This document shows, piece by piece, positions 1 through 41,918 of a stretch of DNA of 41,918 nt. This stretch comes from Rhodobacteraceae bacterium (ex Bugula neritina AB1) (GTDB lineage Bacteria > Pseudomonadota > Alphaproteobacteria > Rhodobacterales > Rhodobacteraceae). The stretch's first letter is position 1, and each line of letters begins with the position of its first letter. Both the position numbers and the translations under genes were made by a program. The stretch is taken from NCBI GenBank assembly GCA_001730095.1, contig MDLF01000054.1, forward strand, positions 1 through 41,918, given 5' to 3'. The notes beneath the pieces are model-generated. The model did no database searches. It was not told the DNA's origin and worked only from the letters and a program-made list of their open reading frames with translations.

Positions 1-1
1 G

Positions 2-295
2 ACGTTGACGGCTCGGGGCGGACTGCGCGCAGAACGGTCCTTTGCAGACACTTCGATGCTCTATGGTCAAATCGACATCTACCATGCCTTCGACACCGGA
101 ACCTCGGTGATGTTTGGCCAAGATACAATGTTGACCGAGCGCGCTCAGAACACAGCAGCTATGAGCATAGGCGGCGTTGTCGCCCTGTCGGATCGCGCAC
201 AGTTCTATGCCGAGATCACCGATGAAGTCGGGTTTGGCAGCAGCTCGGGCAACCACACCTTTGGTTGGAATATTGGCTACGAGGTCCGGTTTTAA
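2..295 (+). CDS. C-terminal end of an outer-membrane beta-barrel protein (autotransporter type), 5'-truncated by window edge
   Basis: The reading frame is open to the window edge, so only the last 97 or so residues are visible. They alternate polar and hydrophobic residues like consecutive beta-strands (LYGQIDIYHAF, AAMSIGGVVAL, AQFYAEITDEVGF, HTFGWNIGYEVRF). The chain ends in an aromatic residue (VRF), the usual C-terminal signature of outer-membrane barrels recognised by the BAM machinery. This pattern is typical of the last strands of an autotransporter translocator domain. The passenger domain lies outside the window, so its role is unknown. A TTG at position 5 is in frame, but it is probably not the true start. 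Confidence 0.6.
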   Translation, partial: TLTARGGLRAERSFADTSMLYGQIDIYHAFDTGTSVMFGQDTMLTERAQNTAAMSIGGVVALSDRAQFYAEITDEVGFGSSSGNHTFGWNIGYEVRF

Positions 296-447
296 AGCCT
301 TTCACTGAAGCGCAGCGAGGTCCGGTTCCACCTTGATGTCTTTTCGCAAAACCTTGAGCCGCCATCGCAATAAATCCGGGCCGCCAGCTGCCAGATTGAG
401 TGCACAGACAGCGTGGCACACACGCTCAGCTCAAAAGGAGAAGACAG

Positions 448-801
448 ATGCAAAAGACAATGATCACCGCCGCGACCGTATTGGCCCTTGTTGTGAGTGC
501 CGGAGCGTCCATGGCCGGACCTTTGAATGGCCACAGCTTCGGTGGGAAAGCTCATGACCTGCGCGCCTCTGCATCGCAAGCGCTCAACAGCGCCGATCAG
601 ATGGCACATACCGGTTCGCGTAATGCTGACATGGTTGGGCTGGCGGAGACCAATCAGGGCGTCTTGCAGATTTATTCGGTTGATACGATTGCCGATGCCG
701 TTGCCATGGCCCAGATCCTCGCCCCGAATGCCAACGGCCATACCAGCAAAGTCGAAAGCGGTTCTCAAGAAAACAAACATATTCCTGTGGAATACGAGTA
801 A
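448..801 (+). CDS. Small secreted protein of unknown function (117 aa)
   Basis: The start is fixed by a strong Shine-Dalgarno AAGGAG at 435-440 ahead of the ATG at 448; the frame is open further upstream. Residues 1-22 form a Sec signal peptide with a hydrophobic core (TVLALVVSAGA) and an ASMA|GP cleavage site. The mature part is about 95 residues with no cysteine and no domain I recognise. The signal peptide and the Gly/His-rich stretch after it (GPLNGHSFGG) resemble the proteins at 2217 and 3178, so the three may be one small family. An AraC-type regulator lies convergently downstream. Secretion is well supported; function is unknown. Confidence 0.65.
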   Translation: MQKTMITAATVLALVVSAGASMAGPLNGHSFGGKAHDLRASASQALNSADQMAHTGSRNADMVGLAETNQGVLQIYSVDTIADAVAMAQILAPNANGHTSKVESGSQENKHIPVEYE

Positions 802-909
802 TCAAAATGATCATCCTGTGATGTTTCGCGACACTTGGTTGTTCTGCCACTCGCATTGTGTTGATCCAGACAGAACGACACTGAGAAACCGCAACATGCT
901 ACCATCTCA

Positions 910-944
910 TGCCGGACCCCGGAAATGAACTCCGAGGTTCGGCA
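910..944. terminator. Hairpin between convergent genes
   Basis: The arms TGCCGGACCCCGG and the facing CTCCGAGGTTCGGCA pair with a few G-U or mismatch positions around an AATGAA loop. It sits between the convergent ends of the secreted-protein gene and the AraC-type gene. There is no clear T-run on either side, so intrinsic termination is only a suggestion. Confidence 0.3.
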
Positions 945-980
945 GCACTGTATTGGGCGACTTGTAAACCCTGAGATCAA

Positions 981-2015
981 CTAGGCCGTCCGAACACTGC
1001 CCGGAGAGTGGCCTGTCCAGCTCTTGTAGGCATTGGTAAACGCAGCCTGATCGGAATAGCCAAGGGCAAAGGCAATCTCGGAAAGGTTGAGTTTGGGGTC
1101 GTCAAGATACTGCTCTGCCAGCCGTTTTCGAATATCTGCCAGCAGTTGTTTGTAGGTTGTACCCTCTTTGGAAAGTTTGCGTCCAAGTGTGCTGATGCTC
1201 ATCCCGAGTGTCTTTGCAATTTCCTCTTGGGTCGGAGCGCTAAAAGACAGCCGTGACGTTATTTCGCCCTGAACCAAAGAGCTTGTTTCACCGATGACCG
1301 GTGCGAGATCCTTCATCAGAGTTTGCACATGTGTTTCAAGGTGCAACAGCAATGCGGCATCCGCGTCCCTGATCGGAATATCCACAACGGCTTTGTCAAA
1401 CAGGATGCCTGGAACGCGTTGACCCTGTTTGACGTTGACCGACAAGGCATCGGAGATTTGCGTTTGTTTTTCTTCGGTCAGTTTGTGCGGAAGACGTATT
1501 TCAAGGACCGGCAAGGGCGTTTCCGCCGCAAGCTGAAGACTGGTCAAAAAAGCGGAAATCCGAAACTCATTATGGGCGCCATCGGCACGCATCAGCTGGG
1601 ATATGGAATCTATCTCCAGAAACATGCCCTGCCCATCCTCATAGAATGACAATTTGGCAAACCCCCGCGCCAATCGCGCGTAGTTCACAGCCTTCTCAAT
1701 GGCCTCGCCCACGGTCGGAGAATTCAAAACGACATAGCTGATAAGCGTCGTCTTTCTGGGATTGAACGTTTGTCCTGCCGAGATCGCAAAAAGGGGATCT
1801 TTGGCTTCTTCAATGGCCAATTCCAAAAGGCGGAGTTCACACCGAACATCCACCTGGCCCGGTGGGGTTTCGTGGCTGTCAACGGGCAGGTTGGCCGATC
1901 TCAGAAGCGCCGTAATATCCGAACCGCGGTTTTCCAAAAGCTTGGCTAAGTGGTGCACGCCAAACCCCGGAACACTCCAAACATGGCTATCAGAATCTAC
2001 CGGGTTCGTTTTCAT
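981..2015 (-). CDS. AraC family transcriptional regulator with arabinose-binding-like N-terminal domain
   Basis: This 344-residue protein has the layout of OruR/ArgR-like AraC regulators. Residues about 20-210 form an effector-sensing domain of the Arabinose_bd type, and the last 100 or so residues hold the double helix-turn-helix. The first recognition helix region is GMSISTLGRKLSKEG. The second is NLSEIAFALGYSDQAAFTNA, followed by the family hallmark WTGHSPGSVR. The ATG at 2015 gives a full-length family member. The protein is expected to be cytoplasmic and to regulate in response to a small ligand. It lies between genes for small secreted proteins, which are plausible targets, but no operator could be assigned. 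The family call is firm; ligand and targets are unknown. Confidence 0.9.
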   Translation of the reverse strand: MKTNPVDSDSHVWSVPGFGVHHLAKLLENRGSDITALLRSANLPVDSHETPPGQVDVRCELRLLELAIEEAKDPLFAISAGQTFNPRKTTLISYVVLNSPTVGEAIEKAVNYARLARGFAKLSFYEDGQGMFLEIDSISQLMRADGAHNEFRISAFLTSLQLAAETPLPVLEIRLPHKLTEEKQTQISDALSVNVKQGQRVPGILFDKAVVDIPIRDADAALLLHLETHVQTLMKDLAPVIGETSSLVQGEITSRLSFSAPTQEEIAKTLGMSISTLGRKLSKEGTTYKQLLADIRKRLAEQYLDDPKLNLSEIAFALGYSDQAAFTNAYKSWTGHSPGSVRTA

Positions 2016-2149
2016 GCTGGCATGGCGCCCGAGACTGAAAAGCCTACTGCGGGGTCCTCTTATGTTGAAGACAACATTAAGCGAGGGACAAGGGCCAAGC
2101 CAAGCAGAATCAGGGCGACTTGATGAAAAACAACAAAAACCTGGGGTGT

Positions 2150-2219
2150 TCTCACAATACTCAAAGCTGTGGCGTTCTTAGATTGGAGTTGTAACAGCAA
2201 CATAAGGAAATCGAAAATG
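2150..2219 (+). repeat. Promoter/leader repeat copy A ahead of small secreted protein gene
   Basis: This segment is nearly identical to 3111-3180. Shared blocks include TCTCACAATA, CTTAGATT, GTAACAGCAA and AAGGAAATCGAA. In both copies the distance from the start of the block to the ATG is 67 nt, kept by compensating one-base gaps. It contains the AAGGA ribosome-binding site at 2204-2208. The likeness suggests the same control for both genes and a local duplication. Confidence 0.7.
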
Positions 2220-2591
2220 AAACGCTTCAACACCTTCGCAAAACGGATTGTCACACCGGCACTGGTCATTGCTCTGTCAGCCGGCGCCGCCATGGCGGCG
2301 CCGGGTCATCTTTCCGGGACAGGACATCATTCGGGTGCTGCAGCCCTTCATGCACACGTCGCGGTGCCTGGTAGCACGGAAATGACTGCTCAGCCTAAAG
2401 CGACGACTAGCACCAAGAAGGAAGACGCAGCCTTCAAAGTGAAAAAACAGATTGCCGAGAGCGGCGGCTCTGTACACACAGAAATCCAGATGCTGTACAA
2501 TAACAAGTGCAAGCACGGGTGCAGTTCTGATCTCTCAGATAACCTCATCCTTTGGTACTCAATTTTAGCTCCGGTAAACATCAATCATTAA
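2217..2591 (+). CDS. Small secreted protein, paralogue of the gene at 3178 (124 aa)
   Basis: The ATG at 2217 is preceded by AAGGA about 9 nt upstream. Residues 1-28 form a Sec signal peptide (basic start MKRFNTFAKR, core VTPALVIALSAGA, cleavage near AMA|AP). The mature part starts His/Gly-rich (GHLSGTGHHSG), continues through a Lys-rich stretch (STKKEDAAFKVKK) and has two cysteines in NNKCKHGCSS that could form a disulphide. The first 30 residues closely match the protein at 3178, while the rest does not align. No known domain was recognised. It probably acts outside the cytoplasm. A good terminator hairpin follows at 2606, so it is likely transcribed alone. Confidence 0.65.
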   Translation: MKRFNTFAKRIVTPALVIALSAGAAMAAPGHLSGTGHHSGAAALHAHVAVPGSTEMTAQPKATTSTKKEDAAFKVKKQIAESGGSVHTEIQMLYNNKCKHGCSSDLSDNLILWYSILAPVNINH

Positions 2592-3110
2592 AATCAACGC
2601 CTTCGCAGGAGCTCAAAGTGACGAGCTCCTGATTTTGCGCCCGAGCCGATGCCGACAACTCTGTTGGCATCAGCTTGGGTACTTACTTTATCGACCATTT
2701 ATCAACAGCGACCGATCACGCTGAGTGGCCCGATTTGACGGCTCCACTAAGACTGTTGGCGCATCATTGGCCGCTGAACCCACAAGCTGGTGCTTTCAGG
2801 CGCCGGTCACTGATCTCGCCCAAGTTTCTGACGCTGACACAAGAAGAGCCGATCCGGGGATCTTTGACGCATAGGAGGTCCGTAGATACCGAAACGGAAG
2901 CCCCCCCTCAGCTTCAAGCCAAGATCACGCTTAAAGATTGAGGAGCGAACGCGCGGAAAAGCTCGTTTGGCGTCCATCTCGCCCTGATCCACAGTCGACA
3001 GAGGGCATTGTCATCCCGTTCAACCGAATGAACATGATGACTTTCAAGCGCCAAAGGCCACCCGCCAGTATCAGCAGGGCTTGACGTGAAATATCAAAAA
3101 GCTGAGCTCG
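2592..3110. other. Gene-poor intergenic stretch with two hairpins near its left end
   Basis: Apart from the terminator at 2606 and a second hairpin at 2648-2671 (GATGCCGACA/TGTTGGCATC, loop ACTC), I see no supported gene here. The short open frames lack ribosome-binding sites and protein-like composition. The right boundary is the start of the duplicated leader at 3111. Confidence 0.5.
2606..2635 (+). terminator. Intrinsic terminator after the 2217 gene
   Basis: A perfect 9-bp stem CAGGAGCTC/GAGCTCCTG has an 8-nt loop and is followed by ATTTTG. It lies 15 nt after the stop codon. Confidence 0.6.
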
Positions 3111-3180
3111 TCTCACAATAAAAAAAACGTGGTTTGCTTAGATTAGAGCTGTAACAGCAAGACAAGGAAATCGAACAATG
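3111..3180 (+). repeat. Promoter/leader repeat copy B ahead of small secreted protein gene
   Basis: Second copy of the segment at 2150-2219. It keeps TCTCACAATA, the CTTAGATT block, GTAACAGCAA and AAGGAAATCGAA, with the same 67-nt distance to the ATG. The main difference is an A-tract (3120-3127) where copy A has a mixed sequence. Confidence 0.7.
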
Positions 3181-3513
3181 CACAGCTTCAACACCATTGC
3201 AAAACTGATTGTCACCCCAGTGCTGGTGATCGCCGTGACCGCGGGATCGGTCATGGCAGGGCCGCGGGACCATTTCGGCGGCACTGGCCAATACAGCGCA
3301 AAAACTGGCGGGTCCGAGATATCGCGGCAGGTCGAGCAGAAGGTTCAGGACATGTCCGCAGGTACTTACATATACGGGCTTGCAATCTACGCCGGAGCAA
3401 GTTTGAAATTCAAACAAATGCGAGATGACCCCACCAAAATACCGATCGGGACTCATGTTGGAATTAAGAAAGCAACGGTTGCTGCCGGACTTTGGGCAAG
3501 TCAGAATAACTAA
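3178..3513 (+). CDS. Small secreted protein, paralogue of the gene at 2217 (111 aa)
   Basis: The ATG at 3178 has AAGGA about 10 nt upstream. Residues 1-27 form a Sec signal peptide (MHSFNTIAKLIVTPVLVIAV, cleavage near VMA|GP). The next residues (GPRDHFGGTGQYS) follow the same Gly/His/aromatic pattern as the proteins at 448 and 2217. The mature part is about 84 residues, without cysteine, and has two hydrophobic or amphipathic stretches (YIYGLAIYAGASLKF and KKATVAAGLWAS). It shares the upstream leader and N-terminus of the 2217 gene but has an unrelated remainder. No known domain was found. A secreted peptide or small toxin is possible but unproven. Confidence 0.65.
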   Translation: MHSFNTIAKLIVTPVLVIAVTAGSVMAGPRDHFGGTGQYSAKTGGSEISRQVEQKVQDMSAGTYIYGLAIYAGASLKFKQMRDDPTKIPIGTHVGIKKATVAAGLWASQNN

Positions 3514-3550
3514 ATGTTTCGCAGCGTTTGGCCGCTTCCAGATCGCAGTG

Positions 3551-3571
3551 CAATCGAACTAAGCGTTGACA
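3551..3571. repeat. 21-bp direct repeat, left copy
   Basis: The sequence CAATCGAACTAAGCGTTGAC plus A recurs at 3888-3908 with one mismatch. The two copies bracket the transposase remnant and may mark a vanished insertion or an old duplication. Confidence 0.5.
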
Positions 3572-3649
3572 TCCTAGGTTTCTGGGTGAATTCCCTGACC
3601 CAGAAACGAAACCACTCATTCGAGTTGTGTAGCCCTGTGCCTCTTGGGC

Positions 3650-3846
3650 TTGAAGCATGCAGCCGAGATTATCCGTGCTGTTTTGACAGGGATGCGCGGC
3701 GAAGAAAGCATCTCTGCGCTATGCTGCCGTAATGGCATCGCGGAGAGCCTGTATTGCAGCTGGTCGAAGAGTTCCCTGAGGTAGGCAAACGCCGCCTATC
3801 TGGCGACACGGCACGTCAGGCCATATCCCCTGAAGTGAAAGAGCTG
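3650..3846 (+). pseudogene. Remnant of an IS3-family OrfA transposase
   Basis: Translation from 3662 reads AEIIRAVLTGMRGEESISAL followed by CCRNGIAESLYCSWSK. This is the helix-turn-helix part of an OrfA of the IS3 superfamily, where intact relatives read roughly GIAESLYYSWSKEFLEAG. A one-base loss near 3764-3766 shifts the frame. The next frame continues as GKRRLSGDTARQAISPEVKE and is then cut by a TAA at 3854. The leucine zipper, orfB and both ends are missing. The family call rests on remembered homologues. No activity is expected. Confidence 0.65.
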
Positions 3847-3887
3847 TGTTCATAAGCCATGGCCTTCTTCATAGAGGGGCAGTTTGG

Positions 3888-3908
3888 CAATAGAACTAAG
3901 CGTTGACA
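3888..3908. repeat. 21-bp direct repeat, right copy
   Basis: CAATAGAACTAAGCGTTGAC plus A matches 3551-3571 with a single C/A difference. Confidence 0.5.
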
Positions 3909-4110
3909 CTCCTGCAATTGGAGAGCCTTTTCCGCTTTAAGGGCTTGAAAGCGGCCATTGGCGCAGATGCAGCGAACGGTAGCTCCGTCCGCCTGCCAGC
4001 CTTTGCCTGGCTCGCGGTGAAGGTTCAGTTTGGGTCAGAAATGTTGGACACATGGGGTGGAAATGCCTGGCGAGTGTAGGTCCTTTTCCCCAGGAAAGGC
4101 CTCGCATTAA

Positions 4111-4126
4111 GTCAGTTTTGACTGAC
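4111..4126 (-). terminator. Hairpin downstream of the MocR-type gene
   Basis: A perfect 6-bp stem GTCAGT/ACTGAC with a TTTG loop lies 22 nt past the stop of the minus-strand regulator gene. Read on the minus strand it is followed by TTAATG. A second weaker stem (CCTTTTCC/GGAAAGG) lies just beyond. Confidence 0.35.
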
Positions 4127-4148
4127 GTCCTACGTTACCGGCCCGGCC

Positions 4149-5519
4149 TCACCCCAGCCAGTCTTTGCGGGTCACCGCATCATTCAGCGCAATCAGATCC
4201 TCGTGCAGCTCTTCCAGCCTGATCGGGCCACCCAGGCACACCCGCACTGCTTCCTGGGGCAGGCCGGTGACGGTGAAGGCATCGCTGGGCATGATACCGA
4301 TCTGGCGCCCGGCCATCCGGCCCATCACCTCGGCCCGGCTGGTGCCGCGGGGCAGGGTGAGCCACAGGTTGAACGCCAGCGGATCACTGGTGGTGGCACA
4401 TTCCTGCAGCACCTCTGCCGCCAGAGCCTGCCGTTCTGCCGCGGCCTTGCGGACCGACCTTTGGAGTTCCGCTGCGGTGCCATCCTCGATCCAGCGGCCG
4501 AGCAGCGCCAGGTTCAAGGGCGACACCATCACATGCATCGACCGCAGCGCCTGGCTGAACTGCCCCAGCAGGGAACGTTTGGGCACAGTGGTATAGGCCA
4601 GCCGCAGCCCGGCGCCAAAACACTTGGATAGCCCCGCGATATGCCAGCCCAGATCGGGGATCAGGCTGGTGATGGACGCAGGCGCGCCATTGTCGACAAA
4701 GCAATAGGCATCGTCTTCGATCAATGTCAGATCATGTGCCTGCAGCACCGCAGCAATCTCTTGCCGCCGTTTGGACGGAATGGTTCTTGTGGTCGGGTTC
4801 TGCAGTGTCGGATTGAGATAGAGCGCGGCGGGCCAATGGGTGGTGATGGCTTCCTCCAGCGCTTCCGGCAGGACACCGTCCTTGTCGCTTGTCAAACCGA
4901 TCAGCCGCACCCCCTGCCGCGCTGCAATGGAGCGCAGGCCGGGATAGGTCACATCTTCGCATAGGATTGTTGAACCCGGTTCGCACAGAACTGTCAGGAT
5001 CGCATACAGGGCCGCGTGGGAGCCAGGGGTGATCACCAGCTGCTCGGGAGCACAATGCAGACCATTGGCCTGCATCCATTCTGCAGCGGTCGCTCGGTCC
5101 TGCGGGCTGCCGGTGACGGATTGGTAGCGCAGCAGCGGCAGCAGGTTTGCCGAGACGTGCTCCAGCCCCTTCTGCATCCGCGCCAGCAGCACCGGATCGT
5201 CCGGTTCGGGCGGCATGTTCATCATCGGGTCTTCTTCCAGCGCCCGGCGCGGATCGGGGCGTTCGGGAAGGGCGTCCAGCGCTTTCACAAAAGTGCCGCG
5301 GCCGACAAAGCTCTCGATATAGCCGCGCCGCACGGCTTCGGCGTAACCGCGTGACACGGTGGAGAAGTCGACCCCCAGCTCCTGGGCCACCCGCCGCTGC
5401 GGCGGCAGCCGGTCGCCGGGCGCCAGCACGCCTGCGTCGATGTCTTCCCTGATTGCTTCGGCAATTTCCAGATAGCGGGGCTTGCCGCTGTTCCGGGGGG
5501 CTGGGACCCACTGTTTCAT
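4149..5519 (-). CDS. MocR/GabR-type PLP-dependent transcriptional regulator
   Basis: This 456-residue chimeric protein has a GntR-type winged helix (about residues 14-80; GDRLPPQRRVAQELGVDFST) followed by a fold-type-I aminotransferase-like domain (about 110-450). The PLP pocket is intact: NPTLQNPTT near residues 236-244, EDDAY at 268-272, and GLSK with the expected Schiff-base lysine at 299, followed by GLRLAY. MocR regulators sense amino compounds through PLP and usually control a neighbouring gene. Here the divergent neighbour is a DUF983 gene, with paired inverted repeats between them. The ATG at 5519 gives a full-length protein. The effector is unknown. Confidence 0.92.
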   Translation of the reverse strand: MKQWVPAPRNSGKPRYLEIAEAIREDIDAGVLAPGDRLPPQRRVAQELGVDFSTVSRGYAEAVRRGYIESFVGRGTFVKALDALPERPDPRRALEEDPMMNMPPEPDDPVLLARMQKGLEHVSANLLPLLRYQSVTGSPQDRATAAEWMQANGLHCAPEQLVITPGSHAALYAILTVLCEPGSTILCEDVTYPGLRSIAARQGVRLIGLTSDKDGVLPEALEEAITTHWPAALYLNPTLQNPTTRTIPSKRRQEIAAVLQAHDLTLIEDDAYCFVDNGAPASITSLIPDLGWHIAGLSKCFGAGLRLAYTTVPKRSLLGQFSQALRSMHVMVSPLNLALLGRWIEDGTAAELQRSVRKAAAERQALAAEVLQECATTSDPLAFNLWLTLPRGTSRAEVMGRMAGRQIGIMPSDAFTVTGLPQEAVRVCLGGPIRLEELHEDLIALNDAVTRKDWLG

Positions 5520-5555
5520 GTGCTGTATCTCCCGCCGACAGCCCGGCGTATTGTG

Positions 5556-5575
5556 TCAATATTGATTGGTTCAAT
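5556..5575. promoter_or_regulatory. Operator-like inverted repeats, site 1 (MocR/DUF983 intergenic)
   Basis: TCAATATTGA (5556-5565) is a perfect palindrome. ATTGA-TTGGT-TCAAT (5561-5575) is a second, overlapping inverted repeat. The half-site ATTGA/TCAAT recurs in site 2 at 5612-5633. This is consistent with a binding site for the divergent MocR-type regulator, by inference from position and symmetry. Confidence 0.5.
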
Positions 5576-5611
5576 GGCAGGGTGCGGCAATAAATGCAAC
5601 ATTAATGATTT

Positions 5612-5633
5612 CAAATTGATTGCAGTCAATTTG
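5612..5633. promoter_or_regulatory. Operator-like inverted repeat, site 2 (MocR/DUF983 intergenic)
   Basis: CAAATTGA-TTGCAG-TCAATTTG is a perfect 8-bp inverted repeat with a 6-bp spacer and the same ATTGA/TCAAT core as site 1. The two site centres are about 55 bp apart, near five helical turns, which would suit binding of a regulator dimer or tetramer on one face of the DNA. Confidence 0.5.
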
Positions 5634-5671
5634 GGAATCACTGTATCAGGCGACAAACGAGGAGATGTGTG

Positions 5672-6052
5672 ATGAGCGGGGCAGACGTGATGCCAGAGGA
5701 CCAGCGGGAGCTGAAACCTGCGTTGTGGAAGGGCCTGCGGCTGCGCTGCCCCAATTGCGGCGAGGGCAAATTGCTGCACAGCTATCTGAAGGTGAACGAC
5801 AGCTGCACGGAATGCGGTCAGGAGCTGCATCATCAGCGTGCCGATGACGGGCCGGCATATCTGACCATTTTGGTGGTGGGCCATATCCTCGGCTTTGCGC
5901 TGCACATCGTCTACACCCAGCTGCGCCCGGACCCCTGGACGCTGGCGATCATCATGTCGGTGATCACGGTCGGCGCGTCGCTCTACATGTTGCCGCGGAT
6001 GAAGGGGCTGGTGGTGGCCTATCAATGGGCCAATCGGATGCACGGGTTCTGA
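5672..6052 (+). CDS. DUF983 family membrane protein
   Basis: The ATG at 5672 follows GAGGAG (5659-5664), which decides the start over the GTG three bases earlier. The 126-residue protein has a zinc-ribbon-like N-terminal part with two Cys pairs (CPNCGEG and SCTECG). Two membrane segments follow (YLTILVVGHILGFALHIVY and LAIIMSVITVGASLYML). This is the DUF983 layout common in alphaproteobacteria; its function is not established. It is divergent from a MocR-type regulator, so it may be that regulator's target. A bidirectional terminator follows. Confidence 0.85.
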   Translation: MSGADVMPEDQRELKPALWKGLRLRCPNCGEGKLLHSYLKVNDSCTECGQELHHQRADDGPAYLTILVVGHILGFALHIVYTQLRPDPWTLAIIMSVITVGASLYMLPRMKGLVVAYQWANRMHGF

Positions 6053-6082
6053 TCCGGAAGGGTTTCAATCAATCAAAATGCA

Positions 6083-6109
6083 AAAGGCAGGCCGTTGGCC
6101 CGCCTTTTT
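6083..6109. terminator. Bidirectional intrinsic terminator between DUF983 gene and pyrG
   Basis: The stem AAGGCAGGCC/GGCCCGCCTT has one internal mismatch and a GTT loop. A T-run follows on the plus strand (6104-6109) and a matching A-run precedes it, so it can serve both convergent genes. Confidence 0.75.
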
Positions 6110-6122
6110 CAGTTTTCTCCCA

Positions 6123-6190
6123 GCGCCGCGCAGCGGCGCCGGGCCCAACCGGGATGGATCAATCTTTGATTGATCCGGAACGGGCGGGAG
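6123..6190. repeat. REP-like GC-rich repeat with paired hairpins
   Basis: The stem GCGCCGC-GCA-GCGGCGC (6123-6139) is followed by CGGGCCCAACC, then a second perfect stem GGATCAATC-TTT-GATTGATCC (6156-6176), then CGGGCGGGAG. A related arrangement (GC-rich stem, GGCCCAAC, later GCGGGAG) occurs at 30349-30418. This suggests a dispersed intergenic repeat family. Confidence 0.45.
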
Positions 6191-6206
6191 TTCCCTGCCT
6201 GCCTGG

Positions 6207-7850
6207 TTACACCAGTCGCGAGGCGTCCTTGGCTGCACGGACGAAATCGTCGAACAGCGGGTGCGGTGCGAAAGGTTTGGATTTCAGTTCCGGGTGATAC
6301 TGCACGCCAATGAACCACGGGTGGTCGGTCCATTCGACGATTTCTGGCAGGCGGCCGTCCGGTGACATGCCAGAGAAGTTCAGCCCGCAGGCTTCCAGTT
6401 TCTCGCGGTATTTGATGTCTACCTCATAGCGGTGGCGGTGGCGTTCCTCGATATGGGTGCCGCCATAGACTTCTGCCACTTTCGAGCCTTCCTGCAGCGC
6501 CGCGTCATAGGCGCCAAGGCGCATGGTGCCGCCTTTGTCATCGTCGGATTTCCGGCTGACCTTGTGGTTGCCCTGCACCCATTCCTTCAGGTGGTAGACC
6601 ACTGGCTCGAACCGTTTCTTGCCGGCCTCGTGGTCAAACTCTTCCGAGCCGGCTTCCGTGATGCCCGCCACATTGCGCGCCGCTTCGATGACCGCCATCT
6701 GCATGCCAAGGCAGATGCCGAGGTATGGCACCTTGTTTTCCCGCGCATATTGCGCCGCCTTGATCTTGCCCTCGGTGCCACGCTCGCCAAAGCCGCCGGG
6801 CACCAGGATTGCATGGTAGCCCTGCAGATAGGGGGCGGCGTCTTCTTTGTCGAACAGCTCGGCATCGACCCATTCGATCTTGACCTTCACACGGTTCGAC
6901 ATGCCACCGTGGGTCAGCGCCTCGGCGATGGATTTATAAGCGTCTTCCAGCTGGGTGTATTTGCCGACGATGGCCACCCGCACTTCGCCTTCGGGGTTGT
7001 AGATGCGGTCGGCCACATCTTCCCAGCGGGCCAGGTTCGGCTTGGGCGCAGGGGAGATGCCAAAGGCATCCAGAACCGCCTGGTCCATGCCCTCGCGGTG
7101 GTAGGCCAGCGGCGCCTCATAGATGGACTTCAGGTCCTGCGCAGCAATCACGCTGTCGGGGCGCACGTTGCAGAACAGCGCCAGCTTTTCGCGCTCTTTC
7201 TTTGGGATCGGCCCTTCGGAACGACAGACCAGGATGTCGGGGGCCAGGCCGATCGAGCGCAGCTCCTTCACGGAGTGCTGGGTCGGTTTGGTTTTCAGCT
7301 CGCCCGACGCCTTGATGTAGGGCAGCAGCGTCAGATGCATGAAGATGCATTCGCCGCGCGGCTTGTCCTGGGCGAACTGGCGGATTGCCTCGAAGAAGGG
7401 CAGGCCTTCGATGTCACCGACGGTGCCACCGATTTCGCAGAGCATGAAATCAACCTCATCCTCGCCGATGGAGATGAAGTCCTTGATTTCGTTGGTGACA
7501 TGCGGAATGACCTGAATGGTCTTGCCGAGGTAATCACCGCGGCGCTCCTTTTCCAGCACATTGGTGTAGATCCGGCCCGAGGAGATCGAGTCGGTCTTGC
7601 GCGCCGGAACCCCGGTGAAACGTTCGTAGTGGCCAAGGTCCAGATCGGTCTCGGCGCCGTCGTCGGTGACAAAGACCTCGCCGTGTTCAAACGGGCTCAT
7701 GGTGCCCGGATCGACGTTCAGATAGGGGTCCAGCTTGCGCAGTCGCACGGAATAGCCGCGCGCCTGCAGAAGGGCGCCAAGTGCGGCCGAAGCCAGGCCT
7801 TTGCCCAGAGATGAAACAACACCGCCGGTGATGAAGATAAAACGCGCCAT
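6207..7850 (-). CDS. pyrG: CTP synthase
   Basis: This is a full-length 547-residue enzyme that makes CTP from UTP, ATP and glutamine-derived ammonia, the last step of de novo pyrimidine nucleotide synthesis. The N-terminal synthetase domain starts with the family signature [19 protein letters not shown] and contains [20 protein letters not shown]. The C-terminal class-I glutamine amidotransferase domain (about residues 290-545) has the oxyanion loop PGGFGERG, the nucleophile in YLGICLGMQ and the His/Glu pair in QYHPEL. The start [10 protein letters not shown] is the usual one. secG lies upstream on the same strand with a 172-nt gap holding a likely promoter. Confidence 0.98.
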
Positions 7851-7940
7851 TTGTGTTCGGCTGCCCCCGTGAGAAGTCAGATTTCAGCTGCCCGGCGATG
7901 ATTGGAATCAGTCCAAAAACCGCTGCATCACGGGACTTCA

Positions 7941-7969
7941 TATATATAGGATTCGCGCATACAGCGCAA
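7941..7969 (-). promoter_or_regulatory. Candidate sigma-70-type promoter for pyrG
   Basis: On the minus strand TTGCGC (7969-7964) and TATATA (7946-7941) are separated by 17 bp and lie about 90 nt before the pyrG start. This rests on pattern matching only. Confidence 0.4.
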
Positions 7970-8022
7970 GGGAACCGCAAGATGCTGTTGCGGCTCCTAA
8001 AACCCTCTCAAGGTGTAGTGGA

Positions 8023-8388
8023 TCAGTCTGCGCTGGGAACCAGCGGAGCGTTGTCGCCTTCGGCGGGCGGCAGAAGATCGCTGCCAAGAGCCGGAACCGC
8101 CGGAGTCTCGCCACCGTCTTGTGCCTGCGGCACGCCGATCCGGTCTGCCACAGAGGCGCCTGCGGATTTCTGCGCGGCCATGATGGTCAGGGTGATCGAG
8201 GTGCAGATAAAGGCAATCGCCAGCAGCCAGGTCAGCTTGCCAAGCGCTGTGGCTGCCGCGCGGCCGGAAACCGCACCGCCGCCGCCACCGCTCATGCCCA
8301 GGCCGCCGCCTTCGGAGCGCTGCAAGAGCACAACAGCGATCAGGCCGAGAGCCAAAAGAAGATGGATGATCAGAACAACGTTTTCCAT
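8023..8388 (-). CDS. secG: Preprotein translocase subunit SecG
   Basis: This 121-residue protein is the small integral subunit of the SecYEG channel in the inner membrane. It has the two SecG transmembrane helices ([19 protein letters not shown] and [19 protein letters not shown]). Between them is the conserved cytoplasmic loop [20 protein letters not shown]. The start was placed at MENVVLII (8388), because the 21 extra residues of the longer frame are not family-like. The C-terminal tail of about 45 residues is Pro/Asp-rich and variable, as is common in alphaproteobacteria. The gene lies upstream of pyrG on the same strand. Confidence 0.95.
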
Positions 8389-8490
8389 GGGTCCCTGCGG
8401 CGATTGGCTAAGTACCGGGCGGTAAATAGGCAAGATTGCCCGGGGGGGCAAGGGCGGAGTTGGCCTGCAGCCGAGAACAGCACCGGCAGG

Positions 8491-8547
8491 TCACGCAACG
8501 TGATTGTTTGCATCAGGAAACGTGACTGGACAGGGCCGGTCGTACCG
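8491..8547. promoter_or_regulatory. Inverted repeats upstream of the nitrile hydratase operon
   Basis: TCACG-CAA-CGTGA (8491-8503) is a perfect 5-bp inverted repeat; a further AACGTGA follows at 8519-8525. GCCGGT-CGT-ACCGGC (8533-8547) lies just before the gene start. They could be an operator and a leader stem for nthA. There is no direct evidence. Confidence 0.3.
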
Positions 8548-8562
8548 GCGCAGCATGGGCCT

Positions 8563-9177
8563 ATGCCCCATGATCATCCCGACCACCCGCACACCCTTCT
8601 GCCGCCCGAACCCGCTCTGCGTGTGAAAGCGCTGGAGACGATTCTTGTTCAGAAAGGCCTGATCGACCCGGCAGCGCTGGAGGAGATCATCGACACCTAC
8701 CAGAACAGGATCGGCCCGCAGAACGGTGCAAGGGTGGTGGCAAAGGCCTGGAGCGATCCGGTCTTCAAGGCGGCGCTGCTGGCTGATGCTGATCCGGTAC
8801 TGGCAGAGCTGGGATATTACGGCCGCCAGGGCGAGCATATGGTGGTGGTCGAGAACACCCCGGCGCAGCACAATATGGTCGTCTGCACCCTGTGCAGCTG
8901 CTACCCGTGGCCTTTGCTGGGCATCCCGCCCGGCTGGTACAAATCCGACGCCTACCGCGCCCGCGCGGTGCGCGAGCCGCGCAAGGTGCTGGCGGATTTC
9001 GGCGTAACGCTGCCGGGGGGCACATCCGTGCGGGTCTGGGATTCGACGGCTGAGGTCCGCTATCTGGTGCTGCCGATGCGGCCGGAGGGAACGGAAGGTC
9101 TTGGTGAGGATGAGCTGGCGGCGCTGGTCACCCGCGACAGCATGATCGGCACTGGTCTTGCCCAGGTGCCGGCATGA
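8563..9177 (+). CDS. nthA: Nitrile hydratase subunit alpha, cobalt type
   Basis: Nitrile hydratase hydrates nitriles to amides in the cytoplasm. This 204-residue subunit carries the metal claw VCTLCSCY with Cys108, Cys111, Ser112 and Cys113. Thr in the second position of the motif marks the cobalt type (iron enzymes have CSLCSC). The N-terminus [15 protein letters not shown] is the usual His/Pro-rich start. The frame is open for about 440 nt upstream, so the start was chosen by family length; no clear ribosome-binding site is visible. The stop overlaps the beta gene start (ATGA). The family and metal type are firm. No amidase gene is present in the window. Confidence 0.95.
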
Positions 9178-9851
9178 CCCGGGTACATGACATGGGCGGG
9201 CGATTCGGCGACGGGCCGGTGCTGCCCGAGGCCGCGGACGCAGCGGTTTTTGCCGAGGACTGGCACGCAAGGGCGCTGGCGGTGACGCTGGCCTGTGGTG
9301 CGCTGGGGCAATGGAACATCGACACCTCGCGCCATGCCCGCGAACGGCTGTCGCCCCGGGATTACACCCGGTTTTCCTATTACGAGAAATGGATCTCGGC
9401 GCTGGCGGATCTGTTGGTGGAGAAAGGCGTGCTGACGCGCGAAGACCTGGCAGGTCAGGGCGCTGCGGGACTGCATGCGCTGGCAGAGCGCGCCTTGAAG
9501 GCGCAGAATGTTGCACAAGCGCTGGCCAGGGGCGGCCCGGCAGACCGCGATGGCGGACCGGCGGTGCGGTTCCATCCGGGGCAGGCGGTACGGACACGGC
9601 TGCCTGCGGACAACGCGCTGGCAGACGGCGGACACACCCGGCTGCCGCAGTATGCTGCGGGGGCGCAGGGCTATATCCTGCGGCTGCATGGCACCCATGT
9701 GCTGCCCGACAGCAGCGCCCATGGGCTGGGCGAGGCGCCGGAGCCGCTCTATGCGGTGCGGTTCCATGCCAGCACCCTGTGGGCGCATCCCGAGCACCCC
9801 GATGACGAGGTGATTCTGGACCTGTGGCAAAGCTATCTGGAGCCGCTATGA
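9174..9851 (+). CDS. nthB: Nitrile hydratase subunit beta
   Basis: The 225-residue beta subunit pairs with NthA to form the active site. It starts with the family hallmark [16 protein letters not shown] and continues with the helical N-terminal half ([25 protein letters not shown], split here for reading). It ends with the SH3-like C-terminal barrel ([16 protein letters not shown] ... [13 protein letters not shown] ... [10 protein letters not shown]). The ATG overlaps the stop of nthA by four bases, and its own stop overlaps the next gene in the same way, so the three genes are translationally coupled. Confidence 0.95.
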
Positions 9852-10180
9852 GTGACTGTGCCGAAGTCTCCGCACCGGAACCGGCCTTTGCCGAACCCTG
9901 GCATGCGCAGGTCTTTGCCCTGACAGTCCATCTGAACGAGGCCGGGCGGTTCAGCTGGGGAGAGTGGGTGGAGCGGTTCTCGGCCACTTTGAAACGCCAT
10001 GGGCTCAGCCGTGAGCTGGACGGAGGCGAGGATTATTTCCGCGCCTGGCTGGAGACACTGGAAGGGTTTCTGGCAGAGGATGGCGCGGCCAGCCGCGCCG
10101 AAGCTGAAATAATGCGCAGCCGCTGGGAGGAGGCGTATCTGTCCACGCCGCATGGCGCGCCAGTGCGACTGCAGGGCTAG
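9848..10180 (+). CDS. Nitrile hydratase accessory/activator protein (P14K type)
   Basis: This 110-residue protein resembles the N-terminal half of the nitrile hydratase beta subunit, as the cobalt-enzyme activators (P14K/NhlE type) do. Matching segments include FAEPWHAQVFALTVHLNEAG, then FSWGEWVERFSATLKRHG and a later RSRWEEAYLSTPHG. In known systems such proteins swap alpha subunits to load cobalt and oxidise the claw cysteines. The ATG at 9848 overlaps the nthB stop (ATGA). The shorter start was chosen over the longer open frame on this coupling. Confidence 0.85.
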   Translation: MSDCAEVSAPEPAFAEPWHAQVFALTVHLNEAGRFSWGEWVERFSATLKRHGLSRELDGGEDYFRAWLETLEGFLAEDGAASRAEAEIMRSRWEEAYLSTPHGAPVRLQG

Positions 10181-10764
10181 CGCGGGCAGCTTTGGCCGCC
10201 GGGGCTGTTTGGGCCAGGGCGGTTTTCCTATTTTATTTCCTTGTGCTATCTGGTGTTTCGGTCGCTTCGTGCCATTTATGCGCTGTGTCCCGTTTCAGGG
10301 GGCGGCGCCGCCGGGGTGGAGGTGGACAGACCCCACGGGGGGCCTGCTCGGACAGGATATCCTGGACGACCCCCTTTTTATCAGGGCCGGTTCCGGGGTG
10401 TCGCGCAGGCAGCCCATAGATGCCTGCGCCTCGTATCATGGCCCATGCGCGGAGCCATGGCGGTAGATCGCGATCATTTGTGGAGTATCACAAAGCGGCA
10501 TGAGGATTGCGTGAAGGGGGCGTACGGCGGGTGCGCAACACCTCACCCGGAATCCCCGCCCGGAATCAAGGTGCGCAGCACCGCCGGGCTGCGCCTGGTT
10601 GCCCCCCGGCAGGCGCATTCGCGCCCTCCCAGGCAGGCGCGGCCCTATACGACAGGGCGAAAACCTTGGCTAAGCCATCATCTGCGGCGAATTTGCGGTT
10701 CCCCTGCCTGCGCAGCATCGCTATATGAGCGTGGGTTTGAACCAAAGACTGTAAAGGACCGGAT
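10181..10764. other. Long GC-rich intergenic stretch upstream of purA
   Basis: This 584-bp stretch has no open frame with a ribosome-binding site and protein-like composition. It contains small palindromes (AGGATATCCT near 10356) and GC-rich self-pairing segments around 10540-10620. It must hold the end of the nitrile hydratase transcript and the purA promoter. No known riboswitch class was recognised. Confidence 0.4.
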
Positions 10765-12078
10765 ATGGCCAATGTCGTCGTAGTCGGCGCCCAGTGGGGC
10801 GACGAGGGTAAAGGCAAGATCGTGGATTGGCTCAGCGAGCGTGCGGATGTGATCGCCCGCTTTCAGGGCGGCCACAACGCCGGCCATACGCTGGTCATTG
10901 ACGGCAAAGTCTACAAGCTGCATGCGCTGCCTTCGGGCGTGGTGCGCGGCGGCAAGCTGAGTGTCATCGGCAATGGTGTGGTGCTGGACCCCTGGCACCT
11001 GCTGCGGGAGATCGAGACCGTCCGCGAACAGGGCGTCGAGATCACTCCCGAGACGCTGATGATCGCGGAAAACACACCGCTGATCCTGCCGCTGCATGGC
11101 GAATTGGACCGGGCGCGCGAGGAAGCGGCCTCTAAGGGGACCAAGATCGGCACCACCGGCCGCGGCATTGGCCCGGCCTATGAGGATAAAGTGGGGCGCC
11201 GTGCGGTCCGGGTGGCCGATCTGGCCGATGAGGCCACATTGATTGCCCGGGTTGACCGGGCGTTGCAGCATCATGACCCGCTGCGCAAGGGGCTGGGCGT
11301 TGACGCAATCGACCGCGATGCGCTGATCGAACAGCTGAAAGAGATTGCACCCAAGATCCTGCCCTATGCGGCGCCGGTCTGGAAGGTGCTGAACGAGAAG
11401 CGCAAGGCGGGCAAGCGGATCCTGTTTGAAGGTGCGCAAGGAGCTCTGCTGGACATCGATTTCGGCACCTATCCGTTTGTCACCTCGTCCAATGTGATTG
11501 CAGGCCAGGCGGCCACCGGGGTCGGCATCGGCCCGGGCTCGATCGATTATGTGCTGGGCATCGTGAAAGCCTATACCACCCGCGTCGGCGAAGGCCCGTT
11601 CCCGACCGAGCTGCTGGATGCAGCGGGCAAGCCGGATGCGGATGGTGAGCGACTGGGCACCCGCGGCCATGAGTTTGGCACCACCACTGGCCGCCAGCGC
11701 CGCTGTGGCTGGTTTGACGCGGCACTGGTGCGCCAGACCTGTGCGACCTCCGGCATCAAGGGCATCTGTCTGACCAAGCTGGACGTTCTGGACGGCTTCG
11801 AGACCCTGAAGATCTGCACCGGCTATGATCTGGACGGCACCCGGCTGGACTATCTGCCAACTGCTGCAGACAGCCAGGCGCGCTGCACCCCTATCTATGA
11901 GGACATGCCGGGCTGGAGCGAATCCACTGAGGGTGCGCGCAGCTGGAACGATCTGCCCGCCAATGCGATCAAGTATGTGAAACGCGTGGAAGAGCTGATT
12001 GAATGCCCTGTCGCGCTTCTGTCCACCAGCCCGGAGCGGGACGACACCATTCTGGTGACCGACCCGTTCGCCGACTGA
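10765..12078 (+). CDS. purA: Adenylosuccinate synthetase
   Basis: The 437-residue enzyme makes adenylosuccinate from IMP, aspartate and GTP, the first committed step to AMP. Signatures visible in order are the P-loop-like start [14 protein letters not shown] with the catalytic Asp, [10 protein letters not shown] with the catalytic His, [34 protein letters not shown], and the Asp-binding loop [14 protein letters not shown]. The start [15 protein letters not shown] is the usual one, with AAAGGA about 8 nt upstream. The length is close to the family norm. The stop overlaps the next gene start as TGATG. Confidence 0.98.
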
Positions 12079-12314
12079 TGGCAGGGACGCAAGGCCTGAG
12101 CTACAAGGCCCGGCGGCGCTGGGCCTTGGTGATCCTGCTGGTCGGGATGCCGCTTTACATTGTGGCGGCTGTCACGGTGATGAACTGGCTGGACCGGCCG
12201 CCCTTGTGGCTGGAGCTGATTGTCTATGTCGCCTTGGGCATTGCCTGGGTGCTGCCGTTCAAATTCGTGTTCCGCGGCGTTGGCAAGGAAGATCCGGACG
12301 CCGGGAAAGAATGA
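12078..12314 (+). CDS. DUF2842 family small membrane protein
   Basis: This 78-residue protein has two membrane spans (RRWALVILLVGMPLYIVAAV and LWLELIVYVALGIAWVLPF) with the short WLDRPP loop between them and a basic N-terminus. It matches the DUF2842 pattern of alphaproteobacteria, for which no function is established. The ATG overlaps the purA stop by one base (TGATG), so translation is probably coupled to purA. A REP-like hairpin pair and a terminator follow. Confidence 0.8.
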   Translation: MAGTQGLSYKARRRWALVILLVGMPLYIVAAVTVMNWLDRPPLWLELIVYVALGIAWVLPFKFVFRGVGKEDPDAGKE

Positions 12315-12318
12315 GCCG

Positions 12319-12375
12319 GAGGGGCGCTGCCCCTCTTGACCTGACGGTCAATTCACCCCGGGGTATTTGAGACCA
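12319..12375. repeat. REP-like repeat with two adjacent hairpins
   Basis: GAGGGGC-GCT-GCCCCTC (12319-12335) is followed directly by TTGACC-TGAC-GGTCAA (12336-12351) and then TTCACCCCGGGGTATTTGAG. This hairpin-hairpin-ATTCACCCCGGnGTATTT arrangement resembles a dispersed repeat I recall from roseobacter genomes. That recollection has not been checked. Confidence 0.5.
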
Positions 12376-12405
12376 GAAAGAAGCTGGCTGCGGTCGGCAG
12401 AATGG

Positions 12406-12437
12406 AAAAGGGCGGCCCCGCAGGTCCGCCCTTTTTT
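12406..12437. terminator. Bidirectional intrinsic terminator
   Basis: The perfect stem AAAAGGGCGG/CCGCCCTTTT has a CCCCGCAGGT loop, with six T on the plus strand and an A-run on the other side. It lies between the convergent DUF2842 gene and the acidic-protein gene. Confidence 0.8.
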
Positions 12438-12453
12438 GTTGGTCTTTTTCTGT

Positions 12454-14529
12454 TCAGCCGACAGCGCGCCGGGGCTTGAAGCCGATGTCGCCGGAGGCGG
12501 TGAACTGGCCGTTGCCGGAGCGTTCGATCTTGCCGTCGCGCAGCAGCTGGCCGAAGGAGCGCAGCCCGTCTTCACGGTTGAAGTCGCTGCTGCCGGCGCT
12601 GCGCACCTTGTTCATCAGCTGTGGGCGCGAGAAATGGTCGAGGCCTTCGACAAAGCGCATGTAAGCGGCGGCGGCTTCCAGCAGTTCATGCAATTCGGCG
12701 GCGCCGCGGTCCTCGGCATAGGCGGCAAAGCCGCCGCCTGCGCTGCCGCTGTCATCTTCGAGCACCGTGGCCGACACTCTGCGCGGGCGCACCGGCTGGG
12801 GGGCTGCGGCGGCGGCTGGGCCTTCGTCGATGCGCTGTTCGGCAACCAGTTTCAGCGGTGCCGGGCGGGCTGCCGGGCTGGCCGGGCGCGCAGAGGCGCT
12901 CTGGCGGGCTTCGGGGCGGCGCGGGCGCACCACGCTGGCCAGATCATCGCGGTAGGGCTGTGCCTCGTCATTGTCGCTGCCGTCGGCCTGTCCGTCCGCC
13001 TTGGCGGCAGCAACGGCGCCGCGCAGCTGGCTGTAGGCCTCACGCGAGGAGGCAGTTTCCGGGTCCTCGAGCTTTTCATCCGCGGCCGCCATCAGACGGG
13101 ACACGTCACTGTCGGCCAGGCTGGACCCGGCGGCGGCTTCGGCTTCGGCCTGTGCCGGGGAGATGTCGGTTGCGTCGGAAATGTCGGTTGTTTCGTCGGC
13201 CTCAGGCTGTTCGGAGGCTGCCAGGAGTTCCGCTTCCACTTCGGCCAGTTCCCGCAGCAGCTCGGCTTCGTCCTCGTCCGACAGAGCGGCCTGTTCCGGC
13301 GCTGGCTCTGCTTCTGCGGGGGCTTCATCGCTGTCTGCCGCCTGCAGGCGACCGGAGGCGACCGCCTCTTCGAAGGCGGCGCGTTTGATCTTGGTGATGC
13401 GGACACGGGCCGGTGCTGCGGGGGGCTCTTCTGCGTCAGCAGCCAGCAGGTTGCTGTCGGCCTCAGTCGTGTCCTCTTCAGCCGTGTCCTCTGCAGGCTC
13501 TGCTTGGCTGCCGAGGCTGGAGAATATACCGTCTTCTGGATCTGCCTGGGCAGTTTCGTCTTCAGGGCTGACGTCGGCTGAGGCAGAGGTCAGGTCCAAA
13601 CGGTCAAGGGCACGGGCGATTTCATCGTCGGATTCGTCGTCAAAATCCGGCGCATCGTCGTCTTCCAGCAGGGCGCTGCTGATGTCTTCGGCGGCGCTGT
13701 CCAGCACGTCGTCGGCATGCTCGTCTTCGCTGAAGTCTTCTTCGGGGGTTTTTGCCACAACGGCGCGGATGCGCTGCAGTTTGGCGGCAATACTGTCCGC
13801 GGCAGGAGTTTCAGAGTGGGCAGTGTCGGCGACTTCCGCGTCCGCTTCGGCTTGCAGGTCTTCGGATTCGGTGTCGGCCTCGGTGGTTTCCAGCAGTTCA
13901 ACTGCGGGCGCCGGTTGTTCTTCGCTTGCGCTTGTCAGCACAGCGGTGATGGTTTCTTCGGCTTCGGCTTCGGCTTCGGCTTCGGCTTCGGCTTCGGCTT
14001 CGGCTTCGGCTACTGCTTCGGCTTCGGCTACTGCTTCCTCTTCCGCTGCTGTCTCGGCGGCGGCTTCGGTTTCAGTTGCGGGGTCAAAGAACTCAACTTC
14101 AGAGTCCGGAATTCCGGCTGCCGGAGCGGCTTGCTCGGCTGCGGCTTCAGCAACCTGTTCCACTGCGGGAGCTGTTTTCTCTTCGGGGATTGCGGCAGCT
14201 GCGGGCTGTTCGGCAACTGGTGCCACAGCCGGTGCCGGAGCGGCAGTTTCGGCGGCGGCAGCAGCAAGCGCCGGGGTGGCGGCGCGCAGGTGGATGCCAC
14301 CTTCGCTGGTGCGGGCTTCTACCTGGCGGGCAATCTCGCGTTGGGCGATCCGGGCCAGCATGTCGGCGTCCGGCTGCGGCGGTTCGGCGCCGAAGTAGCG
14401 GTCGTCGGCAGCCAGGTCTCGGAAATACTCGGCAATCGCCTTCATCGTGTCGAAGGAATCCTCAAACCCTTCCAAAGTGCAGGAAAAGGTTCCATAGGAT
14501 ACGGTCAAGACTTTGTTGTTATGTACCAT
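12454..14529 (-). CDS. Large acidic low-complexity protein of unknown function (about 691 aa)
   Basis: Two ordered ends flank a long disordered middle. The N-terminal 70 or so residues (NKVLTVSYGTFSCTLEGFED and AIAEYFRDLAADDRYFGAEP) look globular. The middle (about 80-590) is dominated by Ala, Glu and Asp and includes nine tandem Ala-Glu pairs encoded by a hexanucleotide array at 13957-14010. The C-terminal 85 or so residues (AAELHELLEAAAAYMRFVEG, HFSRPQLMNKVRS, NREDGLRSFGQLLRDGKIER) look like a small helical, possibly winged-helix, domain. Homologues in Rhodobacteraceae are usually unannotated. The start is uncertain: a TTG at 14562 is in frame, but I prefer the ATG at 14529. It is probably cytoplasmic; no signal peptide is visible. 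Confidence 0.8.
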   Translation of the reverse strand: MVHNNKVLTVSYGTFSCTLEGFEDSFDTMKAIAEYFRDLAADDRYFGAEPPQPDADMLARIAQREIARQVEARTSEGGIHLRAATPALAAAAAETAAPAPAVAPVAEQPAAAAIPEEKTAPAVEQVAEAAAEQAAPAAGIPDSEVEFFDPATETEAAAETAAEEEAVAEAEAVAEAEAEAEAEAEAEAEAEETITAVLTSASEEQPAPAVELLETTEADTESEDLQAEADAEVADTAHSETPAADSIAAKLQRIRAVVAKTPEEDFSEDEHADDVLDSAAEDISSALLEDDDAPDFDDESDDEIARALDRLDLTSASADVSPEDETAQADPEDGIFSSLGSQAEPAEDTAEEDTTEADSNLLAADAEEPPAAPARVRITKIKRAAFEEAVASGRLQAADSDEAPAEAEPAPEQAALSDEDEAELLRELAEVEAELLAASEQPEADETTDISDATDISPAQAEAEAAAGSSLADSDVSRLMAAADEKLEDPETASSREAYSQLRGAVAAAKADGQADGSDNDEAQPYRDDLASVVRPRRPEARQSASARPASPAARPAPLKLVAEQRIDEGPAAAAAPQPVRPRRVSATVLEDDSGSAGGGFAAYAEDRGAAELHELLEAAAAYMRFVEGLDHFSRPQLMNKVRSAGSSDFNREDGLRSFGQLLRDGKIERSGNGQFTASGDIGFKPRRAVG
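13957..14010 (-). repeat. Hexanucleotide tandem array inside the acidic-protein gene
   Basis: There are nine perfect TTCGGC units (plus-strand reading), followed by TACTGC and two further TTCGGC units. They encode consecutive Ala-Glu pairs. Unit gain or loss would change protein length in frame. Confidence 0.9.
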
Positions 14530-14669
14530 CAGCTCGCTCGTCTTCGTCACATCTGCTGTCAACCACTATAGAGGCAGGAAGGACCAATTTTGCTCGAATC
14601 CGTGCAATTGATCGTATTATTTTGTGTTCACAATATGGCTTGTTTCCAAAACAGGCAGGAAAGCCGCTC

Positions 14670-15335
14670 ATGAGCGCAGAGATTGTTGACGCAATGGAAC
14701 CAATCACCCTGATCGGCGGCGGTGAGGTGGCAGCGGGCGCGCTGACCGAGGCGCTGGCGCTGGCGCCGGTTCTGGCGGCGGCGGACGGTGGCGCTGCGGC
14801 GGCGCTGGCAGAGGGGCATATGCCGCAGGCGGTGATCGGTGACTTTGACTCATTGACGCAAGAGGTGCGGGCACAGCTGCCGCCCGAGGCTTTGCACCGG
14901 GTGGCAGAGCAGGACAGCACGGATTTTGACAAGGCGCTGCGGCGGATTGCGGCACCGGCAGTGCTGGCGGTGGGGTTTCTGGGCGCGCGGGTGGACCATC
15001 AGCTGGCGGCGTTCAATACGCTGGTGCAGGGGCATGAGACCCCCTGTGTACTGCTGGGGGAGACAGAGGTGATCTTTCATCTGACCCATGCGATAGAGCT
15101 GCCGACCCGTGCGGGTGAAGTGGTGTCGCTGTTTCCGATGCAGGAGGTGACGGGGCGCTCGGAGGGGCTGGAGTGGCCTATCGCGGGGTTGCGGATGTCG
15201 CCGGTGGGGCGGATCGGCACCTCGAACCGGGCCACCGGGCCGGTGCGGCTGGAGCCGGAGGGGCCGGGGTTGCTGGCGATCGTGCCACGGCGGCTGCTGG
15301 CGGATGTGTTGGCGGCGGTTCGGCTGGACCGATAG
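14670..15335 (+). CDS. thiN: Thiamine diphosphokinase (thiamine pyrophosphokinase)
   Basis: This 221-residue enzyme transfers pyrophosphate from ATP to thiamine to give the cofactor thiamine diphosphate. Family motifs are clear: VLAADGGAAAAL and AVIGDFDSL in the N-terminal alpha/beta domain, DSTDFDKAL, and GFLGARVDHQLAAFNTL. These are followed by the beta-rich thiamine-binding C-terminal part (RAGEVVSLFPM ... GTSNRATGPVRL). The ATG at 14670 has AGGCAGGAAAG upstream. The ATG at 14694 is an alternative. It is divergent from the acidic-protein gene and convergent with the transporter gene, with only 3 nt between stops. Confidence 0.93.
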   Translation: MSAEIVDAMEPITLIGGGEVAAGALTEALALAPVLAAADGGAAAALAEGHMPQAVIGDFDSLTQEVRAQLPPEALHRVAEQDSTDFDKALRRIAAPAVLAVGFLGARVDHQLAAFNTLVQGHETPCVLLGETEVIFHLTHAIELPTRAGEVVSLFPMQEVTGRSEGLEWPIAGLRMSPVGRIGTSNRATGPVRLEPEGPGLLAIVPRRLLADVLAAVRLDR

Positions 15336-15338
15336 AGT

Positions 15339-16253
15339 TCAGGCCGGGTTGATGCGCTCTTCGGTTTCAGCGGCATTGCGCTCGCGCATCACCGCATAGA
15401 GACCGGCGCCGATGGTCAGCAGGATGCCGAAGGCGGCGAGGGTGTTTGGGAATTCCGCAAAGATGAGCCAGCCGAAGAACACGGCTACCGGGATTTCCAG
15501 ATATTGCATCGAGGCCAGGGTTGAGGTCGGGGCAAACCGCAGGCTCCAGGTCATCATCAGATGCGCCAAGGTGCCCAGAGCGCCGGCGGTGGCCAGCAGG
15601 CTCCATGTATCCTGAGGCGGCAGAGCAGTGGACAGGGCGGGCAGGCCGACGGTGTCGCCGAGCAGAAAAACCGGGGCCAGTAGCACGGTGCCCATGGCGC
15701 CGGACACTGCCTGCAGGGAAAGGGGGTCGGTCTCCTTGGCGATTTTGCGGGTGATCAGCATGAACAGGGCAAAGATCACCGCCACCAACAGAGGCCAGAG
15801 CGCGTTCCAGCCAACGGCGGTAAAGCTGGGCTGAATGACCAAGAGAGTGCCGGTGAAACCCACCGCGCAGGCGCCGAGGCGACGCAGGCCGACGTCTTCG
15901 TTCAGGACGTATTTGCCCAACAGCAACATCAGGAAGGGCATGACAAAGGCAATGGCCACCGCATCGGCCAGCGGCAGGTAGCGGAAGGCCGTGAACATGG
16001 CGGCGATGCCGCCCATCTGCAGCAAGGTGCGCAGGAGCAAAAGCGGCGCCACCTGGCGCGACAGGTCGAGCGGCAGGCGCAGAGCCAGCGCTAGCGGCAG
16101 CAGGATCGCGGCCTGTGCGGCAAAGCGGATGAAGACGATCTGGGCGACCGGCACCCGGTTGGTCAAAAGTTTGGCAATGGCGTCTCCCAGCGGAATCACC
16201 ATGCAAAAGCCCAGCATCAGGGCGATGCCAAGAAGCGGGCGGTCCTGTGTCAT
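15339..16253 (-). CDS. DMT superfamily (EamA-type) transporter
   Basis: The 304-residue inner-membrane protein has about ten hydrophobic helices arranged as two EamA repeats. The first runs from LLGIALMLGFCMVIPLGDAI to VGFTGTLLVIQP; the second from LWPLLVAVIFALFMLITRKI to the C-terminus. Family-typical segments include the end of the first repeat (LPLADAVAIAFVMPFLMLLLG) and of the second (ASMQYLEIPVAVFFGWLIF). Such proteins usually export metabolites or amino-acid-like compounds. The substrate cannot be read from the sequence. The C-terminal tail is short and charged. Confidence 0.9.
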   Translation of the reverse strand: MTQDRPLLGIALMLGFCMVIPLGDAIAKLLTNRVPVAQIVFIRFAAQAAILLPLALALRLPLDLSRQVAPLLLLRTLLQMGGIAAMFTAFRYLPLADAVAIAFVMPFLMLLLGKYVLNEDVGLRRLGACAVGFTGTLLVIQPSFTAVGWNALWPLLVAVIFALFMLITRKIAKETDPLSLQAVSGAMGTVLLAPVFLLGDTVGLPALSTALPPQDTWSLLATAGALGTLAHLMMTWSLRFAPTSTLASMQYLEIPVAVFFGWLIFAEFPNTLAAFGILLTIGAGLYAVMRERNAAETEERINPA

Positions 16254-16332
16254 CCACGCAGGCTAGGCGCCGCGGGCGGGCGGGGCAAGGGGAGGATGTG
16301 CAAAGTTGCGCCAGCTCAGGCACTGCGGCGGG

Positions 16333-16749
16333 TCAGCCGCCGGGCAGGGGCTGCGCCTTGGTGTAGTCCGGGCCGATGCAGAATGGCAGACCGTCATTCA
16401 GTCTGAGCCAGTTCAGCTTTTCCTCATACGCCACATGCAGCGTCGGCTGCAGTTGTTCAGGATCGTCAAGCAGCGCCACATAGAGATGCAGCACATCCGA
16501 CATCGCCGTGGAGCGGAAGGCCACCGGCGAGCCGCATTTGCCGCAGAAACTGCGTTCGACACCGGGGGAAGAGTGGAAGCGTTTGGGGGTTTCGCCGGTC
16601 CAGCGCCAGTGGCCGTCCCGGACCCCGAAATAGGCGGTCATCGGAGCCGCGCACTGCCGCCTGCAGCTGTCGCAGTGACAGGTGACGCAGGCCAGCGCCG
16701 GGGGATCGGCCTCGAACTGGACCGCGCCGCATAAACAATGTCCCTGCAT
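16333..16749 (-). CDS. GFA family (glutathione-dependent formaldehyde-activating enzyme-like) zinc protein
   Basis: This 138-residue protein shows the GFA/Mss4-like zinc site: CLCG (Cys5, Cys7), CHCDSC (Cys24, Cys26, Cys29) and CGKCG (Cys69, Cys72). These are arranged as in the family founder, which was proposed to aid S-hydroxymethylglutathione formation. Most family members have no proven reaction, so a catalytic role is not claimed. The start MQGHCLCGAVQF is the usual one, with GGAGCACC upstream. It stands alone between two unrelated genes. Confidence 0.9.
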   Translation of the reverse strand: MQGHCLCGAVQFEADPPALACVTCHCDSCRRQCAAPMTAYFGVRDGHWRWTGETPKRFHSSPGVERSFCGKCGSPVAFRSTAMSDVLHLYVALLDDPEQLQPTLHVAYEEKLNWLRLNDGLPFCIGPDYTKAQPLPGG

Positions 16750-16908
16750 GGTGCTCCTCCTTGCTGGCTGGGATCAGCTAAGCAGAGAAGCGGGCATCTG
16801 TCAGTGTCAAAAGCGGGCAGATGGACGGTCTGGTGGCTTGGCGTTGATGATAGGGAGAAAGAGAGCACCGCAGGGGGAGATCCGCCTGCGGTGCGCTGCT
16901 GTGAAAGC

Positions 16909-18282
16909 TCAGCAGTTCGGTACGTTCACCGCAAGACCGCCAAGCGAGGTTTCCTTGTACTTGTCGTGCATGTCGGCGCCGGTCTGGCGCATGGTCTCGA
17001 TGCAGGCGTCCAGCGGCACAAAATGCTGGCCGTCGCCGCGCAGCGCCAGCGATGCGGCAGAGACCGCCTTGATTGCCGCAAGGCCGTTGCGCTCGATGCA
17101 GGGCACCTGCACCAGACCTTTGACCGGGTCGCAGGTCATGCCCAGGTGATGCTCCAGCGCGATCTCGGCGGCGTTTTCGACCTGTTCGGGCGTGCCGCCC
17201 ATGACGGCGCAGAGGCCTGCGGCGGACATCGCGGCGGCTGAGCCGACCTCGGCCTGACAGCCGGCCTCGGCCCCCGAAATGGATGCGTTGTATTTCACCA
17301 GCCCGGCGATGGCGGCGGCGGTCAGCAGGAAGTCTTCGACATGGTTTTGCGAGGCGCCGGGCACGTGGTCGAGATAGTAGCGGATCACGGCAGGCAGAGT
17401 GCCTGCGGCACCGTTGGTGGGCGCGGTCACCACCTGGCCGCCGGCCGCGTTTTCCTCGTTCACTGCCATCGCATAGACGCTCATCCAGTCGTTGATGGTG
17501 TGCGGTGCAGTCAGGTTCATGCCGCGTTCGGCCATCAGCGCGTCATAGATGCCCTTGGCGCGGCGGCGCACCTTCAACCCGCCGGGCAGGATGCCGTCGC
17601 GCTCCAGGCCACGGTTGATGCAGTCGTTCATCACCTGCCAGATCCGGGCGGTGCCTTTTGCGAGGCTTTCGGAGCAGCCACGGGAAATCTCGTTGTCACG
17701 CTTCATTTCGGCAATCGACTTGCCGCTGGATTTGGCCATCTCCAGCATCTCTGCCGCGGATTTGAACGGGAAGGGGACGGGGTCACCTTCGTCGGTGGCC
17801 TTGCCCTGGACCTGTTCTTCCTCCGTCACGACAAAGCCGCCGCCGATCGAATAATAGACCTGGCGCAGGATCACATCGCCCTGGGCGTCGGTGGCCATCA
17901 GGATCATGCCGTTGGAATGGCCGGGCAGCGCGTGATCATAGTCAAAGATCATGTCCGCCTTGGGATCGAAATGCAGCGCGCCCAGACCTTCGGGGTGCAT
18001 GGTATGGGTCTTGGCCAGCTCGGCCAGAAACGCCTCGGCTTTTGTGTCGTCATAGTCATGGGCGACAAATCCGCCAAGGCCGAGGATGGTGGCACGGTCG
18101 GTGGCGTGACCGACGCCGGTAAAGGCGAGCGAGCCGTGCAGCGAGGCGCGCAGCCCGTGGAACTCAAAGGGCGAGGCGCGCATCAAATCGAGGAAGCGCG
18201 CAGCGGCGACCATCGGACCCATGGTATGGGAGGACGACGGGCCGATGCCCACTTTGAACATATCGAAAACGGAGAGGAACAT
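16909..18282 (-). CDS. sdaA: L-serine ammonia-lyase (iron-sulfur type)
   Basis: The 457-residue single-chain enzyme deaminates L-serine to pyruvate. The N-terminal beta domain begins with [20 protein letters not shown]. The C-terminal alpha domain carries three cysteines placed like the [4Fe-4S] ligands of the family ([24 protein letters not shown]). The chain ends in VNVPNC; a C-terminal cysteine is the known tail residue that enters the active site in this family. The ATG overlaps the stop of the upstream GST-like gene (TAATG), so the two are co-transcribed. Confidence 0.96.
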
Positions 18283-18989
18283 TAGGTGGCTGATCCTTCT
18301 GGGGGATTGGCGAAGGCCGGGGATGTGAAAGGGGTGGCGCCGAGGCCCTCGGCCTCTTGCGCTTTGGCAACAGCGGGGCGGTTTTCCAGCCCGGCGCAGA
18401 TCCGCAGCAGGCTGGGGTAACGGGTCAGGGTGAACCAGGATTTGTCAGCCTGCGCAGGATAGAGCGCCATCCAGCGTATCTGACAGGCAAGGTAACAATC
18501 CAGAACCGAGGGCTGCGGCGCGCCGAGCCAGCCGGGGCGCTGGGCGGCGGCCTGATCGAGATTGGCCAGATGCTGATGCAGGCGCTGGCGCAGCACGGTT
18601 TGCAGCTGATCCTGATCGGCCTTGGCGTCGCCGATGTATTTGTCCGGGTAAAACAGCATCCGCAGGTCGGCGTGCAGGGTGTTGGAGGCAAAGAACAGCC
18701 ATTTCAGGAAGGCCGCACGGTCAGGGCTGTCCGTTGCTGGGGCCATTGCACCGTGCCGGTCAGCCAGCCACAACAGGATGGCCGCGGTCTCGAACACAGG
18801 TCCGTCCGGGGTTTCCAGAACCGGGATCAGCCCGTTTGGGTTCAGCGCCCGGTATCCGGCGCTGTTCTGCGTCTCTGCCCGCCGGTCGACCAGCACGCAT
18901 TCATAGGGCTGGCCAAGTTCCTCCAGCGCCAGCCGGATGACCAGTGAAGCATTGTCTGGCGCGTAATGAAGGCGGTAGTCCTGTGTCAT
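18282..18989 (-). CDS. Glutathione S-transferase family protein
   Basis: This 235-residue protein has a thioredoxin-like N-terminal domain (YRLHYAPDNASLVIRLALEE ... NPNGLIPVLETPDGPVFETA). The cis-Pro lies in LIPVLE and the glutathione-binding Glu-Thr/Ser position in FETAAIL. An all-helical C-terminal domain follows. The substrate is unknown. The start was taken at MTQDYRLHY (18989); the 27 upstream codons in the open frame are not family-like. The stop overlaps the sdaA start. GST-sdaA coupling is a local arrangement without an obvious metabolic reason. Confidence 0.88.
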   Translation of the reverse strand: MTQDYRLHYAPDNASLVIRLALEELGQPYECVLVDRRAETQNSAGYRALNPNGLIPVLETPDGPVFETAAILLWLADRHGAMAPATDSPDRAAFLKWLFFASNTLHADLRMLFYPDKYIGDAKADQDQLQTVLRQRLHQHLANLDQAAAQRPGWLGAPQPSVLDCYLACQIRWMALYPAQADKSWFTLTRYPSLLRICAGLENRPAVAKAQEAEGLGATPFTSPAFANPPEGSAT

Positions 18990-19123
18990 GGCGCAAGAAT
19001 ATGTCGCAATGCCGTTTCCGGGGTGTCCATTTCCGGCGTTTCCTATTGGAAACCCGCCTTTGTGATACATGATTTCTTCCGGGTAGAGAACGTGCAGGCG
19101 AGGGCTGTGTTCGGGTCTTGGTG

Positions 19124-19900
19124 TTATTGCCGCCGAGCAGTAACGACGAAATGCGTCAGAGCAAAGAAGAAACGGCCTTCCTGGGCCAGTTCCTGCTGCT
19201 CCTGCGCCCAGGCGGCGGCGTCGTCTTCATCCACGACGCCGGACTGCCGGGCATAGGCTTCAATCAGCCGGATCATCATCGCCGCCAGCCCGTCAGGCCG
19301 CAGCGCTGTGTCGCAGATGGTCAGCGGGCAGAGGGTCTCCAGCGTAAAGCCGCAGCTGCGCAGCTCCTCTGGCAGCCGGGCCGGAACGGCGCGCTCGGCC
19401 ATGTGGTTGTCCCAGATCCCCAGAAACCGCTGCATGCGGGCGGTGTTGTCGCTGTGCCAGGCCAGCGTGTCCCAATGCACATCTCCGATCACCAGACGGC
19501 CGTCAGGTTGGAGTACCCGATGCAGCCCGTGCAGCACGGGGCGGCGGCTGGTGATATACTCCAGCACCTGAAGCGCAACAGCCTTGCTGAAACTTTCCGC
19601 CACATAGGGCAGATTCGAGGCTTCGCCTTCGGTCAGGGTGACGTTGTCGCGATCTTCCAATCGGCTGCGGGCGGCGGCCAGCATCTCGGGGCTGGCGTCA
19701 TACCCGGCCACATGGCCCGTGGCGCCGACAGCGCGGGCCAGTTCCAGTGTCAGCAGCCCGTTGCCGCAGCCCAGATCCAGAATGTGGTCGCCGGGCAGGG
19801 GCGACAGAGCGTCAAAGCTTGCCCTTCTGCGCCGGGAGATGTCAGCGCCTTGATAGGCGTCCTCCAGAACGCGGGCGGTGTCCTCGTCGAATTGCAGCAT
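19124..19900 (-). CDS. Class I SAM-dependent methyltransferase (UbiE-like)
   Basis: The 258-residue protein has the Rossmann methyltransferase core. Motif I is HILDLGCGNGLLTLELA, followed by VAGYDASPEMLAAA (acidic residue for the SAM ribose), the DNVTLTEGEASNLP segment, and FSKAVALQVLEYI with LQPDGRLVIGD. The C-terminal 100 or so residues form a helical substrate-facing part with a conserved-looking WDTLAWHSDN. The substrate cannot be deduced. The ATG at 19900 has GGGACATGCC context. It is divergent from rpiA with a 141-bp gap. Confidence 0.88.
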   Translation of the reverse strand: MLQFDEDTARVLEDAYQGADISRRRRASFDALSPLPGDHILDLGCGNGLLTLELARAVGATGHVAGYDASPEMLAAARSRLEDRDNVTLTEGEASNLPYVAESFSKAVALQVLEYITSRRPVLHGLHRVLQPDGRLVIGDVHWDTLAWHSDNTARMQRFLGIWDNHMAERAVPARLPEELRSCGFTLETLCPLTICDTALRPDGLAAMMIRLIEAYARQSGVVDEDDAAAWAQEQQELAQEGRFFFALTHFVVTARRQ

Positions 19901-20041
19901 GGCATGTCCCTCGGAACTTCAACCATACGTCTGGTGGCTGGAAATTTCCAGCAGACGGGGGGCCGGAGGCGGCAAATGCCCCTCGCGCATGGGCAGTTTA
20001 CCGCCTATAACTGGCAGGACAGCCATTCATGGAGCACCCTG

Positions 20042-20830
20042 ATGAGCGGAGAGCTTTCCCCTATCGACAAGGCGAAATTCGTTGCTGCCAAACGGGCGGC
20101 TGAACTGGTTGAGGACGGCATGCGGGTTGGTCTGGGGACCGGCTCGACCGCAGCCTGGCTGGTGCGCTGCCTGGGCGAGATGGTGAGCCGCGAGGGGCTG
20201 CGGATCACCGCAGTGCCGACCTCCAGCCGCACGGCGGCGCTGGCGCGGGATGTGGGGATTCATGTGGTCTCGCTGGATGAGGCCAAATGGCTGGATATGA
20301 CCATTGACGGCGCGGATGAGTTCGACCCGGATCTGAACCTGATCAAGGGCGGCGGTGGTGCGCATCTGCAGGAGAAGATCGTGGCCACCGCCTCGGATCA
20401 GATGGTGGTGATCGCCGATGCCAGCAAATCGGTCGAAACACTGGGGGCCTTTCCGCTGCCGGTAGAGGTGCTGCCGTTCGGCTGGCAGAGCAGCCAGGCG
20501 CTGCTGGAAGAGACGCTGGTGTCGATGGATGTGATGGGGCGCAATTCGACCCTGCGGATGAACGGCGACGCGCCGTTTGTCACCGACGAGGGCAATTATA
20601 TTCTGGACCTGCATCTGAACCGGATCGGCAATGCCCGCCAGCTGGCGCTGGTCTTGAACCAGATCCCCGGGGTGATCGAAAACGGGCTGTTCATCGATAT
20701 CTGCGATACGGTGGTGATCGGCTATGGCGACGGGCGCGTCGAAGTGCGCGATATCAACGAAGGCACGGTTGAGACGGACAAGCTGGATTTTGTCGAGACG
20801 GAAAACCTGTTCACCGATCTGATGGATTGA
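20042..20830 (+). CDS. rpiA: Ribose-5-phosphate isomerase A
   Basis: The 262-residue enzyme interconverts ribose 5-phosphate and ribulose 5-phosphate in the pentose phosphate pathway. Motifs are VGLGTGSTAAWLV (phosphate loop), DMTIDGADEFDPDLNLIKGG with the catalytic acidic residues, GGGAHLQEKIVATAS and IADASKSVE. The start MSGELSPIDKAKF was chosen over a long upstream open frame on family length and the GGAGC about 9 nt before it. It is about 25-40 residues longer than the E. coli protein, as in other alphaproteobacteria. Confidence 0.96.
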   Translation: MSGELSPIDKAKFVAAKRAAELVEDGMRVGLGTGSTAAWLVRCLGEMVSREGLRITAVPTSSRTAALARDVGIHVVSLDEAKWLDMTIDGADEFDPDLNLIKGGGGAHLQEKIVATASDQMVVIADASKSVETLGAFPLPVEVLPFGWQSSQALLEETLVSMDVMGRNSTLRMNGDAPFVTDEGNYILDLHLNRIGNARQLALVLNQIPGVIENGLFIDICDTVVIGYGDGRVEVRDINEGTVETDKLDFVETENLFTDLMD

Positions 20831-21064
20831 ACTGCGTTCGGTTGTGAATGCAGCGCACGGTCGTCAGGCCGGGCATTTTGGTTCCGGCCGTGGACAGCCG
20901 CTGCCCTCATATCCTGGCCCTGCAGTGGGATCTTTTGCTTCACAACCCTGCGCAAATCCGCTGCAAAAGGTTGAAAGCTGCATAATAACGCCCACTTGGG
21001 CATATGGCGTTTGGCGGCCCGTTATGGGATATACCTCCACAAGAATTGCAAAGGGCGGAAATAC

Positions 21065-22420
21065 ATGAGCTTTGATTACGATCTGTTTGTCATCGGCGGC
21101 GGTTCGGGCGGGGTGCGCGCAGCACGGGTTGCGGCACAGGAAGGTGTCAAGGTGGCGCTGGCGGAAGAGGACCGTTACGGCGGGACTTGCGTGATCCGGG
21201 GCTGCGTGCCGAAGAAGCTGATGGTTTTTGCCTCTGAATATGCCGGCATGGTCGAGGACGCACAGGCCTATGGCTGGGACATTCAGGCAGGTAGTTTCAG
21301 CTGGGATGCCTTTAAGGGCAAGCTGCATGCAGAGCTGGACCGGCTGGAGGGCATCTACCGGAACATCCTGAAAAACAACGGTGTTGAAAGCTTTGATCAG
21401 CGCGCCAAACTGGCGGATGCGCATACGGTTGAGCTGGCAGACGGCACCCGCAAGACCGCCAAACATATCCTGATCGCGACCGGCGGCTGGCCCACGGTGC
21501 CGGAGTTCCCGGGAGCGGAACTGGCGATCACCTCAAACGAGATTTTCCATCTGGACGCGCTGCCGGAGTCGATCCTGATTGTTGGCGGCGGCTATATCGC
21601 CAGCGAATTTGCGGGGATCATGAACGGGCTGGGCGTGAAGACGACCCAGTTCTACCGTGGTGCGCAGATCCTGCGCGGATTTGACGAGGAAGCCCGCAAT
21701 GTGGTGGCCGAAGGCATGGCAGAGGCCGGGGTGGACCTGCAGCTGAACACCAATGTCACGGAAATGCGCGCAGAGGGCGGCAAGATCCGGGTGTTTGACA
21801 CCCATGGCAAGGAACATCTGTTCGACAAGGTGATGTATGCCACCGGGCGGGCGCCGAATGCGGACAATCTGGGGCTTGAGGACATCGGCGTTGCGCGCGG
21901 TGGCAATGGCGCCATTGTGGTGGATGCCTACAGCCAGACTGCTGTGCCGTCGGTCTTTGCCGTTGGCGATGTCACCGACCGGGTGAACCTGACGCCGGTG
22001 GCAATCCGCGAGGGCATGGCCTTTGTTGAGACCGTTTTCAAGGGCAACCCCACCAGCCCGGATCATGACCTGATCCCGACCGCGATCTTTACCCAGCCTG
22101 AAATGGGCACCGTGGGCCTGAGCGAGGAAGAGGCCGCCGCGCAGGAAGCGATTGAAGTGTATTCCACCTCTTTCAAGCCGATGCAGCAGGCCTTTGCAGG
22201 CCGCGCCCAGAAAGTGCTGATGAAACTGGTGGTCTCCAAGGCTAACCGCCGCGTGCTGGGCTGCCATATCGTCGCACCTGGCGCAGGAGAAATGATCCAG
22301 CTGGCCGGTATTGCGGTAAAGATGGGCGCAACCAAGGAAGATTTCGACCGCACTGTTGCGGTGCACCCGACAATGTCGGAAGAGTTGGTAACACTGAAAA
22401 CCCCGGTGCGCGCGACCTGA
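21065..22420 (+). CDS. gor: Glutathione-disulfide reductase
   Basis: The 451-residue FAD enzyme reduces oxidised glutathione with NADPH. The FAD fold begins FVIGGGSGGVRAAR. The redox-active disulphide is Cys42/Cys47 in GGTCVIRGCVPKK. The second nucleotide fold is ILIVGGGYIASEFAG with the NADPH-type context, and the second FAD motif is VFAVGDVTDRVNLTPVAIRE. The dimer interface carries the catalytic His-Glu pair in VAVHPTMSEE. The start MSFDYDLFVIGGG is typical. It follows rpiA by 234 bp in the same direction. Confidence 0.96.
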   Translation: MSFDYDLFVIGGGSGGVRAARVAAQEGVKVALAEEDRYGGTCVIRGCVPKKLMVFASEYAGMVEDAQAYGWDIQAGSFSWDAFKGKLHAELDRLEGIYRNILKNNGVESFDQRAKLADAHTVELADGTRKTAKHILIATGGWPTVPEFPGAELAITSNEIFHLDALPESILIVGGGYIASEFAGIMNGLGVKTTQFYRGAQILRGFDEEARNVVAEGMAEAGVDLQLNTNVTEMRAEGGKIRVFDTHGKEHLFDKVMYATGRAPNADNLGLEDIGVARGGNGAIVVDAYSQTAVPSVFAVGDVTDRVNLTPVAIREGMAFVETVFKGNPTSPDHDLIPTAIFTQPEMGTVGLSEEEAAAQEAIEVYSTSFKPMQQAFAGRAQKVLMKLVVSKANRRVLGCHIVAPGAGEMIQLAGIAVKMGATKEDFDRTVAVHPTMSEELVTLKTPVRAT

Positions 22421-22489
22421 GCGGACAGACCGGCACGAATGAGAACTTATGCTGCTCATCACGGGCGGCAGCAGATGGATAGGAGACAT

Positions 22490-23635
22490 ATGGCGGGCAA
22501 TAGCGGTGGCCCTTGGGGGGGCGGTGGCTCCTCTGGCGGCGGAGGCAACCGGGGCAATAACGGTGGCAATAACGGCGGCGGCCGTAAGCCGGAAGATCCC
22601 CAGATTCCTGAAATTGATGAGCTGGTCAAGAAAGGCCAGGAGCAGCTGCGCGTCCTGATGGGCGGGCGCGGCGGTTCCGGCGGCGGCCGGGGCGGGCGCG
22701 GTGGCTCGGGCGGCGGAGCCCCGATGTTTACCAAGGGCACGTTGGGTCTGGCGGTGATCGCCGGCGCAGTGCTCTGGGGCTTTGCCAGCTTTTACACGGT
22801 GAAGCCGGAAGAGCAGTCGGTTGAACTGTTCCTGGGGGAATATTCGTCGACCGGGCAGCCGGGCCTGAACTTTGCGCCCTGGCCGCTGGTGACCAAGGAA
22901 ATCCTGCCGGTGACTCGTGAACAGACCGAAGATATCGGTGTGGGCGGTGGTCGCAGTTCGGATGCCGGGCTGATGCTGACCGGAGACGAGAACATCGTCG
23001 ATATCGATTTCCAGGTGGTCTGGAACATCAGCGATCCGGCGAAGTTCCTGTTCAACCTGCGCGACGCCCGCACCACCATCCGGGCAGTGTCGGAATCGGC
23101 GATGCGCGAGATTATCGCCCAGTCCGAGCTGGCGCCGATCCTGAACCGCGATCGTGGGTCGATTGCGTCGCGGCTGCAGGAGCTGATCCAGTTCACGCTG
23201 GATGATTACGACAGCGGCATCAACATTATCCGGGTGAACTTTGACAAGGCCGACCCGCCGGCATCCGTGATTGCGGCCTTCCGCGATGTGCAGGCTGCTG
23301 AGCAGGAACGTGACCGTCGTCAGAACGAAGCGGACGCCTATGCCAACAATGCGTTGGCGGAGGCTCGCGGCCAGGCTGCAGAGCTGCTGGAAAAAGCCGA
23401 AGGCTACCGCGCACAGGTTGTGAACGAAGCCCAGGGTGAAGCCAGCCGCTTTAGCGCGGTTCTGACCGAATACCAGAAGGCGCCCGAAGTGACCCGCAAG
23501 CGTCTGTACCTGGAAACCATGGAAGAGGTGCTGGGCCGGGTCGACAAGATCATTCTTGACGAGCAGTCTGGCGAAGGCCAGGGCGTTGTGCCTTACCTGC
23601 CGCTGAATGAACTGCGTCGCGGAGGAAGCAACTGA
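22490..23635 (+). CDS. hflK: HflK, FtsH protease modulator subunit
   Basis: The 381-residue SPFH-domain protein forms, with HflC, the large periplasmic cage around the FtsH protease. A Gly/Asn-rich cytoplasmic head (residues 1-75) precedes one membrane helix (about 84-103; LGLAVIAGAVLWGFASFYTV). The SPFH/band-7 domain (EEQSVELFLGEYS onward) and a coiled-coil region with AEARGQAAELLEKAEGYRAQ follow. The ATG at 22490 has AGGAGA directly upstream, which decides the start. The stop overlaps hflC (TGATG). It is the first gene of the hflK-hflC-DUF2065 operon. Confidence 0.96.
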   Translation: MAGNSGGPWGGGGSSGGGGNRGNNGGNNGGGRKPEDPQIPEIDELVKKGQEQLRVLMGGRGGSGGGRGGRGGSGGGAPMFTKGTLGLAVIAGAVLWGFASFYTVKPEEQSVELFLGEYSSTGQPGLNFAPWPLVTKEILPVTREQTEDIGVGGGRSSDAGLMLTGDENIVDIDFQVVWNISDPAKFLFNLRDARTTIRAVSESAMREIIAQSELAPILNRDRGSIASRLQELIQFTLDDYDSGINIIRVNFDKADPPASVIAAFRDVQAAEQERDRRQNEADAYANNALAEARGQAAELLEKAEGYRAQVVNEAQGEASRFSAVLTEYQKAPEVTRKRLYLETMEEVLGRVDKIILDEQSGEGQGVVPYLPLNELRRGGSN

Positions 23636-24516
23636 TGCGCAAGACAACTCTTTTGCTGCCGGTTCTGGTGATTGCCGCCATTGCCGCCCTGTCGTCGGTG
23701 TTCATCGTGGATGAGCGCGAAAAGGCGCTGGTGCTGCAGTTCGGCCGGGTGGTTTCGGTCAAGGAAGATCCGGGCCTGGCGTTCAAGATCCCGGTAATTC
23801 AGGAAGTGGTGCGCTATGACGACCGTATCCTGAGCCGTGACATTGATCCGCTGGAAATCACCCCGTCGGATGACCGGCGTCTGGTGGTCGACGCCTTTGC
23901 GCGCTATCGGATCGTGGACGTGAACCGGTTCCGTCAGGCGGTTGGTGCTGGCGGTATCGCCACTGCGGAAAACCGTCTGGATTCGATCCTGCGGGCGCAG
24001 ACCCGTGAGGTGCTGGGCTCGGTCAGCTCCAACGACATCCTGTCGTCCGACCGGGCGGCACTGATGCTGCGCATCCGCAACGGTGCGATTGCCGATGCCC
24101 GTGCGCTGGGCATTGCCATCATCGACGTGCGTCTGAAGCGCACCGACCTGCCGGCGGAAAACCTGGACGCCACGTTTGAACGGATGCGGGCCGAGCGTGT
24201 GCGCGAAGCCACTGACGAGCGCGCCCGTGGTAACGAGGCAGCACAGCGGATCCGGGCGCAGGCCGACCGGACGGTGGTGGAGCTGGTTTCCGAAGCACAG
24301 CGCGAGGCAGAGATCATCCGCGGTGAGGCAGATGCCGAGCGCAACAGTATCTTTGCTGCAGCCTATGGCGCGGATCCTGAGTTCTTTGAATTCTACCGTT
24401 CGCTCAATGCCTATGCGAATTCGCTGCTGGCGGGGAATTCCACCATGGTGCTGTCGCCTGACAATGAGTTCTTCAACTATCTGAAGTCCTCGGACGGCAA
24501 GTCGGCAGGGCAGTAA
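23635..24516 (+). CDS. hflC: HflC, FtsH protease modulator subunit
   Basis: This 293-residue partner of HflK has an N-terminal membrane anchor (LLLPVLVIAAIAALSSVFIV), then the SPFH domain (REKALVLQFGRVVSV ... KIPVIQEVVRYDDRIL). A long helical segment follows (ERVREATDERARGNEAAQRI), and the C-terminus has the YANSLLAGNSTMVLSPDNEF part seen in HflC proteins. Its start overlaps the hflK stop and its stop overlaps the next gene (TAATG), so all three are translationally coupled. Confidence 0.96.
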   Translation: MRKTTLLLPVLVIAAIAALSSVFIVDEREKALVLQFGRVVSVKEDPGLAFKIPVIQEVVRYDDRILSRDIDPLEITPSDDRRLVVDAFARYRIVDVNRFRQAVGAGGIATAENRLDSILRAQTREVLGSVSSNDILSSDRAALMLRIRNGAIADARALGIAIIDVRLKRTDLPAENLDATFERMRAERVREATDERARGNEAAQRIRAQADRTVVELVSEAQREAEIIRGEADAERNSIFAAAYGADPEFFEFYRSLNAYANSLLAGNSTMVLSPDNEFFNYLKSSDGKSAGQ

Positions 24517-24710
24517 TGGGGGTTATCCTCCTGGCCCTCGGGCTGGTATTGATTGCAGAGGGGCTGGTGTACGCACTGGCCCCTTCGCTTGTGGAGCAGC
24601 TCTTGGAGATGCTGCGCAGATTGAGCCAAGAGCAGCGCCGCAATGCCGGGCTGGCGGCGCTGGCGCTGGGGCTGGTTTTGGTATGGCTGGCGTTCCGACT
24701 GGGGATTTAG
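24516..24710 (+). CDS. DUF2065 family small membrane protein
   Basis: This 64-residue protein has two short hydrophobic helices (VILLALGLVLIAEGLVYAL and AGLAALALGLVLVWLAFRL) joined by the basic loop EMLRRLSQEQRRN. DUF2065 genes commonly follow hflC, and the start here overlaps the hflC stop, which suggests a role connected to the HflKC-FtsH complex. The molecular function is unknown. Confidence 0.85.
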   Translation: MGVILLALGLVLIAEGLVYALAPSLVEQLLEMLRRLSQEQRRNAGLAALALGLVLVWLAFRLGI

Positions 24711-24753
24711 AGCGGCGCTTTCCCCGTAATTTTTCAGCGAAACCGTAATATTT

Positions 24754-24778
24754 CCCTGCTAGGATGGCATCAGCAGGG
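24754..24778 (+). terminator. Hairpin after the hflKC operon
   Basis: A perfect 7-bp stem CCCTGCT/AGCAGGG with an 11-nt loop lies 43 nt after the DUF2065 stop. No T-run follows, so it may be a leader structure of the protease gene instead. Confidence 0.35.
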
Positions 24779-24954
24779 CCTCTCTCGCGCAACCGATCAC
24801 AGCGGTGTGACACACAGCGGGTTTATTCCGTGCAACATTTGTTGCGGGTTGGGGAAGAGTTCCTACATTGGGTGGAGAAGACTTTGCCCGGCAGTTGTGG
24901 CGTTTGCGCCGGCCGGACAGGGGAGAAGAATTGAATAACACAAGGAGTAGATCC

Positions 24955-26448
24955 GTGCAGCCACAGGCAATTGCAATTTCCGGCCGGGCAGACGGCAGCG
25001 GTGGGTGGATCCGGCTGGCCTGGTTTGTTGTGCTGGCCGCGGCGGTGTTGCTGATGCAGGCCGTAAGCGCAATAGCCCGGCCTGAAAGCCTGGCCCCCTT
25101 GGCCGATAAGGTCAGCCCGGCGGTCGTCAACATCACCACCAGCACCGTCGTCGAGGGGCGCTCAGGGCCGCAGGGTATTGTGCCGGAAGGGTCGCCGTTT
25201 GAGGATTTCTTCCGCGAGTTCCAGGACCGCAATGGAAACGGCAATGGCAACCGGCCGCGCCGCTCTTCGGCGCTGGGGTCCGGTTTTGTGATTTCCGAGG
25301 ATGGTTTTATCGTCACCAACAACCATGTGATCGACGGGGCGGATGAAATCGAGATTGAGTTTTTCCCCGGCGAAGGCCAGCCCAAGAATCTGGTGCCTGC
25401 GAAGGTGATCGGCACTGATCCCAATACCGATATCGCGCTTTTGAAGGTCGAGGCGCCGATGCCGTTGAAATTCGTCAAATTTGGCAATAGCGACACCGCC
25501 CGCGTTGGCGACTGGGTGGTGGCCATGGGCAACCCGCTGGGGCAGGGGTTCTCTGTCTCTGCGGGCATTGTGTCGGCCCGCAACCGCGAGCTGTCGGGGT
25601 CTTATGATGATTACATCCAGACCGATGCGGCGATCAACCGGGGCAACTCGGGCGGGCCGCTGTTCAACATGGATGGCGATGTTGTCGGCGTGAACACTGC
25701 AATTCTGTCGCCCAACGGCGGCTCGATCGGCATCGGGTTTTCGATGGCGTCAAACGTGGTCGTCAAGGTGGTTGAGCAGCTGAAGGAATTCGGCGAGACC
25801 CGCCGCGGCTGGTTGGGTGTGAAAATCCAGGATGTGGATGCGGATCTGGCCGAAGCGATGGGGCTGGACAAGGCCAACGGCGCACTGGTCACGGATGTTC
25901 CGGACGGCCCGGCCAAGGACGGCGGCGTGCTGGCAGGGGACGTGATTGTCAGCTTTGACGGCACCGATGTGAAGGACACGCGCGGGCTGGTGCGTCAGGT
26001 TGGCAACGCTGAGGTCGGCAAGACCGTGCGCGTGGTGGTCTACCGGGAAGGCAAGACTGAGACGCTGCGGATCACCCTGGGGCGCCGCGAGGACGCCGAG
26101 CGCGGACCTTCGGGCGACGGCGGCAGCGGCGAGGCACCGGGCAGCACCGAGAAGGAACTGCTTGGGCTGTCGGTTGGTGTGCTGACTGACCAGATGCGCG
26201 CTGAGCTGAACGTGGCAGAAGACGTCCAGGGGCTGGCAGTTCTGTCGGTGGACGAGACCTCGGAAGCCTGGGAGAAAGGTCTGCGGGCCGGGGATGTGAT
26301 CACCGAGGCGGGCCAGCAGAAGGTTGCAGCGATCAGTGATCTGGAGGCACGCGTCAGCGAGGCCAAAAAGGCCGGGCGCAAGTCGCTGCTTCTCCTGGTG
26401 CGCCGCGGCGGCGAGCCACGCTTTGTGGCGCTGAACCTGACACAGTAA
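24955..26448 (+). CDS. Do/DegP family periplasmic serine endopeptidase
   Basis: This 497-residue trypsin-like protease has two PDZ domains and degrades or holds misfolded envelope proteins. A signal or anchor segment (LAWFVVLAAAVLLMQAVSAI, residues 21-40) precedes the protease domain. The catalytic triad is His124 (TNNHVIDGAD), Asp159 (DPNTDIALLKV) and Ser232 (RGNSGGPLF). PDZ1 begins at RRGWLGVKIQDV and PDZ2 near LGLSVGVLTD. The GTG at 24955, with AAGGAG seven bases upstream, is the best start. The TTG at 24931 and the longer frame from 24868 are less likely. Its place after hflKC groups two envelope quality-control systems. Confidence 0.93.
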   Translation: MQPQAIAISGRADGSGGWIRLAWFVVLAAAVLLMQAVSAIARPESLAPLADKVSPAVVNITTSTVVEGRSGPQGIVPEGSPFEDFFREFQDRNGNGNGNRPRRSSALGSGFVISEDGFIVTNNHVIDGADEIEIEFFPGEGQPKNLVPAKVIGTDPNTDIALLKVEAPMPLKFVKFGNSDTARVGDWVVAMGNPLGQGFSVSAGIVSARNRELSGSYDDYIQTDAAINRGNSGGPLFNMDGDVVGVNTAILSPNGGSIGIGFSMASNVVVKVVEQLKEFGETRRGWLGVKIQDVDADLAEAMGLDKANGALVTDVPDGPAKDGGVLAGDVIVSFDGTDVKDTRGLVRQVGNAEVGKTVRVVVYREGKTETLRITLGRREDAERGPSGDGGSGEAPGSTEKELLGLSVGVLTDQMRAELNVAEDVQGLAVLSVDETSEAWEKGLRAGDVITEAGQQKVAAISDLEARVSEAKKAGRKSLLLLVRRGGEPRFVALNLTQ

Positions 26449-26480
26449 CGGCCGGGAGGCAGAGCTGGATAAAGTGGCAG

Positions 26481-26506
26481 TGGCCGGGCAGATGCCCGGC
26501 CATTTC
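26481..26506 (+). terminator. Intrinsic terminator after the protease gene
   Basis: The perfect 10-bp stem TGGCCGGGCA/TGCCCGGCCA with a GA loop is followed by a short TTT. It lies 32 nt past the stop. Confidence 0.6.
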
Positions 26507-26664
26507 CGTTCAACGGGTGGTGCATGACTTTTGAAGCCTCCTGGCAGAAGTTTTCAGAAAACTTTGGCTGCTGCCGGGCAGAATGGCGCGGTGCCTGGGG
26601 GGGGCGTTGCAGCTTGGCCGGCGCGGGAGTATCGATCTAAGGGATTGATACAAGGATTTAATTT

Positions 26665-27000
26665 ATGATTCGAATGAATGTTTTTGCAGGCTTTGCCGCC
26701 TGTGTGCTGGTGTCGCCTGCCTTGGCAGAGGATATGCCGGACAACAAGGCAGAATACTGCGCCCAGATTGTTCACCATGAGACCGTAGAGGGCGTGATGT
26801 CCACCGTTCCGAAATGTGAGTGCCTGTACGGCATTGTCGAAAGCCGCACGGATAAAAAGGTCAAAGCATTCCTGCTGGAATCATGGTGGACCGGGACTGA
26901 AGACACCCGGAAACTGAACAGATTGAAACGGCGTAAAAGCGCCCGAGGCCAGCTGGAGCAGGTTGTTCTGGAAGGCATGATGCGCTGTCCGGCGGGCTAG
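26665..27000 (+). CDS. Small periplasmic protein of unknown function (111 aa)
   Basis: The ATG at 26665 has AAGGA about 8 nt upstream; a second ATG at 26674 is possible. Residues 1-21 form a signal peptide (FAGFAACVLVSPALA, cleavage before EDMPDN). The mature 90 residues contain four cysteines (Cys32, Cys51, Cys53, Cys108), suggesting two disulphides in the periplasm. A Lys/Arg-rich helix follows (TRKLNRLKRRKSARGQ). No family was recognised. Flanking genes are unrelated and it is likely a single-gene unit. Confidence 0.65.
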   Translation: MIRMNVFAGFAACVLVSPALAEDMPDNKAEYCAQIVHHETVEGVMSTVPKCECLYGIVESRTDKKVKAFLLESWWTGTEDTRKLNRLKRRKSARGQLEQVVLEGMMRCPAG

Positions 27001-27190
27001 GCCCGCGATAGGGAAGAGCCATGCGCTGGCGGGCACATGGCTCTTGTTGGACAGGCAGCCATTGGGATGGAACGGATAATGGCTGTCTATGGGGGAATTT
27101 TGGCGCAGCGAGGCGCCGGGGTCTGTGATCCGGATTACAGAGAGCGGATTTGGTTGCAGAAATCCGCAGGTATCGTGCCTGCGGGCGCGG

Positions 27191-27859
27191 TCAGATCGAG
27201 TCCGGCTCGGCCAGGACCGCCAGTTCCGTGCGGTCGAGGATCTGGACGCCGCCGCGGCTGATGCTGACCAGACCGTTGCGCTTCCAGGCTGCTAGGGTTT
27301 TTGAAACCGCCTCGCGGGTGGCGCCGACAAATTCTGCCAGCTCGGCTTGCGACAGGGCGACCCGCCCGTCGCGGCCTTCGGGGGCCAGATACAACAGCTT
27401 GCGCGCCAGCCGCACCGGCATCGGCAGGAACACCTGCTCGTTCAATTGGGTGTTCATCCAGCGCATCCGCTGGCCGGCCAGCCGCAGGAGGTCGGCGGCC
27501 AGGTCGGGGTATTGGCGGATTTGCGCCAGCACATCCCCACTGCGCAGGCGCAGCACCCGGCTGGGTTCGGCGGCAATGGCGGTGGCAGTGCGCTCACCGG
27601 GATCAAACAGGGTGATTTCTCCAAACACCGCGCCGGGGCGCATCATGTCGAGTGACAGTTTGCGGCCCGAGGCGGACAGCACCGAAAACTCCAGTGCGCC
27701 TTCGGCAATGGCATAGAGCGCATCACCGGCATCGCCCTGTTCAAACAGCACTTCGCCCTGGCGCAGGTTCACCTCAGCGGCCTGGCTTTCCAGCATCCGG
27801 CGCAGCGGGCCGGAGGCACCGGATAGAAAGCCGGTGTCCGGCAGGCGGGTGGTCAGCAT
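27191..27859 (-). CDS. Crp/Fnr family transcriptional regulator
   Basis: The 222-residue protein has a cyclic-nucleotide-binding-like barrel (about 20-135; RQGEVLFEQGDAGDALYAIA, PGAVFGEITLFDPGERTATA) and a C-terminal winged helix (ALSQAELAEFVGATREAVSK). It contains no cysteine at all, so it cannot carry an Fnr-type iron-sulfur cluster. The Arg/Ser pattern around the Glu-Ile-Thr-Leu-Phe segment differs from a textbook cAMP site, leaving the ligand open. The start was taken at MLTTRLPDTGF (27859); the long upstream open frame is not family-like. It is upstream of no obvious target; the next gene on the strand is a lipoprotein gene behind it. Confidence 0.9.
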   Translation of the reverse strand: MLTTRLPDTGFLSGASGPLRRMLESQAAEVNLRQGEVLFEQGDAGDALYAIAEGALEFSVLSASGRKLSLDMMRPGAVFGEITLFDPGERTATAIAAEPSRVLRLRSGDVLAQIRQYPDLAADLLRLAGQRMRWMNTQLNEQVFLPMPVRLARKLLYLAPEGRDGRVALSQAELAEFVGATREAVSKTLAAWKRNGLVSISRGGVQILDRTELAVLAEPDSI

Positions 27860-27948
27860 GATGTCTGTCTCACTTGTTGCGATAGCCCGGTGTGCGGAGC
27901 TTAGCAGAGGGTTGGGCAGCTGGGAACCGGGCAGCGGAACCGGGTGGT

Positions 27949-28479
27949 TCAGCCGGGTACAGCAACCAGCCCCAGCCTGCGGGCCGAGGTGAGTGTCAGA
28001 GTGCCGCTGTCTGGCCCCAGCGGCGCCTGGTAGCGCTGTACGGCCCTGCGGGTGGCCGCGTCCATGCGGCCATGCACGGGACCGCGGTAGAGCCCGCGCG
28101 CGGTCAGCGCCCGCTGAATGGTGCGGATGAAGTCCGGGGTCATCATGGCAGGGCAGGGGATTTCGATCCATTGTTCCTGCCGCGGCCGCACGATTTCCTG
28201 TCTGGTTTCGGTGCGGAAGGTTGCCGGGCGGATCACCCGGCCGTTGGCATCCTGCTGTTCCGGTTCGGCCAGCACCTGTCTGGTGACGGTTTCGATGACG
28301 GCGGGCGCGGTGTGTTTGCTCCAGCAGGTGCCGGGGGCGGCGCCGGGCGGGGCGTAGCGACCGGTTTCGGAACCAGGGCCGCCGGGCTGCGGCTGCACGC
28401 ATGCCGCCAGCGTTGCGAGCAGAGCCAGCAGCAGGGGCGGGGCCTGACGCCCGCGAAGGAGGGATCTGGGTGGCGTCAT
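27949..28479 (-). CDS. Lipoprotein with C-terminal peptidoglycan-binding domain
   Basis: The 176-residue protein starts MTPPRSLLRGRQAPPLLLAL and has the lipobox LAAC with the lipidated Cys at residue 27. A Pro/Gly-rich linker and a Glu/Arg/Gln-rich middle follow. The last 60 residues form a PG_binding_1-like three-helix domain (DFIRTIQRALTARGLYRGPV, then GRMDAATRRAVQRYQ). It probably tethers an envelope activity to the cell wall; no catalytic domain is visible. It lies 89 bp upstream of the Crp-like gene on the same strand and may be co-transcribed with it. Confidence 0.8.
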   Translation of the reverse strand: MTPPRSLLRGRQAPPLLLALLATLAACVQPQPGGPGSETGRYAPPGAAPGTCWSKHTAPAVIETVTRQVLAEPEQQDANGRVIRPATFRTETRQEIVRPRQEQWIEIPCPAMMTPDFIRTIQRALTARGLYRGPVHGRMDAATRRAVQRYQAPLGPDSGTLTLTSARRLGLVAVPG

Positions 28480-28618
28480 GCCGGTTTGCCTCTTGCCGGT
28501 GCCCTTGCCTGGCTCCTTGCTGGAACCGCACACCGCTGCTTTCGCGGCAGACTAGCCGAGTTCTTATCTGTCCGCAAAGGCTGGATTGTCGCTTGGGTCG
28601 GATGAATGAGGCGGGAGG

Positions 28619-29029
28619 CTAGCGGGCCGGGTCCGCCAGCAAGAGGTCGAGCATCGGCGAGATGTCCTCCACCGTTTCTGCGATCACGTGGGTGACCGAA
28701 TGGGCCCGCTGCAGCCGCCCGGTGACCCGCAGCATCCGCCCGGAAATCACCGCGCGGCGGAAGCTCTCGTAGATCTTGCGCCAGACGATGACGTTGACGA
28801 TGCCGGTCTCATCCTCGAGCGTGACGAAGATCACGCCTTTGGCAGTGCCGGGGCGCTGGCGCAGGATCACCAGCCCGGCGACGGTGATGCGGGCATTCTG
28901 CGGCGGCTCCTGCAGGCGGGCGGCGGGCAGGCAATGGGGCGGGCGCGGCCAGGGGCACGGGCTGCTGTGCGGATCGGTCGGACCGGGTGGGGCGGCGATG
29001 GCCGCAGCGGCCTGGAGGGGGGCTGGCAT
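28619..29029 (-). pseudogene. dnaE2: C-terminal OB-fold fragment of error-prone DNA polymerase DnaE2
   Basis: The segment ITVAGLVILRQRPGTAKGVI, then FVTLEDETGIVNVIVWRKIY, then ISGRMLRVTGRLQRAHSVTHVIAE matches the OB-fold at the very end of DnaE2/ImuC, a polymerase of about 1,000 or more residues used in SOS mutagenesis. Everything upstream (polymerase, PHP and thumb regions) is missing, and imuA/imuB are not nearby. The open frame extends to 29200, but residues before NARITVAGL are Pro/Ala-rich and unrelated. An ATG at 29029 has no ribosome-binding site. It is most simply a leftover of a deleted polymerase gene. A small free-standing OB protein is the alternative. Confidence 0.7.
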
Positions 29030-29052
29030 GAGGAAAACGGCCTTGCGGTTGA

Positions 29053-29516
<464 letters not shown>

Positions 29517-29517
<1 letters not shown>

Positions 29518-30323
29518 TGGCTGCGGGGGCGGTAGCGCGGCGTCTTCCGTTGCGCAGCCGGCTCCGTTTCACCCGCCGCGTTTGGCGGATGTTGTGTTTG
29601 GGGTTGGCCATGGCCAGCCCGTCTGTGCTGGCGGCGGAAGACCGGATTGTCTCGGCGCGCTACAGCGAGCCCACCACCCGCTACGGCCATGCGGTGCTGG
29701 GAGATGATGTGGAATACGGGGTGCTGGTGCTGAAGGTGGAAAACACCGGGCCCGGAGGTGTGTTCGCCCAAGCCGTCTACCAAAAGTCTGAAATCCTGAT
29801 CCGTCTGCCGCTGGATCACGTCTTTGAAGACATTGCGCCGCGGCTTGCAGATGTAGACGGCGATGGGAAACCTGAGGTGCTGGTGGTCGAGACTGATGCG
29901 GCAGCGGGCGCCCAGTTGGCCATTTACAACGCGCACGGCGAAAAGATTGCGGAAACCCCGCATATCGGCACCCGCAACCGCTGGCTGGCCCCTGTCGGCG
30001 CTGCGGATCTGGATGGTGACGGGCATGTGGAGATCGCCTATGTCGACCGGCCGCATCTGGCGAAAACTCTGCGCATCTGGCGCTTCCGGGATGGCGCGCT
30101 GCATGAGGTCGCCAGCAAGCCCGGTCTGACCAATCACCGGATCGGCGAGGATTTCATCACCTCCGGCATCCGCGATTGCGGTGCGGGGCCGGAACTGGTG
30201 ATGGCCAGCGGCGATTGGCGCCGGATCATGGCCGCGCGGCTGCGGGATGGCAAAGTCACTGCCCGGGACATCGGCCCTTTTGATCCTGAAACCAGGCTGG
30301 CGGACGCTCTGGCCTGCCGGTGA
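29517..30323 (+). CDS. Secreted FG-GAP/VCBS repeat protein
   Basis: The 268-residue protein has a long N-terminal signal region (basic LRSRLRFTRRVWRM, then LCLGLAMASPSVLA) with likely cleavage before AEDRIV. It is followed by beta-propeller-like repeats containing calcium-type loops DVDGDGKPEVLVVE and DLDGDGHVEIAYVD. These FG-GAP/VCBS loops are seen in integrin-like propellers. There are only two clear repeats, fewer than needed for a full propeller. The ATG overlaps the ferredoxin stop, so the pair is coupled, an odd pairing of a cytoplasmic electron carrier and an exported protein. The function is unknown. Confidence 0.8.
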
Positions 30324-30342
30324 AGGCAGCGGGTGCCTTTTT
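30323..30342 (+). terminator. Intrinsic terminator after the FG-GAP gene
   Basis: AAGGCA-GCGGG-TGCCTT followed by a T-run starts at the stop codon itself. Confidence 0.6.
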
Positions 30343-30348
30343 CTGCCC

Positions 30349-30418
30349 GCGCCGCGCCTTGCGCGGCGCCCGGCCCAACTGCGCGCCCCAGCTCCGAGGG
30401 GGATGAAGCAGGCGGGAG
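30349..30418. repeat. REP-like GC-rich repeat, related to 6123-6190
   Basis: The perfect 9-bp stem GCGCCGCGC-CTT-GCGCGGCGC (30349-30369) is followed by CCGGCCCAACTGCGCG and later GGCGGGAG. The order of motifs matches the element at 6123. Confidence 0.45.
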
Positions 30419-30426
30419 CGCTGCGC

Positions 30427-30450
30427 GAGGGCAGCTGCCAGCCCTCTTTT
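30427..30450 (+). terminator. Second terminator-like hairpin
   Basis: GAGGGC-AGCTGCCA-GCCCTC is followed by TTTT. It lies between the REP-like repeat and the DUF1217 gene. Confidence 0.5.
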
Positions 30451-30574
30451 CGGGCAGGTCCAAGACATCTGCTGACGGGCGTTTCCGAAATCTTCACTCC
30501 CTTCAGATAGCCTGCGGCAAATGGGAAAGGTCCGGCGGCGCCGGGCGGGGCAAGTTGTCACAGGAGACACGCGC

Positions 30575-32302
30575 GTGAGTTTTACACCCTATGTGTTCGG
30601 CACCGGTATTTCCGGCTGGTCCTTCCTGCAGCGGACCCAGGCCCAGCAGCAGGAAGTCTATGAAAAATCACCTATTCTGGACCGTCAGGTGCAGGATTTC
30701 AAAGAGCGCATCACAAGCATCCAGAGTCCAGAGGAACTGCTGGATGATTACAGCCTACTGCAAGTGACACTGGGCGCCTTTGGCCTGGATGAGGACATCA
30801 ATAACCGCGCCTATATCCAGAAGGTGCTGGAGTCCGACCCAAGTGATTCTGGTTCCTTTGTGAACCGCCTCAACGACAGCCGCTACCTGGCGCTGGCAAC
30901 GACCTTTGGCTTCAACAGCCCGGACGGACCGCAGCTGCCCGGCGCCGGGGCAGGCAGTGAATTTGCGAGTATATCCACGCCGGACGATCTGTTGTCCAAT
31001 TCAACGCTTCTGACCAAGGCGCTGGACAACGTTGGCCTCAAGGGAATGGAAAACAACCAGTTCTTCCTGCAGCAGGTACTGGAGTCTGATCTGAGCGATC
31101 CGGAGTCTTTTGCCAACAAGCTCTCCGACACCCGCATTGCAGATTTCGCCCGTCAGTTCGAATTCAACAAACCGCAGGAATACAACAACAGTATCCAGGC
31201 GCTGGTCACGGAATTCAACCAGCACACAGAGGGTCTGGCCAGCGCCGATGACCTGCTGGAGGACGAGGAGCTGCTGCAGGCGGTGATCGAGACCTTCGAT
31301 CTGGAGCGGACCAGCACGGATTTCCTGCGGCGGGTGCTGAATTCGGACACTACGGATCCTGACTCCTTTGTGAACCAGCTGGAGGATACGCGGTATCTGA
31401 ATGTCTCAAAGGCGTTTGGCTTCGGCTATCCGGATATCAATGCGATGACCGATCCGGATGAGCTGCTGCTGAACCCGGATCTTCTGGCGGATGCATTGGA
31501 CCAGTTCAATGTCAGCGATCGCAGCGAAACCTTCCTGCGGCAAGTGCTGGAATCCGACCTGAGCGACCCGAACTCCTTTGTGAATCAGCCAGAGAACATT
31601 GCCTACTTCGATTTCGCCGAGGCCTTCCAGACCAGCACATGGCCGGAGCATGTCAGCAAGATGCAGGTGTTCTCCGATGAGATCACCGACAAGCTGGACA
31701 GTATGACCCAGGCACAGGATGTGGTTTTGGACCTCAGCCTGTTTGAGGCTTCGTTGGACCTGTTCGGGCTGGGGCACCGGAGCGGCGACTTCAATGTAAT
31801 GACCAAGACGCTGGATTCCGACCTCTCGTCAGAGATTTCTTATGCAAATCTGCACCACGACAACAACATGAAAGCAATGGCTTACGCTTTCTCCTTCAAC
31901 AAGGGGGAAGAAGCAAAGGTGTATCCGGACGGGTTTGCCGAGGAGCTGGCCGATCTCTACACCACCCGCCAATTCGAAATCGAAATCGGAAACTCGGATC
32001 CCAACATGCGGCTGGCGCTGGCGCTGGAACGCGAGCTGCAGTCGGTGGCGGATGAGGGGGGCAGTGAGGATGCGCATTGGTATAACATCATTGGCTCCCA
32101 ACCGTTGCGGACCGTGTTTGAAACCGCATTGGCGCTGCCGTCCACTTTTGCCCAGCTGGATATTGAGCGCCAGCTGGTGGAGCTGCAGGACCGAACGGAA
32201 AGAGCCTTCGGCGTGTCACATCCGGCGGATCTGCTGGAGCCGGATAAGCTTGACGAATTCCGCAGGCGTTTCCTGCTGATGACGGATCTCGGCAGTATCT
32301 GA
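30575..32302 (+). CDS. DUF1217 family protein with five internal repeats
   Basis: The GTG at 30575 is supported by AGGAG (30562-30566); the 575-residue product starts VSFTPYVFGTGISGWSFLQR. Five degenerate units of about 60 residues lie near 52-113, 137-197, 225-283, 294-352 and 381-441. Each has a D-D/E-LL start, a helix ending L(E/N)SD, SFVN-type residues, and a closing aromatic FGF/FEF. The last 110 or so residues (NMRLALALERELQSVADE ... LDEFRRRFLLMTDLG) form the usual DUF1217 C-terminus. DUF1217 genes are often near flagellar clusters in Rhodobacteraceae; none is present here. The protein has no signal peptide or cysteine. The function is unknown. Confidence 0.8.
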   Translation: MSFTPYVFGTGISGWSFLQRTQAQQQEVYEKSPILDRQVQDFKERITSIQSPEELLDDYSLLQVTLGAFGLDEDINNRAYIQKVLESDPSDSGSFVNRLNDSRYLALATTFGFNSPDGPQLPGAGAGSEFASISTPDDLLSNSTLLTKALDNVGLKGMENNQFFLQQVLESDLSDPESFANKLSDTRIADFARQFEFNKPQEYNNSIQALVTEFNQHTEGLASADDLLEDEELLQAVIETFDLERTSTDFLRRVLNSDTTDPDSFVNQLEDTRYLNVSKAFGFGYPDINAMTDPDELLLNPDLLADALDQFNVSDRSETFLRQVLESDLSDPNSFVNQPENIAYFDFAEAFQTSTWPEHVSKMQVFSDEITDKLDSMTQAQDVVLDLSLFEASLDLFGLGHRSGDFNVMTKTLDSDLSSEISYANLHHDNNMKAMAYAFSFNKGEEAKVYPDGFAEELADLYTTRQFEIEIGNSDPNMRLALALERELQSVADEGGSEDAHWYNIIGSQPLRTVFETALALPSTFAQLDIERQLVELQDRTERAFGVSHPADLLEPDKLDEFRRRFLLMTDLGSI

Positions 32303-32477
32303 TGACACCGCGGTCTGGGTGGGTGAATGGCGAATGCCAAACAAAACTGTCATTCTTTCAGATTGCTGACCCAGGTCCCGTCATCGGCGCAGGTGTTCTG
32401 TTACTTTTGTTCTGACTTCCTGGTCGGAAAATCAGGGCTAGTTTGCAGGTTTACTACCCACTCTCTGGAGCAAACCC

Positions 32478-32494
32478 TCCGGCTTCCAGCCGGA
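32478..32494. mobile_element. Candidate left-end hairpin of the IS200/IS605 element
   Basis: TCCGGC-TTCCA-GCCGGA forms a short stem 94 nt before the tnpA start. Its core CCGGCTTCCAGCCGG nearly matches the hairpin at the tnpA 3' end (CCGGCGCCAGCCGG). This is as expected for the two subterminal structures recognised by TnpA. Confidence 0.5.
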
Positions 32495-32528
32495 CCCGCT
32501 TTAGCGTGAAAGAATCCTGTTATGCGCT

Positions 32529-32582
32529 TACCCTCTGGAAAATGAGCCGCAGCCGGGTCGAAGGCTCATTTTCCAGAGGGTA
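32529..32582 (+). promoter_or_regulatory. Perfect 20-bp hairpin covering the tnpA ribosome-binding site
   Basis: The arms TACCCTCTGGAAAATGAGCC (32529-32548) and their exact complement (32563-32582) enclose a 14-nt loop. The only Shine-Dalgarno-like sequence for tnpA, AGAGGG (32575-32580), lies in the 3' arm eight bases before the ATG. The folded RNA would therefore block translation. IS200-type elements are known to restrict TnpA in this way. Confidence 0.7.
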
Positions 32583-32587
32583 GCGGC

Positions 32588-33004
32588 ATGCAATATGACA
32601 CCGGCAGTCACTGCGTTTTCTACCACCGCTTTCATATCGTATGGTCGACCAAATACCGCTACAAAGTGCTGCACGGGGCATTGCGCCTGCGGATGCGCGA
32701 GATCTGCCACCAGGTCTGCGCGGAGAACGGGGGCGCCATCTTACACGAGGTCTTGTCGAGCGACCATGTGCATATGTTCGTGCCTGTGCCGCCGAAACTC
32801 GCCATTTCCGATCTGGTGCGCAAGATGAAGGGCCGTTCGTCTTACCGAGTGCAACGGGAATTCCCCGCGATCCGCAGGCGCTATTGGGGCTGCCGGTTCT
32901 GGGGCCGCGGGTATTTTTCAACCACCAACGGTGCAATCACCGAAGACATCGTACTTCAGTACCTGGAAAATCACATTGCCGATCCTACCGGCGCCAGCCG
33001 GTAG
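32588..33004 (+). CDS. tnpA: IS200/IS605-type Y1 transposase TnpA
   Basis: The 138-residue HUH-type single-strand transposase has the metal-binding HxH pair at His60/His62 (SSDHVHMFV) and a candidate nucleophile Tyr125 (EDIVLQYLENH), both at family positions. The segment FHIVWSTKYRYKVL is the usual N-terminal signature, and RGYFSTTNGAITEDI precedes the tyrosine helix. The length is at or near full size, so the enzyme looks intact. No tnpB or iscB follows, as in IS200-like elements. The element lies about 285 bp beyond the DUF1217 gene in an otherwise gene-free gap. Confidence 0.92.
   Translation: MQYDTGSHCVFYHRFHIVWSTKYRYKVLHGALRLRMREICHQVCAENGGAILHEVLSSDHVHMFVPVPPKLAISDLVRKMKGRSSYRVQREFPAIRRRYWGCRFWGRGYFSTTNGAITEDIVLQYLENHIADPTGASR
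32985..33004. mobile_element. Candidate right-end hairpin of the IS200/IS605 element
   Basis: CTACCGGC-GCCA-GCCGGTAG is a perfect 8-bp stem that ends exactly with the tnpA stop codon. It resembles the left-end hairpin at 32478. The exact cleavage sites were not determined. Confidence 0.5.
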
Positions 33005-33137
33005 TCGTTCAGTTATCGCAGTGCAGCTTCACCAGACCAGCCGTTCATGTGCCACGTAGCATTTGCCAAGATCAAATGGCCGCTCGCCGGGCAGACCCGC
33101 CGCATTGACCAATTGCTGAGAAAACCCGCTCTGGTCT

Positions 33138-33953
33138 TCAGACCGCTTCCCGCACCGCGCTCAGGAATTGTTGCGTTCGCTCGCGCTGGGGATTGCCAAA
33201 CAGCTGGGTCGGGGGTCCCTGCTCCTCAATCCGGCCGCCGTAGAAGAAACACACCCGGTCCGAAATATCGCGGGCAAAGCCCATCTGGTGGGTCACCATC
33301 AGCATCGTCAGGTTGTGCTCCGACACCAGCTGGCGGATCACATTGGTGACTTCACCGATCACTTCTGGGTCCAGGGCCGATGTCACCTCGTCAAACAGCA
33401 TCACCTTGGGCCGCATCGCCAGCGCCCGCGCAATGGCAACCCGTTGCTGCTGGCCGCCCGACAGCCGTGACGGGTGCTGATCCTTTTTGGCGATCATGCC
33501 CACCAGTTCCAGCAATTCTTCCGAACGGTCGCGCGCTTCGGCCTTGGGCAGGCCCAGAACCTGCACCGGCCCTTCCATGCAGTTTTCCAGCGCGGTCATA
33601 TGCGGGAACAGGTTGAAGTGCTGGAAACACATGCCAATGTCAGCGCGGCGGCTGCGCAGATGCCGTTCGTTGGCGGACACTAGCTGGCCGCCCCGGGGCA
33701 TATGGGTCAGCGGCTTGCCATCCACATAGATTACCCCGCCGTTGATCCGCTCCAGTGTCATCAGCATCCGCAGCACCGTGGTTTTGCCTGACCCTGACGG
33801 GCCGATGATCGACACCATCTCGCCGGCTGCGACATCCAGGTCCAGATCGTCCAGAACGGTCAGTGCCCCATAGGATTTGTTCACTTTGCGAAAGCTCACC
33901 ATCGGCGTGTCTTCACCGGTGATTTCAAGCGGAAAGCCAGTCTTGTCCAGCAT
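33138..33953 (-). CDS. ehuA: ABC transporter ATPase, ectoine/polar amino acid type (EhuA-like)
   Basis: The 271-residue ATPase carries Walker A (GPSGSGKTT), the Q-loop (CFQHFNLFPHM), the signature LSGGQQQRVAIARAL, Walker B (VMLFDEVTSALDP) and the switch His (MVTHQMGFA). The segment ALENCMEGPVQVLGLPKAEA and the overall pattern fit the polar-amino-acid uptake family, and within it EhuA of the ectoine/hydroxyectoine systems. The substrate assignment rests on resemblance only. The start MLDKTGFPLEIT lies 3 nt after the preceding permease stop. It is the last gene of a seven-gene minus-strand cluster. Confidence 0.75.
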   Translation of the reverse strand: MLDKTGFPLEITGEDTPMVSFRKVNKSYGALTVLDDLDLDVAAGEMVSIIGPSGSGKTTVLRMLMTLERINGGVIYVDGKPLTHMPRGGQLVSANERHLRSRRADIGMCFQHFNLFPHMTALENCMEGPVQVLGLPKAEARDRSEELLELVGMIAKKDQHPSRLSGGQQQRVAIARALAMRPKVMLFDEVTSALDPEVIGEVTNVIRQLVSEHNLTMLMVTHQMGFARDISDRVCFFYGGRIEEQGPPTQLFGNPQRERTQQFLSAVREAV

Positions 33954-33955
33954 CG

Positions 33956-34621
33956 TTACAGTCCCAGTTTGCGGCGCACATACCCTTCGAACAGCCGGAT
34001 CAGGCCCGCTGCCGGCAGGGATATTGCCAGAAAGATGATGCCAACCATCGTATAGGGTTCCAGGAACCGGTAGTTCTCGGATCCGATGGCGTTGGCGGTA
34101 TGAATGAGCTCGGCCACCCCGATCACCGATAGCATCGGGGTGTCCTTGAAGATGCCGACCAGATAGTTGCCCATGCCGGCCAGCGCGGGTGGGATCGCCT
34201 GCGGTATGATCACCCGCCGGTATTTTTGCACCGTGGTCATGTTCAGCGCGATGGCCGCCTCCCACTGGCCTTTCGGCACGCTCTCGATACCGCCGCGGTA
34301 GACCTCCGACAGGTAGCAGGCATAGTGCAGGCCGATGGCGATCATGCCTGACATCCAGGGGCTGAGGCGGATACCGAACTGCGGCCCCACATAGAAGACA
34401 AAGAAGATCTGCAGGATCAGTGGGGTGGAGCGGATGAACTCCACGAATTCCCGCACGGTAAAGGTCACCGCCCGCGACGGCGTGCGTTGCGCCAGTGCCA
34501 GCATCAGCCCCAGAACCACGGCAATCACATAGCCCGCCCCGGCTGCGATCAGCGTGTTGCCGGTAGCAGAGATCAGCCGCGGCAGGATCTCCCAGGTAAA
34601 GTCCCATTTCCAGTCAAACAT
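33956..34621 (-). CDS. ehuD: ABC transporter permease (EhuD-like)
   Basis: This 221-residue inner-membrane protein has about five helices and the HisM-type inner-membrane motif. The EAA loop is QWEAAIALNMTTVQKYRRVI followed by IPQAIPPALAG. The first periplasm-facing region (FIRSTPLILQIFFVFYVG) is typical of polar amino-acid permeases. It sits directly next to a second permease (3 nt apart), implying a heterodimeric channel. Ehu identity is by resemblance and gene order. Confidence 0.75.
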   Translation of the reverse strand: MFDWKWDFTWEILPRLISATGNTLIAAGAGYVIAVVLGLMLALAQRTPSRAVTFTVREFVEFIRSTPLILQIFFVFYVGPQFGIRLSPWMSGMIAIGLHYACYLSEVYRGGIESVPKGQWEAAIALNMTTVQKYRRVIIPQAIPPALAGMGNYLVGIFKDTPMLSVIGVAELIHTANAIGSENYRFLEPYTMVGIIFLAISLPAAGLIRLFEGYVRRKLGL

Positions 34622-34624
34622 GAC

Positions 34625-35290
34625 TCAGGCTCTCCCCAGTTTGCGCGCCATATGGCGTTCCAGCCAGCGCATGAACGGCGTCACCAGAAAGCGGGCCAGG
34701 ACATAGTAGATCACCAGTGCCGCGCCAAAGACCTGCGCCGACAGGAAGGTGGAGGCATTGATCTGCCGCGCCTCGAACATCAGGTCGGCGACCGAGATTA
34801 GCGACACTAGCGCGGTGCCTTTGAGCAGCTCGATCATCAGGTTGCCCCAGGGCGGCAGCATGCTGACCAGCGCCTGCGGCAGGATGATCCGCCGCATGCG
34901 CTGCGCCGGGCTCATGTTGATCGCCAGCGCCGCTTCCCATTGCCCCTTGGGCACTGATAGGATGCCACCGCGCACCAGCTCGGCGCCGTAAGCGCCGATG
35001 TTCATGCCGACAGCCAGATATCCTGCGGTGAATTTTTCAATCGTCAGACCGAACAGCGGCAGCACGAAGAAAATCCAGTACAGCTGCACCACCAGCGAGG
35101 TGCCGCGGAAAATCTCGATGTAAGTCACCGCCGCGCCGCGCATAAGCGCGTTCTGCGACAGTTTCATCAAGCCCATGCAGAGCGAGATCGCGATTCCAAT
35201 CACCGCAGCGAGCAGGAATTGGGCCAAGGTGACGCCCGTCCCTGTCAGAAGCCGCGGCCAGTACTGGATCAGGAAATCATAGAAACCCAT
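34625..35290 (-). CDS. ehuC: ABC transporter permease (EhuC-like)
   Basis: The 221-residue permease starts MGFYDFLIQYWPRLLTGTGV. It has the family segment FRGTSLVVQLYWIFFVLPLF and the EAA loop QWEAALAINMSPAQRMRRII followed by LPQALVSMLPP. The start at 35290 was chosen because the 19 earlier residues of the open frame are not family-like. It forms a pair with the neighbouring EhuD-like permease. It follows the binding-protein gene by 66 nt. Confidence 0.75.
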   Translation of the reverse strand: MGFYDFLIQYWPRLLTGTGVTLAQFLLAAVIGIAISLCMGLMKLSQNALMRGAAVTYIEIFRGTSLVVQLYWIFFVLPLFGLTIEKFTAGYLAVGMNIGAYGAELVRGGILSVPKGQWEAALAINMSPAQRMRRIILPQALVSMLPPWGNLMIELLKGTALVSLISVADLMFEARQINASTFLSAQVFGAALVIYYVLARFLVTPFMRWLERHMARKLGRA

Positions 35291-35356
35291 CAGTAATCCG
35301 TATGGCACGAGGAGATTTGCATGTGGCGAACCGCAGGGGCCCGCCACACATTCGGA

Positions 35357-36199
35357 TCAGCGGTTGGCACAGGTCCATTCGGTGGTCTTGTCACCGGGCA
35401 GGGTGCTTTCGGTGTAGCCGTATTTTGCGACCGTCTGCATCATTTCCTCAGAGCCGATGTATTCTGCCAGCGCTGTGTTGAACTCAGCCAGGAAAGCGCT
35501 GTCAGCGTCGCGGAAGCCGATGCCGACCCAGTTCAGCGTCCATTCCGGCAGGGCGCTGGGGTCGGTCACGTCGACGGCCTCATCGCTTTCCGCCAGATGC
35601 GCCGCTTCGAAATAGGTCATGCCCGCAGCATCTGCGCGGCCTGCCTTAACTGCGGCCAGCATCTCGGTCGGGCCCGGCACCTGCATGATCGTCGCGTCGG
35701 TCAGCCCTTCCTTCTTGGCGGCTTCGACGGTGTTGTAACCGGAACCTGCAGCCAGTACCGCTTCTGCAGCCAGAATGTCCTGATAGGTCTGGATGCCCTT
35801 GGGATTGCCGGCCGGAACGATAAAGGCGTCGCCGGACTGGGCAATCGGCTCGGAGAAGGAGATATTCTCGCAGCGGCTGTTGAGGATATAAAGCCCGCCA
35901 GTGATCATGTCATAGCGGTTGGCCTGTAGCCCCGGGATCAGCCCACCCCAGTCGGTTACGGTCGCCTCGACGCTTTCGTGGCCCATTTTTTTCAAGATAT
36001 CGATGGCGATCTCATTCACAAAGCCCTTGGCGTCGCCATTTTCGTCAGGGTAGCCCCAGATCGGAATGTTGGAAAAGCCGATGCGGAGCGGCTCGCCGGC
36101 GGCGATGCGGTCATCAATTGGCCCGGCCAGCGCCGCAATCGAGCTGACCACGGTTGCAACTGCCGGTGCGCCCAGAGTGTTGAGTAGTTTGTAAGTCAT
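35357..36199 (-). CDS. ehuB: ABC transporter periplasmic substrate-binding protein (EhuB-like)
   Basis: The ATG at 36199 has a strong GGGAGGAAACC ahead of it. The 280-residue protein has a signal peptide (LLNTLGAPAVATVVSSIAAL, ending ALA|GP) and a family-3 bilobed binding fold. Diagnostic parts include GEPLRIGFSNIPIWGYPDEN, GGLIPGLQANRYDMITGGLY, and the ending LPGDKTTEWTCANR, close to the end of known EhuB proteins. In EhuB the ligand pocket is built from aromatic residues for cationic osmolytes. Here IPIWGY replaces the usual VPYGY-like segment, so the ligand may differ. Confidence 0.78.
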   Translation of the reverse strand: MTYKLLNTLGAPAVATVVSSIAALAGPIDDRIAAGEPLRIGFSNIPIWGYPDENGDAKGFVNEIAIDILKKMGHESVEATVTDWGGLIPGLQANRYDMITGGLYILNSRCENISFSEPIAQSGDAFIVPAGNPKGIQTYQDILAAEAVLAAGSGYNTVEAAKKEGLTDATIMQVPGPTEMLAAVKAGRADAAGMTYFEAAHLAESDEAVDVTDPSALPEWTLNWVGIGFRDADSAFLAEFNTALAEYIGSEEMMQTVAKYGYTESTLPGDKTTEWTCANR

Positions 36200-36363
36200 G
36201 GTTTCCTCCCAGAATTTGACCTGTCTTCGATTTGGAATTCGCGCCTGTTGTTTGGTTTGGGCGGCGTCTCCATTGCCACGGTCCTGAGCTTGGGCCGGTG
36301 ATGAGAGCGGGACACCGGGGATGTGCATCAGGACCGTGAACTCCTCCTTGGTGCCAGGCGCCC

Positions 36364-38820
36364 TCAGGCGCTGGACAGCATCCGTTTGCTTTGCGGGTCA
36401 TAGAACGGGGTCAGGCTGACATCCGCCTCGATGCTTTTGCCCTCCACCAGGACTGTGAACCGGCCGTTCTCAACCGCTGTCTTGTCTGTTTCGCCTTCGG
36501 GCAGGGTCAGCAGGCACAGGCCGACAGCTGCCCCGACGGTTTGGCCCCAGGCGCCGGCTGTCACATAGCCCGCGATCTTGCCGTCCCGCAGGACGGGTTC
36601 GTTGTGATGCAGCAGCGGTTCCGGGTCGCACAGCTTGATCGAGCACAGGAACGGCCCCTTGTTTTCCGCCTTGCGCGCCAGATAGGCGTCGCGGCCGATA
36701 AATGGGATGGGCTTCTTTGTCTTGCAGACAAATTCCATGCCCATCTGGTGCGGCGCCTCGGTGTAGGCCATGTCGTGGCCCCAGTGGACAAAGCCCTTTT
36801 CCAGCCGCAGCGCATTCAGCGCCTCGCCGCCGATCAGTTTCAGGCCGAACTCTTCGCCCGCCTGCATGAGCACCTCGAACACGTGCTCGGCGAAATCCGG
36901 GGTGATGAAAATCTCCCAGCCCAATTCACCGGAATAGGACAGCCGCTGCGCAAACACTGGCGCGTGGCCGATATGGAAATGCTGCAGGCTGTTGAACGGA
37001 AAACCCGCGTTCGAGACATCCGCATCGCTGACGGCCTGCAACAGCGCACGGCTTTTGGGCCCCATGATCCCCAGCACGCCATAGGCGGTTGTCGCATCGC
37101 GCAGCCGCACGTCCTCATCATCGCGGATCAGATCGCGCAAATGCAGATAGTCGCGCCTTGTGTGCGAGATTGAGCTCATCACCATGAAACTGTCGTCGCC
37201 ATGACGCGCCACTGTGACGTCGCTTTCGATGCCGCCGCGGTCGTTCAGCATCAGCGTATAGGCAACCCGGCCATTGGCCATCGCCATATTGTTGGTGCAG
37301 ACCCGCTGCAGAAAGCTTTCGGCATCCTTGCCCACGACCATCAGCTTGCCCAGCATCGAATAGTCGATCATCGCAACCGCTTCGCGGGCGGCCTTTTGCT
37401 CTTCCTGCACATAGGGGAACCAGTTCTGGCGACCAAAACTGTATTCATACTTCGGCTCCACCCCTTCGGGTGCAAACCAGCCGGGGCGTTCCCAGCCCTG
37501 GGCCTCGGTGAAACAGGCGCCGCGGGCCTTCATGGGGTGGTAGAACGGGGTGCGGCGCAGGTTGCGGACGGTTTCGCGCTGGCGGTTCGGCCAATGCATC
37601 GCATAGGTCAGCACCAGCGTTTCCGGGCAGCGTTCCTGCAGATAGGGATCGCGCGCCTGGAACTCCTCGCAGCGCTTGGGGTCCATTTCGCTGAGGTCAA
37701 TCGGCGGATGGCCGTCGATGATCCATTGCGCCAGGGCCCGGCCCGCGCCGCTGCCTGACTGGATGCCGGTGGAATTCACCCCGCCCAGAACAAAGTAATT
37801 GGCGATATCCGGCGCCTGTCCCAGAATGAACCGCCCGTCATAGGAATAACTCTCTGGCCCGTTAAAGAAGGTGCGGATGCCGGTTTCCTGCAAGAGCGGC
37901 ACCCGGTTCATTGCCAGTTCCAGCACCTCCATCACATCGTCTTCGACAAACGGCAGGCTGTCGAATTCAAAGTCCTCGGAAATGCCTTTCATACCCCAGG
38001 GTTTGGCTTGAAAATGAGCAAAGCCGAACAGCAGCTTGCCTGCGTCTTCCTTCCAATAGGTGCCATCGCAATAGGACCGCAGCACCGGCAGGTCGCTGGG
38101 CAGGTTCTCGATCGCTTCGGTCACCAGATAGTAATGCTCGCAGGCATGCAACGGCACCCCGACCCCGTTCTGGCGGCCCAGTTCGCGCGCCCACATGCCG
38201 CCGCAGTTCACCACGTAATCGGCGCTGATGGTGCCCTGATCGGTGCGCACGCCCACCGCCTTGGTGCCGCGGGTCAGCACCTCTTCGACCTTGATGTTTT
38301 CAAATATCTTCGCGCCGCGCATCCGTGCGCCTTTGGCCAGCGCCGTGGTCAGATCCACCGGGTTGGCAGAGCCATCGCTGGGCAGGTAGATGCCGCCCAG
38401 CACGCCATCCGGGTTCATCAGCGGCCAGCGCTCCTGAATTTCTGCGGTTTCCAGATACTGCGCTTCAATCCCGAACAGCGCCGCAAAGTCGGCCTTGCGC
38501 TTCAGCTCGGCCATGCGTTCATCATTGACCGCAACCGAGATGGACCCCGACCGCCGGTAGCCCGGATTTTGCCCGGTCTCCGCCTCGATCTCCTCCAGCA
38601 GCTCAATGCCGTATTTGGCAAAGGCGGTGGTGGCATGGCTGCCCTGCAGCTGCCCCACAAGGCCGGCCGCGTGCCAGGTGGTGCCGCTGGTCAGCTGCTT
38701 GCGCTCCAGCAGCACAACATCGGTCAGGCCCTGTTTGGCCAGATGATAGGCCACCGAGCAGCCGTGAATGCCGCCGCCGATGATGACAACCTGCGCGTGG
38801 GACGGGAGTTGCTTGGTCAT
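36364..38820 (-). CDS. FAD-dependent dimethylglycine/sarcosine dehydrogenase-like enzyme
   Basis: The 818-residue protein has an N-terminal DAO-type FAD domain (GGGIHGCSVAYHLAK at 15-29; about 1-400) and a C-terminal GcvT-like tetrahydrofolate-binding domain (about 440-810). His50 in TSGTTWHAAGL matches the position of covalent FAD attachment in dimethylglycine dehydrogenase. The GcvT part includes MIDYSMLGKLMVVGKDAESF, LSYSGELGWEIF and ALNALRLEKGFVHWGHDM. Such enzymes remove N-methyl groups oxidatively and pass the carbon to folate. The true amine here is unknown. The length is normal for the family. It lies 19 nt after the M24 gene. Confidence 0.88.
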   Translation of the reverse strand: MTKQLPSHAQVVIIGGGIHGCSVAYHLAKQGLTDVVLLERKQLTSGTTWHAAGLVGQLQGSHATTAFAKYGIELLEEIEAETGQNPGYRRSGSISVAVNDERMAELKRKADFAALFGIEAQYLETAEIQERWPLMNPDGVLGGIYLPSDGSANPVDLTTALAKGARMRGAKIFENIKVEEVLTRGTKAVGVRTDQGTISADYVVNCGGMWARELGRQNGVGVPLHACEHYYLVTEAIENLPSDLPVLRSYCDGTYWKEDAGKLLFGFAHFQAKPWGMKGISEDFEFDSLPFVEDDVMEVLELAMNRVPLLQETGIRTFFNGPESYSYDGRFILGQAPDIANYFVLGGVNSTGIQSGSGAGRALAQWIIDGHPPIDLSEMDPKRCEEFQARDPYLQERCPETLVLTYAMHWPNRQRETVRNLRRTPFYHPMKARGACFTEAQGWERPGWFAPEGVEPKYEYSFGRQNWFPYVQEEQKAAREAVAMIDYSMLGKLMVVGKDAESFLQRVCTNNMAMANGRVAYTLMLNDRGGIESDVTVARHGDDSFMVMSSISHTRRDYLHLRDLIRDDEDVRLRDATTAYGVLGIMGPKSRALLQAVSDADVSNAGFPFNSLQHFHIGHAPVFAQRLSYSGELGWEIFITPDFAEHVFEVLMQAGEEFGLKLIGGEALNALRLEKGFVHWGHDMAYTEAPHQMGMEFVCKTKKPIPFIGRDAYLARKAENKGPFLCSIKLCDPEPLLHHNEPVLRDGKIAGYVTAGAWGQTVGAAVGLCLLTLPEGETDKTAVENGRFTVLVEGKSIEADVSLTPFYDPQSKRMLSSA

Positions 38821-38838
38821 TCTGGTGATATCCGTGGC

Positions 38839-40020
38839 TTATGTGATGATCGGAAGCTCGCGCGCGGCGCGGCGCGACAACAGTTCGGCGCCATCCTCGT
38901 GGATGACGATGTTTTCTTCGTGCAGCATCATCTTGTTGCCGCCAAAGGCGAAGCCGGGTTCAAGCGTCAGCACCATGCCGGCCTCAATCACGGTATTGTC
39001 GCCGGGCATAAGCGAGGGCCATTCGGTCACCTGCATCCCCAGCCCGTGCCCCATGCGGCCGATCTGATGGCCGCTGTCGCCGCCGTCCTCCAGCACCTTG
39101 GCCATGACGCCCCACAGGTCCGTGGTGGTGATGCCGGGACGTGCCGCCTGCAATCCGGCCTCAGTTGCGCGCCAGGCCAAATCATAGGCCTGTTTGGCTG
39201 CGTCCGAGGCATGGCCAAATGCATAGTTGCGGTCGAAATCGCAGCTATAGCCGCCCCACAGCGAACCGGTGTCCAACAGCAGCATATCGCCGTCTGCGAT
39301 CACCCGGTCGGTGGGGCGGTTGATCACATCCGAGAACCCGCCAGGGCCGGAACTGCCAACCAGATACGGCACGTCATCGGCGCCTTGCTGCAGCAGATTG
39401 ATCTTGAACTTGGCAAAGGCCTGGCGTTCGGTGTCGCCTGCGTTGATAAAATTCGGCAGATCCTCAAACGCAGAAGACGCGATGCTGCAAATGCGCGCAA
39501 TCTTGGCGATCTCAGAGTTGGATTTCACCATCCGCAGGCGGCGCACAACATCGGTACCGTCGGCCATGGTTATACTGTCCAGCCTGCCTTGCAGTTTCTG
39601 AAAATCAGCCGCAGGCATCCGCACGTGGGTTTCATGGCCCATCGGCAGACCCAGTGTTCCGCCGCCCGGCATCACCTCGCGCAGAGTGTCCGCCAGCAGG
39701 GAAATGCCGTCGTCCTCAGGGTGCGGAGCCAGCCAGGTGCGAATATCGGATATCCAGGTCAGCGACATGCTGGGCCCGCCGATTTCCGGGATCACAGCAA
39801 TGGGCGCGCCACTGGCCGGGATCACCACAAACCAGGGCCGCGTCGGGCTGAGCCAGAAAACCGTGTCAAATCCGGTAAAATACCGCACTTCCGGTTCGGT
39901 GGTCAGCAGCAGCGCATCCAGACCGAGGTCGGCCATGATTTTCTGGGCGGCTTGCGTGCGCTGTTCAAATTCAGCTGTTGAGAACCCGCGCTCTGCGGTG
40001 GGGTGCATGCCCATCTTCAT
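38839..40020 (-). CDS. M24 family metallopeptidase-like hydrolase (Xaa-Pro peptidase/ectoine hydrolase fold)
   Basis: The 393-residue protein has a creatinase-type N-terminal domain (FEQRTQAAQKIMADLGLDAL ... YFTGFDTVFW) and a pita-bread catalytic domain. All five metal ligands appear present: the Asp residues in LLLDTGSLW and CDFDRNYAF, His in RMGHGLGMQ, Glu in TLEPGFAF and Glu in HEENIVI. This argues against creatinase, which lacks metals. The fold is shared by Xaa-Pro peptidases and ectoine hydrolase (EutD/DoeA). The substrate is not settled. The start MKMGMHPTAERGFS at 40020 leaves 1 nt after the racemase-like gene stop. Confidence 0.82.
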   Translation of the reverse strand: MKMGMHPTAERGFSTAEFEQRTQAAQKIMADLGLDALLLTTEPEVRYFTGFDTVFWLSPTRPWFVVIPASGAPIAVIPEIGGPSMSLTWISDIRTWLAPHPEDDGISLLADTLREVMPGGGTLGLPMGHETHVRMPAADFQKLQGRLDSITMADGTDVVRRLRMVKSNSEIAKIARICSIASSAFEDLPNFINAGDTERQAFAKFKINLLQQGADDVPYLVGSSGPGGFSDVINRPTDRVIADGDMLLLDTGSLWGGYSCDFDRNYAFGHASDAAKQAYDLAWRATEAGLQAARPGITTTDLWGVMAKVLEDGGDSGHQIGRMGHGLGMQVTEWPSLMPGDNTVIEAGMVLTLEPGFAFGGNKMMLHEENIVIHEDGAELLSRRAARELPIIT

Positions 40021-40021
40021 C

Positions 40022-40804
40022 CTAGTTTTCCGCCCTCAGCTGGGTGTGAAACAGCATGCCCGCCCCGGCAATATTGTCGCCGACGCCGGCCAGCCGGGCC
40101 AGATGCCAGGCGGTGACCTGGTTGCTGGACAGGACCGGTTTGCAAATTGCCTTCTCGGCCTCGGCAATGACCTCCATGACCCGCAGGCTGGTGCAGGACA
40201 CGAACACCCCATCGCAATCCGTCCGCTGGCCGATGTCCTTGACCGCCGCCAGAATGCTTTCGGGGGAAATCCGGGCGACCTTGAAATCATCCGATTGGTT
40301 GAAAGTTCCCACCGCAGTCACCTCGAACCCGGCCGCAGCCAGATTGTCCCGCAATTCAGTGGTCACCTCGGCGGCATAAGGCGTGATGAGCGCAATCTTC
40401 CTGAGCTTCAGCGCCTTCAGCGCGGCTTTGCAGGCGGTCAGCGGGTTGGTGGTTTTGGCATTCGGATGCTCCTTACGCAGGAGTTCATCGACACGGGCTT
40501 CACCGATCAGCGTCGCGCCCGAGGTGCAGCAATAGCCAATCGAATCCAACCCAAAGGTCGCGGGCAGAAGGGCAGCGGCGGCCGGAAGATCGGCCTCCAT
40601 TTTCTGCAGGGTGCTGCAGGTAACATTCATCTCGTTCGGGATGCGGGCATGGTACAGAGCAACCCCGTTGCGGCGCAGAACCCTGGCAAACTCATGCTCA
40701 ATGGTCTGATCCGACTGCAGCACAATCAACCCGATCTTGGCCTTTTCACCCAGGCCGCCATCTGCTGTGAACCCCAGTGTCTGAATATCCGGCATCACGC
40801 TCAT
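40022..40804 (-). CDS. Asp/Glu racemase superfamily protein (EutA/maleate isomerase/arylmalonate decarboxylase-like)
   Basis: The 260-residue protein has two Rossmann-like lobes. Each carries a catalytic-type cysteine: SIGYCCTSGATLIGE (Cys92/93) and DGVFVSCTSLRVME (Cys204). This two-Cys arrangement is that of maleate isomerase, arylmalonate decarboxylase and the EutA protein of ectoine-utilisation operons. PNEMNVT and NPLTACKAALKALK are further family segments. It is the first gene of the cluster, starting 103 nt from the double operator. The reaction could be isomerisation, racemisation or decarboxylation. Confidence 0.8.
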   Translation of the reverse strand: MSVMPDIQTLGFTADGGLGEKAKIGLIVLQSDQTIEHEFARVLRRNGVALYHARIPNEMNVTCSTLQKMEADLPAAAALLPATFGLDSIGYCCTSGATLIGEARVDELLRKEHPNAKTTNPLTACKAALKALKLRKIALITPYAAEVTTELRDNLAAAGFEVTAVGTFNQSDDFKVARISPESILAAVKDIGQRTDCDGVFVSCTSLRVMEVIAEAEKAICKPVLSSNQVTAWHLARLAGVGDNIAGAGMLFHTQLRAEN

Positions 40805-40905
40805 AAACCTGTCTCCAGAAATCGGGCTTCAGCCCTTTCCCCCTGATCCATCGCCTTGCATTCCATGGACACTCCATGCAGTCAGAAGATGAAACTTTCG
40901 CTTGC

Positions 40906-40935
40906 TGGTATATACCAATGTCCTGGTATATACCA
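40906..40935. promoter_or_regulatory. Double palindromic operator in the divergent promoter region
   Basis: TGGTATATACCA occurs twice, at 40906-40917 and 40924-40935, each a perfect 12-bp palindrome, 18 bp apart centre to centre. On the minus strand TTGGTA (40936-40931) and TATATA (40914-40909) are spaced by 16 bp like a -35/-10 pair. The plus strand has the mirror arrangement. GT-TATA-AC-type palindromes are typical of HutC/GntR operators. Confidence 0.75.
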
Positions 40936-40961
40936 AGATAAAAGTCGTGGGAACTGAACAT

Positions 40962-41729
40962 ATGGGCGCAAATGATCTGACCTCAGAAAAGAAAATGACT
41001 GCCTTTCAGAAGGTTATCGATCACCTGCGAGATCAGATCCGCAGCGGAAAGCTGCCTGAGCACGCCGCCTTGCCCTCGGAAAGAGCGATCGGAGAGCACT
41101 TCGGCATCAGCAGGATGACCGCCCGCCGCGCACTTTTGGCAGTTGAACAGGAAGGTCTCGCCTACAGCTCAGGGCGTCGGGGGCGATTCGTCTCTCCGCA
41201 GAGGCTGACCTACGACATCAGCAAGACGGTCAGCTTTTTCGCCCATGCCGAAAGCGGCGAACTTGGCTTGAAGATCGAACTGATCTCAAAGCAGATCATC
41301 CAGGCCGACGCCGCCCTGGCGGCGAAGCTTGCAGTGGCCGAGGGCGACACCCTTTACAAGTACACACGGCTGTTTCTGCTCAAGGGGCATCCTGCCTTTG
41401 TAGAAGAGGAATTTGCTGTCGCGCATCTGTTTCCGGATCTTTTCAGCCATGATCTGCAGCAATCAACAACACTGCTTATGGAGCGGGAATACGGTATGCC
41501 GCCTCATTCCGGCGACATTGCCATTCGTATGCGCGCATTGAATGAGGAGGAGGCAGGATTGCTCGGGTTGCCGACCTATAATGCAGGAATAGAATTGGAG
41601 CAGGTGATCTTCGACGCGGGTGGCCGGCCGTTCTGCTTTGGCCGTCAAATCTGGCGCGGCGAACTGGCCGAATTCACCGCCCACGCAATCCTGCGGAACC
41701 GCCGTTCTCCGACCCCAGGCAAGGTTTAG
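40962..41729 (+). CDS. GntR family regulator with UTRA domain (HutC subfamily)
   Basis: The 255-residue protein has a GntR winged helix (about 15-80; LRDQIRSGKLPEHAALPSER, AIGEHFGISRMTARRALLAV). A UTRA ligand domain follows (TVSFFAHAESGELGLKIELI ... VAEGDTLYKYTRLFLLKGHP ... EEEFAVAHLFPDL). HutC-type repressors release DNA when the pathway substrate or an intermediate binds. It is divergent from the transporter/enzyme cluster with two palindromic operators between, so it very probably controls that cluster and itself. The start at 40962 is the first ATG after the operators; an ATG at 40995 is an alternative. Confidence 0.9.
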   Translation: MGANDLTSEKKMTAFQKVIDHLRDQIRSGKLPEHAALPSERAIGEHFGISRMTARRALLAVEQEGLAYSSGRRGRFVSPQRLTYDISKTVSFFAHAESGELGLKIELISKQIIQADAALAAKLAVAEGDTLYKYTRLFLLKGHPAFVEEEFAVAHLFPDLFSHDLQQSTTLLMEREYGMPPHSGDIAIRMRALNEEEAGLLGLPTYNAGIELEQVIFDAGGRPFCFGRQIWRGELAEFTAHAILRNRRSPTPGKV

Positions 41730-41781
41730 ACAATCAACTTTTCCTGCGAGTATTGAATCGCATCAAGGGTGGGCCCGGAAT

Positions 41782-41808
41782 GTTTCGTTTTCGTTTTCGT
41801 TTTCGTTT
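41782..41808 (+). repeat. Short hexanucleotide tandem array
   Basis: About four units of GTTTTC/TTTTCG are present in the gap after the GntR gene. Nothing else is recognisable in the last 190 bases of the window. Confidence 0.7.
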
Positions 41809-41918
41809 CCGGTTCTCCCTGACTACGCTTGCGCAGAAGACGCGATTAGACCAGCAGTGGACCTTGATGATATGACCGCCCCCCGACGGCATCGATGTGC
41901 CAGGGTGGGTTTGCAACA

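Follow-up and report, generated by a model that had tools for sequence, protein, structure and literature searches.

What compound is served by a gene cluster in which an ectoine-type importer is joined to an N-demethylase-like flavoprotein, an M24 hydrolase and an Asp/Glu-racemase-like enzyme? The question was raised by contig MDLF01000054.1 of Rhodobacteraceae bacterium (ex Bugula neritina AB1). This contig (C54) was analyzed in its entirety as a stretch of 41,918 nucleotides, here called the window, and readable sequence ends at 41918. A sequence-only reading had described seven packed minus-strand genes with a divergent GntR/UTRA regulator, all of which are present, and had proposed that they form a possibly undescribed cluster for a compound other than ectoine, probably N-methylated and amide-containing. 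The cluster is most likely a self-contained, repressor-controlled operon which imports a small methylated amino-acid-like compound, demethylates it and degrades it.

Organization of the operon and its control region

The features are as follows.

33138..33953, minus strand: EhuA-like ATPase (TIGR03005)
33956..34621, minus strand: EhuD-like permease (TIGR03003)
34625..35347, minus strand: EhuC-like permease (TIGR03004)
35357..36199, minus strand: EhuB-like periplasmic substrate-binding protein (TIGR02995, Foldseek, pocket comparison)
36364..38820, minus strand: dimethylglycine-dehydrogenase-type (DMGDH-type) flavoprotein with folate-binding GcvT domain, 818 aa (DAO + FAO_M + GCV_T + GCV_T_C)
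38839..40020, minus strand: M24 (creatinase/prolidase-fold) hydrolase, 393 aa (Pfam M24 + Creatinase_N)
40022..40804, minus strand: EutA-like enzyme of the Asp/Glu-racemase superfamily, 260 aa, predicted two-cysteine racemase/epimerase (TIGR02990, Pfam Amdase)
40906..40917, no strand: putative operator copy 1, palindrome TGGTATATACCA
40924..40935, no strand: putative operator copy 2, palindrome TGGTATATACCA
40962..41729, plus strand: GntR/UTRA (HutC-type) regulator, presumed repressor (Pfam GntR + UTRA)

The seven genes are tightly arranged from 33138 to 40804 and the regulator gene diverges from them. The gap is 1 bp between the EutA-like and M24 genes and 18 bp between the M24 and DMGDH-type genes, and the transporter genes are spaced by at most 9 bp, provided that the first permease (EhuC-like) starts at GTG 35347 and not at a later ATG. 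For the binding protein ATG 36199 is the likelier start, since it opens a signal-peptide-like stretch, and 164 bp then separate the gene from the demethylase; its reading frame is open to 36328, and a purine-rich stretch lies upstream of the longer start as well. The ATPase start was taken by choice as ATG 33953, and that of the regulator was set at ATG 40962 because TTG 40902 would overlap both operator copies. Gene order and spacing suggest that the seven genes are co-transcribed.

The palindrome TGGTATATACCA occurs twice in the divergent promoter between operon and regulator, and it was found upstream of the regulator in all 49 related loci which keep the GntR gene (four extra loci included; L048 and L052 share contigs with L105 and L081, leaving 47 distinct). 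The operator core GTATATAC has a background of 0.02 per 360 bp. The pattern TGGTMTAKACCA is confined to the cluster locus in five of six whole genomes, that of the window included, the exception (G184) having one site more, and a reversed control pattern occurs at 4 places in the six genomes (one in G270, one in G075, two in G187). Neighbourhoods were compared in the best 80 of the 419 retained demethylase relatives. Within these 80 loci the operator form is present in 47, and 73 of the 82 sites are flanked on at least one side by a called GntR, EutA-like or PhyH gene. It is absent from the other 33 of the best 80, including SAR116 and Luminiphilus loci, and 17 of these 33 retain the EutA-like gene. 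The best NCBIfam match of the regulator is PhnR, so far under the cut-off (137.1 against 296.75 bits) that the regulator has no named equivalog. The shared palindrome would be the operator of this GntR/UTRA protein, whose presumed action is repression.

The importer and the ectoine question

Three importer subunits passed the equivalog tests for ectoine uptake, namely EhuA (TIGR03005, 400.1 bits, cut-off 345.4), EhuC (TIGR03004, 245.1 bits, cut-off 196.95) and EhuD (TIGR03003, 273.2 bits, cut-off 205.2), while the binding protein narrowly failed that for EhuB (TIGR02995, 183.3 bits, cut-off 190.9). Its best Foldseek match is the EhuB-ectoine structure 2q88, in agreement with sequence, and in the genome it alone matches EhuB strongly (183.5 bits, the next match reaching 26.5). 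The ectoine-binding residues of EhuB, which we take to be Glu21, Phe24, Tyr60, Phe80 and Arg85, were compared in 31 cluster binding proteins (30 distinct). In all 31, Glu21, presumably a ligand of ectoine, is replaced by Ile or Val, Tyr60 by Trp and Phe80 by Tyr, and Arg85 is retained; position 24 is Trp in 29 and Phe in 2. The aromatic cage and the arginine are thus kept and the full ectoine-binding set is not, Glu21 being lost, whereas outside the cluster loci 4 of 5 Ehu-like proteins have it. Since Ile or Val stands in place of the acidic residue, the bound cation is probably methylated rather than N-H bearing.

The earlier view that the cluster does not encode the ectoine pathway is borne out by its enzymes. 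The EutA-like protein scores 185.4 bits against a cut-off of 318 (TIGR02990), and the M24 protein fails the EutD/DoeA ectoine hydrolase cut-off with 61.7 against 613 bits. A true DoeA/EutD (818.7 bits) and EutB (555.1 bits) are carried by another contig, C12, where EutB is followed by EutC-like, EutD and EutE-like genes (the EutC and EutE labels come from reading the translation by eye), and no EutB, EutC or EutE/DoeB was found among the genes of the window operon. The sequence-only reading had allowed for a variant of a known pathway, with a binding protein of high ectoine affinity and the remaining ectoine genes elsewhere, or with proteins orthologous to EutA and EutD. Ectoine genes do lie elsewhere in the genome, to the letter of that reading; as the cluster's proteins lack orthology to EutA/EutD, however, the operon is not regarded as a variant of the ectoine pathway.

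It nevertheless can be argued, as an unlikely alternative, that the window importer serves ectoine or hydroxyectoine and feeds the eut genes of C12, the window enzymes being auxiliary (for example, the EutA-like enzyme inverting hydroxyectoine). The three subunits over the Ehu cut-offs and the genome's only strong EhuB-like match would fit this, as would the fact that in 20 kb of C12 no importer was recognised by eye, bar a lone family-3-like binding-protein ORF (L182 18137-18970), and that no EutA above cut-off was found in the genome. Against it stand the EhuB score just under cut-off, the loss of Glu21, the operator, which was not found at C12, and the regulator, which failed the test for MocR-type EnuR/EhuR (NF052286, 27.6 against 480 bits, the match confined to the DNA-binding part); moreover, the ectoine route as outlined in the part of PMC5924519 available to us has no place for a demethylase. 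A side role of the importer in ectoine uptake may still exist, but the route of the operon is most likely related to ectoine breakdown and yet distinct from it, which suggests that "ectoine" permease annotations in such loci may be misnamed.

Enzymes, conserved neighbours and candidate substrates

The closest solved structure to the EutA-like protein is maleate cis-trans isomerase 4fq7, with which Cys93 (63 of 63 cluster proteins read) and Cys204 (64 of 64 aligned) are both aligned; these are presumably the catalytic cysteines of the two-cysteine Asp/Glu racemase/maleate isomerase superfamily. The enzyme belongs to no curated equivalog, so racemase activity is predicted from the superfamily. 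The M24 proteins form their own clades, and the best solved relative of the window protein, by sequence and by fold, is dipeptidase PepE 4ege (136.1 bits, 27% identity). Residues D250, D261, H325, E354 and E368, which we take to be the metal-ligand set, are kept in 49 of 49 cluster proteins. Creatinase, in comparison, is a metal-free enzyme; it scored 43.7 bits and the best creatinase came 14th in Foldseek, where 4ege was first, and the M24 protein was accordingly rejected as a creatinase. Hence a creatine-type guanidino compound, cleaved by the M24 enzyme as creatinase and then by the flavoprotein as sarcosine demethylase, appears highly improbable. The M24 enzyme does share the creatinase fold, and in 2 of the best 80 of 419 loci the cluster has divergently oriented ureohydrolase-like neighbours, but the five conserved ligand positions are at odds with it and sarcosine requires no racemase.

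The flavoprotein contains all four domains of the DMGDH type (DAO, FAO_M, GCV_T and GCV_T_C) and matches DMGDH 4pab with 448 bits, its best solved relatives being dimethylglycine dehydrogenase/oxidase. H50 (83 of 83 read), presumably the flavin-linking His, and H229 and Y255 (86 of 86), presumably the catalytic His/Tyr, are aligned with 4pab/1pj5. It belongs to a clade of its own, whose members in 78 of the best 80 of 419 loci are 62-95% identical to the window protein and in the other two 50%, the next clade being at 48-52%, and this clade was found in Leisingera, Ruegeria, Roseovarius, SAR116, Granulosicoccaceae and Halieaceae. These structural relatives, together with the ProVWX importers of some relatives, would agree with plain catabolism of glycine betaine, dimethylglycine or sarcosine in an unusual neighbourhood. 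We consider this very unlikely: glycine derivatives are achiral and amide-free, which leaves racemase and M24 enzyme unexplained, the genome holds nine other full-length DMGDH-type paralogues, and close orthologues (at least 75% identity) occur in only 6 of 295 family genomes.

The neighbours of the demethylase were surveyed with identity cut-offs set by us and mechanical gene calls, in loci which are not independent (several are from Leisingera) and 31 of which lie on stretches shorter than 16 kb. Within about 10 kb of the demethylase, an EutA-like gene was found in 59, an M24 gene in 43 and a GntR gene in 45 of the best 80 of 419 loci. None of the three was found at the same cut-offs in any of 19 control stretches centred on other DMGDH paralogues (about 8 kb per side, two shortened), so the cluster, as had been supposed, is a real unit and not a chance grouping. 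With 10-kb flanks one control turns positive (the genome's own contig C58, DMGDH at 31480), because the EutA/M24 module there ends 8.2 kb from that DMGDH. EutA-like and M24 genes above the cut-offs are both missing from 15 of the best 80, seven of these on stretches longer than 16 kb, and at the G075 locus no EutA-like gene reaches the cut-off beside the genes for demethylase, M24 and GntR. In the trees, the labels "with demethylase" and "without" were clustered (2 changes for M24 and 3 for EutA-like among the tree rows listed), and the demethylase side also takes in four EutA-like proteins from demethylase-less loci; because of long branches (L138, L062, L110) the deep nodes are unsure, and no substrate is deducible from these trees.

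The same sample (best 80 of 419) contains an Ehu-type importer in 27 loci, a ProVWX-type (betaine-type) importer in 7-8 and MFS in 4. PhyH or Rieske oxygenases are present in 36 of the 80, that is, in 6 of the 27 Ehu-type loci versus 30 of the 53 others. No PhyH (best match 24% identity) and no close Rieske (best match 36%) was found in the window genome, so the first step of these relatives is missing or different here. With partners so varied, the substrate could differ between lineages.

Other neighbours point to 2,3-diaminopropionate. The operon might be the upper half of a route from an acylated or cyclic N-methylated derivative (a three-carbon ectoine analogue or BMAA-type amino acid) to pyruvate and ammonia, with an M20 amidohydrolase and diaminopropionate ammonia-lyase as the lower half; we hold this to be doubtful. 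At 55% identity or more, M20 is near the cluster in 10 and the lyase in 14 of the best 80 of 419 loci (17 and 20 of 86 with looser clustering), several having both in a row with the GntR gene. Lyase orthologues (at least 60%) occur in 4 of 6 demethylase-bearing family genomes, the window genome among them (3 of 5 when it is left out), versus 18 of 289 others (Fisher p 0.0003, relatedness ignored), and K77, D120 and D189 of the E. coli lyase, presumably functional there, are kept in the alignment. Against this, 66 of the best 80 lack the lyase at that identity, G075 and G187 have the demethylase and no lyase at E 1e-100, and the lyase module of the window genome lies on C58, where the operator is absent and where separate M24 and EutA-like paralogues accompany it. 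M20 and lyase in some relatives thus suggest, and do not prove, a 2,3-diaminopropionate end point. An equally speculative full version would be a marine pathway not described before, under a repressor and operator of its own, running through importer, epimerase, folate-linked demethylase, metal amidase, M20 deacylase and the lyase, from a 2,3-diaminopropionate derivative that is N-methylated, and in some lineages quaternary, as three-carbon counterpart of ectoine or BMAA-type compound. No published use of the lyase on BMAA appeared in titles and abstract openings among the matches listed.

Proposed function and comparison with known systems

The explanation we favour, as reasonably probable, is an inducible single-locus operon which degrades an amino-acid derivative that is chiral, N-methylated and betaine-like. 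From the paired TGGTATATACCA, the GntR/UTRA protein would keep transcription in either direction repressed, and binding of the nutrient, or of one of its breakdown products, to the UTRA domain would lift this repression. The EhuBCDA-like importer may then take up a compact zwitterion, with its cation, probably carrying methyl groups and not N-H, in the Trp/Trp/Tyr cage and its carboxylate at the conserved arginine. In a presumed order, two cysteines of the EutA-like enzyme would act as acid and base to invert the stereocentre, the DMGDH-like flavoprotein would strip N-methyl groups onto tetrahydrofolate, and the metal-type M24 enzyme would hydrolyse an amide or amidine bond. Those relatives that have a PhyH or Rieske oxygenase plausibly use it to remove the first methyl of a quaternary ammonium, and where M20 and diaminopropionate ammonia-lyase are present they may complete the route.

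The proposal of an N-methylated substrate is backed by the demethylase, the altered pocket, and the betaine-type importers and demethylation-type oxygenases of some relatives; that of an amide is tentative, its basis in the window operon being the M24 fold. Among the matches listed, titles and abstract openings of the homarine, glycine betaine and ectoine literature gave no description of this cluster and so do not contradict its being undescribed. A link with homarine was considered and dropped, since evidence for it was lacking. To our knowledge, for many methylated nitrogen compounds that marine algae release, bacteria have no described route of degradation. With the demethylase clade spread over the groups named above and the operator form in 47 of the best 80 of 419 loci, the locus is therefore a compact handle for finding such a compound: one binding protein, one regulator, one operon.

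In Leisingera and Roseovarius, a cluster of M24b, arylmalonate-decarboxylase-like and SoxB(A) genes adjoins the window-type locus. It has the same combination of M24, EutA-like and N-demethylating flavoprotein, but has a LysR regulator, another M24 subfamily and a sarcosine-oxidase-type enzyme, and is absent from the window.

With prolidase/PepE and creatinase the M24 enzyme has the fold in common, and with prolidases also the metal ligands; it differs in its low identity to PepE, its separate clades and its catabolic genomic setting. The flavoprotein has the domain order of dimethylglycine dehydrogenase/oxidase (4pab, 5l46, 1pj5) and keeps the flavin-histidine and catalytic His/Tyr positions, whereas many loci tie its separate clade to the racemase, the M24 enzyme and a regulator of its own.

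Ectoine and hydroxyectoine systems are represented by ehuABCD-eutABCDE of Sinorhizobium meliloti and ueh-eut of Ruegeria pomeroyi, as given in the available part of PMC5924519. The window operon is similar to ectoine uptake and catabolism loci in its EhuABCD-type importer, its EutA- and M24-superfamily enzymes and its GntR-superfamily regulator. It differs in that EutB, EutC and EutE/DoeB are absent, the EutA-like and M24 proteins fall well short of the cut-offs, the regulator is of UTRA and not MocR type, a folate-linked demethylase is added, the pocket is without Glu21, and the true eut genes of the genome sit elsewhere.

Operon layout and gene products

The description of seven minus-strand genes and a divergent GntR/UTRA gene in the 41,918-bp contig (C54, the whole window; genome size 4.67 Mb) was borne out by the sequence along with domain matches. 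Gaps of 1 bp and 18 bp lie between the enzyme genes and gaps of a few bases between the transporter genes; 164 bp precede the binding-protein gene if its start is ATG 36199. The nearest demethylases among named genomes are those of Leisingera aquimarina (95% identical).

Features of the cluster region
32588-33004: IS200/IS605-type transposase ORF (by eye), beyond the ATPase, separating the cluster from the genes that precede it
33138-40804, minus strand: EutA-like, M24, demethylase and EhuBCDA-like importer genes
40962-41729, plus strand: GntR/UTRA gene

The flavoprotein has the complete dimethylglycine-dehydrogenase (DMGDH) domain architecture; among solved structures it is best matched by the dimethylglycine dehydrogenases 4pab, 4p9s and 5l46 along with dimethylglycine oxidase 1pj5. 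Nine more full-length paralogues of this type are present in the same genome, on contigs C101, C48, C58, C76, C74, C63 and C34. The M24 protein was rejected as DoeA or creatinase, PepE and prolidases being nearer by sequence and predicted fold (mean pLDDT 88), and its metal-ligand positions are kept in 49/49 cluster members. Both superfamily cysteines of the EutA-like protein are kept (63/63 read and 64/64). The importer is Ehu-type: three of its subunits score above the curated cut-offs, while the binding protein is narrowly under that of EhuB (183.3 vs 190.9 bits).

The ligand contacts reported for the EhuB structure, Glu21, Phe24, Tyr60, Phe80 and Arg85, match the residue letters of 2q88 at one offset. 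Position 21 is occupied by Ile or Val in all 31 binding proteins of the cluster, position 24 by Trp in 29 and Phe in 2, and positions 60, 80 and 85 by Trp, Tyr and Arg throughout; of the five Ehu-like proteins encoded at four other loci, four keep Glu and one has Ala. The loss of the acid while the cage and the arginine are kept suggests that the ligand may be a cation having no N-H donors, i.e. a methylated ammonium. The binding of ectoine by EhuB depends on cation-pi contacts (PMC2871039).

Relation to the ectoine pathway

The window cluster is not the ectoine pathway, as the sequence-only reading had inferred: the scores of its EutA-like and M24 proteins fall far short of the EutA and EutD/DoeA cut-offs, and EutB (555.1 bits, cut-off 413.35) and EutD/DoeA (818.7 bits, cut-off 613) lie on contig C12 of the same genome, in a row with EutC-like, EutE-like and aminotransferase genes (these three named by eye). 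No EutA above the cut-off was found in the whole genome. In 20 kb at C12 no importer was recognised by eye except a lone family-3-like binding-protein ORF (stretch L182, 18137-18970), and the only strong EhuB-like match of the genome is located in the window; a dual role of the window importer is therefore possible.

Gene neighbourhood and putative operator

An alignment of five demethylase sequences was scanned over genome contigs; 441 stretches matched, with 419 relatives, and the best 80 were kept. The partner counts rest on identity cut-offs set by the analyst.

Genes near the demethylase (loci out of 80, the best 80 of 419 relatives)
EutA-like: 59
GntR: 45
M24: 43
PhyH, two subfamilies: 28 and 8
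Ehu: 27
Creatinase-like M24b: 15
Diaminopropionate ammonia-lyase (lyase): 14
Lrp: 13
M20: 10
Cupin: 8
ProVWX: 7-8
CysK-like: 6
Rieske: 4
MFS: 4
Ureohydrolase: 2
BCCT: 1

Recurrent layouts (<>, divergent promoter)
Window type: GntR <> EutA-M24-DMGDH-EhuBCDA
ProVWX type: ProV-ProW-ProX-M24-GntR <> PhyH-EutA-DMGDH
Lyase type: M24-lyase-M20-GntR <> EutA-DMGDH
Luminiphilus/Hellea type: MFS-PhyH-M20-lyase-EutA-M24-DMGDH

At the same cut-offs, none of the partner genes was present in 19 control stretches around DMGDH paralogues. Eleven of these stretches came from other genomes (48-52% clade) and 8 from the own genome; they extended about 8 kb to either side, except for two that were shorter. One control would turn positive with 10-kb flanks because the EutA/M24 module of contig C58 ends 8.2 kb from that paralogue. 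EutA-like and M24 are both below the cut-offs in 15 of the 80 loci, 7 of them on stretches longer than 16 kb; one of the 15, L085, carries an EutA-like gene of another cluster. In two unrelated lineages, ureohydrolase-like genes (by eye) diverge from the demethylase cluster (L116, 8130-9134; L131, 6465-7460).

The putative operator, a 12-bp palindrome TGGTATATACCA, has two copies in the window, each lying in the gap that separates the EutA-like gene from GntR. Its core is upstream of GntR in 49/49 loci possessing that gene (45 of the 80 along with L048, L049, L052 and L053, two of these four duplicating focal contigs), the background being 75 GTATATAC in 1,358,944 bp overall. Across six whole genomes, TGGTMTAKACCA matches at 11 sites within the demethylase locus and at one site elsewhere (G184:C1:3848829-3848840, L203); read backwards as a control, the pattern occurred in 4 places (G270 1, G075 1, G187 2). 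The looser form TGGTNTANACCA has 82 sites in 47 of the best 80 loci, of which 73 are flanked on at least one side by a called GntR, EutA-like or PhyH gene, 8 have no gene call on either side and 1 is elsewhere (L107); it is absent from 33 of the 80, including SAR116 and Luminiphilus, and 17 of these still carry an EutA-like gene. On this placement across genomes and loci, the regulator-bearing locus has the appearance of a regulon complete in itself. PhyH, ProVWX, M20 and lyase are tied to it where their genes lead off from the same divergent promoter.

Related modules and comparison with known loci

Close demethylase orthologues (at least 75% identity) occur in 6/295 family genomes, the next clade being well separated at 52%, and orthologues of the own-genome lyase (at least 60%) in 22/295. 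That lyase resembles the E. coli-type enzyme 4d9g, whose K77, D120 and D189 are kept in the alignment. The lyase is found in 4/6 demethylase genomes vs 18/289 others (Fisher p 0.0003, relatedness ignored; 3/5 if the window genome is left out), a co-occurrence which favours a route ending at diaminopropionate. This end point is kept as a bold reading only, since the lyase at 55% identity is missing from 66 of the best 80 loci, two of the six demethylase genomes are without a lyase orthologue, and the own-genome lyase module on C58 has no operator.

The C58 module (L065, 5444-9769) consists of M20 amidohydrolase, lyase, M24 and EutA-like genes, and is also present in other family genomes (L059-L061, L063, L064, L066, L067; M20 or lyase uncalled in some). 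It is frequently accompanied by a divergent Lrp gene, with no adjoining orthologue of the window demethylase. In another genome of the family, G033, a dense 20 kb (L054, 1-19901) holds three EutA-like, three PhyH-like and three M24-like genes together with DMGDH-type, M20-like and threonine-dehydratase-like genes (several by eye). L050, L051, L056, L057 and L058 carry a further EutA-like module lacking the demethylase, in which the EutA-like gene adjoins a gene for a cystathionine-beta-lyase-like PLP enzyme, an ArgE/DapE-type M20-like gene, or both.

No published description of the cluster was found among the papers listed in a literature search and judged by titles and abstract starts, most subscription journals being outside its coverage. 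The window operon is real, conserved and dedicated to catabolism, and its substrate, as far as the sequences indicate, is N-methylated and probably chiral and betaine-like. Among osmolyte-catabolic loci of the ectoine/betaine type it represents a new variant. On the annotated plasmid of Roseovarius pelagicus, EhuBCDA comes after the lyase-type layout, and then a second M24/arylmalonate-decarboxylase/SoxB cluster. In Leisingera and Roseovarius pelagicus this second cluster directly follows the Ehu genes (L068, 15817-20049; L186, 13355-16445) and contains LysR, creatinase-like M24, EutA/arylmalonate-decarboxylase-like and SoxB genes, with SoxA also in Leisingera; in the window, the ATPase is followed instead by the IS200-like transposase ORF. 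The second cluster has the same logic as the window operon but a different demethylase.
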